A stretch of DNA of 64,000 nucleotides from Acinetobacter populi. Lineage in GTDB: Bacteria; Pseudomonadota; Gammaproteobacteria; Pseudomonadales; Moraxellaceae. Positions 1-64,000 of this stretch are shown here, piece by piece. The notes under the pieces were generated by a model, which saw only the letters and a list, made by a program, of their open reading frames with translations, searched no databases and was not told the origin of the DNA. A program made the translations under genes and the position numbers. The stretch lies in assembly GCF_002174125.1 (NCBI RefSeq), contig NZ_NEXX01000006.1, positions 62,001 through 126,000 on the forward strand, given 5' to 3'. The first letter of the stretch is position 1. Each line of letters opens with the position of its first letter.

Positions 1-50
1 AGGCGCTGCATGACCGTCTAGCAAGAACAGTGGTAATAGACAAAAAATAA
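1..50 (+). CDS. C-terminal end of an RDD-family membrane protein (partial)
   Basis: The gene starts outside the window. In the frame beginning at base 3 the last residues read ALHDRLARTVVIDKK, followed by TAA at 48-50. An HD.LA.T.V tail is typical of RDD-domain membrane proteins. A hairpin terminator follows at 71-98, which supports a real gene end. Only 15 residues are visible, so the family call is an inference. Confidence 0.5.
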   Translation, partial: ALHDRLARTVVIDKK

Positions 51-70
51 CCAATCAAGCAATTTTACAA

Positions 71-98
71 AAAAACCCTATCAAATTTAGGGTTTTTT
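71..98 (+). terminator. Rho-independent terminator
   Basis: The arms aaacccta (73-80) and tagggttt (88-95) pair around a short loop and are followed by T residues. It lies 20 bases after the truncated upstream gene. It separates that gene from the cyo operon. Confidence 0.75.
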
Positions 99-371
99 AT
101 TTTAACTTAAATCCAATGTATATTTATCAAAACATAATTTCAACCATTGATAGCACCTAATCATTTGATTTCAAATACTTTATAATAAAATATAAGTAAA
201 AAATGTGACACACGCCACAGCCTATAAAATGATGATAAAACCTGCTTGCTTCTATTAAAATATTATTTTATATAATATTTTTAAATATAATATAACCATA
301 TATAAAATATTTTACCAATACAAATAATATATTGATTTATAATAACTATTTACAATTTTTTAAATATCAAT

Positions 372-393
372 CATTATACTTTAAAGTATAATG
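372..393. promoter_or_regulatory. Perfect 22-bp palindrome upstream of cyoA
   Basis: The half-site cattatacttt is followed directly by its exact reverse complement. It lies 202 bases before the cyoA start and about 30 bases before the candidate promoter. It could be an operator for a dimeric regulator. No regulator can be named from the sequence. Confidence 0.4.
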
Positions 394-424
394 TTGGATA
401 ATCGTCTGATTTAGCTCTCTCTTT

Positions 425-453
425 TTGCCGGATTTTCGTAAGTTTTGTTATAG
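425..453 (+). promoter_or_regulatory. Candidate cyo promoter
   Basis: TTGCCG (425-430) and TTATAG (448-453) are separated by 17 bases, as expected for a sigma-70 promoter. This would give a leader of about 130 bases before cyoA. Both boxes deviate from consensus. Confidence 0.35.
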
Positions 454-594
454 CTTAGTTGCTTGTAATCAGGCATAATGCCCTACAACGTAGCGGTGCC
501 ACATAGGCTTAAGGATTTTCCTTATTCACACGTGCAGCACTCAAATCGCTATCCCATAATTTATTTAAATGGGTCTCTTCACCGAGGTTGTATC

Positions 595-1716
595 ATGAGA
601 CAAACGACATTAGCTGTATTGTCTTTATTAACAGCTGCTACAGTCTTAACCGGCTGTGGTGGTGATATTGTACTTCTCAATCCTGAGGGATCAGTTGCAG
701 AAGGTCTTTCTGGTTTAATGATGACAGCAATCTATACGATGCTGCTTGTTGTTATTCCATCGATCATCATGGCAATCTGGTTCGGTTGGAAGTATCGTAA
801 AGCTAATAAAGATGCAGACTATCAGCCAAATTGGGCTCACTCTACTGCAATTGAAATTGTAGTATGGGGTATTCCTATTATAATTATTGCATTCTTGGCT
901 TATCTTGCCTGGAAGGGTTCGCACGAATACGATCCGTATAAATCTCGTGCGCAGGATCCATCGCAAGATTTAACAATTCAAGTTATTGCTGAGCAATTTA
1001 AATGGATATTCATTTATCCAGAACAAAATATTGCAACGATCAATGAAGTTCGCTTCCCAGAAAAGCAGCCGATTGGATTCCGTGTAACATCTAACTTTAC
1101 AATGAACTCATTCTTCATTCCAAAGTTGGCGGGTCAAATCTATGCCATGGCAGGTATGCAAACTCAATTACACTTAATTGCCGATAATACTGGTGTATAT
1201 CGCGGTTTCTCTGCGAACTATAGCGGTTATGGCTTCTCTCAAATGCACTTTAAAGCACATAGTGTGACACAAGCTGAATTTGAACAATGGGTACAAACCA
1301 TTAAAGAAGGCAAAGGCAATACAGTTGTTGTTGATGATAAAGGTACAACTGCAATTCAAAAAGGTCTGTTAGACCAAGCTGAATTGGCGACCCTTAAAGA
1401 TGGCGACCGTTCTAAGCATCAAATCGAAGCACTGGTTAAAGAAGCGACACGTAAAGGTGATGCTGAAGCATTAGCTAAGGCAGAAGCGATGACGCCATAT
1501 CCAAGCAAACCTACGCCTGTGACGTACTACTCTTCTGTGCAGCCTGATCTATTTAAAACTGTGATCAATACTTATATGAGTAATTATCATGGTGATAATG
1601 CACATGGGCAAGCACATGTAGAATCTCACGAGCAAGTGGCTCATGAAGCAACACCTTCAGTTGAAGCGACTGCAAGCGAAGATACAGCTACTGCAACTGC
1701 TGTAGCGGGAGAATAA
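595..1716 (+). CDS. cyoA: Cytochrome bo3 ubiquinol oxidase subunit II
   Basis: Subunit II of the bo3 terminal oxidase, which oxidises ubiquinol and reduces oxygen to water at the inner membrane. The start at 595 is chosen because it gives a lipoprotein signal ending in LTGC (Cys21), with a GAGG site 7 bases upstream; the frame is open back to 478 but that extension has no signal. Two membrane segments follow at about residues 40-64 and 86-108, then a periplasmic cupredoxin domain without an obvious CuA cysteine pair, as in quinol oxidases. The C-terminal 40 residues are rich in Ala, Thr, Glu and His. It is the first of five cyo genes; 3 bases separate it from cyoB. Confidence 0.95.
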   Translation: MRQTTLAVLSLLTAATVLTGCGGDIVLLNPEGSVAEGLSGLMMTAIYTMLLVVIPSIIMAIWFGWKYRKANKDADYQPNWAHSTAIEIVVWGIPIIIIAFLAYLAWKGSHEYDPYKSRAQDPSQDLTIQVIAEQFKWIFIYPEQNIATINEVRFPEKQPIGFRVTSNFTMNSFFIPKLAGQIYAMAGMQTQLHLIADNTGVYRGFSANYSGYGFSQMHFKAHSVTQAEFEQWVQTIKEGKGNTVVVDDKGTTAIQKGLLDQAELATLKDGDRSKHQIEALVKEATRKGDAEALAKAEAMTPYPSKPTPVTYYSSVQPDLFKTVINTYMSNYHGDNAHGQAHVESHEQVAHEATPSVEATASEDTATATAVAGE

Positions 1717-1719
1717 AAT

Positions 1720-3714
1720 ATGTCTTTTTTATTCGGTAAATTAGGTCCCGAAGCAATTCCTCAAGAACCGATTGTACTTGTGACGATGGTCATTATGATC
1801 CTCGGCGCAATTCTGGTTCTTGGTGCGGTTACTTATTTCAAGCTTTGGGGCTATCTGTGGAAAGAATGGTTTACAACAGTTGACCATAAACGCATTGGTA
1901 TCATGTATTTCATTGTATCGGTCATCATGCTGGTACGTGGTTTTGCAGATGCCCTGATGATGCGTTTACAGCTTTTCCTCGCAGGTCCTGGTGGTGAAGG
2001 CTATCTACATCCAGACCATTACGATCAGATCTTTACTGCGCACGGCGTCATTATGATCTTCTTCGTTGCCATGGGTCTGGTTGTGGGTATGTGGAACATT
2101 ACAGTGCCATTACAAATTGGTGCACGTGACGTTGCATTCCCACTGCTAAACTCTTTGAGTTTCTGGCTATTTGTGGGTGGTGCTGGCTTAGTCATGGCAT
2201 CATTGGTACTGGGTGAATTTGCTGCTACAGGTTGGTTGGCTTACCCGCCGCTGTCTGGTGTTCAATATAGTCCGGGCGTTGGTGTAGATTATTATATCTG
2301 GGCATTACAGCTATCTGGTCTAGGTTCATTGCTATCTGGTGTTAACTTCTTTGTGACCATCATTAAAATGCGTGCGCCTGGCATGAAGCTTATGGATATG
2401 CCAGTATCTACATGGACTACCCTGTGTGCGTCTGTGTTGATTATTGCGACATTCCCTGTGCTTACAGCAACGCTTGCAATGTTGTCACTTGATCGTTACT
2501 TCGGTTTCCATTTCTTCACCAATGAGCTTGGCGGTAGTCCAATGCTGTATGTGAACCTGATCTGGACATGGGGTCACCCAGAAGTATATATCCTGGTATT
2601 GCCTGCTTTCGGTTTATATTCTGAAATTGTTTCTACGTTTAGTCGTAAACCTCTGTTCGGTTATAAATCAATGGTCTATGCAACTATTGCAATTACCATT
2701 CTATCGCTGGTTGTATGGGTTCACCACTTCTTTACTATGGGTGCCGGTGCGAATGTCAACGCATTCTTCGGTATCATGACCATGATTATCGCCATTCCAA
2801 CTGGTGTGAAAATGTTCTCTTGGTTATTCACGATGTATCGTGGCCAGATTACTTTTGCATCACCAATGTATTGGACTATGGGCTTCTTGGTTACCTTCGG
2901 TATCGGTGGTTTGACTGGCGTATTGATGGCGGTTCCACCTGCTGACTTCCTTGTTCATAACTCATTATTCCTGATCGCTCACTTCCATAACGTGATTATT
3001 GGTGGTGTGGTATTTGGTTTCTTTGCTGGTCTCACCTTCTACTGGCCAAAAATGTTTGGCTGGAAATTGGATGAGTTCTGGAACAAAGTTGCGTTCTGGT
3101 TCTGGTTCTTTGGTTTCTATTTTGCATTCATGCCACTGTATGTCCTTGGTTTCATGGGTATGACACGTCGTTTGAATACTTATGACAACCCAGACTGGAC
3201 ACCATTTCTGGACATCGCAATGATTGGTGCTGTATTGGTGGCAATCGGTGTTGTGTGCTTATTACTCACCTTTGGTGTTGGTTTCTTGAAACGTAAACAA
3301 ACCATCGACTACACAGGTGATTCATGGGGTGATGGCCGTACATTTGAATGGTCTACTTCATCTCCTGCGCCATTTTATAACTTTGCAACCGAGCTTGAAG
3401 GCGAAGGTATTGATCGCTTCTGGTCAGACAAAGAAAATGGTGTTGCATACAAACGTCCTGCAAAATATACCGATATTCACATGCCAACCAACCGTTATGC
3501 TGGCTTTATCATCGCAATGATCCTGACTGTATTAGGTTTTGCATTGATCTGGCATATCTGGTGGTTAGTGGTTGTTAGCTTTGTTGCTGCTATCATTTCA
3601 TTCATTCGTAGCTCATTTACCAAAGAAGTAGATTACTATGTACCTGCTGCTGAAGTAGAGCGTATCGAGAATGAGCGTTTTGCATTACTCGAAAAACATT
3701 TGAAGAAGGACTAA
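1720..3714 (+). CDS. cyoB: Cytochrome bo3 ubiquinol oxidase subunit I
   Basis: The catalytic heme-copper subunit, 664 residues, a normal length. The metal ligands are all visible: His108 and His423 for the low-spin heme, His421 for heme o3, and His286, His335 and His336 for CuB, with Tyr290 of the HPEVY motif forming the usual cross-link. Arg73 and Asp77 in [10 protein letters not shown] match the quinol-site residues of E. coli CyoB, offset by two. Its SD-like site (GGGAG) lies inside the end of cyoA. It is followed 4 bases later by cyoC, so the genes are surely co-transcribed. Confidence 0.97.
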
Positions 3715-3718
3715 GACG

Positions 3719-4342
3719 ATGGCTGAAGTACTTCATCACGACGACCACGGACATGATGATCATCATCACCATGATGATACGCCTATTACCGTCTTTGGTT
3801 TTTGGACATACTTGATGAGTGACCTTGTACTTTTTGGTACACTCTTCATCGCTTTCGCTGTACTGAGTGGCCATGTGCCACCAGGCACACCGACTGCAAA
3901 AGAATTGTTCGGTGATTCATTAGGTTTTGTTTTAACAGAAACAATGGCACTTTTGATCTCATCTGTAACATTTGGTTTTGCTGTGCTTGCGCGCTACAAA
4001 AACGATGTAAGTGGTGTACTGAAATGGTTAATCATTACTTTTGTTTTTGGTGCAGCGTTCATCGGGATGGAACTCTATGAATTCCATCACCTGGTACATT
4101 CTGGTCATGGACCAAGCACAAGTGCTTTCTTATCTGCATTCTTTACTCTGGTTGGTACACACGGTATTCACGTGACATCAGGCTTGGTTTGGATGCTGGT
4201 ATTAATGTATCAAATCAAGACACAAGGTTTAACCTTACCAAACACTCGTCGTTTGGCGTGTTTAAGTTTGTTCTGGCATTTCCTTGATATCGTCTGGATT
4301 TGTGTATTTAGCTTAGTTTACTTAAAAGGAGTTCTTGCATGA
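3719..4342 (+). CDS. cyoC: Cytochrome bo3 ubiquinol oxidase subunit III
   Basis: Membrane subunit of the bo3 oxidase, 207 residues with about five membrane segments and family motifs such as WTYLMSDL and [10 protein letters not shown]. It stabilises subunit I and has no redox centre. The first 20 residues contain eight His and six Asp, an odd cytoplasmic tail that could bind metal. An AAGGA site precedes the start, and the end overlaps cyoD by 4 bases (ATGA), which suggests translational coupling. Confidence 0.96.
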
Positions 4343-4662
4343 GTCATGATGTAAATAACCCTGGTGCAGCGCACGGTAGCTCTAAGCAATACACAATCGG
4401 TTTCATTCTGTCTATTATTCTCACCATCATCCCGTTTGGGATGGTGATGTCAGGTATGACTGGAACTGCTGTGTTGGCAACAATTGCGATTACTGCAATT
4501 GCACAAGTCCTAGTACAGTTAATTTACTTCTTGCACCTGAACGGTTCTGAAGAACAACGCTGGGATACTATTGCATTTATTTATACAGTCCTTACAATTG
4601 CCATTCTTTTTGTCGGTTCTATCTGGATCATGAATTATCTACACGCTAACATGATGCTCTAA
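4339..4662 (+). CDS. cyoD: Cytochrome bo3 ubiquinol oxidase subunit IV
   Basis: Small assembly subunit, 107 residues with three predicted membrane helices and the family motif QLIYFLHL. It helps assemble the CuB site of the oxidase. AAAGGAG inside the end of cyoC provides the ribosome site. It is followed by cyoE after 9 bases. Confidence 0.94.
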
Positions 4663-4671
4663 ACGATTGTC

Positions 4672-5562
4672 ATGTTAAAGCAATACCTATTCCTGACTAA
4701 GCCAGGGATTCTCTTTGGTAACTTCGTTACCACCTTGGGCGGCTTCTTCTTAGCCGCACAAGGCCAAGTTGATCTCCCCCTCCTTATCATTACCATCATT
4801 GGCACTACACTTGTGGTGGCATCCGGTTGCGTCTTTAATAATATTATCGACCAAGATATTGACCAAAAAATGCAACGTACGCGTACGCGGGCGTTGGTGA
4901 AAAAAACCATTTCTGTACCAGTCGCATTCATCTTTGCAAATGTACTTGGTCTTGCAGGTTTTGCCATCTTGTTTTTTATGGTGAATATCTATTCTTTTCT
5001 ATTCGCTGCCCTCGGTTTCTTTGTTTATGTGGTGCTATATAGTCTATGGACAAAACGCACAACCATTCATCAAACCATTGTAGGCAGTATTTCAGGGGCC
5101 TGCCCTCCTGTCATCGGTTATTGTGCCGTCGCAAATCAATTTGATTATGCTGCCCTGATTCTGTTGATTGGCTATGCTTTCTGGCAAATGCCACATTCAT
5201 GGGGCATTGCGATTTATCGTTTTGATGATTATCGCAATGCACATATTCCGATTTTACCTGTAGCACGCTCTATCAAGCGCACTAAAATAGAATCAACGAT
5301 TTATGTCATTTTATTTATGGCATGTATGAATCTGCTGTATTATTTTGGTTATGCAAATATCTGGTATGCCGCAATCCTGAATGTCTTATGCGTCTATTGG
5401 ATTTATTTAAGTTTAATGGGCTTTAAAGCAGAAAATGACCAAGTCTGGGCACGCACCTATTTCCTCTTCTCAGTCAAATTGATCACAATTATTAGTTTAG
5501 GATTTTACTTTACGGCTAGTGCACCCACTCAAGCACTGATCATTCCTTTACCATTTTTATAA
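4672..5562 (+). CDS. cyoE: Protoheme IX farnesyltransferase (heme O synthase)
   Basis: UbiA-superfamily prenyltransferase that adds a farnesyl group to heme b to make the heme O needed by CyoB. It has 296 residues, many membrane helices, and the two aspartate-rich regions NNIIDQDIDQKM and YRFDDYRNAHIPILPV. No clear SD precedes the ATG; it lies 9 bases after the cyoD stop and is probably translated by coupling. It is the last gene of the operon. Confidence 0.95.
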   Translation: MLKQYLFLTKPGILFGNFVTTLGGFFLAAQGQVDLPLLIITIIGTTLVVASGCVFNNIIDQDIDQKMQRTRTRALVKKTISVPVAFIFANVLGLAGFAILFFMVNIYSFLFAALGFFVYVVLYSLWTKRTTIHQTIVGSISGACPPVIGYCAVANQFDYAALILLIGYAFWQMPHSWGIAIYRFDDYRNAHIPILPVARSIKRTKIESTIYVILFMACMNLLYYFGYANIWYAAILNVLCVYWIYLSLMGFKAENDQVWARTYFLFSVKLITIISLGFYFTASAPTQALIIPLPFL

Positions 5563-5741
5563 TGATCGTCATTTATCCCTCTTGTTGAATAACCAAATCT
5601 AGAAACAGATAGCCTCTCCCCTGTAAAAAACAGGGTGAGTACTATTTGTCACCGGAAAAACAGATGGGCTTACATCAAAGAAAGATTTTAAGACAGCCTT
5701 TTCCCATCAAAATTTAATTTCATCAATATTGCAAAAAAAAT

Positions 5742-6920
<1,179 letters not shown>

Positions 6921-6984
6921 TCAGATTTCCTTCAAGGAATTAATCTGTAATGTAGCATCTACATAAAACCCTGTTCAAATAAAA

Positions 6985-7009
6985 AAAGAACACCTAATCG
7001 TGTTCTTTA
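6985..7009 (-). terminator. Terminator downstream of the Pit transporter gene
   Basis: Arms aaagaacac (6986-6994) and gtgttcttt (7000-7008) pair perfectly around five bases. On the minus strand they are followed by a run of T. It separates the phosphate transporter gene from the porin gene. Confidence 0.85.
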
Positions 7010-7115
7010 ATCGCAGAATAAGGGAAGTATAACCACAGAACAGCAATAACATTATAAACAGGCTTATTCTGTGGCTCACTCACTCCAATAGATAGACAAT
7101 AAGATTATGCACTGG

Positions 7116-8732
7116 TTAAACGAACTGTAAAAATAACCAATATAAACCACCGGATAAAATAATCGTAGTCGGTAAAGTTAAAATCCATGCTGATAAGATG
7201 GTTTTCACCGTTGACATCTGTAACCCAGATTTATTGGCCACCATGGTCCCCGCGACCGCACTATTTAATACATGCGTGGTGGATACCGGCATACCAAAAC
7301 CATCTGCGGCAGCAATAGTACTCATTGCCACAAGCTCGGCAGACATCCCTTGTCCATACGTCATATGATGTTTACCAATGCGTTCACCCACTGTCACCAC
7401 AATTCGTTTCCAGCCGACCATTGTTCCCATCCCCAGTGCCAATGCAACTGCCACTTTCACCCAGGTTGGAATGTATTGTAAAAAGCTATCTAGATGCTTC
7501 CGATAGGATTTTACTACTTCCTGATTTTCCATTGTCATTGCAGGCAGTTGCTCTGCTTTTTCCAGACGTTTAAATGCAGTAGTGCTTAAATACATATCGT
7601 TACGGAATGCGCTGACTTCTTTTTCAGGAATATTATTCAGATCCGGATATTTTGCCAAACGCTCGCCCAGATGATGGGTCAGACTTGCCAGCGCAGGAAT
7701 CACTTGTTCATTGGTTTCTTTGGTTTGTATATACGATGTAATGATTGTTCGTGCCTGTTCATCACTGATATTTTCATGTCCAGGATAAATTGCCACAGCT
7801 GCCTGATTGGATAACTGTTCAAATGACTGCAAATGGGTTTGATCCAAATTCTTATTGAGTGAATAAGCCAATGGCACTAGACCAATAAGAATCAGCATGA
7901 TTAATCCCATACCCTTTTGACCATCATTAGAACCATGGGCAAAACTCACACCGGTACAAGTAAAGATAAGAATTGCACGAATCACAGGTGGTGGTGGTGT
8001 ATTACCAACTGGTGGCTTAAACAAATCCATTTGTTTTTTAAATATAATTTTCACCAAGAAAAATAATACTGCGGCAAAGGCAAAACCAATCAAGGGAGAA
8101 AACAGCAACGCCTTACCCACCTTGATGATCTGATCCACATCAACCCCACTCGTCCCACCTGTGCTGGAATGGATCAATTGATTCATCAATCCCACACCAA
8201 CAATCGAACCAATGAGGGTATGCGAACTTGAAGCCGGAATACCAAAAAACCATGTTCCCAGATTCCAGATAATCGCTGCCAGCAATAAAGCAAACACCAT
8301 TGCAAAGCCGGCACCACTGCTGACATTCATAATCAGCTCTACAGGCAATAATGCAATAATGCCGTATGCCACTGCACCACTGGCAACCATTACCCCAAGA
8401 AAATTACAAAAGCCGGCCCACATAACCGCCACAGGTGCTGATAATGCATTGGTATAAATGACTGTCGCCACCGCATTAGCAGTATCATGAAATCCGTTAA
8501 CAAACTCAAAGGCCAAAGCAATAAAAAGTGCAACGCCTAATAAAATAACGGAATAAAGATGTAATGCTGGCACATGGGAAAGATCATTGGAAACCTGAAC
8601 ACCGATATAAATCAAAGTGCCCAGAATAATGGCAAGAAATACCGGAAGAAAAAACTTCGGTGGTTTTACATGAACATTGGTAGACTTTTGTTGAGTCGAT
8701 TCTTGATTTGAAGGTGTCATTTGTGCAGTCAT
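7116..8732 (-). CDS. Inorganic phosphate transporter, Pit family
   Basis: Low-affinity, proton-coupled uptake of metal-phosphate at the inner membrane. It has 538 residues. The two repeated PHO4 signatures are present: GFHDTANAVATVIYTNA near residue 80 and SFAHGSNDGQKGMG near 265. Between the two halves lies a soluble loop of about 140 residues, as in PitA. About ten membrane helices are predicted. The SD is weak. It is a single-gene unit closed by a strong terminator. Confidence 0.93.
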   Translation of the reverse strand: MTAQMTPSNQESTQQKSTNVHVKPPKFFLPVFLAIILGTLIYIGVQVSNDLSHVPALHLYSVILLGVALFIALAFEFVNGFHDTANAVATVIYTNALSAPVAVMWAGFCNFLGVMVASGAVAYGIIALLPVELIMNVSSGAGFAMVFALLLAAIIWNLGTWFFGIPASSSHTLIGSIVGVGLMNQLIHSSTGGTSGVDVDQIIKVGKALLFSPLIGFAFAAVLFFLVKIIFKKQMDLFKPPVGNTPPPPVIRAILIFTCTGVSFAHGSNDGQKGMGLIMLILIGLVPLAYSLNKNLDQTHLQSFEQLSNQAAVAIYPGHENISDEQARTIITSYIQTKETNEQVIPALASLTHHLGERLAKYPDLNNIPEKEVSAFRNDMYLSTTAFKRLEKAEQLPAMTMENQEVVKSYRKHLDSFLQYIPTWVKVAVALALGMGTMVGWKRIVVTVGERIGKHHMTYGQGMSAELVAMSTIAAADGFGMPVSTTHVLNSAVAGTMVANKSGLQMSTVKTILSAWILTLPTTIILSGGLYWLFLQFV

Positions 8733-8918
8733 AAAAGTGCAACAATTGTAAAATTAAGCGTAGTGTTATCTTATTTTATGACATTTATATGACAAATAGC
8801 GTCAAAACTTCGCCAATTAAGCAAAAATAGCGCATCAAAAACAACTATACCATTGATATTAAAGAATTTTAAAATTATAAATTTTTTTAATAATTTATGA
8901 TACTAGCGTTTTAATATT

Positions 8919-9956
8919 TCAGTTTGATGAAATATATTGAAACTGTTGCTGTTGTTTACCTGTGAACTGTTCGACATTTTCATCAGCTATATGAAATTTA
9001 CGATATTCGATTAAATTCTTGATACGATCAATGTGATCTAAAGTGGACTTTTCACCAGCTTCAATGGTTTCCTTGCGTGATTTGGTCGAAAAAACATGCT
9101 GTTTTTCCCGCACATCGGGCTGTATTAAAATATCTGCCTGTTCAGCTTCATAATAGGCCAACCGATTCTGCATCACATTAATATTCTGATTAAATAATCC
9201 CCACATATTGCTGGTTTCGGTATATTCAGGTTTTGCCAGAATATTGACGGCAATAATAATATCTGCACCCAATCTTTTGGCGACATCAACCGGAACAGGA
9301 CTGACCAATCCTCCGTCGACATATTCCTCATTACCAATTTTCGTTGGCACAAACATACTGGGAATACTGGTAGAAGCACGAACTGCCTTGCCAGTGTTAC
9401 CTTCATGAAAAACGATTTCCTTGCCAGTCTTAAGCTCTGTCGCCACCACATAAAGCGGTATTTTCAGATTTTCCAAAGACTGCACATTCACCTGTTTATT
9501 AATATAGTCCTCAATTTTCTGTCCATCAAAAAAACCTTGCTTACTCAAGGTAAAATCGCGAACATCAGAAACTTTTAATGCCAGCGCAATGTCTTCAAGC
9601 TGTTTTGAAGTTTTACCACTGGCATATAATGCCCCGACAATACTGCCCGCACTGGTCCCAACAATAAAATCCGGGGTGATGCCATTTTCTTCCAGCACCT
9701 TAATCACACCAATATGAGCATAACCTCTTGCCCCGCCACTGCCCAACACCAGTGCAATTTTCGGTCGATGATTTTCAGCCGGTGCAACCTCAGATATCGT
9801 TGTACTGATATGAATATTTTGAGTTTGATTCAGCACAAGTGAATCATTAACGCGATGTGAAGCAGCCTGTACCGATGCGACAGCAAAAATACTCAAACTC
9901 GCCATCAATATACGGCGAACTAAAAACAATTTGCTTGGACTTGAATAATGTCGCAT
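8919..9956 (-). CDS. Patatin-like phospholipase / serine hydrolase
   Basis: A secreted or periplasmic lipid acyl hydrolase of the RssA/patatin type, 345 residues. It has an N-terminal signal or anchor (about residues 10-32), the oxyanion motif GSGGARGYAHIG, the nucleophile motif GTSAGS and the DGG motif that carries the catalytic Asp. The ATG at 9956 is chosen over the GTG at 9962 because GAGGAG lies 5 bases upstream. The C-terminal 70 residues are helical and lack the Omp85 barrel of PlpD-type proteins. The substrate is unknown. Confidence 0.88.
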   Translation of the reverse strand: MRHYSSPSKLFLVRRILMASLSIFAVASVQAASHRVNDSLVLNQTQNIHISTTISEVAPAENHRPKIALVLGSGGARGYAHIGVIKVLEENGITPDFIVGTSAGSIVGALYASGKTSKQLEDIALALKVSDVRDFTLSKQGFFDGQKIEDYINKQVNVQSLENLKIPLYVVATELKTGKEIVFHEGNTGKAVRASTSIPSMFVPTKIGNEEYVDGGLVSPVPVDVAKRLGADIIIAVNILAKPEYTETSNMWGLFNQNINVMQNRLAYYEAEQADILIQPDVREKQHVFSTKSRKETIEAGEKSTLDHIDRIKNLIEYRKFHIADENVEQFTGKQQQQFQYISSN

Positions 9957-10263
9957 AACCACTCCTCATCATGATGAATGTATCTTAATGCAAACTATGT
10001 ATCGAGTGCGCAGCATTATGTTTATGATCTTGTAGTCTACTTTATCTTGTCCTTTCTCATTATCCAGAGCATTAGATGATATTGGACTGCAACAATACTG
10101 GTTAATTCAACTTTCTCGCCAGATAGGTGAATTATCACAACTAGGCTTAAAACTTTTTGCTGATTTGCGTAATAAATACACGACTAAATAGATCTTTTTG
10201 CGCTAAGATATTGTTCGTTTTTCTAAAATACATTTTTAATCCCTACATAGAAGGAATGCTGCC
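9957..10263. other. Intergenic region between patatin and aspC
   Basis: About 300 bases between divergent genes. A stop-to-stop open frame of 51 codons (10036-10191) has no ATG, GTG or TTG near its beginning, so I do not call it a gene. The aspC SD site (AGAAGGA) lies at its right end. Confidence 0.5.
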
Positions 10264-11496
10264 GTGGACGTACGTCTATCAGATCGTGTCAATGCCATCA
10301 AACCATCCCCTACGCTTGCAGTGACCAATAAAGCTGCGGAATTAAAAGCAGCGGGTAAAAACGTCATTGGTTTAGGCGCAGGTGAACCTGATTTTGATAC
10401 CCCTCAACATATTAAAGATGCAGCAATTAAAGCCATTAACGATGGCTTTACCAAATATACTGCGGTAGATGGTACGCCTGGTCTAAAAAAAGCCATCATT
10501 GCAAAATTCAAACGTGATAATAATCTTGATTACCAAGCCAACCAAATTCTGGTGTCTTGTGGTGGGAAACAATCTTTCTTTAATTTAGCATTGGCTTTAT
10601 TAAACAAAGGCGATGAAGTGATTATTCCTGCACCTTACTGGGTAAGCTATCCGGATATGGTGATCATCGCTGAAGGTACACCTGTTATTGTAAAATGCGG
10701 TGAAGAACAACGCTTCAAAATCACCCCAGAACAACTGGAAGCGGCAATTACCCCAAATACCCGTTTACTGGTATTAAATAGCCCTTCCAACCCTACTGGT
10801 ATGATCTATAGCAAAGCAGAACTTGAAGCGTTGGCAGAAGTATTACGTCGTCATCCGCAAGTTTTTGTTGCATCTGATGACATGTATGAACCAATCCGTT
10901 GGGAAGATGAGTTCTATAACATCGTAACAGTTGCACCAGACTTATATGACCGTACGTTCGTATTAAACGGTGTGTCCAAAGCCTATGCGATGACCGGATG
11001 GCGTATTGGTTATGCGGCTGGTCCTGCAAAAGTGATCGGTGCGATGAAAAAAATCCAGTCACAATCGACTTCTAACCCGACTTCAATTTCGCAAGTTGCT
11101 GCGGAAGCTGCTTTGAATGGTCCACAAGATGTATTACAACCAATGATTGAAGCGTTTAAACGTCGTCATGATCTGGTCGTAAAAGGCTTAAATGACATTA
11201 AAGGTATCACTTGTCTACCTGCTGATGGTGCATTCTATGCCTACGCCAATATCCGTCCACTGATTCGTGCTAAAGGTTTAAAATCTTGCACAGAATTTTC
11301 TGCATGGTTACTGGAAGAAACTGGTGTGGCTGTGGTACCAGGTGATGCATTTGGCCTTGGCGGTTATATGCGTATTTCCTACGCGACTGCGGATGAAGTT
11401 CTAGTGGATGCGCTTGCGCGTATCAAAAAAGCTGCCGAATCCATTGAAGGTGTAGACGAAGCAATTGCTTCAATCGAAGCAGAGAAAAAAGCGTAA
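10264..11496 (+). CDS. aspC: Aspartate aminotransferase (class I PLP enzyme)
   Basis: Transfers amino groups between aspartate and 2-oxoglutarate. It has 410 residues. It shows the subgroup 1-beta pattern: GLGAGEPDFDTP near the N-terminus, NSPSNPTGM, and the PLP-lysine motif NGVSKAYAMTGWRIGY. The GTG start has AGAAGGA 7 bases upstream. The C-terminus ends in an acidic/lysine helix. A terminator follows at 11528. Some members also accept prephenate, so the exact specificity is uncertain. It is monocistronic. Confidence 0.92.
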   Translation: MDVRLSDRVNAIKPSPTLAVTNKAAELKAAGKNVIGLGAGEPDFDTPQHIKDAAIKAINDGFTKYTAVDGTPGLKKAIIAKFKRDNNLDYQANQILVSCGGKQSFFNLALALLNKGDEVIIPAPYWVSYPDMVIIAEGTPVIVKCGEEQRFKITPEQLEAAITPNTRLLVLNSPSNPTGMIYSKAELEALAEVLRRHPQVFVASDDMYEPIRWEDEFYNIVTVAPDLYDRTFVLNGVSKAYAMTGWRIGYAAGPAKVIGAMKKIQSQSTSNPTSISQVAAEAALNGPQDVLQPMIEAFKRRHDLVVKGLNDIKGITCLPADGAFYAYANIRPLIRAKGLKSCTEFSAWLLEETGVAVVPGDAFGLGGYMRISYATADEVLVDALARIKKAAESIEGVDEAIASIEAEKKA

Positions 11497-11527
11497 CCTG
11501 TCATAGTACCCTACGCTTTTTATCAAG

Positions 11528-11562
11528 CCCATGATACATAACACTGTGTCATGGGTTTTTTA
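11528..11562 (+). terminator. Terminator of aspC
   Basis: Arms cccatga (11528-11534) and tcatggg (11549-11555) are followed by six T. It lies 31 bases after the aspC stop. Confidence 0.85.
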
Positions 11563-11708
11563 ATCATTTCTTGTTTTGATTTATATGTACTTTTTCCAAC
11601 TTTGAATCTGGCTTACAAAGCAACAAACTATTTTTATCTAATCACAACATGTCTGGCACTATAAATGCTTATTATAAATTGAACAATAAACATGCAATGG
11701 AGTTTGAC

Positions 11709-11966
11709 ATGAATATTCAGCAAAACCTACACTGTTTAGGCAACTTAAAACAAATCAAGTTGTTACATGAAGCTGGCATCGACCATGCGGTGATTGCCCA
11801 TTTCTTTCAATCAGAAAATATTCCATTACAAACCCATCATATCAAAAGCATTCTCGAATCGATTGATGTGCTGAATAAGCAGCAAATTTCTGGAACTAAA
11901 CTCACTGCATTAATGAATGCAAAAGCCGATTTGGCAGAATCGGAACAAATCCCTTGTCCAGTTTAA
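11709..11966 (+). CDS. Small hypothetical protein, 85 residues
   Basis: I do not recognise a family. The start at 11709 is chosen because GGAG lies 6 bases upstream; the frame is open back to 11649. The protein is soluble, without a signal or membrane segment. It appears largely helical, for example NLKQIKLLHEAGIDHAVIAH, and the spacing hints at a small DNA- or protein-binding helical fold, but that is a guess. It stands alone between aspC and the tRNA genes. Confidence 0.65.
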   Translation: MNIQQNLHCLGNLKQIKLLHEAGIDHAVIAHFFQSENIPLQTHHIKSILESIDVLNKQQISGTKLTALMNAKADLAESEQIPCPV

Positions 11967-12084
11967 ACAGAACCTCGACCTTCACCTCCTTACTTTACGT
12001 TCCCCAAGTGGCATTAAAGCCACTTTTTAATGTTCATTAAACAAACACTTAGTTTCAAAATCACATATTTATCCTGCGAAATGC

Positions 12085-12112
12085 TTGACCCTTATCAAAA
12101 TCTCTCTATAAT
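12085..12112 (+). promoter_or_regulatory. Promoter of tRNA-Asn copy 1
   Basis: TTGACC (12085-12090) and a perfect TATAAT (12107-12112) are spaced by 16 bases. It lies 11 bases before the tRNA. Confidence 0.85.
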
Positions 12113-12123
12113 CGCTCTCACAT

Positions 12124-12199
12124 TCTCCCATAGCTCAGTCGGTAGAGCGACGGACTGTTAATCCGCAGGTCCCTGGTTCGAGCCCAGGTGGGAGAGCCA
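12124..12199 (+). tRNA. tRNA-Asn (GTT), copy 1
   Basis: A 76-base tRNA with encoded CCA. The acceptor arms tctccca and tgggaga pair; the D loop has gtcggtag, the anticodon loop ctgttaa contains GTT, and the T arm has ggttcgag. It is identical to the two copies downstream. It is followed at once by aaaattctaaaa and a terminator. Confidence 0.98.
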
Positions 12200-12209
12200 A
12201 AATTCTAAA

Positions 12210-12237
12210 AGCCCGCTTTTCATTAGCGGGCTTTTTT
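12210..12237 (+). terminator. Terminator of tRNA-Asn copy 1
   Basis: Stem agcccgct / agcgggct followed by T6. Confidence 0.9.
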
Positions 12238-12514
12238 ATGTGCCTTTATTCCTTGCGCATCATCGAATAAACATGCCAAGTTGATCAATCCAAAGTCGAA
12301 GACTTATCTTTAGAATTTACCGCGATTACTCGACTGCGTATATATTTCAGTTTTACCCTTCTACGCGAATATCAAGCTTCACTCTCACAGTGAAGCCTAT
12401 CATCATTGATGCCGCCAATAAAACTTTATCCCAAACCTTATTCTAGCAAACTGATACGTCAATGAAGTATCAAGAGCGATGATAAAAAATACAATTAATT
12501 CTTTTTTAAGAGAT
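12238..12514. other. Spacer between tRNA-Asn copies 1 and 2
   Basis: About 280 bases with no gene visible on either strand. It contains no long match to the second spacer apart from the immediate tRNA flanks. Confidence 0.5.
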
Positions 12515-12519
12515 TTGAC

Positions 12520-12547
12520 TTGACCCTCAATAAAATTTCTCTATAAT
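12520..12547 (+). promoter_or_regulatory. Promoter of tRNA-Asn copy 2
   Basis: TTGACC (12520-12525) and TATAAT (12542-12547), again spaced by 16 bases. Confidence 0.85.
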
Positions 12548-12558
12548 TCTTCACACAT

Positions 12559-12634
12559 TCTCCCATAGCTCAGTCGGTAGAGCGACGGACTGTTAATCCG
12601 CAGGTCCCTGGTTCGAGCCCAGGTGGGAGAGCCA
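12559..12634 (+). tRNA. tRNA-Asn (GTT), copy 2
   Basis: Identical over all 76 bases to copy 1, including the flanking acat and the trailing aaaattctaaaa. It has its own promoter and terminator. Confidence 0.98.
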
Positions 12635-12644
12635 AAATTCTAAA

Positions 12645-12674
12645 AGCTCACTGTTTAACAGTGGGCTTTTTTTA
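12645..12674 (+). terminator. Terminator of tRNA-Asn copy 2
   Basis: Stem agctcactg / cagtgggct with one mismatch, followed by T7. The hairpin differs from that of copy 1 but nearly matches that of copy 3. Confidence 0.88.
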
Positions 12675-12836
12675 TGCTTCATTCTTTTTTTATAAAAACA
12701 AAGATAATCTATGCGTTCTATGTACACTGGTCTTACCGATCTAAAAGGTAGTATTTCAAAAGTTATAGATTGAATTGTCTAATGTTTATTTTTAATACAT
12801 TCAAACTTTTTTCATTCTATTTTCATCATAATATGC

Positions 12837-12865
12837 TTGACCTTCTCCTGATTCGACCCTAAAAT
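12837..12865 (+). promoter_or_regulatory. Promoter of tRNA-Asn copy 3
   Basis: TTGACC (12837-12842) and TAAAAT (12860-12865), spaced by 17 bases. The -10 box is weaker than in copies 1 and 2. Confidence 0.7.
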
Positions 12866-12876
12866 TCCCCACACAT

Positions 12877-12952
12877 TCTCCCATAGCTCAGTCGGTAGAG
12901 CGACGGACTGTTAATCCGCAGGTCCCTGGTTCGAGCCCAGGTGGGAGAGCCA
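12877..12952 (+). tRNA. tRNA-Asn (GTT), copy 3
   Basis: Identical over all 76 bases to copies 1 and 2. Own promoter and terminator. Confidence 0.98.
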
Positions 12953-12964
12953 AAATTCTAAAAA

Positions 12965-12994
12965 AGCTCACTGTTTATCAGTGGGCTTTTTTTA
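12965..12994 (+). terminator. Terminator of tRNA-Asn copy 3
   Basis: Stem agctcactg / cagtgggct with one mismatch, followed by T7. Confidence 0.88.
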
Positions 12995-13021
12995 TTAAGA
13001 AGTGATTTTATTTTGCGCATC

Positions 13022-13462
13022 ATGTGGTTTCTACTCCCCTGCCTACTTTTTCTAGGCATTATTCTTTTCTACAAACTAAAATATAAACAGCAATACTTTT
13101 CTCGAAGATTAATGACACCCTTTGAACAAAAAATGTTTACCCAGCTTAAACGAGCTTTTCCGGAAAATGATGTGTTATGTCAGGTGGCATTTAGTGCGTT
13201 AATCACCAATGATCATTATAAGATTCGTAGTCGCTTTAATCGTAAAGTCACCGATTTTGTATTAATCAACTCAGAGTGTGATGTCATCGCAATTATTGAA
13301 CTTGATGATCCCTCTCATTTAAATAAAGTCGCAGAAGATCAGTTTCGGGATAAAATGCTCAATGAAGCTGGTTATACAGTCTATAGATTTTGTAGCATCC
13401 CATCGGTTCAGGAATTACGCAAATCAATACCGAATAAGAAAAGTTATAAATGGGTGAGTTAA
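13022..13462 (+). CDS. Membrane-anchored DUF2726 protein
   Basis: A protein of 146 residues (149 if the TTG at 13013 is used). One membrane helix lies at residues 1-19, then a cytoplasmic domain. The domain reads TPFEQKMFTQL, then FNRKVTDFVLINSECDVIAIIELDD and GYTVYRF, the pattern of DUF2726, which resembles a restriction-endonuclease-like fold (acidic residues in strands followed by ..IELDD). The biochemical role is unknown. It starts 28 bases after the terminator of the third tRNA-Asn gene and may have its own weak promoter. Confidence 0.75.
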   Translation: MWFLLPCLLFLGIILFYKLKYKQQYFSRRLMTPFEQKMFTQLKRAFPENDVLCQVAFSALITNDHYKIRSRFNRKVTDFVLINSECDVIAIIELDDPSHLNKVAEDQFRDKMLNEAGYTVYRFCSIPSVQELRKSIPNKKSYKWVS

Positions 13463-13473
13463 AATCAAGCCAT

Positions 13474-13502
13474 AAAAAAACCAGAAATCTCTCGATTTCT
13501 GG
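13474..13502 (-). terminator. Terminator of the secreted hydrolase gene
   Basis: Arms ccagaaatc (13481-13489) and gatttctgg (13494-13502). On the minus strand a T7 run follows. It lies 28 bases beyond the stop at 13531. Confidence 0.85.
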
Positions 13503-13530
13503 CCAGTTATGTCACTGTATCCCCATATCA

Positions 13531-14772
13531 CTATGAATTTGGCAAGATGTCCTGAATAAACGCTACAATCTCGTCATTACGCTGCACAATGGCCTGAGTA
13601 TGGCCTGCACCTTCCACCAATTCAAATTTCACCTGTGGAGAAGTCCCTAAAGCATTTAAATTGTTCACCAAAGCTTGAGTTACCTGATATGGGACAGCCA
13701 TATCCAGTTTACCCTGTACCACAAATACAGGCTTATTCAGTTTTTGGGTTCCGGGTTGCGAATCCTGTAAAAATTTTGCGACTGTGGTATTGCTAAGAAA
13801 ATCTGCTTTTAATGCAGGGTAATCCGTCACGTTTTGTTCCGGATTCTCAATCAGATAAGCCAGAATATCCTGCTGATATTTTGTCATCATATCGCCCAGA
13901 CACAAGCCATTATCACCTGTTGTCCCTTCTGCATTAGCGGCAATCAATCCTGAACGGTTTTCAAATAAGGTCTGATAATCAAAAGTTGGGGTATAGGCCT
14001 TGATCCCTACTGTGGTATAAGCCGCATAAGCTAACAGTTCGGAATAGACTGCAATTGCTACTTCTCGTTTTCCATTTGTCTCCAAATCTGCAATTGCTTG
14101 TGGTACAACCTGACTGATAATATAACCCAGACTAGAAGCTGGCGCAGTGGCTACTGCACCACGATAATCAACATCATCATTAGCAAATTGTGCAATGCCA
14201 AGTGACGCATGGCCTCCTTGTGACTGACCAATAGACATCCACGTACCTTTTAATTGGGAACCATATTTCTCTTTGACTGCTTTAACTGCATAAATGGCCG
14301 ATTGTGCTTCACTTTCAAGATTAAGATATGGATGAATACCTGCTTCACCCAATCCTTCGTAATCCGGTGCTACAATCACATAACCCAGTTTTAACAAACT
14401 ATTGGCCAGTATTGAAAAATTATCTCCAATTGGATTTTTGCTTGGTGCACAAGCATCTCCCACACCAGTCGTCCCATGTGCCCAGACCACCACTCGCCAG
14501 CCATCTTTGGGACGCTCTGTTTTGGGAAACATTATCATGGCTGTGGCTTTTTCGGTTTTCCCCGTCACATATGGCATGCGATAGGTCATGACATCGACTT
14601 TGCTTGCTTCTGTCGGGATTGTCCCTGCACTATAGGCAACTTCGGAAGAATAATATTGATAACCCGAATATTGGTCATCATCATCGGAATTACAACCGGC
14701 CAATCCTATGACAGTAGATAATAACGTCGCAACAGCAAAAACTTTTATTCCATTAAAATGCTTATTTAACAT
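13531..14772 (-). CDS. Lipoprotein alpha/beta hydrolase (secretory-lipase-like)
   Basis: Exported hydrolase, 413 residues. The N-terminus is a lipoprotein signal ending in LAGC (Cys27), then an acidic NSDDDD stretch that suggests outer-membrane or surface sorting. Catalytic residues of the alpha/beta fold are visible: nucleophile in GQSQGG, acid in GKLDMAVP, and His in GAGHTQ. VIVAPDYEGLG and VVWAHGTTG match the LIP / secretory lipase family. It probably cleaves esters or lipids outside the cytoplasm; the substrate is not known. It is monocistronic with a strong terminator. Confidence 0.85.
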   Translation of the reverse strand: MLNKHFNGIKVFAVATLLSTVIGLAGCNSDDDDQYSGYQYYSSEVAYSAGTIPTEASKVDVMTYRMPYVTGKTEKATAMIMFPKTERPKDGWRVVVWAHGTTGVGDACAPSKNPIGDNFSILANSLLKLGYVIVAPDYEGLGEAGIHPYLNLESEAQSAIYAVKAVKEKYGSQLKGTWMSIGQSQGGHASLGIAQFANDDVDYRGAVATAPASSLGYIISQVVPQAIADLETNGKREVAIAVYSELLAYAAYTTVGIKAYTPTFDYQTLFENRSGLIAANAEGTTGDNGLCLGDMMTKYQQDILAYLIENPEQNVTDYPALKADFLSNTTVAKFLQDSQPGTQKLNKPVFVVQGKLDMAVPYQVTQALVNNLNALGTSPQVKFELVEGAGHTQAIVQRNDEIVAFIQDILPNS

Positions 14773-14823
14773 CGCTGTACTCCTTACATCACGATTTATT
14801 CCATGTTAAGCATCTTTATTAAG

Positions 14824-14856
14824 CCATAAAAAAAGTGCTTTGTAATGAGCACTTTG
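14824..14856 (-). terminator. Terminator of ubiCA
   Basis: Arms aaagtgct (14832-14839) and agcacttt (14848-14855), followed on the minus strand by a T run. It lies 33 bases after the ubiA stop. Confidence 0.85.
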
Positions 14857-14888
14857 TAATTAATATCAAGGAGGTAAGTCGAGATCCA

Positions 14889-15773
14889 CTATCCCATTGA
14901 CCAATATGCACTGGCAATACCAAGCCAGATCACCAATCCCACCCAACGATTATGCCGAAATGCCCAGAAACAAATCTGTGGATCACGATGTCGGGTTTGC
15001 CAGGCCTGATAGATAAAATCCAGTGCAACCACACCTAAGGCGATCAATACATAGGGAAATAAGCCTTCGCGCCATCCTGCATAGCTAATCAGGAGCAAGC
15101 TAGAAATTTGTAATGCAGCAATAATATGTAGATCATAACGACCAAATAAAATTGCGGTAGATTTCACGCCAATTTTTAAATCATCTGCCCGATCCGCAAT
15201 CGCATATTGTGTATCATAAGCGACTGTCCACGCCAGATTGCCAAAATACAGTAGCCAACAGCTTAAATCGGGAGTTTGCCCAACGGCAGCATATGCCATG
15301 GGAATTGACCATGAAAATGCAGCACCCAAAAACACTTGTGGCAAATGAGTATATCGCTTCATAAAAGGATATATAAAAGCCAATGCCAATGCACCAAATG
15401 ACCAATAAAAAGCTTCAATGGGCAAAAAGAACAGCAGACAGGCACTGGCACCCACCAACACCAGAAAAACCCAAATGGCTTCAATCGGTTGAATAATCCC
15501 TGCCGCAAGTGGTCTCTGTTTGGTGCGTGCCACATGACCATCAACTTTACGATCAGCAAAATCATTGATGGCACAACCTGCTGCACGCATAAAAATTACG
15601 CCTAAAATCATCAGCACTAAAACCTTAAGATCAGGCATACCCTTTGCGGCAATCCATAATGCCCACATGGTCGGCCAAAAAACCAATTCGGTTCCGATCG
15701 GTTTATCAAAACGACAAAGATAATAATAAGCCTGTAAACGCTCACGCCAGGTGGTTGCGACTTGAGTGGTCAT
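14889..15773 (-). CDS. ubiA: 4-hydroxybenzoate octaprenyltransferase
   Basis: Membrane prenyltransferase of ubiquinone synthesis that attaches the polyprenyl tail to 4-hydroxybenzoate. It has 294 residues, many membrane helices and the two Asp-rich motifs, NDFADRKVDGHVARTKQRPL and the later YDTQYAIADRADDLKIGVKS. It lies 22 bases downstream of ubiC, whose product is its substrate, and the two form one unit ending at the terminator at 14824. Confidence 0.95.
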   Translation of the reverse strand: MTTQVATTWRERLQAYYYLCRFDKPIGTELVFWPTMWALWIAAKGMPDLKVLVLMILGVIFMRAAGCAINDFADRKVDGHVARTKQRPLAAGIIQPIEAIWVFLVLVGASACLLFFLPIEAFYWSFGALALAFIYPFMKRYTHLPQVFLGAAFSWSIPMAYAAVGQTPDLSCWLLYFGNLAWTVAYDTQYAIADRADDLKIGVKSTAILFGRYDLHIIAALQISSLLLISYAGWREGLFPYVLIALGVVALDFIYQAWQTRHRDPQICFWAFRHNRWVGLVIWLGIASAYWSMG

Positions 15774-15795
15774 AGAGTTGTCCGAATGAGTTTAA

Positions 15796-16299
15796 TCAAC
15801 TGCTTTTAAAACTATTTTCAATAAAGGCGACAAACTGTGCCAGAAAGGTTTCTTGTACTATAAATTTACAGCCATGCCAAGTATAACAGCTCTGTCGGGT
15901 CCAGCCTTCGTCAAGATAAATCACTCTACGCTGACATTTCGGTGTAGTGCGCTGAAATAGAAAATGTCCGATCGGCTGTCGTCCAATATGCTTAAAAATT
16001 CTCGCCTTTGCCTGCAAACTCAATATGGGAAAAATACTTTTGGCTTTGACCCATGGCTGTGCCTGTGAACCATATAAATAAGTTTCCCGCACCCAAGCAA
16101 GATGCTGATGCGGCATACCCAACCAGCGGGCATCAACCATACTTAATTTTTGATAATGCTCGACAATGGGCTCAACATGAAATTGCCCTTTTGCTAGATG
16201 AGTCAATTGCTGGGTAAGAGAGCCTTCCGCCAATAACCATTGTCTTAATCCAGTTGGCAGGTTTTGATGAGGATCATTGCTGGTCTGGAAATGGTGCAT
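15796..16299 (-). CDS. ubiC: Chorismate lyase
   Basis: Removes pyruvate from chorismate to give 4-hydroxybenzoate, the first step of ubiquinone ring synthesis. It has 167 residues, a normal length. Family features include WLLAEGSLTQQL near the N-terminus, WVRETYLYG in the middle, and GHFLFQ near the C-terminus. It is soluble. It precedes ubiA on the same strand. It overlaps no neighbour. Confidence 0.9.
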   Translation of the reverse strand: MHHFQTSNDPHQNLPTGLRQWLLAEGSLTQQLTHLAKGQFHVEPIVEHYQKLSMVDARWLGMPHQHLAWVRETYLYGSQAQPWVKAKSIFPILSLQAKARIFKHIGRQPIGHFLFQRTTPKCQRRVIYLDEGWTRQSCYTWHGCKFIVQETFLAQFVAFIENSFKSS

Positions 16300-16474
16300 A
16301 TCTTCTTACCGGAAAAAACATGCTTTAGTTTAACCGAAAAATCACATCTTCGAATTATTTTTCAAGTGATGTATTCCCTTTACTTTTCCATCTTAAACAA
16401 CATTTAAAATCTATTAATCTTTAAAATGGATAAAGATAAATAATTAATCAAATCATCAAGAAATTTTAGACATT

Positions 16475-16500
16475 AAAAAAGCCCGCACGAATGCGGGCTT
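16475..16500 (-). terminator. Terminator of glnA
   Basis: Arms gcccgc and gcgggc around an 6-base loop, with a T run on the minus strand. It lies 22 bases after the glnA stop. Confidence 0.9.
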
Positions 16501-16521
16501 CCTTTACACGTTGGCTTCCAT

Positions 16522-17931
16522 TTACACACTATAATACATATCAAATTCAACTGGATGAGTTGTCGTATTCAGACGACGTACATCTTCAGTTTTTAATTCG
16601 ATGTAAGCATCTAACATTTCTTTAGTGAATACGCCACCTTTTAACAGGAACTCGTGATCCGCTTCCAAAGCTTCCAAAGCCATTTCTAGGCTATGTGCCA
16701 CAGTTGGGATTTTCGCTTCTTCTTCAGGAGGCAAGTCATATAAGTTCTTGTCTGCTGCTTCACCTGGGTGGATTTTGCTTTGAATACCATCAAGACCAGC
16801 CATCAACAAGGCAGCAAATGCCAAGTATGGGTTACATGCTGGATCAGGGAAACGTGCTTCGATACGTTTGCCTTTCGGGCTAGATACGTATGGAATACGG
16901 ATAGAAGCAGAACGGTTACGTGCTGAGTAAGCCAGCATGATTGGTGCTTCAAAGTGAGGAACCAAACGTTTGTATGAGTTAGTTGACGGGTTAGTAATCG
17001 CATTCAACGCACGCGCATGCTTGATCACACCACCAATGAAGTAAAGTGCAAGTTCAGAAAGACCCGCATATTCATCACCAGCAAACAGGTTTTTGCCATC
17101 TTTAGCGATTGACATATGTACATGCATACCAGAACCGTTATCACCAACCAATGGTTTTGGCATGAAAGTCGCAGTTTTTGCAAATTGGTGTGCAACATTG
17201 TGAACAACATATTTAAATTGTTGTACTTCATCGGCCTTACGAACCATAGTGTTAAAGCTTACACCGATTTCCATCTGACAAGATGCAACTTCGTGGTGAT
17301 GTACTTCTACACGGCCTTCACCCATGATCTCTTCGATTTTGCTACACATTTCTGCACGCATATCTTGACCAGAATCAACTGGTGGAACTGGGAAATAACC
17401 GCCTTTAACACGTGGACGGTGACCAGAGTTACCTGCATCATATTCTTTGCCAGTTGACCATGCAGCTTCTTCTGCATTGATTGTCAAACGCGCACCAGAC
17501 ATGTCAATGTCCCATTTCACATCATCAAATACAAAGAATTCTGGTTCTGGACCAAAGAATGCAGTATCACCAATGCCTGTAGATTTTAAATATTCTTCTG
17601 CGCGACGAGCAATAGAACGTGGATCACGTTCATAACCCTGACCAGTTGAAGGTTCGATTACATCACAAGTCACAACAACTGTTGGCTCAGCAAAGAACGG
17701 ATCGATAAAGCCAGTTTCTGCATCTGGACGCAGAATCATGTCAGAAGCTTCAATACCTTTCCAGCCTGCAATAGATGAACCATCGAACATTTTACCATCT
17801 TCAAAGGTATCTTCGTCGATGGTATCGGCAGGATATGTCACATGCTGCTCTTTACCTTTGGTATCCGTAAAACGGAAATCTACCCACTTTGCTCCACTTT
17901 CTTGGATTAATTTAAGAACCTTATTTGACAT
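16522..17931 (-). CDS. glnA: Glutamine synthetase type I
   Basis: Makes glutamine from glutamate, ammonia and ATP; the main ammonium-assimilating enzyme. It has 469 residues from the ATG at 17931, exactly the usual length; a TTG at 17937 is rejected because the GGAG at 17942-17945 would be only 4 bases away. Motifs: [31 protein letters not shown], and [10 protein letters not shown] with the adenylylation tyrosine, so activity is probably regulated by GlnE. Upstream lie a sigma-54 type promoter and NtrC-like sites, which imply nitrogen control. No ntrBC genes are nearby. Confidence 0.97.
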
Positions 17932-17959
17932 GTGCAATATGCTCCAGTGTAATTTATAT

Positions 17960-17974
17960 GCACTTAGTGAGTGC
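17960..17974. promoter_or_regulatory. NtrC-like site in the glnA leader
   Basis: GCAC-N7-GTGC, a perfect match to the NtrC half-site layout. It lies just downstream of the predicted sigma-54 start, so binding here could hinder transcription. Confidence 0.5.
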
Positions 17975-17995
17975 GCTTTTCAGTTGCTAGTAATA

Positions 17996-18013
17996 TAGCA
18001 AAACCCATACCAA
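17996..18013 (-). promoter_or_regulatory. Sigma-54 type promoter of glnA
   Basis: On the minus strand the sequence reads TTGGTATGGGTTTTGCTA. The GG (-24) and GC (-12) elements are separated by exactly 10 bases, as required for sigma-54. It lies 67 bases before the glnA ATG. Confidence 0.6.
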
Positions 18014-18290
18014 CTTTTGATTCCTTATCTAAAACATTGAAATCCTTATAAGAAATTATATTTTAGATAGACTGAATGATTGCTATTATACTGCCCACAC
18101 AATAAAATGCACCATATATAAACACAAGGATAATAAATTAAAATTCATCGCATATTTATGCACTTTTTTGTTGCAAATTAACTTTTTTTACCAATATTTG
18201 CACCAAAATATTACAGTAAATAAAAAATTATCTAAACTTATCCTTTAATTCAAACACAGATAAAATTATTGCTTAAGTCATGCATATTTT
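18014..18290. other. AT-rich intergenic region between glnA and trpG
   Basis: No gene is visible. It carries a second NtrC-like site (18160-18174) and two isolated tgcacca half-sites near 18107 and 18200. Confidence 0.5.
18160..18174. promoter_or_regulatory. NtrC-like enhancer site upstream of glnA
   Basis: GCAC-N7-TTGC, one base from the GCAC-N7-GTGC pattern. It lies about 165 bases upstream of the -12 element, a usual enhancer distance. Confidence 0.4.
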
Positions 18291-18306
18291 TTGTTATGAT
18301 TACAAG

Positions 18307-18339
18307 CTGTTGACGCCTCTCAATTTGTATTGAGGTCAA
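18307..18339 (+). promoter_or_regulatory. Bulged hairpin upstream of trpG
   Basis: gttgac...ctcaat pairs with attgag-gtcaac around a 4-base loop, with gcct bulged on the left side. There is no T run, so it is not a standard terminator. It lies just after a TATGAT box near 18295 and so may be in the trpGDC leader RNA, or be an operator. Confidence 0.4.
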
Positions 18340-18422
18340 CTCAATTCTCTTTCGTTTAAAGTTTTTAGATGCATCTATCTAATGCCACTTTAATAGTTTT
18401 TCATAAAAACAGGTTCAATATC

Positions 18423-19007
18423 ATGCTTTTGATGATCGACAATTATGACTCTTTTACCTATAACATCGTGCAATATTTTGGCGAGTTGGATCAAGATGTA
18501 AAAGTTGTTCGCAATGATCAAGTCACATTAGATGATATTGAACGATGGCAACCGCAATACCTAGTGATTGGACCAGGTCCTTGTTCACCCAGTGAAGCCG
18601 GCATTTCGATTCCTGCAATTAAGCATTTTGCCGGTAAAATTCCATTATTGGGCGTGTGTCTGGGACACCAATCTATTGGTCAGGCTTTTGGTGGCAATAT
18701 TGTCCGTGCCAAAACCGTGATGCACGGCCGTCTGTCCGATATGTATCATTTGGATAAAGGGATTTTTAGCGACTTGCCCGATCCATTTTCGGCGACACGT
18801 TATCATTCGCTGGTGATTGATCAGGCGACCCTGCCCGATTGTCTGGAAGTCACCTGCTGGACACAGGAAAAAGATGGTTCAATGGAAGAAATCATGGGTG
18901 TAAAACATAAGACATTACCTGTCGAAGGTGTGCAGTTCCATCCCGAATCGATTCTAAGCCAACATGGCCATCAGATTTTTAAGAATTTTTTAGAGATTTA
19001 TGCATAA
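18423..19007 (+). CDS. trpG: Anthranilate synthase glutaminase subunit (TrpG/PabA type)
   Basis: Supplies ammonia from glutamine to the chorismate-binding partner for anthranilate, and probably also for 4-aminobenzoate. It has 194 residues. The N-terminus [14 protein letters not shown] is the family start, so the upstream frame to 18369 is rejected. Catalytic residues: Cys in [11 protein letters not shown], and HPES near the end. trpE is not in the cluster; in Acinetobacter trpE, trpGDC and trpFBA are known to be separate loci. Its stop abuts the trpD start. Confidence 0.93.
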
Positions 19008-20060
19008 ATGAACATTCAACAAGCACTTCATAACATTACCAAGAATATCCATTTGACCCAGCCACAAATGGAAGATGTCATGCGTACCATCATGAATGGT
19101 GAAGCCAGCGATGCACAAATTGGTGCATTAATGATGGGCCTGCGTATGAAAGGCGAAAGTATTGACGAAATTACCGCAGCGGCACGTGTGATGCGGGAAT
19201 TTGCCATTAAAATTGATGTCAGTGAAATTCCACATTTAATTGATATCGTTGGTACAGGTGGCGATGGGCAAAACTTATTTAACGTTTCCACTGCTTCGAG
19301 TTTTGTAATTGCTGCCGCAGGCGCCACCATTGCCAAACATGGTAATCGTGGTGTATCCAGTAAATCTGGATCTTCGGATTTACTGGAACAGGCTGGCATA
19401 CGTCTGGATCTGGATATGCAACAAACCGAACGCTGTATTCGTGAGATGGGCGTTGGTTTCCTGTTTGCACCTAATCATCATAAAGCCATGAAATATGCGG
19501 TTGCACCTCGTCGTGAACTCGGTATTCGTAGTTTCTTTAATTTACTCGGACCTTTGACCAATCCGGCTGGTGTCAAACGCTATGTTATCGGTGTTTTTTC
19601 TGATGAATTATGTCGTCCAATGGCAGAAGTGCTGCAACAATTAGGGGCAGAACATGTCATGGTCGTACACTCCAAAGATGGACTGGACGAAATCAGTCTA
19701 GCTGCCCCAACCAGTGTAGCCGAGCTAAAAAATGGCGAAATCACTGAATGGAACATCGTGCCCGAAGATGTAGGCATTACTTCGCAAACACTGACCGGAT
19801 TATCAGTTGAAGATGCCACAGCCAGTCTAAAACTGATCAAGGATGCACTAGGTCGGAAAAAATCCGAACTCGGTGATAAAGCTGCCAATATGATCGCACT
19901 AAATGCAGGTGCTGGCATTTATGTGTCAGGTCTGGCCAACAGCTATAAACAAGGCGTGGCATTGGCACATGACATTATTTATGGTGGACAAGCACTGGAA
20001 AAAATGAGCGTGGTGGGTGAGTTTACCCGTACCTTAAAAGAACTGGAACAATCGAACTAA
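19008..20060 (+). CDS. trpD: Anthranilate phosphoribosyltransferase
   Basis: Second step of tryptophan synthesis: joins anthranilate to phosphoribosyl pyrophosphate. It has 350 residues, normal. The PRPP-binding motif [14 protein letters not shown] and the following [18 protein letters not shown] are intact, as is the [12 protein letters not shown] substrate region. The ATG follows the trpG stop with no gap. trpC follows after 13 bases. Confidence 0.96.
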
Positions 20061-20073
20061 ACAGGAATTGATA

Positions 20074-20883
20074 ATGCACATTGATATTCAAAATACCATT
20101 TTAGGTAAGATTGTTGAGCGTAAATTTGTAGAAATCTCGGCAAAACAAAAACAGTTTAGCCTAAGCAATTTGGAAGAACTGGCAAAACAGGCAACGCCTA
20201 CCCGTGGTTTTGCCAAAGCTTTACAGCATAAATCTCCTGCGATTATTGCCGAAATCAAAAAAGCCTCCCCGTCCAAAGGTATTATTCGGGAAAACTTTAA
20301 TCCTGCTGAAATTGCCAAAGAATATGAGCAAGCAGGTGCAGCCTGTTTATCAGTGTTGACTGATGTCGATTTTTTTCAGGGCCATCATGATAATCTGCGT
20401 ATCGCACGGGAAGCCTGTGCCTTACCAGCGTTACGTAAAGACTTTATGGTCGATCCCTACCACATTGTTGAAAGTCGTGCACTGCACGCCGATTGCATTT
20501 TATTGATTGTGGCTTGCCTTTCCGATGCACAATTAAAGGAACTGGCCAGTGTGGCTTTTGCATACGGCATGGACGTACTGGTTGAAGTCCATAATGAACA
20601 GGAAATGGAGCGTGCACTACAATTACCTCAACAATGCTTGTTAGGGGTAAATAATCGTAATTTAAAAACCTTTGAAGTCGATTTAAATACCACAGTACGC
20701 TTAAAAGATATGGCAGGTTCAGCGCGTCAGATCATTACCGAAAGTGGTATTAGCACCCCTGAACAGGTGCAGTTTATGCAGGATCACGGTATTGACCGTT
20801 TTCTGGTGGGTGAAGGTTTTATGAAACAACCCCATGCAGGGCAAGCATTGAATCGGTTATTTGGTGTACCGAAGGTCATTTAA
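20074..20883 (+). CDS. trpC: Indole-3-glycerol phosphate synthase
   Basis: Closes the indole ring in tryptophan synthesis. It has 269 residues, a monofunctional TrpC without the TrpF domain of E. coli. Motifs of the TIM barrel: AEIKKASPSKG, LRKDFMVDPY, GVNNRNLKTFEVD and ITESGI. The ATG at 20074 is chosen because AGGAA lies 6 bases upstream; the TTG at 20068 touches that site. It is the last gene of trpGDC, followed by a hairpin. Confidence 0.96.
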   Translation: MHIDIQNTILGKIVERKFVEISAKQKQFSLSNLEELAKQATPTRGFAKALQHKSPAIIAEIKKASPSKGIIRENFNPAEIAKEYEQAGAACLSVLTDVDFFQGHHDNLRIAREACALPALRKDFMVDPYHIVESRALHADCILLIVACLSDAQLKELASVAFAYGMDVLVEVHNEQEMERALQLPQQCLLGVNNRNLKTFEVDLNTTVRLKDMAGSARQIITESGISTPEQVQFMQDHGIDRFLVGEGFMKQPHAGQALNRLFGVPKVI

Positions 20884-20895
20884 ATTGACTTAAAT

Positions 20896-20929
20896 AAACA
20901 ATAGCAAGTTGAACATTTGCTATTGTTTT
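20896..20929 (+). terminator. Terminator of trpGDC
   Basis: A perfect 12-base stem, aaacaatagcaa / ttgctattgttt, around 9 bases. The T run is short (four). Confidence 0.7.
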
Positions 20930-21173
20930 CCATCTCAGTTAAATATAATTTCTTGACTAATTAGCAATAATTCTTAAATTTTTTGATTGACTTAAGCTCT
21001 TATTTTTAAAACGATTATATAACTCCAAACAAACATGTTGGTGTGAAGCACTGCAACAAGTATAAATAAAAATACAATAGTTTAAGAATGTACCTGTATT
21101 TACTAGATTTCCACCAACTGCACATTTCGTACTATACTAGACTTAAATAAACCTGTTTTATATTTCCCACATT

Positions 21174-21887
21174 ATGAGCAAAGATACTTCCCTCTCCAAA
21201 GCACAGCTTGATTTGTTAAAGCAGTTTAAAAAGCAAGTTGGTGCTGATCAAGCCGCCACTCAAACACAAAAAACTAGCAAGCAACCTGAGAAACTTAGTT
21301 CCGCAAAACAAGCTCAAGCTGAACAGCAAGATGATCACCAACTTTTTGCCAATGCTATGCAGGGCGTAAAAAAAATAGATTCCAATGATCTTGCTCCCAT
21401 TACAAGCATAGCAAAGACAAAAAAAATTGATGCACAAACACTGGCAAAGCGTATTGCTGCCGAAGGCACCACTGAAACTGATGATACTGTGTTATCAGAT
21501 ACACAGGCTTTATTAAATCCGGTTGCCAGTCAGGCATTTTTAAGCTATCGCATTGCCACCTTGCAAAATCGTGTCTTTGAAGATTTAAAAGCCGGTAAAT
21601 TACGCTGGTTTGAAGCAGTGGATTTACATGGCTGTACTATGGAACAGGCGCGGACTGCGGTTTTACAACTGATCCAACTGGCTAAAGACGATAATCAAAA
21701 TGTGATTAAGATTGTTCATGGTAAAGGTCCAGAAGGAATTTTAAAAACCTGCGTCAATGGCTGGTTGCGTCAGCATCGTGATGTATTGGCATTTGTTAGT
21801 GCACCAGAGAATCAAGGTGGCACTGGTGCTGTTCTGGTTTTATTAAAGCGTGCCGAGAAAAATCCGAAATATCAGGAAGGAAAATAA
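21174..21887 (+). CDS. Smr-domain protein
   Basis: A 237-residue protein with a low-complexity, Gln/Lys/Ala-rich N-terminal half and a C-terminal Smr domain. The Smr motifs DLHGCTMEQA, VHGKGPEG and GGTGAVLVLL are visible at about residues 148-228. Such domains are nucleases or nucleic-acid binders; E. coli SmrA (YdaL) and SmrB (a ribosome-collision nuclease) have this layout, but I cannot decide between them. It precedes folE by 76 bases. Confidence 0.85.
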   Translation: MSKDTSLSKAQLDLLKQFKKQVGADQAATQTQKTSKQPEKLSSAKQAQAEQQDDHQLFANAMQGVKKIDSNDLAPITSIAKTKKIDAQTLAKRIAAEGTTETDDTVLSDTQALLNPVASQAFLSYRIATLQNRVFEDLKAGKLRWFEAVDLHGCTMEQARTAVLQLIQLAKDDNQNVIKIVHGKGPEGILKTCVNGWLRQHRDVLAFVSAPENQGGTGAVLVLLKRAEKNPKYQEGK

Positions 21888-21920
21888 GCACTAAAAGACG
21901 GCAAATGCTGTATTTTCTGC

Positions 21921-21926
21921 TACAAT
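21921..21926 (+). promoter_or_regulatory. -10 box of folE
   Basis: TACAAT lies 38 bases before the folE ATG. No good -35 box is seen. It supports the start at 21964, since the longer frame would begin inside this promoter. Confidence 0.35.
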
Positions 21927-21963
21927 GCGCAACTTGTTATTAGTAGCCAAGTACAATTTTACA

Positions 21964-22518
21964 ATGAGTATGCAGCAATCTTATTCAGATATTTTAACCG
22001 CCATTGGTGAAGACCTTGATCGCCCTGGTTTAAAGGACACGCCAATTCGTGCTGCAAAAGCATTTGCTTTCCTTACCTCCGGCTACCAGAAAGATTTAAA
22101 AGAAGTCACCAATGATGCCGTATTTCCCTCAGAAAATCGGGAAATGGTTTTGGTGAAAAATATCGAATTTTACTCTTTGTGTGAACATCATCTACTGCCA
22201 TTTTATGGACGGGTACATATTGGCTATTTACCGGAAGGACGAGTTTTAGGCTTATCCAAATTTGCCCGTATTACAGAAATGTTTGCGCGTCGTTTACAAA
22301 TTCAGGAAAATTTAACCCAGCAAATTGCCGAGGCAATTGTAGAAGTGACCGGTGCACGTGGTGTAGCCGTAGTGATTGATTCTGCTCATATGTGTATGAT
22401 GATGCGTGGTGTAGGAAAACAACAATCAACTACGCGTACCGTATGTTTCTTAGGTGAATTGAAAAGCAACGAACAGGCGCGCCGTGAATTTTTAAATGCT
22501 GTCCCTGAAAGCTACTAA
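21964..22518 (+). CDS. folE: GTP cyclohydrolase I
   Basis: Converts GTP to dihydroneopterin triphosphate, the first step of folate synthesis. It has 184 residues from [10 protein letters not shown]. The zinc and catalytic motifs [16 protein letters not shown] and [11 protein letters not shown] are intact, with the zinc ligands Cys and His present. The frame is open to 21925, but a promoter-like TACAAT overlaps there, and the family N-terminus fits 21964. It ends at a shared bidirectional terminator. Confidence 0.94.
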
Positions 22519-22534
22519 ACCCTATTTCTGATCT

Positions 22535-22567
22535 AAAAATGCCAAGTCCGTCGACTTGGCATTTTTT
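22535..22567. terminator. Bidirectional terminator between folE and carbonic anhydrase
   Basis: Arms aaaaatgccaagtc and gacttggcattttt around four bases. It has A and T runs on both sides, so it serves both convergent genes. Confidence 0.92.
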
Positions 22568-22596
22568 TAATGAAAATTTTCACTTATTATGAATAC

Positions 22597-23208
22597 TTAA
22601 TAATCCAGAAAAGTGACTTCACCCGTTTCCAGTGAATATTCTGCACCAACCACGACTAATTTACCCTGCTCAATTAATTTTTCCAACACTGCCGAACCAT
22701 GTCGTAACTGATTCACCGATGCAAATACATTGGCCCGTACCGCATGTTTAGACAACTTCTCAATATCATTTTTGAGTTCGGTATGAAATAAGATTTCGAC
22801 CGATGGACGAACCCGATTCACAATCGACATTAAGTTCTGTGAAGGCAATTTATCTGGATTCTGTAAAGTTTCAATGGTCGCCTGAACTGCGCCACAATGG
22901 CTATGTCCCAATACAACCACAACAGGACATTGATAACGTTCTGCGGCAAACTCTACACTTCCCACCTGTGATGGCGCGACAATATTGCCCGCTACACGGA
23001 TCACAAACAAATCACCCAATCCCTGATCAAATACCATTTCTGCTGGTACCCGGGAATCTGAACACCCCAGAATAATGGCAAAAGGATTCTGGTCTTCTGC
23101 TAATTCTGCCCGTTCCTGATGAGAAAGATGCTTATAACCGACTTTACCTTGAATAAAGTTTTGATTGCCTGCTTTAAGACGTTGTAAGGCTTCTTGAGCA
23201 CTTAACAT
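22597..23208 (-). CDS. Beta-class carbonic anhydrase
   Basis: Interconverts CO2 and bicarbonate in the cytoplasm. It has 203 residues from MLSAQEALQRLKAGN; the upstream frame to 23268 lacks family sequence. Zinc ligands are in CSDSRVPAE (Cys, with the Asp-Arg dyad) and GHSHCGAV (His and Cys). A GGGA lies near the chosen start. Bicarbonate is needed by carboxylases such as biotin-dependent acetyl-CoA carboxylase. It is monocistronic. Confidence 0.92.
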   Translation of the reverse strand: MLSAQEALQRLKAGNQNFIQGKVGYKHLSHQERAELAEDQNPFAIILGCSDSRVPAEMVFDQGLGDLFVIRVAGNIVAPSQVGSVEFAAERYQCPVVVVLGHSHCGAVQATIETLQNPDKLPSQNLMSIVNRVRPSVEILFHTELKNDIEKLSKHAVRANVFASVNQLRHGSAVLEKLIEQGKLVVVGAEYSLETGEVTFLDY

Positions 23209-23510
23209 GAAAATTCCCGTAACTTGCAAAGGTTTGATCATTTTAAGAGTGTTACTGGTAATTGTCATTAGACAAAAACTACCTTTTCAACAAAATATGT
23301 TTAGTGCTTATCCAGATTTATTCTTTTGATAGAAACATTACATATCCTTTTTTCTCCTTTTTATATCTTTTCTAAAATTAAAAATATTAAAGCGATATAT
23401 ACAGCCCCATATAACCTTTTTATATTTTGCTGTTAAATGAAGAAGTTGTAATTTATGATTGATACACTTATTGATTCCGAATCTACCGCTTTTAATTCAG
23501 GTTTATTTTT

Positions 23511-24506
23511 ATGCATAGCAAAGCTCAAGCACTACTCGAAGCGCATCTCGCCTTTATTAAAAATCAATTACAGCAAGGTGAGATCGTAACTCAGGAAGTA
23601 TTGGGCTTTTTTGACTGGTTTAAAACCCAGAAAATCACTGACCTCTGGTGTTCACAGCACATCACTGCCCTACTGCAACAACAAATTTTATTAACACCTG
23701 CCACCGATCATCTTATTCAGCAAATCCAGCAGCATATTACACTTGCCCTGCAACATCCGCATAATGAACATACAACCATTGAAGAAGTCTTACCTGTAGA
23801 AACCATTGACCAGATTGCGCAATATATTGCTTCCAAATCCGAACATCGTCAAAAATTAGTCAAACAACTGGTTCATAATCCTGTTTATATTGAGCTGATC
23901 AGTAATCTAGTACAGCAGAGCCTGCAAGACTATGTAGATCAATCCGTGGTGGCTAAAAAAATCCCAGGTGTCGGCTCTTTTATGAAAATGGGAAAATCTG
24001 TCATTGAACGCGCAACTGACCGCACCTTCGATGATGCACTGCGACTTTATTTACATAAAAATTTCAACAAATTAAGCCAGTTAAGTGAAAAACTCATTAA
24101 CCAGCACCTTGATGATGACAAACTCTACCAGCTACAAGCAAAACTTTGGCACAAAATTAAAAAAGCCCCTTTATCTACGTTGCAACACTATATTGTGATT
24201 GAAGATCTTCCCCAAACCGTGGCAATGGGCGAACAAGTCTGGAATCATATTCGTCAGACAGATTATCTTCAGGCACAAATCGCCTCAGGAGTAAATGCTT
24301 GGGTAGAACATCATGCACAAGATACTTTTGCACAGGCCTTACAAGATATTAATATCGATGAAAACTTATTAAGAACAGAACTTTATCAACTCATTATGCC
24401 CATTTTAAATCAAGTCATTGATCAGGGTTATTTATTGGATCGAGCCAGATTTTATTTGGAACAGTTTTATGGATCTGATGAGGTGAATGTTATATTGGAG
24501 CAATAA
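23511..24506 (+). CDS. Hypothetical helical protein, 331 residues
   Basis: I do not recognise a family. It has no signal peptide or membrane helix and is predicted to be almost entirely helical, rich in Gln, Leu and His. The central part, IPGVGSFMKMGKSVIERATDRTFDDALRLYLHKNFNKL, looks like the best-ordered segment. It is probably a soluble cytoplasmic protein. It stands alone, divergent from the carbonic anhydrase gene and convergent with the TonB receptor gene. It is certainly coding: the frame is long and codon use matches its neighbours. Confidence 0.8.
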   Translation: MHSKAQALLEAHLAFIKNQLQQGEIVTQEVLGFFDWFKTQKITDLWCSQHITALLQQQILLTPATDHLIQQIQQHITLALQHPHNEHTTIEEVLPVETIDQIAQYIASKSEHRQKLVKQLVHNPVYIELISNLVQQSLQDYVDQSVVAKKIPGVGSFMKMGKSVIERATDRTFDDALRLYLHKNFNKLSQLSEKLINQHLDDDKLYQLQAKLWHKIKKAPLSTLQHYIVIEDLPQTVAMGEQVWNHIRQTDYLQAQIASGVNAWVEHHAQDTFAQALQDINIDENLLRTELYQLIMPILNQVIDQGYLLDRARFYLEQFYGSDEVNVILEQ

Positions 24507-24538
24507 AAAAGCGACCTGAATAATCAGATCACTTTTTA
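24506..24538. terminator. Bidirectional terminator
   Basis: aaaaagcgacctga pairs with tcagatcacttttt with two mismatches. It has A and T runs on both sides. It overlaps the stop of the 331-residue gene and serves the convergent receptor gene too. Confidence 0.8.
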
Positions 24539-24555
24539 TTTGCTTTGGAATAAAC

Positions 24556-26748
24556 TTAGAAAGAATATTTTAAAGATGCATAGTAAGCACGACCTGGTTC
24601 ATTATAACTTTGATTTACAGTAGTATCTCGCAATTTCTGCTCATCAAAGACATTACTTATACCTAAACGTCCACTAAAATTATTAGTAAATTTATAACCT
24701 GCATTTATACCAAAAATACCATAACTTTTAATCTCTTGCTGACTTAAACCATTATTATTTTCAATCACAGTTTCTGCATATTGACGCGGCTTTTGACGGC
24801 CATATTGTGTATAAACAAAATTCACATCCGCCTTATCGGTAACTTTATAATTGAAAATTGAGTTGATAGTATAGTTTGGTACGATTGAAAGAGGATTACC
24901 CGTTTGTTTATTCACAGAGTCCTTCATCCAAGTAAAGTTGTTAGTCCAACTGATATCTCCCCAATCTAGACCAATACTTCCTTCTAGACCTTGAATCAAT
25001 GCTTTAGGGATGTTTTCCCAAAGTAAGACATTATATGTTGTTGAACCAATAATGACTTGCTGTGTAACAGTTTCACCGGAAGTAATTTTGTTTTTATAAT
25101 CGTTACGGAACCATGCTAGACTTGCACTCAGAATATCTTTTTGAAACTGAACCCCAATTTCTTTGTTAATAGAAGTTTCCGGTTTTAAATCGCCATTTCC
25201 TTGTAATACGCATTGAGAAAGTCCTATTGGACAACCATTCCCTCGCGTCCCTAATAAATAACCTTCTGCACTTTGATACATATTCGGTGCTTTATAGGCA
25301 CGAGCAATACCACCTTTTAAAGTAAAATAATCGTTTAAATGGTGAGTAATATTTAAACTTGGACTCCAGTTGTCTCCAGATTTACTATGATCATCAAAAC
25401 GCAAAGCAAGTACAACATCCGTGTTATCTGTGAATTTAACATTATTTTCAAGATAAGCAGAAGCAATATGGGAATCCATTTTACTACGGTCACCACTAGT
25501 CAATACTTCACCATAGCTATCTGTACCCTGTGTTGTATTTGCTGTATCTGTAAAATCATCTTCTACCCATTCAGCTCCCACCGTTAAATTTTGTGGTCTC
25601 CAAACTTCAAATGGAATACTGGCTTCTGCATTAAATCGAAATGTTTTAAGTGTTGATGTTTCTTTACAGGATTCATCAATACAGTTAATCCGTCCTTCTC
25701 CTGAACCAGCTGTACCTTCTGGTAAACGCTTATTTTTAGTTTGATCATACGATGCCAAAACTTTTGTATCGCCCCATGCCCATTTTCCTTCATGTGTTAA
25801 TGCATAACTATCACGATACATGGTATTAGTTTCGGTACCAAGAAGTGCTGATTGAATCTCATCGGTTATAAAATCGTTATTACTATTTTGTGAGTCTCCA
25901 GCATAGATATTACCTTGACGACTCGAACCAGCGTCTAACAATAATGTTTGATTATCTGTGAATTGCCATGCAACACGTCCATTAATATCCTTATTGCGTA
26001 CACCTTCTCTACCCGCAGCCCGAGTTCCTGATGAACTTAAAGGATTTAAGTCAGCAGCATCACTTTTTGTCTTATTATAATTTCCATACAAGCGATAAGA
26101 TAATACATCCTTAATAATCGGACCACTTAAATTAAATCCAACACGATAAGATGAACCCTCTTTAGAATTTTCTGGTTGATTAGTAAAAGTTTCAAGGGAA
26201 CCATGAGTTTCATTGGTCACTTTTTTGGTAATGATATTAACCACACCTCCCATTGCACCGTTACCATAACGTGCAGCAGCCGGACCACGTAATACTTCAA
26301 TTGATTCAATTGATTCAGCTGGAACCCAGTTAGAATCGCCACGAGTATCGCGCTCTCCACGCCAACCATAACGTACCGAATTACGAGAAGTTACAGGCTT
26401 TCCATCAATTAAAATTAGGGTATTTTCCGGCCCCATACCACGAATATCAATTTGACGATTATTTCCACGCTGCCCTGTTGCACTATTTCCAGTCAAGTTT
26501 ACACCCGGCATACGACGCACAATTTCAGAAATATCATTCACTACAGGTGTTTGTTCTAAATCTTCTGCTGTAATGGTTGAGGCACCTAATGATTGCTTAA
26601 CTTGTTCTTCTGCGGTAATAACAATAGTTTGTAATTTGACAACTTCTTCATCTTTTTTTTGCTCTTCTTCAGCAAAAACTGGATTAGTAACCAAAATAGA
26701 TGCCAAAATTGACAATGAAAGTGTGCTTTTTACAAGACTTCTAGCCAT
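24556..26748 (-). CDS. TonB-dependent ferric siderophore receptor, FepA/PfeA type
   Basis: Outer-membrane receptor for a ferric catecholate siderophore such as enterobactin; 730 residues. Signal peptide to about residue 26 (VFA). The TonB box-like stretch LQTIVITA follows, then the plug domain with QIDIRGMGPENTLILIDGKP and the FepA signature VRYGWRGERDTRGDSNWV, EVLRGPAAARYGNGAMGG. A 22-strand barrel ends in the terminal aromatic Phe (YSF). No siderophore synthesis genes are adjacent, so it probably uses foreign siderophores. Iron (Fur) control is likely. Confidence 0.9.
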   Translation of the reverse strand: MARSLVKSTLSLSILASILVTNPVFAEEEQKKDEEVVKLQTIVITAEEQVKQSLGASTITAEDLEQTPVVNDISEIVRRMPGVNLTGNSATGQRGNNRQIDIRGMGPENTLILIDGKPVTSRNSVRYGWRGERDTRGDSNWVPAESIESIEVLRGPAAARYGNGAMGGVVNIITKKVTNETHGSLETFTNQPENSKEGSSYRVGFNLSGPIIKDVLSYRLYGNYNKTKSDAADLNPLSSSGTRAAGREGVRNKDINGRVAWQFTDNQTLLLDAGSSRQGNIYAGDSQNSNNDFITDEIQSALLGTETNTMYRDSYALTHEGKWAWGDTKVLASYDQTKNKRLPEGTAGSGEGRINCIDESCKETSTLKTFRFNAEASIPFEVWRPQNLTVGAEWVEDDFTDTANTTQGTDSYGEVLTSGDRSKMDSHIASAYLENNVKFTDNTDVVLALRFDDHSKSGDNWSPSLNITHHLNDYFTLKGGIARAYKAPNMYQSAEGYLLGTRGNGCPIGLSQCVLQGNGDLKPETSINKEIGVQFQKDILSASLAWFRNDYKNKITSGETVTQQVIIGSTTYNVLLWENIPKALIQGLEGSIGLDWGDISWTNNFTWMKDSVNKQTGNPLSIVPNYTINSIFNYKVTDKADVNFVYTQYGRQKPRQYAETVIENNNGLSQQEIKSYGIFGINAGYKFTNNFSGRLGISNVFDEQKLRDTTVNQSYNEPGRAYYASLKYSF

Positions 26749-26797
26749 TACAAAACCCTATATTTAATTAACAAACCGTAATATTGCGCACATACTA

Positions 26798-26816
26798 TCA
26801 AAATATTCTTATTATT
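26798..26816. promoter_or_regulatory. Weak Fur-box-like sequence
   Basis: On the minus strand the first two hexamers, AATAAT and AAGAAT, resemble GATAAT repeats; the third does not. It lies 50 bases upstream of the receptor gene. Confidence 0.25.
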
Positions 26817-26849
26817 AAAAGTTAATGAGAAAGCTTTTTATTAACTTTT
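26817..26849. repeat. 10-bp inverted repeat upstream of the siderophore receptor
   Basis: aaaagttaat (26817-26826) and attaactttt (26840-26849) are perfect inverted copies around 13 bases. It may be an operator or leader hairpin. Confidence 0.4.
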
Positions 26850-26871
26850 ATCTTATTTTATTAATACGCAT

Positions 26872-26901
26872 AAAAAAGCATCCTTGATAGAATGCTTTTT
26901 T
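26872..26901 (-). terminator. Terminator of nfuA
   Basis: Arms aaaaaagcat and atgctttttt; a T run on the minus strand. It lies 14 bases after the nfuA stop. Confidence 0.9.
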
Positions 26902-26914
26902 ATAGCACAACAAT

Positions 26915-27553
26915 TTATTTCATATAAGCATCGGCATTTTGAGTGTGATCAGTTTTGTCTATCACACGACCAAGCTCGGGGATATGTGCCTGTAAAGTGG
27001 TTTCGACACCCTGCTTCAATGTAATATCAATGGCCGAACAACCCTGACAACCACCACCGAACTGTAAAACAGCAGTTAGACCATGTTCTGGATCTTCAAA
27101 TACTTCTACCAGACTACAGTTCCCACCATGCCCTGCTAGTCCCGGATTAATTTCTGCCTGTAATACATAAGCGATACGCTCTTCAATGGACGCATCCGGC
27201 CCGACACGCGGTACTTTGGAGTTGGGTGCCTTAAAGGTTAACTGACCACCAAAACGGTCTTTGTTGTAATCAATCACTGCATCTTTTAAATACGGGATAG
27301 ATGGTGTATCAATAAAAACTGGAAAATCTGGATAATCCTGTTTGTAATCGGTCGGCACTACATCTTCTGGCGCACTATAGGCCATACAGCATTCTGCACG
27401 CGCAGTTCCCGGACTTTCCACAAAAATACGTACACCAATATCAGGAGTATTTTGCTTCGCCAATAAGTCTTTCAAATACTCCTGTGCCGATGGTGTAATC
27501 ATCAAATTTGGTATTTCTTCAGCCACAGTTGAATTTGCAACGATTTCTGACAT
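26915..27553 (-). CDS. nfuA: Fe-S biogenesis protein NfuA
   Basis: Carrier that delivers iron-sulfur clusters to target enzymes. It has 212 residues. The N-terminal half is an A-type-like domain and the C-terminal half an Nfu domain with the cluster ligands in GGGCQGCSAID. The ATG at 27553 has GAGGAG 8 bases upstream; the TTG at 27556 is rejected. NfuA is known to support lipoate and other Fe-S synthases under stress. It is monocistronic. Confidence 0.95.
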   Translation of the reverse strand: MSEIVANSTVAEEIPNLMITPSAQEYLKDLLAKQNTPDIGVRIFVESPGTARAECCMAYSAPEDVVPTDYKQDYPDFPVFIDTPSIPYLKDAVIDYNKDRFGGQLTFKAPNSKVPRVGPDASIEERIAYVLQAEINPGLAGHGGNCSLVEVFEDPEHGLTAVLQFGGGCQGCSAIDITLKQGVETTLQAHIPELGRVIDKTDHTQNADAYMK

Positions 27554-27649
27554 CAATCTTACTCCTCAAATATCTATGACTATCATACATCATCTTTAAA
27601 TAAATTTTGAGTAAAACAGTCGGATTAATTTTATTCTCATGAGATGTAA

Positions 27650-27673
27650 AAAAGGACGCTTAAACGCCCTTTT
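27650..27673 (-). terminator. Terminator of smc-zipA
   Basis: aaaaggacg pairs with cgccctttt with one mismatch; T run on the minus strand. It lies just after the zipA stop. Confidence 0.75.
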
Positions 27674-27684
27674 CTGCAACTGTA

Positions 27685-28761
27685 TTATACAGGTTTGTAT
27701 TCAATCACAAAATGTCGCCAATGATCACGCAGTTGCGGTGTAAGTTCTAGAGATTGTTCATCAAATACCATACCATCGGTATCTCTTGCCATTAAACCCG
27801 CAAGGCTCACCATCATATCAAAGCCTGTGACTGCATGCGGATTCGGCAACGCCAGAAAGAATGCCAGCCCTTTTACTTCTTCAGAAGGTAAGCTTTCCAG
27901 ATCAAATCCGGATGGTGCACCATCTTCATTAATCCGCAGTACACTAAACATCAAGGGACTAGGTTTATCGGCATCTTCATAACGATGGAAACATGACATT
28001 TCACCATAGCGCAAGCCATATTTTAGCAGCATTTTTAAGGTTCGTTCACCCGATAATGCCCGTCCCGGATTGGGATACATATACAATGCGATCAGTTGTT
28101 GTGCTTTAGCCAGTGCACTTTCTTCATCCTGACGATTTTGTTCATTTAAATGTGCATCAATGACATCAGCTTCATTTTCCCATTCCACACGTTCAATTTC
28201 GTCAACTGAAATTTTTTCAGCATCGTCTTTTTCTTCAATCTCAATATCTTCAACAATCGCATCTTGTGGGTTATTATCTTGTGTTTTTTCAACCTCAAGC
28301 GTATTAATAATCTCTATTTCAGATGCTGAATCCTGATCCGCAATGACCTGCTTGGCATCATCTACCAGCTCGGCTTCATCTTTTAACTGCTCAATTAACT
28401 CATCCAGTTCATCAGGTTGTTCAGTTTTAGTAGAAGCCTGTGAGGTTATCACTGTCTGATCAGAATATTGGTCTGCCACATCCTGTTGGGTTGGTTGTTC
28501 TGCACTTGATGGCGGCTGTGCATCTTGTGTTGCCACAGCGGAAGCTACTGGCGTGTCAACGTCTACAGCCGTTGAGGAAACCTTCACTGCATCGGGTCGC
28601 AAATGACGAGGAACAATAGGTTGCTGACTTTGTGCATCAACAATTAATTCCGTTTGTTCGATGGGCTGCGATGTTTGTGGTTTTTTTAATAATAAACGCA
28701 AACCAATGATGACCATCAGAACAGCAATAACGATTCCAATGATTTCCCACGCTTGATCCAT
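27685..28761 (-). CDS. zipA: Cell division protein ZipA
   Basis: Anchors the FtsZ ring to the inner membrane. It has 358 residues. A membrane helix lies at residues 4-26, followed by a long Pro/Gln-rich then acidic (Glu/Asp) linker to about residue 215, and the C-terminal FtsZ-binding domain with FDLESLPSEEVKGLAFFLAL and VTGFDMMVSLAGLMA. It starts 3 bases after the smc stop and is surely co-transcribed with smc, an order also known in Pseudomonas. Confidence 0.92.
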   Translation of the reverse strand: MDQAWEIIGIVIAVLMVIIGLRLLLKKPQTSQPIEQTELIVDAQSQQPIVPRHLRPDAVKVSSTAVDVDTPVASAVATQDAQPPSSAEQPTQQDVADQYSDQTVITSQASTKTEQPDELDELIEQLKDEAELVDDAKQVIADQDSASEIEIINTLEVEKTQDNNPQDAIVEDIEIEEKDDAEKISVDEIERVEWENEADVIDAHLNEQNRQDEESALAKAQQLIALYMYPNPGRALSGERTLKMLLKYGLRYGEMSCFHRYEDADKPSPLMFSVLRINEDGAPSGFDLESLPSEEVKGLAFFLALPNPHAVTGFDMMVSLAGLMARDTDGMVFDEQSLELTPQLRDHWRHFVIEYKPV

Positions 28762-28764
28762 AAT

Positions 28765-31700
28765 CTACTCCATCGTCATACCATAGGCTTCGGCTTGTTC
28801 CAGGCTCACTGCAACCAGTTTGGAACTGCCTGCTTCCGGCATTGTAACCCCTAATAAGTCGGTTGCCATTGTCATTGCCAGTTTATTATGTGTAATGTAA
28901 ATGAATTGTACCTGTTGCGATAGCTCTTTTACCAAATTACAAAATCGATTTACATTTGCATCGTCTAGTGGCGCATCTACTTCATCCAAAACACAAAATG
29001 GTGCCGGATTTAATCTAAAAATTGCAAACACCAAAGCCAAAGCCGTTAAGGTCTTTTCTCCACCGGACAATAACGCCAATGTACTGTTGCGTTTACCCGG
29101 TGGCCGAGCCATTAGACGCACGCCCGATTGCCAACCATCTTCCAGACTTAAGCTGGCTTCCCCACCGGTAAATACTTTGGGGAATAATTCCTGTAACTCA
29201 CGATTGACCAGATCAAAGGTTTTCATAAATAACTGTTTGGTTTCTTGATCAATCGCCTTCATTGCTTCTTGTAATTGTTCGATGGTTTGTTGCAAATCCT
29301 GAATTTGATGGTCCAATTCATCATAACGACCTTGCAGCAATTGTAATTCTTCAAATGCAGCCAGATTAATGGCACCAATTTTGGCAAATTGCTGCTCTGC
29401 TTTTTCCAGTGCCCGGCTGACCTGAACAGTATCGATCTGTTGTTCAATTGGTTTTGGCTGTCCAAGTTGTTGTAGCTGCTCCAATACATGATGTTGTTCG
29501 GCTTTATGCTGCTGCCAATCTAGACGCGTCTGTTCCAATTGATCACGTAAGGCATTTTCCTGTTGCTGCAAAGTGATACGCTGTGCATTAAAGCCTTGCT
29601 GTTGCTGTTGTAACTGCTCGATTTGCTGTTGCCAGTCCAGCCATAATTGCTGTTGCTGATCGGCTTTGGTTTTAGCCAATTGCTCTTTCTCGGTTGCTTC
29701 CTGCATCCGATCAGTCAGACGTTGTAATTGCTGCCTGCAATCCAGTAGTTGTTCCGAGATATGTTCGATTTTCTGTTCCCGAAACTGATCTTCCTGTTGT
29801 AATAGCGCATGCCTAGATTGTTGTTGCTGCAATTGTGAATGTAATTGATAGACTTGTTGCTGATCTTGCTGTGCCTGTTGTTTCAATTCATTCAGGCGTA
29901 TTTTATTCTGTTCAAACTGTTCCTGTTTCGCCATGACTTGTGGCTGAATCTGATCAATTTTCAGCTGTAGGCTAACGATATCGTATTGCAGTTGTTCCTG
30001 TTCCTGCCCATCTTCTGCAATCTGACTTTGTAATTGCTGTGCTTGCTGTTTTAGTTGCAATAAATTCTGTTCATGTTGCGCTAAAATCGCCTGAAGTCTA
30101 ACTTGTTCGGTCAGTAATTTTTGTTGTTGCTGTTGTTGTTGCTTGAGGTGTTGCTGCATTTGCTGCAAGGCATCCTTACTTTGCTGATATTGTGACTGTA
30201 GTGCTGCAAGTTGCTGCTGGGCTGGCTGTTTCTGGCTTACAACTTGTTCCAGTTGCTGTTGTAATGCTTTTAAATGGGTATGGTAATGTAACTGTCCCTG
30301 CGCCTGACCTGTCTGATTCTTTGCATCATCACCAGATACCTGATCATCCAGATTTAAATTAATCCACCAATCTGTTGCCAGCCAATATCCATCTTCTGTG
30401 ACAATACTGCTGATTGCATCAAGTTGTCCCAAATACTGTTTTGCCTGCTCCAGATCCTGTGCAATATAAATAGATTGCCATAAACGGTGTAGTGGTGCTT
30501 TAATCCATGTTTCAATTGTCGGCAAATCTATTAAAGCCACATTGCCTGACTGATCTTCCTGCATCTGAACATTGTCACATTGCAGCTGTCTTGCCCCTTG
30601 ATAGGTCCAGTCGATTTGATCGCTGGTTTCTGCAAATAACCATTTTGCCAAAATTCGTTCAATTAAATGACTGTATTGCTGTCCCTGATAAGTCAGTTGC
30701 AATTGTTGTAATAAGGGCTGTTTTGCAACCACGCCTTGTCCTTGCTGTAAATGCCCCAGTAATTTTTCGGTTTGTTCAATTTCCCGTTGTAAATTTTTTT
30801 CTGTCATTGCCAATTCTTGGCATTGCTGCTGAAGCTCATCTTTTTGGACTTGATGATGTTGCAGTTGCTGACTCAATTGCTGTTCTGACTGCTGGCTTTG
30901 CTCAAGTTTAATCTGAATATTGGCCAGTTCGATATTTAAATCATCCAGTTGCATGGCCGTATCATCATTTTGATGACGTTGTTGCTGCGCTTGTAATTGC
31001 TGTAGTAATTGCTCGGAACGCAAACCAGTTTTTTGCATCTGTTCCAATTGATAATGTAATTGCTTTTGTTGTTGCTGTAATTGATTCAGATACTGCTGTT
31101 CTTTGTTAAACTCCTGTTCCTGTTGAGTAAAACGGCTATTTAAAGCACTCAAATCCTGTTCACTTTCTTTTTGAATTTGCTCTACATCTTGGAGTTGTTG
31201 TTGACTGGCAATCATCTGTGCCGACAATTGTCCCAGTTCCTGCGCAATCTTGACATGTTCATCCTGCAACACTTGATGTTGCTGTTCAAAACCCTGAATA
31301 TTCTGGCTAATTTGCGCTTGCTGAGCCTGATCCTGTTGCAATTGCCAAAGCACCTGTTGATGCTGTTGCTGTGCCTGTTGCCAATTCTGCTGCAATACTT
31401 CAGCCTGTGGTAACTGCTGCTGAATTTTTTGCTGGAGTAAATGTCCTTCTATTTCAATTTGCTCCAGTGCCTTATGCTGTTGCTGATACTGTTCGGTCAG
31501 TTCTGTGAGTTGCTTGGTCAACCGTTCGACCTGACTTAAGGCCTGAATATACTGCTGTGATAACAACTGGATTTTATAACTAACAATTTCCTGTTTTAAT
31601 TTCTGATATTTTTCTGCCTGTTCTGCCTGACGTTTTAGGGTCTTAATCTGACTATTTAATTCCAGTGCAATATCATTTAAACGGGATAAATTACTTTGTG

Positions 31701-32259
31701 TATGTTCAAGATGTTGCAATGTTTCCCGACGACGCGCCTGATAACGGGAAATCCCAGCTGCTTCCTCAATAAATACACGCATTTCTTCGGGTTTGGCATC
31801 CACCAATCGGTTGATCATCCCTTGTTCAATGACGGCATAAGAACGTGGCCCCAATCCGGTACCAAGGAAAATATCGGTAATATCCTTACGACGACAACGG
31901 GTACCATTCAGGAAATATTCGGATTTTCCTTCACGATTGACCTGACGTTTTACACTGAGTTCGGAATAGGCATTATAGGCACCACCCAGCTTGCCATAAG
32001 TGTTTTCAAAACGTAGTTCTACACTGGCCACACCTACAGGCTTACGCTGTGATGTTCCGGCAAAAATCACATCCTGCATATTGCCACCACGCAATTGCTT
32101 AGCACTCGACTCACCCATGACCCATCGAATGGCATCAATCACATTGGACTTGCCACAGCCATTCGGCCCCACAATGGCTGAGCGGTTATCCTTAAAATGT
32201 AAGGTGGTGCTTTCGGCAAATGACTTAAAGCCAACCAGTTTTAAACTACTTAAACGCAT
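28765..32259 (-). CDS. smc: Chromosome segregation protein SMC
   Basis: Condensin ATPase that compacts and helps segregate the chromosome with ScpA and ScpB, which are encoded at 48.4 kb. It has 1164 residues. Walker A GPNGCGKSN is near residue 35; the signature LSGGEK and Walker B VLDEVDAPLDD are near the C-terminus. Two long coiled coils flank a hinge at about residues 505-640. The coiled coils are extraordinarily rich in glutamine, with runs such as KQQQQQQQK. zipA follows directly; the gntR gene lies 10 bases upstream. Confidence 0.96.
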   Translation of the reverse strand: MRLSSLKLVGFKSFAESTTLHFKDNRSAIVGPNGCGKSNVIDAIRWVMGESSAKQLRGGNMQDVIFAGTSQRKPVGVASVELRFENTYGKLGGAYNAYSELSVKRQVNREGKSEYFLNGTRCRRKDITDIFLGTGLGPRSYAVIEQGMINRLVDAKPEEMRVFIEEAAGISRYQARRRETLQHLEHTQSNLSRLNDIALELNSQIKTLKRQAEQAEKYQKLKQEIVSYKIQLLSQQYIQALSQVERLTKQLTELTEQYQQQHKALEQIEIEGHLLQQKIQQQLPQAEVLQQNWQQAQQQHQQVLWQLQQDQAQQAQISQNIQGFEQQHQVLQDEHVKIAQELGQLSAQMIASQQQLQDVEQIQKESEQDLSALNSRFTQQEQEFNKEQQYLNQLQQQQKQLHYQLEQMQKTGLRSEQLLQQLQAQQQRHQNDDTAMQLDDLNIELANIQIKLEQSQQSEQQLSQQLQHHQVQKDELQQQCQELAMTEKNLQREIEQTEKLLGHLQQGQGVVAKQPLLQQLQLTYQGQQYSHLIERILAKWLFAETSDQIDWTYQGARQLQCDNVQMQEDQSGNVALIDLPTIETWIKAPLHRLWQSIYIAQDLEQAKQYLGQLDAISSIVTEDGYWLATDWWINLNLDDQVSGDDAKNQTGQAQGQLHYHTHLKALQQQLEQVVSQKQPAQQQLAALQSQYQQSKDALQQMQQHLKQQQQQQQKLLTEQVRLQAILAQHEQNLLQLKQQAQQLQSQIAEDGQEQEQLQYDIVSLQLKIDQIQPQVMAKQEQFEQNKIRLNELKQQAQQDQQQVYQLHSQLQQQQSRHALLQQEDQFREQKIEHISEQLLDCRQQLQRLTDRMQEATEKEQLAKTKADQQQQLWLDWQQQIEQLQQQQQGFNAQRITLQQQENALRDQLEQTRLDWQQHKAEQHHVLEQLQQLGQPKPIEQQIDTVQVSRALEKAEQQFAKIGAINLAAFEELQLLQGRYDELDHQIQDLQQTIEQLQEAMKAIDQETKQLFMKTFDLVNRELQELFPKVFTGGEASLSLEDGWQSGVRLMARPPGKRNSTLALLSGGEKTLTALALVFAIFRLNPAPFCVLDEVDAPLDDANVNRFCNLVKELSQQVQFIYITHNKLAMTMATDLLGVTMPEAGSSKLVAVSLEQAEAYGMTME

Positions 32260-32269
32260 ATCATCTCAA

Positions 32270-32968
32270 TTAGCGGCGAGAGCGACGAGCCCATGCCAAT
32301 TCAATCTGTTTCATCCGTGCCAGCGAGTCCAGCACGAGGTTGCGTAAGTGTCGGCAAAAATCTTCCATAAATAAAGCGGCTTGTTGTGGTTTTCTGATCA
32401 ATATAGCATCAATCACTAGCCTAAACAGCTCAAATGCCTCCTGCAACTCTCGCCGCGAGGTATTTAGCGTTAAAAAGTAACTACGCCGGATCGATGGCAA
32501 AAGTGTCTGATAGATACTCGATAAATACGGATTATCAATACGTTCACTTTGTACGCTTAAAAAATCAAAGATTGCATCATAGAATCGTTCTATATCCCCT
32601 AAACGAACAATCTCGGCAAGTTCATCGCACAATTGCTGCATTTGATCTGCATCCTGTTGACGCCAGATTTCACTACTCCGTTGCACCAAATGTCCCAGAA
32701 TTACAATGCTGGTATCGAACAACATTTTAATCTGATGTGCCGACATTTCCGATACAATTGCCCCTCGTCTGGGGAAAATATCAATTAAATAAGTACGTTG
32801 TAATAGCAACAAGGCTTCTCGAACCGATCCACGACTCACATCGAGTTCTTTGGCAATGCGCAATTCCTGAATACGCTCGCCCTCAACCAGTTCCCCAGTA
32901 ATAATTTGTTCGGCAATCTGTCTGGCAATCTGTTCCGATAAGCCTTCCGAAGAATGATCCAGTTTCAT
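32270..32968 (-). CDS. GntR-family transcriptional regulator (FCD type)
   Basis: DNA-binding regulator, 232 residues. The winged helix covers residues 10-75 with ELRIAKELDVSRGSVREALLLLQ; the C-terminal part is an all-helical FCD-type effector domain, although not all metal ligands are clear. The start at 32968 has GAGGTG upstream; the frame is open to 33070. It is only 10 bases upstream of smc on the same strand and may share its transcript. The effector and targets are unknown; the C-terminus is arginine-rich. Confidence 0.85.
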   Translation of the reverse strand: MKLDHSSEGLSEQIARQIAEQIITGELVEGERIQELRIAKELDVSRGSVREALLLLQRTYLIDIFPRRGAIVSEMSAHQIKMLFDTSIVILGHLVQRSSEIWRQQDADQMQQLCDELAEIVRLGDIERFYDAIFDFLSVQSERIDNPYLSSIYQTLLPSIRRSYFLTLNTSRRELQEAFELFRLVIDAILIRKPQQAALFMEDFCRHLRNLVLDSLARMKQIELAWARRSRR

Positions 32969-32989
32969 AACACCTCTTATTTTTAATAT

Positions 32990-33003
32990 ATGCAAGTGTG
33001 CAT
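32990..33003. promoter_or_regulatory. Possible GntR operator
   Basis: ATGCA-N4-TGCAT inverted repeat, 22 bases upstream of the gntR start. It could serve autoregulation. Confidence 0.3.
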
Positions 33004-33175
33004 GATTCACATCATGATGTTTTACTTTTATCGCATAATATAAAGCAACGACTATAGCTTTGTCTGACAATTTTTAGTGATTTCGTGCCATTTTTCAAAA
33101 AATATTCAAAATATCCTGCTCAAATAGACTTTTTATACAGTAATAAACACTTTATAGGCTTTAACTCTCCCAGTC

Positions 33176-33988
33176 TTAAAACACGTACCATAATATTGCT
33201 TCGTAAAGAAAAAACACACCGATACAACTTAACAAAGCAGCAAAATAGCGTTTTAACATCATCGGGGACAAGCGATGCGCCACTTTTGCACCAATTTTGG
33301 CAGTAAAAAAACTCATGACGCTAATCCCGATGAACGCATAGATATGTACATAGCCAATTGCGCCTTTGATCGGTTGGGAATTGGCTGCACCAAATACCAT
33401 AAAGCCAATCGCACCGGCAATTGCAATTGGTAAACCACATGCCGCAGATGTAGCAACAGCCTTTTGCATTACTACGCCATAACGGTTTAAATAAGGAACC
33501 GTTAAACTACCACCACCAATACCAAAAATTGCAGATGCAATGCCAATACCGCCACCTGCCAGTAATTGCATATTTTTTGCTGGTAACTGGCGATTGGTAT
33601 CAACCACAACCTGCGCACCTGCGAACATACGATAAGCCACCCAGATCGCAAAAATTCCAATTATCAACTGCAAGGCATGGCTCGGTAGTAGATCGGCAAT
33701 CGCTGCGCCCAAAAATGAACCCACCATCAGACCGGGTGCCAGATTTTTTACTACTTGCCAGAGCACCGCACCTTTTTTATGATGTGCTGATACCGAACTG
33801 ATTGAGGTAATGATAATGGTCGCCAATGACGTACCCAGTGCCATATGCATAATATACTCGGGATTATAACCCTGCTGGGTAAAAGCCCAATACAAAATAG
33901 GCACAATGATGAGACCACCCCCTACACCAAACAGTCCTGCGGCAAATCCTGCACAAGCACCAATTGCCAAATAGATGAGTATTTCCAT
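33176..33988 (-). CDS. TauE/SafE-family sulfite or organic anion exporter
   Basis: Inner-membrane transporter of 270 residues (272 from the ATG at 33994). About eight membrane helices and the two repeated motifs GLFGVGGGLIIVPIL and FGIGGGSLTVPYL characterise the TauE/SafE family, which exports sulfur-containing or small organic anions. The substrate is unknown. Its start overlaps the start of birA on the other strand, so its promoter must lie inside birA. Confidence 0.88.
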   Translation of the reverse strand: MEILIYLAIGACAGFAAGLFGVGGGLIIVPILYWAFTQQGYNPEYIMHMALGTSLATIIITSISSVSAHHKKGAVLWQVVKNLAPGLMVGSFLGAAIADLLPSHALQLIIGIFAIWVAYRMFAGAQVVVDTNRQLPAKNMQLLAGGGIGIASAIFGIGGGSLTVPYLNRYGVVMQKAVATSAACGLPIAIAGAIGFMVFGAANSQPIKGAIGYVHIYAFIGISVMSFFTAKIGAKVAHRLSPMMLKRYFAALLSCIGVFFLYEAILWYVF

Positions 33989-34796
33989 GACCATTCCCTT
34001 ATCTCCTATTGCACCCGAGCTTGAACAGCAACGACTGACTTTTCAACTACAAGCTGCACATGCTACTCCACAAATCATTCAATGCAAATCACAAACTGTC
34101 TCCACCAATGACGATATACTAGAGCTTTATCAAGCTGGCTATCATTCAGCATTAGTCATCAGCCAAATACAGCATCAGGGTCGGGGTCAACATCAACGAC
34201 AATGGATTTCCAGTCCAGGCAATATTTTTCTGAGTGCATTAATTGAATTACAACGTCCGGTTGATGGCCGCTTTGCCCTTGAATGCGGCTTAAATTTGAT
34301 TCATAGTCCAACTCTCAATAGCCTGCCCGACTTACAAATCAAGTGGGCCAATGACCTTTACAGCCCACAAGGCAAATGGGGTGGGATTCTGGTTGAACCC
34401 ATCAATGCACATCAGGTGATTGTCGGCATTGGCATTAATATTTTCCCGCTTGAACAAGCACAGATCGGTCAGCCAACCACCAGCCTGATAGAATTGGGCC
34501 TACAGCATTATGATCGTATCCAGTTTCTAGCAGAAATCTATCTAGCTCTGCTTCAGGCCACACAATGGTTTAATTACAATAGCCAGAATTTGGCACAGCG
34601 CTTTAATCATATTACTGCGTTCAAAGACCAATGGGTCACGATCCAGCGTAATCATCAAGCTGACCTGCATGGATTTTTTCGGGGGATTCAGGATGATGGA
34701 GCAATTTTAATTCAGCAATCTCCTGATCAAGCTGCAACAGTTTGTTATGATGGACGATTGCACCTTTCAACCTCAAGTGATGCAGAGCAATTATGA
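33987..34796 (+). CDS. birA: Biotin-protein ligase without DNA-binding domain
   Basis: Attaches biotin to the carrier protein of acetyl-CoA carboxylase. About 269 residues (273 if the ATG at 33975 is used). It begins directly with the catalytic domain: [11 protein letters not shown], then the biotinyl-AMP loop [19 protein letters not shown], and KWGGILVE. E. coli BirA (321 residues) has an N-terminal helix-turn-helix of about 60 residues that is absent here, so this protein should not repress bio genes. It overlaps coaX by 4 bases. Confidence 0.9.
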
Positions 34797-35563
34797 ATCA
34801 TCTTTGGCTAGATCTGGGAAATACACGGTTAAAATACTGGGTCAGTAATCCCGAACAACAAATCATTGAGCAAGGCGCAGAATTACACTTACAGTCGCCT
34901 ATTGATTTATTACTGGGTTTAAGCCAACATTTTAAATCACTCAATATTAGCTCGATTGGCATTTCCTCAGTCTTGGACAACAGCACCAATCAACGCTTGA
35001 AAAAAATCCTTAACCGGCTAAATGCACCCATTTATTTTGCCGAAGTACAGGCGCAATATGCAGGACTGATTACCGGCTATGATCAACCCAAGCAACTGGG
35101 GATTGATCGCTGGTTACAGGTATTGGCAATGACCAGATCACCTGATAAATATTGCATTATTGGTTGTGGTACTGCATTGACGATTGATCTATTAGACCAT
35201 TACCAGCACCAAGGCGGATATATTTTACCCAGCCTCTATCTGCAACATGATGCACTGACACAGGGCACCAAAGGCATTAAAATCCCTGAACAAGCATTTG
35301 AAAATCTCGTTGCCGGGCGTAATACCAGTGATGCAGTTCATCATGGCATTTTATTAGGTCTACTGGGTGCGATTCGTTATACGTTAACACTGCATCCCGA
35401 TTATCAGCTGATTTTTACCGGTGGAGATGCACCCTTATTTATGCAATTTTTGCAGGAATATCAACCAAGGCAAGAAGCAGATTTACTGCTAACAGGGTTG
35501 CAGTATTATGTACAACAACAGCAAGGCAAAATGGAAGATTCGATCATTCCCAATCGACATTAA
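34793..35563 (+). CDS. coaX: Type III pantothenate kinase
   Basis: Phosphorylates pantothenate, the first committed step of coenzyme A synthesis. It has 256 residues. Motifs: the phosphate loop [11 protein letters not shown] at the N-terminus, [10 protein letters not shown] near residue 103, and GTALTIDLL near residue 125. It overlaps birA by 4 bases (ATGA), which suggests coupling; the birA-coaX order is common in gammaproteobacteria. Confidence 0.95.
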
Positions 35564-35605
35564 ATAGCCCATGATGATCACAGCAATCAAATAAAAGGAA
35601 AATTC

Positions 35606-36262
35606 ATGCACAATAAAACTTTTACTTTCCTGCCCCTCACCCTCTTACTTGCTGCGGTCACACCAATATATGCAGCACCTACAGCGGTGAGTAATCAACA
35701 AAATATTGCTGGTACAAAAATTGCCACGACCCAGCCCGTAGTTGCGTATTTTAATACATCTGAACAGGACTTTAACTATAGTAATACGCCAGTAAAAGGC
35801 GGCTTTTATCGTGTGCTGTTAGGTCGTGATGACAATGGTCATTTTTTGATTCAGGATTTATTTACCGATTCGGGTAACAAACATACAGATCCTTACTGGA
35901 TCATTGATCCAGAAGGTTTAAATTATTTTGATCTAGACTTTGTCAATGGTCCGATCCAAGGTTATTACGCCACTGGTAAAATTGCATTTAAAGGCACATT
36001 CAAAAACGGCAGCTATATCAGTTCATTTGATAGTTTTTATCCAAGTGGAGAACTGGCAAATCGCTACGCTCCCGCAGAAAAAGGCCGCTTCCATGAAGAA
36101 TATTTTTATAAAAATGGTCAAAAAGCAGCTGTCATAGACTATGAGAATTATGACATTTCAAAACAGGAAGTATGGGATAACCAAGGTAAAAAAGTCAGTG
36201 ATGAAAATACCCAGCAAACCATTCTTGATGAGATTAATAACCAGCTCGCACTTGACCAATAA
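35606..36262 (+). CDS. Exported protein with MORN-like (YwqK-type) repeats
   Basis: A 218-residue protein with a signal peptide of about 24 residues ending in IYA. The middle part has repeated turns GYYATGKIAFKGTFKNG, SFYPSGELANR and EYFYKNGQKAA, the G..Y.NG..K pattern of MORN-variant (YwqK-like) repeats. Annotations call some such proteins antitoxins, but nothing here supports a toxin partner. It probably acts in the periplasm or outer membrane. AAAGGAAA precedes the start. It lies 42 bases after coaX. Confidence 0.75.
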   Translation: MHNKTFTFLPLTLLLAAVTPIYAAPTAVSNQQNIAGTKIATTQPVVAYFNTSEQDFNYSNTPVKGGFYRVLLGRDDNGHFLIQDLFTDSGNKHTDPYWIIDPEGLNYFDLDFVNGPIQGYYATGKIAFKGTFKNGSYISSFDSFYPSGELANRYAPAEKGRFHEEYFYKNGQKAAVIDYENYDISKQEVWDNQGKKVSDENTQQTILDEINNQLALDQ

Positions 36263-36279
36263 TCATTTTTCTAAATAGA

Positions 36280-36300
36280 AATGGGGCGTGATGCCCCATT
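36280..36300. repeat. Hairpin after the MORN-like gene
   Basis: aatggggc and gccccatt pair perfectly around 5 bases, between two convergent genes. There is no clear T run, so it is a hairpin with uncertain terminator activity. Confidence 0.55.
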
Positions 36301-36331
36301 ATGCTATATGTAACAATACATGATGCGATAA

Positions 36332-37747
36332 CTATTTCTTCTGGTCATTACCACCAAATAGCGGTCCAACACCACCGCCATTACCGCCACCCATTTTATT
36401 TTGCATGCCCTGAATACCGCGTAGCATCTTACTAATTCCGGATGGATTAGAGAATTTTTTCATCATCTTCGCCATCTGAGCATGTTGTTTCAGCAAGCGA
36501 TTCACATCCTGAATCTCCATGCCACACCCTGCGGCGATACGCTTTTTACGACTTGGATTGATAATGTCCGGATTACGGCGTTCCTTAATGGTCATCGACT
36601 GGATAATCGCTTCCATTTTTTTCACTTGATTTTCCGGCTGTGCCTTCTCCAGTGCTTCTTGGATACCAGAACCACTCATACCGGGTAATTTATCCAGAAA
36701 GCCTGCCATACCACCCATTTTTTTCATCTGCTCAAATTGGGTCAACATATCTTCCAGATTGAATGTCCCGCCTTTTTGCAGCTTTTTCGCCATTTTTTCG
36801 GCTTTGTCACGGTCGATCTTACGTTCAACTTCTTCAACCAGAGACAGTACATCACCCATACCGAGAATACGCTGTGCCACACGTTCCGGGTGGAAAGGTT
36901 CAAGGGCATCAAGTTTTTCACCCATACCCAGAAACTTGATTGGCTTACCAGTAATGGCACGTACCGATAAGGCAGCCCCACCCCGTGCATCACCATCAGT
37001 TTTGGTCAAAATCACACCGGTCAAAGGCAAAGCATCATTAAAAGCTTTGGCAGTATTGGCCGCATCCTGACCTGTCATGGCATCCACCACAAACAGGGTT
37101 TCGGTTGGATGGATCGCCGCATGTAATGCTTTAATTTCATCCATCATGTCATCATCGACATGCAAACGACCAGCTGTATCGACAATCAGGACATCAGCAA
37201 ATTTAATTTTTGCCTGCCCAATGGCACGATTAACAATATCTATCGGCTGCTCACTGGCATCAGAAGGGATAAACTCTGCACCCACCTCACCAGAAACAGT
37301 TTGTAATTGCTTGATCGCTGCCGGACGATAGACATCGGCAGAAACCGTCATGACTTTTTTCTTCTGACGTTCTTTTAAATAACGCGCCAACTTTGCTGCG
37401 GTTGTGGTTTTACCTGCCCCTTGCAAACCAGCCAATAAAATCACCACTGGTGGCTTGGCTGCCAAATCCAGCGACTCATTCGCCTCACCCATCATTTTGG
37501 TCAATTCGTCATATACGATTTTGACAAATGCCTGACCTGGTGAAAGTTGTTGCAGGACTTCCTGACCTAAAGCTTGCTCTTTGACTTTGGCAATGAATTC
37601 ACGGGTTACGGGCAATGCAACATCAGCTTCAAGAAGTGCCATACGCACTTCACGTAACGTGTCCTTGATGTTGTCTTCCGTCAACTGACCAGTGCCAGTG
37701 ACATTTCTTAAACTCTGCGTGAGTCGATCGGTTAATGTATCAAACAT
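36332..37747 (-). CDS. ffh: Signal recognition particle GTPase Ffh
   Basis: Binds signal sequences and 4.5S RNA and targets membrane proteins to FtsY and SecYEG. It has 471 residues. N domain, then G domain with GLQGAGKTTTAAKLA, DTAGRLHVDDDMMDE and TKTDGDARGGAALS, and the Met-rich M domain with the RNA-binding region SRKKRIAAGCG. The Gly/Asn-rich C-terminal tail is typical. It is divergent from the cytochrome assembly gene. Confidence 0.97.
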   Translation of the reverse strand: MFDTLTDRLTQSLRNVTGTGQLTEDNIKDTLREVRMALLEADVALPVTREFIAKVKEQALGQEVLQQLSPGQAFVKIVYDELTKMMGEANESLDLAAKPPVVILLAGLQGAGKTTTAAKLARYLKERQKKKVMTVSADVYRPAAIKQLQTVSGEVGAEFIPSDASEQPIDIVNRAIGQAKIKFADVLIVDTAGRLHVDDDMMDEIKALHAAIHPTETLFVVDAMTGQDAANTAKAFNDALPLTGVILTKTDGDARGGAALSVRAITGKPIKFLGMGEKLDALEPFHPERVAQRILGMGDVLSLVEEVERKIDRDKAEKMAKKLQKGGTFNLEDMLTQFEQMKKMGGMAGFLDKLPGMSGSGIQEALEKAQPENQVKKMEAIIQSMTIKERRNPDIINPSRKKRIAAGCGMEIQDVNRLLKQHAQMAKMMKKFSNPSGISKMLRGIQGMQNKMGGGNGGGVGPLFGGNDQKK

Positions 37748-37890
37748 TGCAAATTCCGCTTAAAATGGCTAGTTGCAAAAAAATCTTTCCAACAATAGAT
37801 AAATTATGCATAAGATGCTATAGGATACTTGAGTTCGGAAAGAAATTATACTTAGTTTATGAATATTCTCGCACGTATTATAGGTTTGGC

Positions 37891-38703
37891 ATGTTGAATC
37901 TGCCCGTCATTTTTACCGTATTGGCATTAATTGCTTATTTAACTGGTTTTTTATACCTGTTAAAACAGTTCCTTGATAAAACTACCACCAATCCATTTCT
38001 GGTCTGGTCATCGTTGCTGACAGGTTTAATCCTGCATGGTCTGATCCTGAGTATCGACATGGTGACACCGATGGGAATTGATTATGATGTTTTTAATCTA
38101 ATTTCCTTTACCTCAGGATTAATGCTTTTACTGAGCATTATTTTTAGTATGTATCGCCCGGTGATTATTCTAAACTTAATTGCTACGCCTGTTGCCATGT
38201 TAGGTATGGTGATCGGTGCATCACTTAGCACCCCTAATCACGTCATTCGTGAACAAGGTGTAGGTATTGATATTCATATCATCTTGTCACTGGCAGCCTA
38301 TGCAGTCTTATTTATGGCAACAATTCATGCCATTTTAATCTGGTTTCAAAATCGTGAGCTTAAGAAGAAACAAAAGAAACGCATCTGGGTGAATCTGCTG
38401 CCTTCCCTGCAAACCATGGAATCCTTACTGTTTGATTTGATCTTTGTCGGCTTCCTATTGCTAACGGTTGCTTTAGGTTTTGGTTTCTTTACCATTGATG
38501 ACTTTTTCGGTCAGCATCTCGCTCATAAAACAGTATTTAGTGTCATTTCATGGTTTATTTATGGTGGTTTATTACTGGGGCATTGGAAACTGGGATGGCG
38601 TGGCAAAAAAGCTATTCAATTTACCTTGCTGGGGTTCTTCCTACTGGCGTTAGGCTTTATTGGCAGTAAGTTTGTACTGGAAATCATTTTAATGAAAACT
38701 TAA
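37891..38703 (+). CDS. CcsA/YpjD-family cytochrome c assembly-like membrane protein
   Basis: Inner-membrane protein with about eight helices, 270 residues from the ATG at 37891; the open frame back to 37735 overlaps the ffh start and is rejected. The last three quarters match the CcmC/CcsA family: HIILSLAAYAVLFMATIHA, FDLIFVGFLLLTVALGFG, HKTVFSVISWFIYG with conserved His. YpjD-type proteins usually stand beside ffh, as here. The exact function is uncertain; a role in heme handling is inferred only from the family. Confidence 0.85.
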   Translation: MLNLPVIFTVLALIAYLTGFLYLLKQFLDKTTTNPFLVWSSLLTGLILHGLILSIDMVTPMGIDYDVFNLISFTSGLMLLLSIIFSMYRPVIILNLIATPVAMLGMVIGASLSTPNHVIREQGVGIDIHIILSLAAYAVLFMATIHAILIWFQNRELKKKQKKRIWVNLLPSLQTMESLLFDLIFVGFLLLTVALGFGFFTIDDFFGQHLAHKTVFSVISWFIYGGLLLGHWKLGWRGKKAIQFTLLGFFLLALGFIGSKFVLEIILMKT

Positions 38704-38830
38704 TGTGACTGATCAAAAGCAGCGGCATCTTATTCCAGAGACACGCTGCTATATCTGATCAAAGCAATCACATTACGGCTTAAATCCATCACATCAATGA
38801 CCAATGCAGATAAATCCAGATCATTCTCTC

Positions 38831-39910
38831 TTATTGAAATTGCAGGGGTAATACCAGTTTTGCAATCACTGGCTGCCCATTTATTTTGGGTACTTCAAAT
38901 TGCCAACGCTTAATCGCTGTTAACGCCAGCCACGCCTGTTCTTCATTGTCATAAGACAATAAAGTCGGTAATTGTACCAGCCCATCTTTATCCAGATAAA
39001 ACTCAATTTGGACATAATTTTTGCCACCATTATTAGACTTTGCCGGCATGGGGGCATAGAGTGGCTTCGGAATTTGATCCAAGTCATTTATATTACTAAA
39101 ATCTTTTTTATTTTTCTTGATATCTTCGAGAATCTGGCTAGCTGATGCAGATAACCGACTATCTCGATTAAAGAGATTAAAATCATATTCTTTGGTAATA
39201 ATTGACCAGCTATTTTTTTGATCTTTCTTGGCAGGATAGAACTCCCAAGATTGTAAAGATGCTTTTGCGGCAAGACCAAATTCTGGTGAAGATGCCGATA
39301 AGATTTCTGATTTTAATACTTTTCCGGTTGGATCAATCAATACATAGACTTTTGCTTTACCCTTTTCATTTTTCTGTAATAAATTTAATGGATAAACCAA
39401 CGGTGCAGCGACTTTAATGACGGGTGGTTCATCATATTGCAGATGTTCTGGTAATTTTTTAGATGCCTTTGGCATTTTAAATGGATCCACTGCATTTGGA
39501 CCGATTGACCCGATACTTTTTTGTATTCCAAATCCAACTTTTTGTATTGCACAACGTGTTTCTGTATCGTTGGAAGGTGGAAGTTGGGCCTTTAACATGC
39601 CTTGTACAGCAGCCTGTTCTAAATCCGGATGGATAGATTCTAAAACCTTAATTCGTTCAATGTGCCCCATTTTATCAATTAACACACCTAAATCGACCTC
39701 CCCTTTATTACCAAATTCATTAATATTCTTGGGATAAATAATTTTAGGTTTAACCACATAAGAGGGGACTGGACGGTCAGGAGAAGGAGGACTTAAAGAC
39801 AAACGATTCTGTTGCTCTAAGCAAGTTAAAAAATCTTCATTAGGCATAACATCTGCCCAAGACTGACTGTACATCAAACCCGTGATCACCATGAAATAAA
39901 TAACTTTCAT
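38831..39910 (-). CDS. Periplasmic protein with three TonB_C-like repeats
   Basis: A 359-residue exported protein with a signal peptide (residues 1-19, ending SWA) and no other membrane helix. Three tandem segments resemble the TonB C-terminal domain: residues 50-115 (KIIYPKNINEFGNKGEVDLGV), 165-235 (PLVYPLNLLQKNEKGKAKVYV) and 275-355 (PMPAKSNNGGKNYVQIEFYL). Each has the V.IDK.G.....L..S motif and a W/A-containing helix. The classical TonB anchor and Pro-rich linker are absent, so it cannot transmit energy as TonB does. The role is unknown. Confidence 0.7.
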   Translation of the reverse strand: MKVIYFMVITGLMYSQSWADVMPNEDFLTCLEQQNRLSLSPPSPDRPVPSYVVKPKIIYPKNINEFGNKGEVDLGVLIDKMGHIERIKVLESIHPDLEQAAVQGMLKAQLPPSNDTETRCAIQKVGFGIQKSIGSIGPNAVDPFKMPKASKKLPEHLQYDEPPVIKVAAPLVYPLNLLQKNEKGKAKVYVLIDPTGKVLKSEILSASSPEFGLAAKASLQSWEFYPAKKDQKNSWSIITKEYDFNLFNRDSRLSASASQILEDIKKNKKDFSNINDLDQIPKPLYAPMPAKSNNGGKNYVQIEFYLDKDGLVQLPTLLSYDNEEQAWLALTAIKRWQFEVPKINGQPVIAKLVLPLQFQ

Positions 39911-40023
39911 TTTTTAGTCGCCTATTTTCATATCAATTTTATTATGGCTAATCTGGTGATTTGGCTGTTGTCATCTTAGATAAATAGTTACACTATTGCA
40001 ACATGCATCATAATGAAAAATAT

Positions 40024-40053
40024 AAAAAAAAGAGTGAATACTCACTCTTTTTT
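40024..40053 (-). terminator. Terminator of the BON-LysM gene
   Basis: Arms aaaaaagagtga and tcactctttttt around four bases. It is symmetrical with A and T runs; it lies 14 bases after the gene on the minus strand. Confidence 0.9.
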
Positions 40054-40066
40054 ATCACATAGCAAA

Positions 40067-40543
40067 TTAGGCAGGAATACGTAATACCTGACCAGGAAAA
40101 ATTTCATCTGGATCTTTGAGTAAAGGTTTGTTTGCTTCAAAGATTTTGTTGTATTTATTGGCATCACCATAAAATTCTTTGGCAATTTTAGATAGATTAT
40201 CGCCAGATTTTACTGTATAGAACTTGCTTTCAGGCTCTGGTGCAGCAACAGTAAGTTGATCATCGACCTGTGCAACATGGTCAACGTTACCTACCGCCAA
40301 TACCGCTTTTTCACGATCAGCCTGAGATTGAGCTTCACCTCGAATGGTTGCCTGATCGGTTGTTGAATTGTAGCTAATGGAAAGGCCTTTGATGCCCAAA
40401 TTTAAACCTTGCACTAAACCCAGCAATTTATTGGCAACTTCTTGTGCTGATGGTTCTGTGGTGGTTTGTGGTGTAGCAGGTTGTTCTACAGGTTGTGCAG
40501 TGTTCTTTTTACCAATACCTTTCACAAAGTCAAAAAGACCCAT
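40067..40543 (-). CDS. BON and LysM domain protein (Kbp/YgaU type)
   Basis: A 158-residue protein: a short N-terminus MGLFDFVKGIGKK, a Pro/Gln/Thr linker, a BON domain (about residues 40-95, GLSISYNSTTDQATIRGEA), and a LysM domain (about 108-157, YTVKSGDNLSKIAKEFYGDANKYNKI). E. coli Kbp, with the same layout, is a potassium-binding protein. There is no signal peptide. Monocistronic; the function here is inferred from the family. Confidence 0.9.
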   Translation of the reverse strand: MGLFDFVKGIGKKNTAQPVEQPATPQTTTEPSAQEVANKLLGLVQGLNLGIKGLSISYNSTTDQATIRGEAQSQADREKAVLAVGNVDHVAQVDDQLTVAAPEPESKFYTVKSGDNLSKIAKEFYGDANKYNKIFEANKPLLKDPDEIFPGQVLRIPA

Positions 40544-40711
40544 TATATTTCTCCTATTACCTATTATATGTTTATCTGAACATTAAAAATAAATGTCTTT
40601 ATTGTTTTAACCTTTGATACTGGCAAAAACAAGAAACAAATCACAATAAATTGTTATTTTATGTAGGGCTTAAATAGAAAACTTTTTTCAGGACGGGACA
40701 CCTTAACCAAT

Positions 40712-40737
40712 AAAAAAGGCCGCAAGTGCGACCTTTT
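40712..40737 (-). terminator. Terminator of acpP
   Basis: aaaaggccgca pairs with tgcgacctttt with one mismatch; T run on the minus strand. It lies 27 bases after the acpP stop. Confidence 0.85.
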
Positions 40738-40763
40738 CGATAATCGATTCACAATCGAACAAA

Positions 40764-41000
40764 TTATCCTAACTTTGCAGTCACGTAATCAATCGCAGAT
40801 TGTACAGTTGTGATCGCGTTTGAATCTTCATCCGGAATGGTGATGTCAAAGTCATTTTCAAAAGACATAACCAGTTCAACTAGGTCTAATGAATCTGCAC
40901 CTAAATCATCCATAAAAGATGCTTCGTTTTTAATATCTTCGGCACGTATACCAAGTTGTTCTGCAACTGCTTGCTTGATACGTTGTTCGATATCGCTCAC
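40764..41000 (-). CDS. acpP: Acyl carrier protein
   Basis: Carries growing acyl chains in fatty acid synthesis. It has 78 residues. The phosphopantetheine attachment site is Ser in [12 protein letters not shown]. The start is the GTG at 41000 ([10 protein letters not shown]): AGGAGA lies 6 bases upstream, while the ATG at 41015 merely overlaps this SD site. It has its own promoter at 41042-41069 in addition to read-through from fabDG. Confidence 0.97.
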
Positions 41001-41041
41001 AGGAATTCTCCTCATTGCTTGTGGCGGTTTATACTAACGCC

Positions 41042-41069
41042 ATTTTAGATTAAAAAATAATATTGTCAA
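41042..41069 (-). promoter_or_regulatory. Promoter of acpP
   Basis: TTGACA (41069-41064) and TAAAAT (41047-41042) on the minus strand, spaced by 16 bases. It lies in the gap between fabG and acpP. Confidence 0.8.
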
Positions 41070-41084
41070 AGCTAATCATAAGAA

Positions 41085-41819
41085 TTAGCTCATATACATA
41101 CCACCATTTACATGTAGTACTGTTCCTGTAACATAGCTTGCACGATCACTTGCCAAAAAGCTTACAGCATCCGCGATATCCTGCGCTTGCCCTAAACGAT
41201 TGAGCGGAACCTGTGCAATCATCTTATCTTTGATTGCTACATCAAGTTGTTCGGTCATATCTGTTTCAATAAATCCCGGTGCAACAGCATTTACCGTAAT
41301 TTGTCGACTACCCATTTCTTTTGCAAGACTACGACCAAATGCCTCGATTCCTGCTTTGGCAGCGGAATAATTGGTTTGGCCAGCATTGGCAAAATGTGCA
41401 ACCACCGAACTGATATTGATAATTCGTCCGAATCTGGCTTTGGTCATGCCTTTTAATACCCGCTTGGAAAGACGATAAACGGCTTTTAGATGGGTATTCA
41501 TGACATCATTCCAATCGTCTTCGCTCAAACGCAAAAGCAGATTGTCCTTGGTAATACCCGCATTATTCACCAAAACCAGAATTGCGCCATATTGCTGTTC
41601 AATCTGGCTTACAACATGTTCGATGGACTCTGCATCACGCACATCTAGCACCAGACCAGTACCATTGTCACCCAATGTCTGAGCAATCTTGGCTGCACCA
41701 GATTCAGTTGTCGCCGTTCCCACAACAAATAATCCGTCCTGCGCCAATTGCTGTGCGATTGCTGCGCCAATTCCACGGCTAGCACCTGTCACTAAAGCAA
41801 TACGCTTTGGCTGAGTCAT
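41085..41819 (-). CDS. fabG: 3-oxoacyl-ACP reductase
   Basis: NADPH-dependent reductase of the fatty acid elongation cycle, 244 residues. Motifs: the Rossmann TGASRGIG near the N-terminus, NNAG, the catalytic Ser-Tyr-Lys with YSAAKAG, and the C-terminal NGGMYM. It overlaps fabD by 4 bases and precedes acpP. Order fabD-fabG-acpP as in E. coli; plsX and fabH are not in the cluster. Confidence 0.96.
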   Translation of the reverse strand: MTQPKRIALVTGASRGIGAAIAQQLAQDGLFVVGTATTESGAAKIAQTLGDNGTGLVLDVRDAESIEHVVSQIEQQYGAILVLVNNAGITKDNLLLRLSEDDWNDVMNTHLKAVYRLSKRVLKGMTKARFGRIINISSVVAHFANAGQTNYSAAKAGIEAFGRSLAKEMGSRQITVNAVAPGFIETDMTEQLDVAIKDKMIAQVPLNRLGQAQDIADAVSFLASDRASYVTGTVLHVNGGMYMS

Positions 41820-42802
41820 GCAATTTTTCCTTCAGCTGTTAAAATGGTATGCAAAGCATCCTCAAAACGACTTACCGTATCGATCGGTAAAGCTTTATTT
41901 ACAAATGGCAAGCGTTTTGCCAAATTACTCAAAACATTACCAGCACCACACTCAACCAGATAATGCACATCATTCTGCTCAAGATAGGTTAATGTTCTAG
42001 TCCATTGCACAGGTTGGTAAAGCTGATGTACCAGCGCCTGTTTCAAACTGTCTAAATCATTTGCCACATTTGCACTGACATTGTTAATCACTGCAATTTT
42101 GGGTAACTGTAAATCCACTTTTGCCAGCGCCTCGGCAAACTGTTCTGAAGCCGCTTTCATTAGGCTACAGTGTGACGGAACTGATACCGGTAGGACAATG
42201 GCTTTTCCGCTCAATTCTTTTGCTTTAGAAATCGCCACTTCAACCGCTTCGGTATCCCCTGCAATCACCACCTGCCCTTGTGCATTAAAGTTTGCAGCCT
42301 CTACCTTGCCTGCACCGACTTCAGATGCAGATTGGCACAATACAATCACCTGATCATCGGATAAGCCCAAAATTGCTGCCATTGCCCCTTGTCCTTGCGG
42401 CACAGCCTTTTGCATTAATTGACCACGTAAATGGACCAATTTTACTGCATCGGCTAAGGACAACGCCTCTGCTGCAACAAGCGCACTATATTCACCAAGC
42501 GAATGTCCAGCCATATATGTAGGTAATAAGCCACCGCCCTCTAACCAGACACGCCACAATGCAGTACTGGCGGTCAATAGCACCGGTTGAGTAAATTCTG
42601 TCTGATCCAGTTTGTCACCTGTCTGTGCAATCTGCCACAGGTCAAAACCCAAAGCATCCGATGCTTCTTTAAATGTTTCTAAAATTGATGGAAAACGTTC
42701 TGCCAATTCGGACAACATACCGATTTTTTGAGAGCCTTGCCCAGGAAAAACAAAAGCCGTTTGGGTGGCTTTGGCAATCTGGGAGAATGGTAATGTAGAC
42801 AT
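41816..42802 (-). CDS. fabD: Malonyl-CoA:ACP transacylase
   Basis: Transfers malonyl from CoA to ACP. It has 328 residues. Motifs: FPGQGSQKIGM near residue 19 and the nucleophile GHSLGEYSALVAAEAL near residue 100; the catalytic His lies in PSHCSLM. It is the first gene of the fabD-fabG-acpP unit, with a promoter and a structured leader upstream. Confidence 0.96.
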   Translation of the reverse strand: MSTLPFSQIAKATQTAFVFPGQGSQKIGMLSELAERFPSILETFKEASDALGFDLWQIAQTGDKLDQTEFTQPVLLTASTALWRVWLEGGGLLPTYMAGHSLGEYSALVAAEALSLADAVKLVHLRGQLMQKAVPQGQGAMAAILGLSDDQVIVLCQSASEVGAGKVEAANFNAQGQVVIAGDTEAVEVAISKAKELSGKAIVLPVSVPSHCSLMKAASEQFAEALAKVDLQLPKIAVINNVSANVANDLDSLKQALVHQLYQPVQWTRTLTYLEQNDVHYLVECGAGNVLSNLAKRLPFVNKALPIDTVSRFEDALHTILTAEGKIA

Positions 42803-42847
42803 AAAACTTCCCGTTTCGGACGTTAATGTGGATATTGCAATTGTAAA

Positions 42848-42887
42848 TGCGCTAGCTTAACAAGCAAATTTTACTTGTTCTAGCACA
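42848..42887 (-). promoter_or_regulatory. Hairpin in the fabD leader
   Basis: Outer arms tgcgctag / ctagcaca (one mismatch) and inner arms aacaag / cttgtt. It covers the predicted transcription start, so it may be an operator or a stabilising 5' hairpin. Confidence 0.45.
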
Positions 42888-42888
42888 A

Positions 42889-42917
42889 AATATACCTTTA
42901 TTAAAAAGTTAGACCAA
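42889..42917 (-). promoter_or_regulatory. Promoter of fabD
   Basis: TTGGTC (42917-42912) and TATATT (42894-42889) on the minus strand, spaced by 17 bases. Confidence 0.7.
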
Positions 42918-42966
42918 CATATGCGCAGATCATCAAACAACAAGAATAGTGTTCCAATGCCTTCTA

Positions 42967-43164
42967 TCAATTGCTTTTTTTATCTTCACTTTGGAAATAG
43001 TACAAAATTGCTAATATTGCAAATAAAGCCAACACACCCAAAATAATACACATTCCTAAATCTAATGGCATATTTTTCGCTTGCAAATCTGAATAAATAT
43101 AACGACCAGTACCGATCAAAAAAGTTCCCATAAAAGCTGTTTTATATATCCAATCTTTTTTCAT
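42967..43164 (-). CDS. Small membrane protein, 65 residues
   Basis: I do not recognise a family. Two hydrophobic stretches lie at about residues 7-22 and 36-56, with a polar loop (DLQAKNMPLD) between them; both ends are charged (MKKD, EDKKSN). It lies between fabD and rpmF on the same strand. No clear SD is seen, but the frame and composition favour a real gene. Confidence 0.6.
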   Translation of the reverse strand: MKKDWIYKTAFMGTFLIGTGRYIYSDLQAKNMPLDLGMCIILGVLALFAILAILYYFQSEDKKSN

Positions 43165-43230
43165 TTTATTTCAACCAAAATTGTAAAAATCAATATATAA
43201 AAATCTTAAATTTAAAAAAAATTATTCAAT

Positions 43231-43263
43231 AAAAAAGGGAAGCTTTCACTTCCCCATTTTTTG
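43231..43263 (-). terminator. Terminator of yceD-rpmF
   Basis: gggaag pairs with cttccc, with A and T runs on either side. It lies 50 bases after the rpmF stop. Confidence 0.85.
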
Positions 43264-43313
43264 TTTTTACGCAAATGCGTGACAAACAAGCGTCAGATCA
43301 TCGTTATAAACGA

Positions 43314-43499
43314 TTATTCCGCATCAGTTGCTTGAGCAAACAATTGACGACCACGGTAAAAACCATCTTTGGTTACGTGGTGACGACGGTGAGTTTCACC
43401 AGTAGCCTGGTCTACAGTTAAAGTGCTCGCAGTTAAAGCGTCATGAGAGCGGCGCATATCACGGCGAGAGCGACTTTTACGGTTTTGCTGAACAGCCAT
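43314..43499 (-). CDS. rpmF: 50S ribosomal protein L32
   Basis: Ribosomal protein of 61 residues. The N-terminus [20 protein letters not shown] is the family signature. The start at 43499 has AGGAG 8 bases upstream, so the frame back to 43544 is rejected. It lacks the zinc cysteines, as do other gammaproteobacterial L32 proteins. It is 67 bases downstream of yceD and probably co-transcribed. Confidence 0.97.
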
Positions 43500-43566
43500 G
43501 AGAGGCTCCTTACAAAGATCGAAAAAAAATGGATCGAACATCAATATCTTGGTCTAGTATAACACA

Positions 43567-44127
43567 TTATGAACCAAGTTTGCCCTTCAAACCTGCTAAA
43601 ACTTCAAACGGATTATCCCGTTTTTCATCTAACACAGCTTGAACTGCTGGTCGATGCTTATGTTCACAAGCATCATGCTTGGGTGAATTTGGCATCGACA
43701 ATAGCAATTCATCTTCCAGAATGTAAATCAGGTCCACAGTTGCAGGCGTTTTAAAATCGCCTTTTTGTGTCCCCAGATCTTCACCCAAGATGATGAAATC
43801 AGCATCCTCATCCAAATGATCTATCTCAGACTCATCATCCAACATGGCCACATGGACATCTGATTGCAAAGGTATTTCTACAGCTTCCAGACAACGCTGG
43901 CATTGCAGATTTACAGTGGTTTTCAAATGTGCCTTGAGCCATACGATACGATGATAAGCATCCATAGATAGCTTACAGTCGACCTGAACCCATTGATTAT
44001 CAATCGATCCAACAGCTTCGTGAGCAATACGAGTAAAACTTGACAGTGGTAGTTGACCTGACCACGAAAAGCCCTGCTCTGCCCATTTAAACGGCTCAAT
44101 CTGTGCCGGAAAGGTATTTGCTGACAT
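43567..44127 (-). CDS. yceD: YceD (DUF177) 23S rRNA accumulation protein
   Basis: A 186-residue protein needed for normal 23S rRNA accumulation in E. coli. The family features are LQCQRCLEAVEIPLQ (a CxxC) and the C-terminal NPFEVLAGLK, with a later Cys/His pair (HDACEHKH) that may bind metal. It is always found beside rpmF, as here. A very good promoter lies directly upstream. Confidence 0.93.
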   Translation of the reverse strand: MSANTFPAQIEPFKWAEQGFSWSGQLPLSSFTRIAHEAVGSIDNQWVQVDCKLSMDAYHRIVWLKAHLKTTVNLQCQRCLEAVEIPLQSDVHVAMLDDESEIDHLDEDADFIILGEDLGTQKGDFKTPATVDLIYILEDELLLSMPNSPKHDACEHKHRPAVQAVLDEKRDNPFEVLAGLKGKLGS

Positions 44128-44140
44128 AATTAAGGCGGCA

Positions 44141-44169
44141 ATTCTACAAATTCATCAAACTAATGTCAA
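44141..44169 (-). promoter_or_regulatory. Promoter of yceD-rpmF
   Basis: A perfect TTGACA (44169-44164) and TAGAAT (44146-44141) on the minus strand, spaced by 17 bases, 14 bases before the yceD ATG. Confidence 0.88.
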
Positions 44170-44226
44170 AGATTAAGATACAATTTCGCAGCTTAATTTT
44201 GTATTGTTTGAGAGAAATCAGTTTTT

Positions 44227-44856
44227 ATGAGTCCGTTGCAAGCACAAAATCGTCTTCAAACAACGTCTTCACCTCGAAGTGTATCCCTACAAACTGCATG
44301 GTCAACATGTATTGACGAACATGCACAGGTAGATTGGCTAATTTTACACTTTAATCGATGGTTTTCCCACTACAATGTGATTTTAGTACGAGGTGAGCAC
44401 GAACCCGAATATTTTCCGGCTACTGATACACAACCTGCCAGAATTCAGTTTGCTCATGGTTTTTTTAATAGTGCATTGCATGAAATCAGTCACTGGTGCA
44501 TTGCCGGCGCACAACGCCGTACCTTACCCGATCTGGGCTATTGGTATGCACCCGATGGTAGAACCGCAGAGCAACAACGTCTTTTTGAACAGGTAGAAGT
44601 TAAACCACAAGCACTGGAATGGTTATTTGCACAGGCATGTTTACGCCCTTTTCGTGTGTCTTTGGATAATTTAACTGGTGCAGCGGGCAATGGCACACTG
44701 TTTAAAGATCACGTTTTTGCACAAGTCCAGCGATATCTAGCCGAACCAACAAGCATTCCCAAAGATGGTCTAACCCTGATCCAACATCTTTGTGACGAAA
44801 TAAGAGCAGGAAAAATGCTACACAATAATGAGTTTTCACGGCAAACACTTGATTAA
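44227..44856 (+). CDS. epmC: Elongation factor P hydroxylase
   Basis: YfcM/EpmC family, hydroxylates the beta-lysylated lysine of EF-P. It has 209 residues. The metal-binding motif HEISHW and the following RRTLPDLGYWYAPDGR and FEQVEVKPQALEW are the family signature. epmA and epmB are not in the window. The N-terminal 25 residues are Ser/Thr/Gln-rich and probably flexible. Divergent from yceD. Confidence 0.92.
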   Translation: MSPLQAQNRLQTTSSPRSVSLQTAWSTCIDEHAQVDWLILHFNRWFSHYNVILVRGEHEPEYFPATDTQPARIQFAHGFFNSALHEISHWCIAGAQRRTLPDLGYWYAPDGRTAEQQRLFEQVEVKPQALEWLFAQACLRPFRVSLDNLTGAAGNGTLFKDHVFAQVQRYLAEPTSIPKDGLTLIQHLCDEIRAGKMLHNNEFSRQTLD

Positions 44857-44914
44857 AAACAAGACAGTAAAAAAATGTTATAATGTAGAGAGCTAGACTT
44901 ACAGGACCAGCCTT

Positions 44915-45532
44915 ATGTTACATTTACGAATTCATCCAGATAATCCTCAACCCCGTCTGATAAGTCAGGCTGTGGAGAGAATTCAGGCAGGTGATGTGGT
45001 CGTGTATCCAACAGATGCTGCTTATGCGATTGGCTGTCAAATTGGAAATAAAGCAGCAATGGAGCGAATTGCACAAATTCGTCAACTCGACAATAAACAT
45101 CAATACGCCATTCTTTGTCAGGATTTGTCTGATATTGCAACGTATGCCAAAGTCGACAATGCTATGTATCGTCTATTAAAAGCCAATACCCCTAGCTTAA
45201 CTACCTTTATTCTGCCAGCCACCAGTGAAGTACCTCGTCGTTTAATGCATCCAAAACGAAAAACGATTGGTATTCGTATTCCAAGCAATCCAGTTTGTCA
45301 GGCATTACTTAAAGAACTGGGTGAACCCCTCATTACCAGTACATTGATTTTGCCGGGTCAGGAAGATCCACTTGACGATCCTTATGAAATTGAAATGCAA
45401 CTGGAAAAACGTATCGATGTCTTTATCGATAGTGGTATTGGCATGCTGGCAACCACCAGTATTATTGATTTGTCACAGGATCATCCGATTATTGTAAGAC
45501 GCGGTTTAGGTGACGTAAGTGCCTTTGAATAA
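44915..45532 (+). CDS. yciO: YciO/Sua5-type L-threonylcarbamoyladenylate synthase-like protein
   Basis: YrdC-fold protein, 205 residues. Motifs: VVVYPTDAAYAIGCQIGN and IRQLDNKHQYAILCQDLSDIATYA near the N-terminus, and GIRIPSNPVCQALL and PLITSTLI later. The sequence is closer to the YciO branch than to TsaC, which makes the t6A precursor. A TATAAT (44879-44884) lies 30 bases upstream. It is convergent with the next gene, 13 bases away. Confidence 0.88.
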   Translation: MLHLRIHPDNPQPRLISQAVERIQAGDVVVYPTDAAYAIGCQIGNKAAMERIAQIRQLDNKHQYAILCQDLSDIATYAKVDNAMYRLLKANTPSLTTFILPATSEVPRRLMHPKRKTIGIRIPSNPVCQALLKELGEPLITSTLILPGQEDPLDDPYEIEMQLEKRIDVFIDSGIGMLATTSIIDLSQDHPIIVRRGLGDVSAFE

Positions 45533-45545
45533 GGCATTTTAACTT

Positions 45546-46004
45546 CTATAAAGCACCCATCTGCTGCCAGCTTTCACCTGTCTCAAATTGCTGATAATGT
45601 TGTTTTAATTCGATCAAATAATGATGCTGTATCAACAGAATATAAAATAAAGCCAATATAAACAACACAGCAATAATAATAGGCTTTGGATTAATCTTGT
45701 TCAATATAAGCAATGCAAGTAGACCTGTACTGCATAACAAAATCAAGGCATGGCTTAACGTATGCGTCAGTAAAGCATAGATCATCACGATAATACCGAA
45801 TAACACTGCAATAACTTGATAACCTTTGTGCTGTTTGATCGATGCCCAGACTTGCATCAACAATGTAAGTATCACCAGAAAAAAGATGGCCTTGCCACCG
45901 ATAATCGGAATATACATCGATTGTAAAAGTGCATAACTTCCCAAAGAAAATATTAAAAGATAAACCAGATAGCGGCCTATTTTGAGATATAGATCAGTAA
46001 GCAT
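45546..46004 (-). CDS. Hypothetical membrane protein
   Basis: A 152-residue protein with about five hydrophobic helices and no recognised domain. A last helix is followed by a polar tail (ELKQHYQQFETGESWQQMGAL). The start at 46004 has GGGAT about 9 bases upstream; the frame is open to 46025. No partner genes are obvious: yciO is convergent and mqo lies upstream on the same strand. Confidence 0.75.
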   Translation of the reverse strand: MLTDLYLKIGRYLVYLLIFSLGSYALLQSMYIPIIGGKAIFFLVILTLLMQVWASIKQHKGYQVIAVLFGIIVMIYALLTHTLSHALILLCSTGLLALLILNKINPKPIIIAVLFILALFYILLIQHHYLIELKQHYQQFETGESWQQMGAL

Positions 46005-46117
46005 ATGTCTATCCCAACCTTTCAAATGATTGCATATCTTGTTGATTTAACATATTAACAATAGAACCATTACCCTAGTCAGTTACAAATCTAAAATGAT
46101 TTCTGAGTATATTGCTA

Positions 46118-46145
46118 AAAAATAGGCCGTCGAAACAGCCTATTT
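46118..46145 (-). terminator. Terminator of mqo
   Basis: aaataggc and gcctattt pair around 10 bases, with a T run on the minus strand. It lies 50 bases after the mqo stop. Confidence 0.8.
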
Positions 46146-46194
46146 GTTACCCAGTATGTTTAGCATACTTTTTTATGCATCTACAGCAAGAAGC

Positions 46195-47832
46195 TTATTG
46201 CGCTTCCGCAACAGCTGTATGATCAGCTGATGTGGTTGTTACTGTTCTTGGTGCATAATTGAGACCAAGCGTTTTACTGGTATCCTGACGGATTTGATCC
46301 AGCAATACTGCATTTTTGCTTAAATCTTGCTGATAAGACTGGATAATATCATGCAGTTTTGCATTCCACTCCCCACTGGTTTTTTCAGGGAAAGCTTTTT
46401 CAAGCAGGTTGAGCATGATATATGGTGATGTTGATGCACCTGGTGAAGCACCCATTAACGCAGTTAAACCACGATCATTGGATACAAACACTTCTGTACC
46501 AAATTCAAGTTTTGCTGGTTTACCCGGTTCTTTTTTAATGATCTGAACACGTTGACCACCCTGACTTGGACGCCAGTCTTTTGCCTGTGCTTCAGGATAA
46601 TATTTACGTAATTCATTCAGACGATCTTCATCTGACATAGCAACCTGACTAATCAGATATTTCACCAAATCCAGATTTTCAATCCCTACAGCTGTCATTG
46701 GCAACACATTGTTTCTATTAGTAGATGCCAATAAATCAAACTGTGAACCATTTTTCAGGAACTTATTGGAATAGGTGGCAAATGGTCCAAATAACACATA
46801 TTTTTTACCATCAATATAACGCGTATCAATATGTGGGACAGACATAGGCGGTGCACCTAATTCGGCACGACCATACACTTTGGCTGTATGTTGTGCAGTA
46901 ATGACTGGATTATCCGTAATCAGAAATTCGCCACCCACTGGGAACCCAGCATATTGTTTTGCTTCTTCTAGTCCTGTCATCTGTAATAACTTCACAGATG
47001 CACCACCGGCACCAATAAAGACAAAACGGGTTTTGATATGACCAGCTTTTCCTGTTTTTAAATCCTTGAATTGCACAGTCCAGGTTTTATCCTCATTTGG
47101 ACTAATCCCAGTCACTTCTGTTGATACATTTAATTTAAAATTGGATTGTTTTTGCAAATGATCAACTAATTGCGTGGTAATCGCACCATAATTTACATCG
47201 GAACCAACATCCATACGTGTTGCAGCAACCTTTTCCGAAGCCTTGCGACCATTCATCACCAAAGGTGCCCATTGCTTAATCACGTTTGGATCTTCTGTGA
47301 TTTCCATGCCCTGGAATAATGGACTTTTGATCATCGCAGCATGACGTTTTTCCAGAAAATCTACATTATCACCCCACACAAATGCAATGTGGTCGACAGG
47401 GTTGATAAATGTTTTTGGCGCTGCAAGTACGCCATTTTTCACCTGATAAGACCAGAACTGTTTTGCCACCTCGAATTGGGAAGCCACATTCTCAGCTTTA
47501 GAGATGTCCATTTTACCGTCTTTTTCAGCAGTATAATTCATCTCCATAAAGCCTGAATGTCCAGTCCCGGCATTATTAAAACCATTTGAACTTTCTTGTC
47601 CGACCTGATCCAGACGTTCATACATCTGAATCTTCCAGTCTGGTTCAAGCTCGTTGAAATATGTACCCAGTGTGGCACTCATGATACCACCACCGATCAA
47701 TACCACATCTACCACAGGTTCAGTACTAGAGGTTTTTACCTGTTTGGAAGCAATCGGTCTAAATAAAAAAATTAGTCCGATGATTAACAATAGCAGCAAT
47801 AAAATTGCTAAATATTTTAGGAATTTTTTCAT
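46195..47832 (-). CDS. mqo: Malate:quinone oxidoreductase
   Basis: FAD enzyme that oxidises malate to oxaloacetate and passes electrons to ubiquinone, the membrane-bound alternative to malate dehydrogenase. It has 545 residues. AAGG lies 8 bases before the ATG at 47832; two more ATG codons precede it. The FAD motif [14 protein letters not shown] is near residue 45, and [16 protein letters not shown] follows. Unusually, residues 5-27 form a hydrophobic helix before the catalytic domain. The tail [14 protein letters not shown] is low-complexity. Confidence 0.93.
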
Positions 47833-48416
47833 CATCATTACCTTAAAATGATTTTTGATCTGACACTGGACAATTGGATTCACACCAATTGCACTATCCA
47901 ATGGTCAAATCCCAAAAACTAAATTAATGCGTCTAACATTTCTGGTAAAATATTCAAAATTTACAAATATTTGAATAAAAAAACACGATAGAATTACGTG
48001 CATAAAACAGCGCAGTCATTAAAAATTTATTGCAAATCACACAAAACCAATCCATGCCAAAATCAAATATGCCATATATATAGCAACACATTGCAATAAG
48101 CATCTGCTACAAATGCCGACATCAAGGTGCTAGGAGATAAAATATTGCATGGATCAATGTTTCATGCTGTCAAGCTTTGATAAAAAGCAGTTACAATACG
48201 ACTTTGGTCTGTATAAGTCGGCCATTATGCCAAAATTCCGAGTGAAATACTTGGATTTATTTCTGTTAATTCTATAAATAAAACGCATTAGATTTAAATC
48301 TAATGATTTATTTACTGTATTAAATCGGCTACAATTTGCCGAATCTCCTGATATGCTTGTCTATTAGGTCAATACTAAAACATGCTTTTGAAAATTCGCG
48401 TGGCTAAATAATCGAA
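47833..48416. other. Intergenic region between mqo and scpA
   Basis: About 580 bases between divergent genes with no gene visible. It contains a perfect 20-bp palindrome (48286-48305). Confidence 0.55.
48286..48305. promoter_or_regulatory. Perfect 20-bp palindrome upstream of scpA
   Basis: Half-site cattagattt followed directly by its exact reverse complement. It shares the CATTA...TAATG ends with the palindrome upstream of cyoA (372-393). It lies about 111 bases before scpA. Confidence 0.35.
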
Positions 48417-49229
48417 ATGAGCACAGAGCTTTATCCCAATATAGAAGAACAGCTGTCTATCCGTGTCTTGGACGAATATTATCAGGATATTCCTGAGGAT
48501 CTGTATATTCCGCCGGAAGCCTTTGCAATCCTACTGGAGCAATTTGAAGGTCCACTGGATTTTTTGCTATATCTGGTGCAAAAGAACGGATTCGACCTCA
48601 AACATCTGGATATTGCGCCCATTGCACAGCAATATATTTCTTATATGGACAGAATGAAATCGGATAATATTGAATTAACCGCGGATTATATGGTGATGGC
48701 TGCCCTACTTGCCGATCTGAAATCACGGTTACTATTACCCAAACCGGAAAGTGCACCAAACTTTGAAGATGATCCGAAAAAACAACTGATTGATCGTCTG
48801 GAACAATATTTAAGAATCAAACAGGCTGCCGAGCGTCTTAGCCAGTTGAATATTCTCGAACGTGATGTATTTGATGCAAAAGTCAGTCTGGGTGAACGTG
48901 GTATCATCTATGAAGGCTATGATGCACAAAGCCTTAGCGATGCCCTGCTGTGTGTTTTCCAACGTCCCGAGCCCTATATTCATAATATTGAACAAGAACC
49001 TGTTTTGCTGGAAGAACGTATTCAGTACATTTGTGAACGGGTTGCCAAAGGTGGTGTTTTAACCTTTGACGAATTACTTAAGCCTGCGCAAGGCCGTATG
49101 GGAATGGTGGTGACCTTTATGGCCATTCTTGAATTGGTAAAGCAGCAATTTGTACATATTGTTGAAGATGGGCATATCCGCCCATTAAGTATTCAAGGAA
49201 AGCATTATGCCCAATCAAACTTTTCCTGA
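48417..49229 (+). CDS. scpA: Segregation and condensation protein A
   Basis: Kleisin subunit of the SMC-ScpAB condensin. It has 270 residues. The family motif EQFEGPLDFLLYLVQKNGFDL is present at residues 43-63, and LADLKSRLLLPK follows. The ATG has no strong SD. Its end overlaps scpB by 23 bases, which implies coupling. smc lies separately at 28.8 kb. Confidence 0.94.
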   Translation: MSTELYPNIEEQLSIRVLDEYYQDIPEDLYIPPEAFAILLEQFEGPLDFLLYLVQKNGFDLKHLDIAPIAQQYISYMDRMKSDNIELTADYMVMAALLADLKSRLLLPKPESAPNFEDDPKKQLIDRLEQYLRIKQAAERLSQLNILERDVFDAKVSLGERGIIYEGYDAQSLSDALLCVFQRPEPYIHNIEQEPVLLEERIQYICERVAKGGVLTFDELLKPAQGRMGMVVTFMAILELVKQQFVHIVEDGHIRPLSIQGKHYAQSNFS

Positions 49230-49803
49230 AAATACAGCCTCTCTGGATGATCTGCATCATGAAGCGTTGATGCAGATTGAGGCGATTATTTTTGCCAGTG
49301 ATGCCCCAGTTTCAACCGCAAGACTCAAACAGGCACTTGGCGGACAATTTTCCACGCAGCAAATTCGTCAACTTTTACAGCAATTGTCGATTTTACAACA
49401 TGGCCGTTCGGTTGAACTGATTGAAACCGTACAGGGCTTTAAATTTCAGGTACGTGCCAAATATCGCCATGTAATTCATGAAGCCTGGCCGGAACGTCCG
49501 ATCAAATTATCACCAAGTTTACTGGAAGTGCTTGCAGTTATTGCTTATCACCAACCGGTCACCCGTGCCGATATCGAGCAAATTCGCGGCGTGAGTAATA
49601 ACAGTCTGGTATTAAGAACACTATTCGAATGGAATTGGATTAAAGAGTCGGGTTTTCGGGATGTACCCGGACGTCCGGCTTTATTGGTCACTACACCAAT
49701 TTTTTTAAATGCCTTTGGTTTGGCATCATTAAATGATCTCCCAGTTATCCAAGATCAACAGGACGCTTTGACACAGCTAGAAAGTTTTTCGCGATGTTCT
49801 TAA
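49207..49803 (+). CDS. scpB: Segregation and condensation protein B
   Basis: Winged-helix partner that bridges ScpA and SMC heads. It has 198 residues. Motifs: ALMQIEAIIFASDAPVS near residue 20, and LSPSLLEVLAVIAYHQPVTRADIE near 98. AAGGAAAG inside the end of scpA precedes the start. rluB follows 40 bases downstream, and this scpA-scpB-rluB order is conserved in gammaproteobacteria. Confidence 0.94.
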   Translation: MPNQTFPENTASLDDLHHEALMQIEAIIFASDAPVSTARLKQALGGQFSTQQIRQLLQQLSILQHGRSVELIETVQGFKFQVRAKYRHVIHEAWPERPIKLSPSLLEVLAVIAYHQPVTRADIEQIRGVSNNSLVLRTLFEWNWIKESGFRDVPGRPALLVTTPIFLNAFGLASLNDLPVIQDQQDALTQLESFSRCS

Positions 49804-49843
49804 GCAAATGATTTTGTATATTTTATTTTAAGGTTGTGCAGTT

Positions 49844-50803
49844 ATGAGTGAAAAATTACAGAAGGTACTGGCTAGAGTGGGTCTAGGCTCTAGACGTTAT
49901 ATGGAAGAGGTTATTGCTGCTGGTCGAGTCAGTATCAATGGTCGTATTGCACAAGTCGGCGAACGTATCGAACCAGGGGATGAACTACGTATCGATGGCC
50001 GAAAAATCAGTTATCAAATCGAAGATGAAATCCGTCGCCGTGTGTTGATCTACTATAAACCCGAAGGTGAAATCTGTTCTCGTAACGATCCGGAAAACCG
50101 TCCGACAGTATTTGAACATTTACCCCAGATTGCCAATGATCGCTGGGTCATGGTTGGTCGTCTGGACATTAATAGTACCGGATTATTGTTATTCACCAAT
50201 GACGGTGAACTGGCAAACCGTCTGATGCACCCGTCCAATGAAATTGAACGCGAATATGCTGTGCGTGTTATGGGTGATGTAACCCCACAAATTCGCCAGA
50301 CGTTATTAAATGGTGTAGAACTGGATGATGGTCCAGCCAAATTTGAATCTTTTACCGACCTTGGTGGTGATGGGATTAACCGCTGGTATCAAGTGGTAGT
50401 AAAAGAAGGTCGCAACCGTGAAGTTCGTCGTTTGTTTGAATCACAAGGTTTAAAAGTGAGCCGTCTGTTACGTACCCGTTATGGTTCGGTGATTTTACCA
50501 CGTGAATTACGCACTGGTCGCTGGATAGAACTGGATAAACACGATATTGATAACCTGACCAAACTGGTAGAACTGAAACCACGTCAAGGTACAGGTCTTT
50601 ACGGTATGGCAAAACGCCGTAATGAAAAAATGATCGAAAAACCAATGCCTGCACGCCGTGGCGGATACTTACGCCAGCAACGTCGGGACAGTGAAAATGA
50701 AGCCGAGCAAAATACTAAACCTGCACGTAAACCACCTTTTCATGCAGCAAAAAAACCCGTGGATTATAACAACAAGGGTTTTAAGAAATTTAATGACCAA
50801 TAA
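49844..50803 (+). CDS. rluB: 23S rRNA pseudouridine synthase B
   Basis: Modifies U2605 of 23S rRNA in E. coli. It has 319 residues: N-terminal S4 RNA-binding domain (residues 3-60), catalytic domain with GRLDINSTGLLLFTNDG (the catalytic Asp), and REVRRLFE. The C-terminal 60 residues are Lys/Arg/Pro-rich and probably unstructured, as in RluB. It ends at a strong hairpin (50811). Confidence 0.93.
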   Translation: MSEKLQKVLARVGLGSRRYMEEVIAAGRVSINGRIAQVGERIEPGDELRIDGRKISYQIEDEIRRRVLIYYKPEGEICSRNDPENRPTVFEHLPQIANDRWVMVGRLDINSTGLLLFTNDGELANRLMHPSNEIEREYAVRVMGDVTPQIRQTLLNGVELDDGPAKFESFTDLGGDGINRWYQVVVKEGRNREVRRLFESQGLKVSRLLRTRYGSVILPRELRTGRWIELDKHDIDNLTKLVELKPRQGTGLYGMAKRRNEKMIEKPMPARRGGYLRQQRRDSENEAEQNTKPARKPPFHAAKKPVDYNNKGFKKFNDQ

Positions 50804-50810
50804 TGATTAA

Positions 50811-50853
50811 TAATGCGCTGAATATGGACAAGATTTTCATATTCAGCGCATTA
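50811..50853. terminator. 16-bp perfect hairpin between rluB and the CYTH-CHAD gene
   Basis: taatgcgctgaatatg (50811-50826) and its exact reverse complement (50838-50853) around 11 bases. There is no T run on either strand. It lies between convergent genes and may end transcription through structure or protect RNA ends. Confidence 0.6.
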
Positions 50854-50960
50854 CAGCAATCTTTTTTAAATCTTTACGCACGGCACACTGTTGAATATTG
50901 ATCATCTATCCGTCTGCAAATCAATATTCATCCTGTCCATAATTCCCCCATTGCTTTAGA

Positions 50961-52433
50961 TCATTCCCAGAACCCTTTAAGCTGGCTGAATTTAAGTAGA
51001 TTTTTTTCTACTTTCACCAGCACATTTTTCTGTTCAACATCTACCCACGTCAATGCAAAATTAAACTCGGGATTTTGATGAACTTGCTGGCTAAAATACT
51101 GCGCCGCAATGACCAAATCATTATATGTGCCCAAATGATTTTGCACTTTTTGCAAATATTTTAGATATTTCTCGACCTGTTTGGGCGAATAAATCGTGGC
51201 AACAAATTCAATAATGTATCTTAATTTTTTTACCCGTTTGCGCGTGCGGTGACGTGCCTCTGCATCCATATCCGCAAAGTGCTTTGCATCATGACGTAAT
51301 TGATGATGTAAATGATCTAATCTTTTACTCACCACGTGTTTTAACGACACATTTTTTTGTTTACTTTGTCTAGGTTGACGATAAGAAAATTCCAGTAATT
51401 TTAATAATAATTTTGTGGTCGATGGCTGGCGAAATACAACACTAGAATCTTCGACTACCTGTGTCTCTGAATCAATGTGTAATACAGGCGCGTCAGTCTG
51501 TTGCTGGATTCTGGGCAAAATTTCCAGTGTGATGACATCCAGATCACGGGTTGTACCCAACTGTCGGAATAATGCGGCAAGTTCAACTTCCCATTCAGGA
51601 TTGACATGTGCAGACCATTTACCAAAATTTTTCAAAAGACTACGTAAACGACGCAAGGCGACACGTGCCTGATGAATATGTTCAGGTTCGGCAACGTCAC
51701 CGGCAATCGCAGCAAGATTAGGCAACAAGTGATTAAGACAATTAATCACCATCTTTTGTAATGCAATTTCTGGTGAGAGCTGCTTATCCAGTACAAAAGA
51801 TTTTGCATGTGTGGCAGGAGAAACCGTTTTACCTGCTGCCAAAAGGCTTCCCCGCTCTGCCTTACTTCTGACATCAAGCCATAGCTGGTATTGCTCTACC
51901 CAACTTTGACTAAAGTCAATCAGTGTCCCTGCATCACCACTTTTGAGTTCAAATTCAACTTCACAAATTTTCTGATGCGTTTGTGAACTACGAATTTCAC
52001 CATCATCAAGACATGCTTCAATCAGGCTACCGTGCAGCTCAAAAACATGAAAAGTCCGCTGTACAATGGTTTCAAACTGGAGTGCAAGTTGATCCTTCTG
52101 ATCACCTAGAATCTCGGTCAATAAAGTTTGTACGCTTCGATTATGCTGATATAAATCCAGATTTAAATCTGGTGGCTGTTCACATTTACCCAAAAATATT
52201 TCTTCTTCTATGCGGTGTAAATGACTTTCTCCCGCAGCTTTTAGCGTCTGTATCCAGTTTTCACCTTCCAGACGCAAACGTATTGCGACGCCATGTTGGG
52301 ACAATATGCGATCCGACGTATCATAATATTTTGCATGCAGTTGAATCTGCCGTGCCTTTACTTTTTTAAATGCCCGTTCAACAGCTTTTTTTTGCTTTTC
52401 AGGAAGTTGAAATTTTAGTTCGATTTCTACCAT
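50961..52433 (-). CDS. CYTH-CHAD domain protein (inorganic triphosphatase-like)
   Basis: A 490-residue protein. The N-terminal CYTH domain (to about 200) has the ExExK motif in EIELK and binds triphosphate; E. coli YgiF of the same layout hydrolyses inorganic triphosphate. The C-terminal CHAD domain (about 220-490) is helical with many conserved His (HIHQARVALRRLRSLLK) and is thought to bind polyphosphate. The ATG at 52433 is preferred to 52439 because AGGA lies 8 bases upstream. Ends convergently with rluB. Confidence 0.9.
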   Translation of the reverse strand: MVEIELKFQLPEKQKKAVERAFKKVKARQIQLHAKYYDTSDRILSQHGVAIRLRLEGENWIQTLKAAGESHLHRIEEEIFLGKCEQPPDLNLDLYQHNRSVQTLLTEILGDQKDQLALQFETIVQRTFHVFELHGSLIEACLDDGEIRSSQTHQKICEVEFELKSGDAGTLIDFSQSWVEQYQLWLDVRSKAERGSLLAAGKTVSPATHAKSFVLDKQLSPEIALQKMVINCLNHLLPNLAAIAGDVAEPEHIHQARVALRRLRSLLKNFGKWSAHVNPEWEVELAALFRQLGTTRDLDVITLEILPRIQQQTDAPVLHIDSETQVVEDSSVVFRQPSTTKLLLKLLEFSYRQPRQSKQKNVSLKHVVSKRLDHLHHQLRHDAKHFADMDAEARHRTRKRVKKLRYIIEFVATIYSPKQVEKYLKYLQKVQNHLGTYNDLVIAAQYFSQQVHQNPEFNFALTWVDVEQKNVLVKVEKNLLKFSQLKGFWE

Positions 52434-52621
52434 GGTCATATTCCTGATATATTAAAATCGTCGGTCAAGCTATCAATATAACGTGTAATCAAAGACAAGG
52501 TAAGCACATTTTGTGTGCAATAGCGTAAACTGGATTTCTTGCGCTTATCATGCCAAAAGTATCTTCTATCATTTCTCTAAAATGACTTTTATTTTGTTGA
52601 CATGGTCCTTCATTTTCAACC

Positions 52622-53281
52622 TTATCTCAACACAATCGGAATAAGTTTTGATTGAATTTTATAATCCTGTGGACGTGATGCACAGGCATTTCCAGTAATT
52701 TCTGTCTTAAGTACCATGCTCTGTTGTTCCAGCACATTCAGTATGCCGGTATCATTGGCACCGGTTTTACAATCACTATCTCCTTGCTTGACATCAAACT
52801 GTCCTGGTGAATAGTAAGATTCGGCCTCGGCAATCGTTACTGGTTGCCAGTTTTTAAAATACGTCAAGGTTCGACTTTGTTCGATTGTGCCCTGTCCGGA
52901 GCCTGCACTCTCAAACTCGACCAAATTAACGGGTTTGCCGTTTACAATCACCTGATGCACTACAAAAGTATTGGACTGTCCACCAAATTCCAGAAGATGA
53001 GACTGTTTTAAATTAGGACGCGTCAGAATATAGCCAGCCCAGAAATTACGTCCAGCATTGGCAAATTCAATGCCGGAGATATAGGCTTTTTCACCTGACA
53101 TCAAGACAATTTCTTCTGTCCGGTCAATAGAAATGGCGTTGGCAGGATTTGCATAGGATTTTTCCGGATTGTTGAGCCAGCCAATAATTTCCGTTGTGCT
53201 AGGCACCTTAGCCATTGTGGTTAATGTCAGTGTGCTAAACAGTAAACCTGATAACACCTGAATAAAATATTTCTGCCGCAT
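52622..53281 (-). CDS. Exported hypothetical protein, 219 residues
   Basis: I do not recognise a family. A signal peptide of about 24 residues ends in TMA. Two cysteines in the mature protein (DSDCKTG and GNACAS) may form a disulfide. The rest looks beta-rich. AAGGAA lies 8 bases upstream of the chosen ATG; the frame back to 53311 is rejected. It is divergent from the photolyase gene. It is probably periplasmic. Confidence 0.7.
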   Translation of the reverse strand: MRQKYFIQVLSGLLFSTLTLTTMAKVPSTTEIIGWLNNPEKSYANPANAISIDRTEEIVLMSGEKAYISGIEFANAGRNFWAGYILTRPNLKQSHLLEFGGQSNTFVVHQVIVNGKPVNLVEFESAGSGQGTIEQSRTLTYFKNWQPVTIAEAESYYSPGQFDVKQGDSDCKTGANDTGILNVLEQQSMVLKTEITGNACASRPQDYKIQSKLIPIVLR

Positions 53282-53384
53282 CTGATGATTCCTTCGCCTT
53301 ATGCTGATCATTTACATCTTCTTAGCTTAATTTTTTTCAACCTTGCGTTAAGATGGCAAATAAATGTTGATTGCTTGATTTTTC

Positions 53385-54806
53385 ATGAATTTATACTGGT
53401 TTCGCAATGATTTACGCCTAAATGACAATACTGCCTTATTTCATGCCACACAGCAAGATTTGACCATCGCAGTTTTTATCATCACCCCGACACAATGGCA
53501 GCAACATGATGATGCTAGCTGTAAAGTCGATTTCTGGCTTAGACAATTACAACAGCTATCGCTGCAATTAAAGCAGCTCAACATTCCTTTATTAATCGGT
53601 CACACTGAACTTTGGCAAGAGATTCCAGATCTTCTATTGCAATTGTGTCAACAGCATCAGATTAAAAACATCTATTGGAATCAGGAATATGGCATCAATG
53701 AAATGCAGCGCGACCTTGCAGTAAAACAGCAATTACAGCACCAGCAGATCAATGTGCATGAATATTCCGACCGCACTCTATTTCCAGTCGGTTCGATTAA
53801 AAATAAAAATGGCGAATATTATAAAGTTTTTAGTGCATTCAAACAGGTATGTTATGAACGTCTGGATCAAGCGCACATTCTGCACACTTATGATCAACCT
53901 GCGCCCCAACAGCCGCTTGATATTGCCAGTGACGACATACCACAGTCGATTGCGGGTTTTGATTCAATATCGGAAAAGCGATGCCAACACTGGCCAGTCG
54001 GTGAGGATATTGCTTTATCAAAACTTGCTCACTTTGTCGAAGATCAGATCACGCATTATCAAGCTGAACGGGATTTCCCCGCCATACAGGGCACCAGTCA
54101 ACTTTCGCCTTATCTTAATGCCGGCATACTCTCTATTCGGCAATGTGTACAATATATTCAACAGCATCATCAAAATCAGCTTTTTAGCTCGAATAACGGC
54201 ATCAATACATGGCTGAACGAATTATTATGGCGGGAATTTTACCAACATATTTTATACGGTTTTCCGCAGGTCAGCCGACATCAGCCCTTTAAAGCTGAAA
54301 CCGGTAAAATTCACTGGCGTAATGCACCGGAGGATTTACACGCCTGGCAACATGGCAAAACCGGTTTTCCTTTGATTGATGCTGCCATGCGCCAACTGCT
54401 AAACACAGGCTGGATGCATAATCGCTTACGCATGATTGTAGCGATGTTTCTCAGTAAAAATTTGTTGATTGACTGGCGACTGGGCGAACAATGGTTTATG
54501 CAGCACCTGATTGATGGCGATCTGGCTGCCAATAACGGGGGCTGGCAATGGTCTGCCTCAACAGGCACAGACAGTGTGCCCTATTTTCGTATTTTTAACC
54601 CGATTAGCCAGTCACAGAAATTTGATCCCAATGGCGATTTTATCCGGCAATGGCTGCCTGAACTGGCGCATCTGGATAGCAAAACGCTTCATGAGCCCTA
54701 TCGCTATGTTAAAGCAGGTGAAGGATTAAATTATCCACAACCGATTGTCGATTTAAAACAAAGCCGACAACGTGCGCTTGATGCTTTTAAGGGGATTAAA
54801 CATTAA
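53385..54806 (+). CDS. phrB: Deoxyribodipyrimidine photolyase
   Basis: Repairs cyclobutane pyrimidine dimers with blue light using FAD. It has 473 residues, normal. Motifs: WFRNDLRLNDN at the N-terminus, the FAD-binding region GINTWLNELLWREFYQHIL, WMHNRLRMIVAMFLSKNLLIDWRLGE and QWSASTGTDSVPYFRIFNP. Class I type. A shared terminator with bioD follows. Confidence 0.95.
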   Translation: MNLYWFRNDLRLNDNTALFHATQQDLTIAVFIITPTQWQQHDDASCKVDFWLRQLQQLSLQLKQLNIPLLIGHTELWQEIPDLLLQLCQQHQIKNIYWNQEYGINEMQRDLAVKQQLQHQQINVHEYSDRTLFPVGSIKNKNGEYYKVFSAFKQVCYERLDQAHILHTYDQPAPQQPLDIASDDIPQSIAGFDSISEKRCQHWPVGEDIALSKLAHFVEDQITHYQAERDFPAIQGTSQLSPYLNAGILSIRQCVQYIQQHHQNQLFSSNNGINTWLNELLWREFYQHILYGFPQVSRHQPFKAETGKIHWRNAPEDLHAWQHGKTGFPLIDAAMRQLLNTGWMHNRLRMIVAMFLSKNLLIDWRLGEQWFMQHLIDGDLAANNGGWQWSASTGTDSVPYFRIFNPISQSQKFDPNGDFIRQWLPELAHLDSKTLHEPYRYVKAGEGLNYPQPIVDLKQSRQRALDAFKGIKH

Positions 54807-54834
54807 ATCCTTTGGCTGAAAAACCAAAGGATTT
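54805..54834. terminator. Bidirectional terminator between phrB and bioD
   Basis: aaatcctttgg and ccaaaggattt pair perfectly around 8 bases. It starts within the phrB stop and lies 16 bases past the bioD stop. Confidence 0.85.
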
Positions 54835-54850
54835 TACCGTCATCAAAATA

Positions 54851-55492
54851 TTAAATACGGGCAATCTCCTGCCACAATGCATCGGGAAAATGTTTCGCCA
54901 AATAGTTTTTCAGATATTGTCGGGTATCCTCGGCAATCACGCGATCTTTGGCATCATGAAAGGCATTAAACGCCAATGCATAGAGGGAAATGCCATATTG
55001 CTTTAAAGCTGCCAGACTTAATAAGGTATGATTGATACTGCCCAAGCGTCCAGAAGTGACTAAAACCACTGGATAATGTTGTTGCGCGATATAATCAATG
55101 GTGAGGAAATCCTCGGTTAACGGCACCATTAATCCGCCTGCACCTTCCAGCAATACCACATCATAACGGGCAGCCAGTTGTTGCGTAGCCTGCTCAATGG
55201 CTTTTAAATCCAGTTGTTTTTGTTCAAGTCGAGTCGCCAAATGGGGTGATGCCGGATAGGCAAAAATTTGAGGTGCAGTTAAACCCTGCTGATCTTCCGG
55301 AAATGTATCAATCTGCATGATCTGGCGATGGCGGGCAATATCTTCGGAAAAACCCTGATTACCGGTTTGAATCAATTTCTGGGTAATCACATTGACACCC
55401 TGATCCAACAATTGCTTGGCCAGAATCCCTGTACTTATGGTTTTACCAATATCGGTATCAATGCCACTGATAAAATACACAGCATTTTCCAT
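54851..55492 (-). CDS. bioD: Dethiobiotin synthetase
   Basis: Penultimate step of biotin synthesis: carboxylates 7,8-diaminopelargonate using ATP. It has 213 residues. The P-loop reads GIDTDIGKT at the N-terminus, and [11 protein letters not shown] is the other family motif. It begins 15 bases after the vapC stop, so it is probably co-transcribed with the vapBC pair. AGAGAGA precedes the ATG. Confidence 0.95.
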
Positions 55493-55507
55493 CACACATC
55501 TCTCTCT

Positions 55508-55924
55508 TTAGGATTTTGGCTCATATATTGACAAACTATCACCTATATAGGATTGATAATGCTTAAAATCCTGATCTAATGTAAAAACCTCTAATCGCTG
55601 CCGTACAGCAATAGCACAGATTAGAAAATCAATATGTGACCCTTGAATACCATGTCTACGGCATTGATTATAGAATTGTGCTGCACATTCATAATCTTGG
55701 GTAATCACGTCTATATCTTTAAAAATACTTAATTTATTTTTTAATTTTTGAAATTGTAACTCATCACGAATACCACTTAATATTTCCTGTCGTATAGCAC
55801 CAATCACAACCACCTTGCCATTTAAAATAAGTTCTGATAACTCAGTAATAATATGCATGTCCGTATTTGTTTTTTGCTTTTTTCGAAAAGCCAGTGACCA
55901 AATTGAGGTATCAACTAAAATCAT
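55508..55924 (-). CDS. VapC-type PIN-domain toxin
   Basis: Ribonuclease toxin, 138 residues. PIN acidic residues are visible: Asp5 in ILVDTSIW, Glu in IRQEILSG, and Asp in SHIDFLIC plus LDQDF. The MILVDTSIWSLAFRKK start is typical of VapC. It overlaps the antitoxin gene by 14 bases. The pair sits between bioF and bioD on the same strand, where bioC lies in many gammaproteobacteria. Confidence 0.92.
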   Translation of the reverse strand: MILVDTSIWSLAFRKKQKTNTDMHIITELSELILNGKVVVIGAIRQEILSGIRDELQFQKLKNKLSIFKDIDVITQDYECAAQFYNQCRRHGIQGSHIDFLICAIAVRQRLEVFTLDQDFKHYQSYIGDSLSIYEPKS

Positions 55925-56123
55925 GAGGTCGCTGTCTCATCATTTTATAATCATAATCTTCATCTATATCTATCGTATTAAATAATTCAATAACTTCCTG
56001 TGCTTGTCTTCTCTGTACAAATTCTCTTAAAGCAAGATCAATCACTTCTTGCGCATTTGACAAATGTCCAAGCTTTATTGCTTCTGCCAGTAAATTCTGG
56101 TCTAAATCAAGATTGATACTCAT
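55911..56123 (-). CDS. VapB-type antitoxin
   Basis: A 70-residue antitoxin from MSINLDLDQNLLAEA; AAGGTC lies directly upstream of the ATG, and the frame open to 56171 is rejected. The N-terminal ribbon-helix-helix-like part is followed by the toxin-binding tail with YDYKMMRQRPHDF. DUF2191-type VapB proteins have this layout. The overlap with vapC indicates coupled translation, and the complex would be expected to repress its own promoter. Confidence 0.88.
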   Translation of the reverse strand: MSINLDLDQNLLAEAIKLGHLSNAQEVIDLALREFVQRRQAQEVIELFNTIDIDEDYDYKMMRQRPHDFS

Positions 56124-56209
56124 GACCTTCGTTTCCTCGAAACAAATATATACGGATACAGAATAGCACATTTGGCAGATATTTTGACAAATGCAGATAT
56201 CGCCCCAAC

Positions 56210-57367
56210 TTATAAATGTGCAATAAGCGGTTCAAGTTGTGACCACGATAAATTTGCATCGAGGGAAATACGCACCCGTGCAGTCCCTTCGGCAACAGTT
56301 GGCGGACGAATTGGTAAAACATAAAATCCGGCTCGCTGCATTTGCAGGGCTTTATCCACGGCAATCTGATTTTCACCATAAATCACCGGGATAATATGAC
56401 TATCAGTTGGACAAGCCAATCCTCTGTCCAACACCGCCTGTTTTAATTTCTGGCTAATTTGCAAAAGATGCTGCCGTTTATCCTGCATCTGCTGCATATA
56501 ATGAAATATAAAATTTGTCCACGCCATATTCAGTGGTGGCTGGGCGGTAGAAAAAATCAGTGAGCGCATTTTATTAATTAAAAACTCACGAATAATTTCG
56601 TCACAAATCAGATAACCACCGACAGAGGCCAAGGCCTTACCAAAAGTTCCGACCAGAAAATCAATGTCGGCGATACAATTTTGCTGTTCGGCACATCCAA
56701 GACCTTTGTCACCATAAACACCAATGGCATGTGCCTCATCAACATAGAGCATGACTTTTGCGTATTTCTGTTTTAAAGCCACCAATGCGTTTAAATTGGT
56801 AATATCACCGTCCATGCTATAGACACTTTCGGTTACCACCATGATTTTTTCGATTTCGTCACGATTGGCGGCTTGAATTAAAAGCTGTTCCAGTTGCGCC
56901 AAGTCTTGATGCGCATAACGTTGTTTCTGCGCCTTACTTAATCGAATGCCATCGATAATACTGGCATGAATTAACTCATCGGAAATGATCAGAGTCTTGC
57001 TATCAGTCAAGGCGGGCAAAATACCGATATTCATATGATAGCCACTGTTCAATAACAGACTGGCCCGACCAAATGCCTGACTTAAACTGGCTTCCAGTTG
57101 TTCATATTCGGGAAAGTTTCCGGTCAATAACCGGGAAGAAGAACTGGTTAAATGACGGGTTTCAACCGGGTAGAGATCAAAAAACTGTTGCTTTAACGCT
57201 TCATTTTGCGCCAAACCCAGATAATCATTGGAACTTAGATTCAACATGGTACTGCCATTTAATATGGCATATTGCCCGTGATGCTGAATTTCCTTAAAAA
57301 AACGGAAGTTATCCTTATGCTTTAACTGTTCTAAAGTATCGGCATAGGATTGATATAAAGGATTCAT
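56210..57367 (-). CDS. bioF: 8-amino-7-oxononanoate synthase
   Basis: First dedicated ring-forming step of biotin synthesis: condenses pimeloyl-thioester with alanine using PLP. It has 385 residues. Motifs: NLSSNDYLGLA, DEAHAIGVYGDKGLG, and the PLP lysine in GTFGKALASVGGY. A TGAACG-N5-CGTTCA palindrome lies 22 bases upstream. The next gene downstream is vapB (87 bases), not bioC. Confidence 0.96.
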   Translation of the reverse strand: MNPLYQSYADTLEQLKHKDNFRFFKEIQHHGQYAILNGSTMLNLSSNDYLGLAQNEALKQQFFDLYPVETRHLTSSSSRLLTGNFPEYEQLEASLSQAFGRASLLLNSGYHMNIGILPALTDSKTLIISDELIHASIIDGIRLSKAQKQRYAHQDLAQLEQLLIQAANRDEIEKIMVVTESVYSMDGDITNLNALVALKQKYAKVMLYVDEAHAIGVYGDKGLGCAEQQNCIADIDFLVGTFGKALASVGGYLICDEIIREFLINKMRSLIFSTAQPPLNMAWTNFIFHYMQQMQDKRQHLLQISQKLKQAVLDRGLACPTDSHIIPVIYGENQIAVDKALQMQRAGFYVLPIRPPTVAEGTARVRISLDANLSWSQLEPLIAHL

Positions 57368-57388
57368 TGATACTCACATCAGTCAGAT

Positions 57389-57405
57389 TGAACGTCGGCC
57401 GTTCA
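57389..57405. promoter_or_regulatory. 17-bp palindrome upstream of bioF
   Basis: TGAACG and CGTTCA, perfect 6-base arms around tcggc. It lies 22 bases before the bioF ATG. Candidate operator; see findings. Confidence 0.5.
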
Positions 57406-57426
57406 GGTCAGGGCTGAAATGCTACC

Positions 57427-57477
57427 ATAAAAAAACACCCGGCAAATTGATCATACTGCTCAAGTTATAGGGTGTTT
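57427..57477 (-). terminator. Possible terminator of the cassette, upstream of bioF
   Basis: aaacaccc (57433-57440) and gggtgttt (57470-57477) pair around a 29-base loop, followed on the minus strand by T7. It would end the upstream three-gene operon before the bioF promoter. Confidence 0.55.
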
Positions 57478-57661
57478 AAATTTTTTCTCTGAAAAACAAT
57501 CTAAAAAATGAGTTTCATGGTTTGGATCATTAATATCAATATTCTTCAATAAATGAATGCATTGTCAAACTCACAAAAGCAAGCATTCAGGATAAATCCT
57601 TGTAGCATCTTCTCCTCTCAATGCTTAAAACTTTTCCAAATAAAACGTCCATAACGAATTT

Positions 57662-58504
57662 TTAATTGTCTTGATAAACAAGGTGATACTTATGTTCGCT
57701 CAATGAAATTTGGGCAAATCCCTGTTTTTCTATATGCATTCCTGCTATCAATTGCTTATTTTGCACGACTTCTTGCAAAATCTTTTTCCGTGTACTCGCT
57801 GCCTGTTCTGGATCACAATCAAAAGAAATCGTAATAGAAGGATCTGCTAACTGAATATTTGGAAAATGAATAATATCGCCCCAAATTAAAAGACTTTTAT
57901 CATCTGATTCGACATAAAATCCAGTATGGCCTGGCGTATGCCCCGCAAGCAATCTTGGACGAATCCCTTCAATGATTGGCCTGTGATCAAAAAATTTTAT
58001 GGATTTTGCATAAGCGTGTAAAGTACGCCTTACCAGAGAAAAGTTGCGTTGACCTCGTTCATTTTGGTGCTTGAGTTTTTCATCATCCAACCAATAATCC
58101 ATTTCTAAAGGATGCAGATAAAGATTGGCATTTTTATACCTCACTTGCCCTTCATGATCTAAAAGTCCCCCGATATGATCAGGGTGAGCATGCGTTATAA
58201 GAATAGTATCTATATCATTAGGATTAACCCCGAGTGTCATAAGATTTTCTAAAAGTAATCCTCCAGCACCATTTAAACCGCCAGTACCAGAATCAACCAG
58301 AATAATCCGTCCAGCACCACGAATAAGATAAGCATTAACGTTAATAATAACTGTTTTGACCATTCCTGCCTTATATTGAATTTTCTTTGCCTCAATCGCA
58401 TTAATACCTGACAATAAGTCCAAACTTACTGTCATATCACCATCGTTTAAGACATTCACTAAGAAATGACCAATTTGAAGTGCTGAAAAAGCTTGATTAC
58501 TCAT
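57662..58504 (-). CDS. Metallo-beta-lactamase-fold hydrolase
   Basis: A 280-residue enzyme of the MBL superfamily. Metal ligands are visible: THAHPDHIGG (the HxHxDH motif) near residue 106, the His in LAGHTPGHTGF near 184, an Asp in IWGDIIH, and a final His. Such enzymes open lactones or thioesters; AiiA-type lactonases are relatives, but the substrate is unknown. The start at 58504 has AAGGATATTGTGAG upstream. It is the last of a three-gene operon divergent from a LysR gene. Confidence 0.88.
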   Translation of the reverse strand: MSNQAFSALQIGHFLVNVLNDGDMTVSLDLLSGINAIEAKKIQYKAGMVKTVIINVNAYLIRGAGRIILVDSGTGGLNGAGGLLLENLMTLGVNPNDIDTILITHAHPDHIGGLLDHEGQVRYKNANLYLHPLEMDYWLDDEKLKHQNERGQRNFSLVRRTLHAYAKSIKFFDHRPIIEGIRPRLLAGHTPGHTGFYVESDDKSLLIWGDIIHFPNIQLADPSITISFDCDPEQAASTRKKILQEVVQNKQLIAGMHIEKQGFAQISLSEHKYHLVYQDN

Positions 58505-58521
58505 CTCACAATATCCTTTCA

Positions 58522-58848
58522 TTAATTATAAGCATGGAGCTGTGTAGAATTAAAACCAAAACAACGAATACGTGTAACCAGCCCAGTTTTTTGTAAAATG
58601 GTTTCATTAAGCTTTTGCATAAAATTTTCCATTATTTCCACCGAACGATGATTGGATAAACGATAAATTAATTCGGCATAAACTGGATACCCACAGCCTG
58701 CTTTAACAGGGATATAGTGAATATGTACCTTGTTTAGCTCTGCACCAAGGATATCAATACATAAAGTACAGCAGTTTTGTGTTATATCATTTAGATCAAT
58801 AAACTGATTAAACTGATCTTCAGCAATATAGAAAGTAAGATTTGGCAC
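58522..58848 (-). CDS. Small tautomerase-superfamily-like protein
   Basis: A 108-residue protein from the GTG at 58848, which has AGGAGA 6 bases upstream; the frame open to a TTG at 58866 is rejected. After Met removal the chain begins P-N-L-T-F-Y, a Pro-1 as in 4-oxalocrotonate tautomerase and CHMI-type isomerases. The rest (VHIHYIPVKAGCGYPVYAELIY) has a beta-alpha-beta look. It lies between the alpha/beta-barrel-like and MBL genes with short gaps. Confidence 0.65.
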   Translation of the reverse strand: MPNLTFYIAEDQFNQFIDLNDITQNCCTLCIDILGAELNKVHIHYIPVKAGCGYPVYAELIYRLSNHRSVEIMENFMQKLNETILQKTGLVTRIRCFGFNSTQLHAYN

Positions 58849-58862
58849 TAATTTTCTCCTGT

Positions 58863-59393
58863 TCAATTGTTATCATTTGAACTTTGAAGCTGCTTCGTCA
58901 TCGCTTCATAAAGAATGACACCTTCTTTATTTACATGAAGTTCTGCTTCTTGATGCGGTAAAATATAAGCAACTCGGTATGCAGGAAACTGATCAAGCCC
59001 AACAGCATACATCTCCATTGGCTTATAGTTTTGCTGGGTATGATTAAATTCGATGAGTCCAGTACTGAGTAAAAGTATTTCTTTTTCCATTACAGCTGGA
59101 GCAGCACCTGTAAACGCATATAAATTACGATGCCAATCCGTAATATAGGGTTGCCAAGATGAAAAATTACCCCCGCCTTTTTGCTTGTATTCTTCACTGA
59201 CAATTATTTTTTCATCTTCAATCGTATGAATTGCAAGATAGGCGTGACCTCCCGATGAAATTGCTTTAAACCGCTGGGACGTAAGAAATCCCGTAACAGA
59301 AATTAAAGCCGATAGTTTTTGCCTGCTATAAAAATCATTCCATTCTTCTTCAGTATTTGGATCAGTATAAGTACATTCTACGGTATATAACAT
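58863..59393 (-). CDS. Hypothetical alpha/beta-barrel-like protein (EthD/DUF4286-like)
   Basis: A 176-residue protein. The start at 59393 has GAGG 6 bases upstream. The first half, YTVECTYTDPNTEEEWNDFYSRQKLSALISVTGFLTSQRFK, has the ferredoxin-like pattern of dimeric alpha/beta-barrel proteins; a second, weaker repeat may form the second half. Such proteins are small monooxygenases, decarboxylases or cyclases. First gene of the LysR-linked operon. Confidence 0.6.
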   Translation of the reverse strand: MLYTVECTYTDPNTEEEWNDFYSRQKLSALISVTGFLTSQRFKAISSGGHAYLAIHTIEDEKIIVSEEYKQKGGGNFSSWQPYITDWHRNLYAFTGAAPAVMEKEILLLSTGLIEFNHTQQNYKPMEMYAVGLDQFPAYRVAYILPHQEAELHVNKEGVILYEAMTKQLQSSNDNN

Positions 59394-59487
59394 TTTAGCC
59401 TCGATCAATAACGTTAAAAGAAAATAGCTTTTTATTGAGCTTTAATCATGATAATTCTAATTTTTAGGCCTATAAATCGATAATATT

Positions 59488-59501
59488 TCACTATATAGTG
59501 A
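59488..59501. promoter_or_regulatory. Candidate LysR operator
   Basis: Perfect 14-bp palindrome TCACTATATAGTGA, extended by aatat/atatt. A CTAAT lies 11 bases on, a motif used by GcvA-type regulators. It lies between the divergent LysR gene and the three-gene operon. Confidence 0.55.
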
Positions 59502-59550
59502 TATTTACTCACTAATATTAAGTTTCATATATTCTGTAAAGGTAATAATT

Positions 59551-60459
59551 ATGCGCAAGCACATTCCGAGTAGTAGCTCACTCAAAGTGTTTGAAGCTGC
59601 TGCAAGACATGGCAATTTTGCGAGGGCAGCGGAAGAACTCTCATTAACTGAAGGTGCTGTAAGTCGACAAATTGCACGACTTGAATCTTTTCTCAATCGA
59701 AAATTATTTGATCGAATTGGCAGTCGAGTAAAACTCAATCCTGTTGGTGAACACTATGCACAAAATATTCGTGAGACACTTGATCGTCTTGATAGAGAAA
59801 CTCAATTTATTAAAGGTCTACCCGAAGGAAGTAAAAGTTTGAATATATCTTCTCTGCCCACATTTTCAAGTCGCTGGCTTATCCCACGTTTGGGGAGATT
59901 TAGAGATAAACATCCTGATATTACTGTAAATATCTCAGTAAAAACTGATCCTTACATTCTTGCAGAAAGTGGTTTTGATGCTGCTATTCACTTTGAACAT
60001 CCAGCATGGATTGGTACACATAGACAATTTCTTTTTCAGGAAAATTTAATCCCTGTATGTAATCCCCTGATTTTGGGAAAATCAAAAGCACCTAATCAAC
60101 TGACTAATATTCCATTAATCCACCGGCAACAAAATCCAGAAGCATGGGATAACTATGCTAAAGAAAATGGCATAATATTAAATTATCCTTTTCAGGGTGC
60201 ACGATACGAATTGCATGAAATGGCGATTTCAGCAGCAATAGCTGGTCTGGGAGTTGCACTAGTACCCTCAATATATGTGGAAAAAGAGCTTAATGAAGGC
60301 TCACTTATTGCCCCTTGGCCAGAATCAAAAATACTCAGTAAAAAATTTTGTTTAATAAAATCAGTAGAAACGAGCAGACATGAAAGCACTTTATCCGCTT
60401 TTGAAGATTGGTTAGATACTGAAATTCATAAGTTTAATATCACCAAACACTCCACTTAA
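59551..60459 (+). CDS. LysR-family regulator, GcvA-like
   Basis: A 302-residue regulator. The N-terminal helix-turn-helix reads LKVFEAAARHGNFARAAEELSLTEGAVSRQIARLE, closest to the GcvA/AmpR branch; a substrate-binding domain follows from about residue 90. It is transcribed divergently from the three-gene cassette and very probably controls it. The inducer is unknown. GGTAATAATT precedes the ATG. It ends at a long terminator hairpin. Confidence 0.92.
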   Translation: MRKHIPSSSSLKVFEAAARHGNFARAAEELSLTEGAVSRQIARLESFLNRKLFDRIGSRVKLNPVGEHYAQNIRETLDRLDRETQFIKGLPEGSKSLNISSLPTFSSRWLIPRLGRFRDKHPDITVNISVKTDPYILAESGFDAAIHFEHPAWIGTHRQFLFQENLIPVCNPLILGKSKAPNQLTNIPLIHRQQNPEAWDNYAKENGIILNYPFQGARYELHEMAISAAIAGLGVALVPSIYVEKELNEGSLIAPWPESKILSKKFCLIKSVETSRHESTLSAFEDWLDTEIHKFNITKHST

Positions 60460-60461
60460 AA

Positions 60462-60517
60462 ATTTCCTCATTTTTGATCAAGCGATGAGAGCTGAATCAA
60501 AAATGGGAAATCTTTTT
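60462..60517 (+). terminator. Terminator of the LysR gene
   Basis: A 16-bp stem with a single bulged T (60462-60478 with 60496-60511) followed by T5. It is 3 bases after the LysR stop. Confidence 0.88.
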
Positions 60518-60588
60518 ATTTGACTGTGTTGTGATTTCATTGGGCAATCATAAAAAATTGCTTATACATTTCTTATAGAGCAATCCTG

Positions 60589-61284
60589 CTATCGCAACTT
60601 TGCCAACCATTCCCCCAGCATTTGTACTAATTGCACCAGAATCAGTAACACCACTACAGTTAGAATCACCACACTACTATCAAAACGCTGATAACCATAG
60701 GATACCGCCAGATCACCAATACCACCCGCACCGACAACACCAGCCATAGCCGTTGCACCGATCAAACTAATCGTGGCTGTAGTCAGGTTTAAAATCAGCG
60801 AACTCCGTGCTTCCGGTAAAATAAACCTGAATACGATTTGTGCTGGTGTTGCTCCCATTGCCTGTGCCGATTCAATAATTCCCTCATTAACTTCAAGCAA
60901 AGAAGTTTCAATCAAGCGTCCCATATATGGCCCGATATAAATCGTCAGCGGCACAATTGCCGCCCAAGTGCCAATCGAAGAACCAACTAAAAACTTGGTT
61001 AAGGGAATCACTGCAATCAGCAAAATAATAAACGGTAATGAACGCAGTGCATTAATCAGCGGATTTAAACCATGATAAATCACACGATTGGGTAAAATAC
61101 CTTTGGGACGGGTCAATACCATGGTAATGCCCTGAATAAAGCCCCAAATACCACCAAAAATCATTGCAAAAAATACCATTTGAAAGGTTTCTTGCAAAGC
61201 CGTTACAAACTGATCCATGCTCAGTGAACTTTGCCAGAACTGTGCTGTCACTGCTGTTAACCACTGTACGATTAAATCTCTCAT
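60589..61284 (-). CDS. metI: D-methionine ABC transporter permease
   Basis: Inner-membrane permease of the MetNIQ system for methionine. It has 231 residues and about five helices. The EAA-like loop ESAQAMGATPAQIVFRFILPEA is present. It overlaps metN by 4 bases and is the last gene of the metQNI unit. Confidence 0.94.
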   Translation of the reverse strand: MRDLIVQWLTAVTAQFWQSSLSMDQFVTALQETFQMVFFAMIFGGIWGFIQGITMVLTRPKGILPNRVIYHGLNPLINALRSLPFIILLIAVIPLTKFLVGSSIGTWAAIVPLTIYIGPYMGRLIETSLLEVNEGIIESAQAMGATPAQIVFRFILPEARSSLILNLTTATISLIGATAMAGVVGAGGIGDLAVSYGYQRFDSSVVILTVVVLLILVQLVQMLGEWLAKLR

Positions 61285-62306
61285 ACTGGTTCTCCTGACT
61301 GAATCACCCGAACTTCATATGCCTGTAAAAATTCAATCGCCTGCTGAATCAATACTTCTTCCCCCAGCAATTGCACAAACATCTGACCAATCACAATGCC
61401 GTTAATTTCGGTCATATTGGCAAACAGAATATTCAGGCTGATATCAAATTGCTTGATCAATGCCTGTACCACTGGTTGCTGGGCAGACTTGCCAATAAAT
61501 TGCAGACAATAAATACTGTGATGATGCTGATGTTCCAACTGAGCAAAAATATTTTGGGGTAATTGTTGCTGTAATACGGTCTGGATAAAGTTCTTTGTGG
61601 TTGGATGCTGTGGTTGGCTAAAAATCTCTACCGTCGTGCCAGTTTCAATGACTTTTCCGGCTTCCATGACTGCCACACGATCACAAATCGTTTCGATCAC
61701 GTCCATTTCATGTGTAACCATTACAATGGTAATATTCTGCTCACGATTAATTTTCTTTAATAATGCCAGTACCGACTTGGTGGTTTGTGGATCGAGCGCC
61801 GAAGTCGCTTCATCACATAATAGAATTTTTGGATGATTGGCCAGCGCACGGGCGATACCGACACGTTGCTTCTGCCCACCGGATAATTCATCTGGAAATG
61901 CATCACGTTTGTGTTTTAAGTCGATAAAATCCAACAATTCTTCCAGTCGTTTTTCACGTTCAGCTTTAGGGATTCCTAGCAACTTTAACGGCATTTCAAT
62001 ATTTGCCGCCACAGTCTTGCTTTGTAACAGATTAAAATGCTGAAAAATCATCCCAATATTGGCACGTTCATGGCGCAGTGCAGCAGCATCAAGTTGTGTC
62101 AGATCCTGACCATTGATGATTACCTGCCCGGCTGTCGGTCTTTCCAGTAGATTGATCAACCGAACCAAGGTACTTTTCCCGGCACCGCTATAACCAATAA
62201 TGCCAAAAATACAGCCTTCTGGAATGTCCAAATTCACCTGATCCAGTGCATGTAAGGTCTGGCCTTTCAGCTGATAATCTTTAGATATATTTTTAAATTG
62301 AATCAT
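61281..62306 (-). CDS. metN: Methionine ABC transporter ATP-binding protein
   Basis: ATPase of the MetNIQ importer, 341 residues. Walker A GYSGAGKST, signature LSGGQKQRVGIARAL and Walker B LLCDEATSALD are intact. The C-terminal NIL domain (about 265-340) binds methionine and gives feedback inhibition in E. coli. A hairpin lies between it and metQ upstream. Confidence 0.95.
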   Translation of the reverse strand: MIQFKNISKDYQLKGQTLHALDQVNLDIPEGCIFGIIGYSGAGKSTLVRLINLLERPTAGQVIINGQDLTQLDAAALRHERANIGMIFQHFNLLQSKTVAANIEMPLKLLGIPKAEREKRLEELLDFIDLKHKRDAFPDELSGGQKQRVGIARALANHPKILLCDEATSALDPQTTKSVLALLKKINREQNITIVMVTHEMDVIETICDRVAVMEAGKVIETGTTVEIFSQPQHPTTKNFIQTVLQQQLPQNIFAQLEHQHHHSIYCLQFIGKSAQQPVVQALIKQFDISLNILFANMTEINGIVIGQMFVQLLGEEVLIQQAIEFLQAYEVRVIQSGEPV

Positions 62307-62331
62307 ATCGCTTGAACTGTTGAAAAAAGAA

Positions 62332-62362
62332 GAAACAGCTAAAGCTTCCCTCTAGCTGTTTC
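62332..62362 (-). terminator. Intercistronic hairpin between metQ and metN
   Basis: gaaacagcta and tagctgtttc pair perfectly around 11 bases. On the minus strand a T-rich tract follows (ttcttctttttt). Possibly a partial terminator that sets the metQ to metNI ratio. Confidence 0.55.
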
Positions 62363-62380
62363 AGTTATAGAATTATAGAA

Positions 62381-63247
62381 CTAGTTGGTGCCTGTAAGAT
62401 AGCTTACTGGTTCATTTACATCGACCTTGGTACCGCCAAAATGTTCATCAACATATTTTTTCACAGCATCGGTATGATATAAACCACCCAGTTTTTGTAA
62501 TGTCGGATCATTCTGACGCGATTCGGCAGCCGCCAGTACATTGACATTCAATTTGGTACTTTGATCAATCGGCTCATAATATACTGCATCTTTGAGGACG
62601 TTCAAACCGCCTTCCATTGCCAATGTATTACCCAGCACAATCGCATCAACATCATCTTTAACACGAACTGCGGTAGCCATCTGAATCGGCTTAATCACCA
62701 ATTTTTTGGCATTGGCAGTAATATCGGCAGGTGTGCCTTTTACAGGGTCAAAACCGTCTTTTAGGCTAAGTAAACCAGCACTTTGTAGTAACAACAAGGC
62801 GCGGGATTCATTCGCACCATCATTGGGAATGGCAATGGTTGCCCCTTGTGGAAACTGATCAATGGCTTTGTATTTGCTGGAATAAATCCCCATTGGTTCA
62901 AGATAAGTGGTAGACACAGGTGCTATTTTGTCTTTATTGGCAGCGTTATATGCAACCAGATATGCATACGACTGGAATGCATTGGCATCAACTTCTTTAT
63001 TGGCTGCCGCAGTATTCATGGCAACATAATCGGTAAAGTTTTTCACTTCCAGCTTGATGCCAGCTTCTTTGGTTTCTGGCAAAGTTGCAATATAACGCCA
63101 GATATCGGCATCCGAACCAGTAGATGCCAGTACCACAGTTTGTAGTCCATCTGTGGTTGCCTTGTCTTGTGTCGCTGTTTCCGGTTGTTTGCCACATGCT
63201 GTCAGCAATACCGATGCACTTAAGAAAAGACCAATTAGTTTTTTCAT
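62381..63247 (-). CDS. metQ: Methionine-binding lipoprotein
   Basis: Substrate-binding protein of MetNIQ, 288 residues. Lipoprotein signal ends LTAC (Cys18). NlpA-family sequence follows: VKNFTDYVAMNTAAANKEVDANAFQSYAYL, and VLGNTLAMEGGLNVLKDAVYYEP. AAGG lies 9 bases before the ATG. It is the first gene of the unit, a less common order than metNIQ. Confidence 0.95.
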   Translation of the reverse strand: MKKLIGLFLSASVLLTACGKQPETATQDKATTDGLQTVVLASTGSDADIWRYIATLPETKEAGIKLEVKNFTDYVAMNTAAANKEVDANAFQSYAYLVAYNAANKDKIAPVSTTYLEPMGIYSSKYKAIDQFPQGATIAIPNDGANESRALLLLQSAGLLSLKDGFDPVKGTPADITANAKKLVIKPIQMATAVRVKDDVDAIVLGNTLAMEGGLNVLKDAVYYEPIDQSTKLNVNVLAAAESRQNDPTLQKLGGLYHTDAVKKYVDEHFGGTKVDVNEPVSYLTGTN

Positions 63248-63609
63248 AGGATTACCTTAAAATGGAATTCTTGTTTAATTGTTTGACACACTAAACATGA
63301 GAAAGAAAATGGTTTATAAAAATGGGCTTAGCACCACAATTTTCAAATCAAAACGAAAATATGAGGTCCTAAAAATGTCGCCATCATAGCAATAAATATA
63401 AATCTGTTATAGTGGAGAATCTTTTCCGACAATTTTGTCACAAGTGTTTTTGTGGCCTTATGTATATAAATCACCCAAAACAGCTGATCTTGCAGAGAAA
63501 ATCAGTGTTTTAGATATTATTTTGATGATTTTTAGCGCCATCTTTATCAATTTTTCTGCGATTAACAGCAGGATTTATTATAAATTCTCAATGCCGCTAA
63601 GTGCCTTAT
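63248..63609. other. Intergenic region between bioA and metQ
   Basis: About 360 bases. I see no convincing promoter, riboswitch or terminator. An open frame on the plus strand (63435-63629) runs into the end of bioA and is hydrophobic; I do not call it. Confidence 0.5.
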
Positions 63610-64000
63610 TTAATCGGTCAGTGCAATAGAACGTACAATTTTTTTCACTGCCGATAATAAAATGTCTAATTCCTGTGCATCAATAATATAGGGAGGCATG
63701 ATATACACCAGTTTCCCAAACGGACGAATCCAGATACCCAGTGTCAGACACTGCTGCTGAATCTCTGCCATATCCACGGACTGACGCATTTCGACCACAC
63801 CGATCGCACCCAGTACCCGCACATCCGCCACCTGTGGCAAAGCAGCAAGTTCACTTAAGGAAGATTGAATCTGCGCCTGAATCTGCATGATTTTGCCTTG
63901 CCAGTCCTGTGCCCGTAAGACCTGAATCGACTTTAACGCCACTGCACATGCCAGTGGATTGGCCATAAAGGTCGGACCATGCATAAATGCGCCAGGTACA
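63610..64000 (-). CDS. bioA: Adenosylmethionine-8-amino-7-oxononanoate aminotransferase (C-terminal part)
   Basis: Only the last 129 residues lie in the window; the start and the PLP lysine are beyond the right edge. The visible MHGPTFMANPLACAVAL is the BioA signature. BioA uses S-adenosylmethionine as amino donor to make 7,8-diaminopelargonate. It is on the same strand as bioF and bioD but separated from them by metQNI and the cassette. Confidence 0.92.
   Translation of the reverse strand, partial: VPGAFMHGPTFMANPLACAVALKSIQVLRAQDWQGKIMQIQAQIQSSLSELAALPQVADVRVLGAIGVVEMRQSVDMAEIQQQCLTLGIWIRPFGKLVYIMPPYIIDAQELDILLSAVKKIVRSIALTD

Follow-up and report, generated by a model that had tools for sequence, protein, structure and literature searches.

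A four-gene cassette with a conserved candidate operator, encoding barrel, tautomerase-like and MBL-fold proteins, in Acinetobacter populi and other proteobacteria

The dimeric alpha/beta-barrel class contains oxygenases, isomerases and cyclases and also non-enzymes, and in the tautomerase superfamily the N-terminal proline is catalytic. We describe a locus of Acinetobacter populi which encodes predicted members of both folds (P1 and P2), an MBL-fold hydrolase and a LysR-type regulator. The closest described relatives of these proteins are, respectively, tandem dimeric alpha/beta-barrel proteins, the tautomerase superfamily (4-OT, cis-CaaD/Cg10062, MIF), the AidB-type AHL lactonase, dihydrocoumarin hydrolase and methyl parathion hydrolase group, and GcvA-type regulators. 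The locus lies in a 64,000-nucleotide stretch of contig NZ_NEXX01000006.1 (the window). The initial annotation had described three closely spaced genes on one strand and a divergent LysR gene, and their coordinates, spacing and orientation were confirmed:

59393-58863, minus strand: P1 gene, 176 aa; predicted tandem dimeric alpha/beta-barrel protein
58849-58862: P1/P2 gap, 14 bases
58848-58522, minus strand: P2 gene, 108 aa, GTG start; predicted Pro-1 tautomerase-superfamily fold
58505-58521: P2/MBL gap, 17 bases
58504-57662, minus strand: MBL-fold hydrolase gene, 280 aa; presumed metal ligands intact
59551-60459, plus strand: LysR gene, GcvA-like LysR-type regulator, divergent from P1
59394-59550, no strand: divergent promoter/operator region between LysR and P1, 157 bases
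59478-59511, minus strand: candidate operator TGAGTAAATATCACTATATAGTGAAATATTATCG, at -118 to -85 relative to the P1 start
57487-60598, no strand: entire insert, about 3.1 kb; ends from alignment with a sister genome

Closest relatives of the four proteins

The MBL protein matched PF00753 with 84.7 bits (gathering cut-off 22.7) and showed near end-to-end similarity to PDB entries 5hif, 7y7u, 4o98 and 1p9e (phmmer E 1e-38 to 1e-44; profile E down to 1.6e-69), which are labelled as AHL lactonase, dihydrocoumarin hydrolase and organophosphorus hydrolases. When aligned with these entries, HxHxDH, GHTxGH, an Asp and the last His, which we take to be metal ligands, were invariant in 9/9 MBL proteins including that of the window, and HxHxDH was present in 85 of 87 MBL ORFs. 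Because these relatives span lactonases and organophosphorus hydrolases, a lactone is a likely but not certain substrate.

The best NCBIfam model for this protein was AidB (NF047979; 212 bits, E 9e-63) and one plasmid record (OW966981.1) calls it a "putative quorum-quenching lactonase YtnP", which would fit a cassette for quorum quenching in which the MBL protein opens AHLs and P1 and P2 act on related signals. However, its scores fall far under the AidB and YtnP cut-offs (360 and 425 bits), so that it was not named an AHL lactonase, and its resemblance to organophosphate and dihydrocoumarin hydrolases is strong as well. Unlike members of the AidB group, it shares a LysR cassette with P1 and P2, neither of which AHL opening should require. 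We regard quorum quenching as unlikely.

P2 had no match to the Pfam Tautomerase model (PF01361) in the window, and 3 of 37 members matched it (best E 0.0033). Although a usable sequence match is lacking, the predicted structure (pLDDT 90.3) has the beta-alpha-beta fold of the superfamily, with Foldseek match 7yxv (E 3.9e-7, TM 0.75) and a structural alignment to a Cg10062 entry (Z 14.0, 103 residues, 2.4 A). The N-terminal proline was invariant in 37/37 members and of 73 P2 ORFs 70 fit our script's start pattern, the remaining 3 likewise starting with Met-Pro. In the window, a ribosome-site-like AGGAG stands just before the GTG and codon 2 is Pro.

Sequence searches of Pfam, NCBIfam and PDB with P1 gave no match. 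Its predicted structure (pLDDT 90.3) consists over the full length of two ferredoxin-like halves, as in the anthrone oxidase-like protein 5f9p (best Foldseek match; E 7.9e-5, TM 0.56, identity 11%), the monooxygenase PenE and sulfur oxygenase reductase, and it aligned structurally with 6qpa (Z 11.6, 165 residues, 3.4 A). P1 differs from these proteins, with identity of about 10%, in having its own K-G-G-G-(N)-F-x-x-W-Q loop, in which all positions except N are invariant among P1 relatives. Since the fold match is distant and the class functionally mixed, a cofactor-free oxygenase or isomerase is a guess. Among the matches listed, 6 of 20 plasmid records label P1 "sugar ABC transporter".

The initial reading of the three proteins as alpha/beta-barrel-like, tautomerase-like and MBL hydrolase stands, with predicted fold and fold search agreeing for the first two, the invariant proline being a further feature of the second, and lactonase/phosphotriesterase enzymes being nearest to the third. 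The LysR protein carries HTH_1 (69.1 bits) and LysR_substrate (90.1 bits) domains, both above cut-off, and resembles GcvA-type regulators (NF008352, 251 bits), but it lies under the GcvA cut-off of 288 and has its own candidate operator. The genes annotated next to six plasmid copies included none for glycine cleavage.

Conservation of the unit and its candidate operator

We found 220 P1 relatives in genome_contigs and analysed the loci of the best 80. A divergent LysR gene was present in 79 of these 80 loci and all four genes were intact in 58; P2 was missing or broken in 17, MBL was not intact in 5 (2 of these cut by a contig end) and LysR was not intact in 5. Starting from P2 instead, a search of 200 genomes from a single β-proteobacterial family gave 28 strong P2 matches, of which 27 had a P1 match within 38 bases; the remaining one adjoins MBL and LysR. 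The same four genes occurred in 7/7 loci examined of a diverged second clade, and the order of the genes recurs in alpha-, beta- and gamma-proteobacteria. The distances obtained for the individual genes correlated with one another (Spearman 0.86-0.93, cassette genes only compared). The three genes and LysR therefore do occur together elsewhere, as the initial annotation had suggested checking, and the four genes and one operator recur as a unit.

LysR genes are common (a further one was found in the flanks of 28/86 loci), which would allow for chance neighbours without a common function. Against this, order and operator are conserved over three classes and the nearest relatives of whole units cross class borders; on these grounds chance clustering was ruled out, and we consider the absence of any common function hardly credible.

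On the tree, 16 of 87 rows lack an intact P2 gene, which takes at least 12 changes and is more loss than expected for a core step. P2 looks dispensable in some lineages, and a tautomerase step is therefore not strictly required.

The conserved operator in the LysR/P1 gap is new here; a protein would presumably bind there. It was found in 88 of 89 upstream regions, located at -108 to -131 with 0-8 mismatches of 29; the best of 1,780 shuffles had 9 mismatches. The count is partly circular, as visual inspection of 81 upstream stretches had first revealed the pattern in 18 of them. Only L020 failed (15 mismatches), and this is also the only locus that lacks LysR. The three most distant copies (L007-L009, 8 mismatches) come close to the best shuffle. 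A non-circular test was provided by the diverged clade, which was not used to define the operator and is excluded from the 89 regions: here, in 7/7 loci, no position of the locus matched the operator better than the one at -130 or -134. Scores for the classical T-N11-A LysR box were scattered and this candidate was dropped. The operator core has one exact match in its own genome, at the cassette; loose matches (≤3 mismatches of 16) numbered at least 150 vs 88 for the reversed pattern, so that LysR may have further targets in this genome.

Insertion site and spread

In a sister genome (L121, G014) the site is empty, with window positions 57486 and 60599 only 18 bases apart. The GC content of the insert is 35.4%, vs 40.6% and 41.8% in the flanks. 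By alignment with the sister genome, the insert lies at the bioF/metI junction (bio and met gene names are our own reading of the ORFs). The cassette had been said to interrupt the bio genes as a probable later arrival. The first statement is half right: the insert adjoins bioF but does not lie inside an intact bio operon, because metQ-metN-metI already part bioA from bioF in the empty-site genome; a more distant genus-mate has the order bioA-bioF-bioC-bioD. No match in the A. populi genome passed the BioC cut-off, which only 1 of 14 control genomes passed. The second statement is supported by the empty site, the low GC and the rarity in the genus, where the cassette is sporadic (2 of 59 other genomes), and it is probably a later arrival in this genome. 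It was not recognisable as transposon or integrase cargo, as the four genes were the only ORFs recognised within the 3.1 kb, and nothing beyond 6-8-base matches was found at the insert junctions when looking for matching ends.

Carriers include many soil, plant and clinical bacteria. A P1 relative is carried by 31 plasmid records, several of them from soil or plants. For all four proteins, the closest relatives of a Klebsiella plasmid copy were those of Agrobacterium/Rhizobium copies, and the nearest relatives of a Rhodanobacter copy were beta-proteobacterial. Copies on four plasmids of Klebsiella pneumoniae, which came from people or sputum, print as 100.0% identical, suggesting that the unit is still moving. 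No P1 relatives were found in viral_contigs (a single-protein query reaching close relatives only) and no Klebsiella-type cassette DNA was found in E. coli genomes in megablast mode. Judging by titles and abstract openings, none of the open-library papers listed for our search terms, PMC8537011 included, names the cassette.

Flanking genes and proposed function

We clustered 2,620 flanking ORFs from 86 loci and read the families by eye. The commonest neighbour families occurred in 28, 17 and 14 of the loci and all are general families. An earlier clustering of 874 ORFs (the longest of overlapping ORFs, often on the wrong strand in GC-rich loci) gave the same answer. The cassette is self-contained in that neither a transporter nor a downstream metabolic gene recurs next to most copies.

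Ring-cleavage pathways contain dimeric alpha/beta-barrel isomerases, Pro-1 tautomerases and lactone hydrolases, and together with the plasmid carriers from soil or plants this speaks for a catabolic module, in which three steps feed a plant or soil aromatic or lactone to central metabolism as a nutrient. However, no ring-cleavage dioxygenase, CoA ligase, dehydrogenase or transporter family was found beside most copies in the 86 loci, the commonest of these, an SDR-like family, flanking 17 of them, and the cassette is sporadic in the genus; we consider such a module rather unlikely. The cassette might also be a small tailoring or biosynthetic unit which makes a host metabolite instead of destroying a foreign one, given that the fold neighbours of P1 include, among the matches listed, an anthrone oxidase-like protein, PenE and olivetolic acid cyclase. 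This is very unlikely, as the 16 commonest neighbour families of the 86 loci include no synthase or any other family that would build a scaffold, and the copies occupy unrelated genomic places.

The reading which we favour, to which we give about an even chance, is that of a self-contained, horizontally moving and inducible detoxification cassette for a small lactone or enol-lactone-forming compound, of which we infer both the substrate and the reactions. On its operator, LysR would bind the incoming compound or its product and switch on the three genes. P1, needing no cofactor, would oxidise or isomerise the compound, the MBL enzyme would hydrolyse the lactone (or enol-lactone/ester) bond and P2 would speed the enol-keto shift of the ring-opened product, an order of steps based on chemical reasoning. 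The enol-keto shift would also proceed without P2, which we propose as the reason why P2 has been lost while P1, MBL and LysR were mostly kept.

Going further, and tentatively at somewhat less than even confidence, the cassette may be a mobile defence, coupled to its operator and not described before, against one specific lactone with antimicrobial or signalling activity (or a quinone-type precursor) met by plant- and fungus-associated bacteria, with P1 as an unnamed family of cofactor-free barrel enzymes, and spread by plasmids, lately into Klebsiella pneumoniae. P1 belongs to a widespread family without a sequence match, and its position under one operator together with a lactonase-type enzyme offers a way to approach what it does. 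With this operator, a reporter screen could identify the inducer and, if the defence reading is true, the cassette would through its operator be a ready-made sensor for finding the compound.

Gene layout and predicted proteins

The initial annotation had described a LysR-controlled three-gene cassette, and the order and spacing it gave agree with our reading of the open reading frames (ORFs) in the window. P1, P2 and MBL share a strand, with 14 bases between P1 and P2 and 17 between P2 and MBL; LysR is divergent. The cassette finding is real, and stronger than as first stated.

Genes of the cassette (positions in the window)
59393-58863, minus strand: P1, predicted dimeric alpha/beta barrel
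58848-58522, minus strand: P2, predicted tautomerase fold; GTG start, proline as codon 2, AGGAG upstream
58504-57662, minus strand: MBL, MBL-fold hydrolase
59551-60459, plus strand: LysR regulator

The LysR protein carries both Pfam domains of LysR regulators, and its closest curated model was GcvA, with a score under the GcvA cut-off. MBL scored 84.7 bits against PF00753 and 212 bits against the AidB model (cut-off 360), retains its metal ligands, and matched a reconstructed dihydrocoumarin hydrolase, methyl parathion hydrolase and organophosphorus hydrolase in the PDB over most of its length.

No meaningful match to P1 or P2 was found in sequence searches of Pfam, NCBIfam and the PDB. Structures were modelled from alignments in which the window protein was joined by 45 (P1) or 36 (P2) relatives, with a mean pLDDT of 90.3 for each. 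The P2 model matched the tautomerase-superfamily fold (Foldseek E 3.9e-7; best structural alignment Z 14.0, 103 residues, 2.4 Å), and all 37 aligned P2 proteins have an N-terminal proline; P2 is thus predicted to be a tautomerase-superfamily fold. The P1 model matched the anthrone oxidase-like structure 5f9p (Foldseek E 7.9e-5, TM 0.56) and, in a tie, sulfur oxygenase reductase (Z 11.6, 165 residues, 3.4 Å, vs Z 11.3 for 5f9p), as a predicted tandem dimeric alpha/beta barrel. These matches support, as predictions, the two folds originally guessed. In public records for five loci (L004 to L008) P1 is labelled 'sugar ABC transporter', at odds with its size and predicted fold.

Conservation of the cassette and loss of P2

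Scanning GTDB species genomes with P1 gave 220 relatives, and locus rates were taken from the closest 80, in which gene intactness was scored by tblastn and an ORF check. A divergent LysR gene lay beside P1 in 79 of these 80 loci and all four genes were intact in 58. P2 was absent from 13 loci and broken in 4 (17 in all); MBL was absent from 1, truncated in 2 and cut by a contig end in 2 (5 in all); LysR was absent from 1 and broken or partial in 4 (5 in all).

Because P1 had been the handle for those loci, a reverse test from P2 covered 200 genomes from the family to which Paraburkholderia fungorum (locus L041) belongs, taking E below 1e-60 as a strong P1 match and E below 1e-30 as a strong P2 match. 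In 40 genomes there were 42 places with a strong P1 match, one of them a fragment where the contig ends and another interrupted by a stop; strong P2 matches stood at 28 places in 27 genomes. By our count from the tables, 27 of the 28 P2 matches lie within 38 bases of a P1 match on the same strand; in the remaining case (L134) P1 is missing and P2 stands between MBL and LysR. Fifteen of the 42 P1 places have no strong P2 beside them, and two further P2 matches were weak (6e-9 and 3e-7). The joint occurrence of the three genes with LysR in other genomes is therefore borne out. The same four genes were present in all seven loci of a diverged clade from the Paraburkholderia family (L125-L131; P1 at 204-215 bits with the first model), and six plasmid loci have, from their annotation, identical gene order in differing surroundings. 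Two genomes (G162 and G193) have two full-length P1 matches apiece.

A longer, weaker-matching family was present in 37 of the 200 genomes, mostly matching P1 residues 10-71 at 29-42 bits in that scan and at 37-43 bits in searches of single loci; it leans to Pfam DUF4286, with a score under the cut-off.

Examples of the longer family
L132, 6446-7123: P1 likeness in first half only
L133, 6515-7276: P1 likeness in first half only

Of 87 rows in the tree, 16 lack P2 or have a broken copy, which requires at least 12 state changes by parsimony; losses of MBL and LysR were less frequent. Parsimony alone is neutral between gain and loss of P2; remnants of the gene in L042, L056 and L077 speak for loss. 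The P2 frameshift in L054 may be a sequencing error. In Rahnella victoriana (L020) P1 alone is retained, with LysR, P2, MBL and the operator all missing.

Probable insertion site and movement between genomes

In a sister genome (L121) the inserted segment is absent: window positions 57486 and 60599 are only 18 bases apart there, and the aligned flanks have 91-95% DNA identity. The insert has 35.4% GC vs 40.6 and 41.8% in the adjoining DNA, and third-position GC is 22-27% in the cassette genes vs about 40% in bioF, metI and metN. The cassette was found in 2 of 59 other genomes of the genus, and a sample of 36 genomes from elsewhere in the order had none. An empty site alone fits gain or loss, but composition and rarity favour gain, in line with the earlier suggestion of a later arrival amid the bio genes. 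No transposase was seen, nor matching ends beyond 8 bases. The biotin genes are also split in the cassette-free sister genome, since metQ-metN-metI lies between bioA and bioF there.

Other genes among the bio genes
L121, 3657-9426: metQ-metN-metI, between bioA and bioF (names from reading of ORFs)
Window, 55508-56126: VapB antitoxin/PIN-domain pair, between bioF and bioD

The sister genome has the same PIN gene, and a more distant genus-mate (L123) has at this position a methyltransferase, read as BioC.

The window's cassette is shared by four other Acinetobacter loci (L005, L013, L017 and L021), whose flanking DNA is unlike that of the window except for a metQ-like stretch of L017 that is 70% identical to window DNA. 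Over the columns of P1, MBL and LysR that were compared, the cassettes of L017 (A. calcoaceticus DSM 30006) and L021 (Acinetobacter sp. WU_MDCI_Axc73) show no difference from those of G054 and G040, two genomes assigned to the genus of the window's genome and possibly the same genomes as L017 and L021; this places the window's genome with Acinetobacter. For all four proteins, the three nearest relatives of a Klebsiella plasmid copy (L009) were Agrobacterium/Rhizobium copies, and the nearest to a Rhodanobacter copy were Burkholderiales copies; the cassette tree was made by a quick method. Protein distances correlate among the four genes (Spearman 0.86-0.93, 72 loci; cassette genes alone compared).

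Copies 99.5-100% identical are carried by five plasmids of Klebsiella pneumoniae (four with people or sputum as the source, one with wastewater), and a protein search found a P1 relative in nine Klebsiella plasmid records. Near the cassette in L009 are a class A beta-lactamase gene, two VOC-family genes and an acetyltransferase gene.

A putative operator and a possible role in detoxification

A 34-base element, TGANYAAATRTCACTRAAGNNTGANNTTATATCG, with 29 specified positions, recurs in the gap between LysR and P1 and is a putative operator. It was matched with 0-8 mismatches in 88 of 89 upstream regions (including two duplicate pairs), between -131 and -108 relative to the start of P1, while the best of 1,780 mononucleotide shuffles had 9. 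The weakest copies were of alpha-proteobacterial type (6 mismatches in L082 and L088, 8 in L007-L009), at an unchanged position. The sole failure (L020, 15 mismatches) was also the sole locus without LysR. As the pattern was derived from 18 of the 89 sequences, a cleaner test came from the diverged clade, not inspected until then: in 7 of 7 loci no other site across the full 13-14 kb matched as well as the element, which lies at -130 or -134 and has 5-8 mismatches; the best among 200 shuffled versions of each region had 10-12. L134, without P1, still has it (3 mismatches).

In the window's own genome, the 16-position core occurs exactly once, in the cassette itself; no site differs at a single position and 13 differ at two. 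Allowing up to three mismatches gave 150 places vs 88 for the reversed pattern, so the LysR regulon may be wider than the cassette.

We propose that LysR would sense a compound and activate the three genes, that P1 would oxidise or isomerise the compound without a cofactor, that MBL would open a lactone or ester, and that P2 would accelerate a tautomerisation which also proceeds unaided, which could explain why P2 is often missing or broken. Among related activities, a bacterial AHL lactonase is described as hydrolysing patulin, a fungal lactone (PMC8537011), and methyl parathion hydrolase as acting on organophosphates, aryl esters and lactones (PMC5052733).

We surveyed 2,620 ORFs flanking 86 loci, naming families by reading the sequences. 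The commonest were further LysR genes (28 loci), SDR-like genes (17) and ABC ATPases (14); no other family occurred in more than 10 of the 86. This points, though not decisively, to detoxification rather than a nutrient pathway or biosynthesis. The cassette belongs to a known sort, the LysR-controlled degradation cassettes, in a version that is new and uncharacterised; through its unnamed P1 family and its putative operator the question of its function becomes testable.
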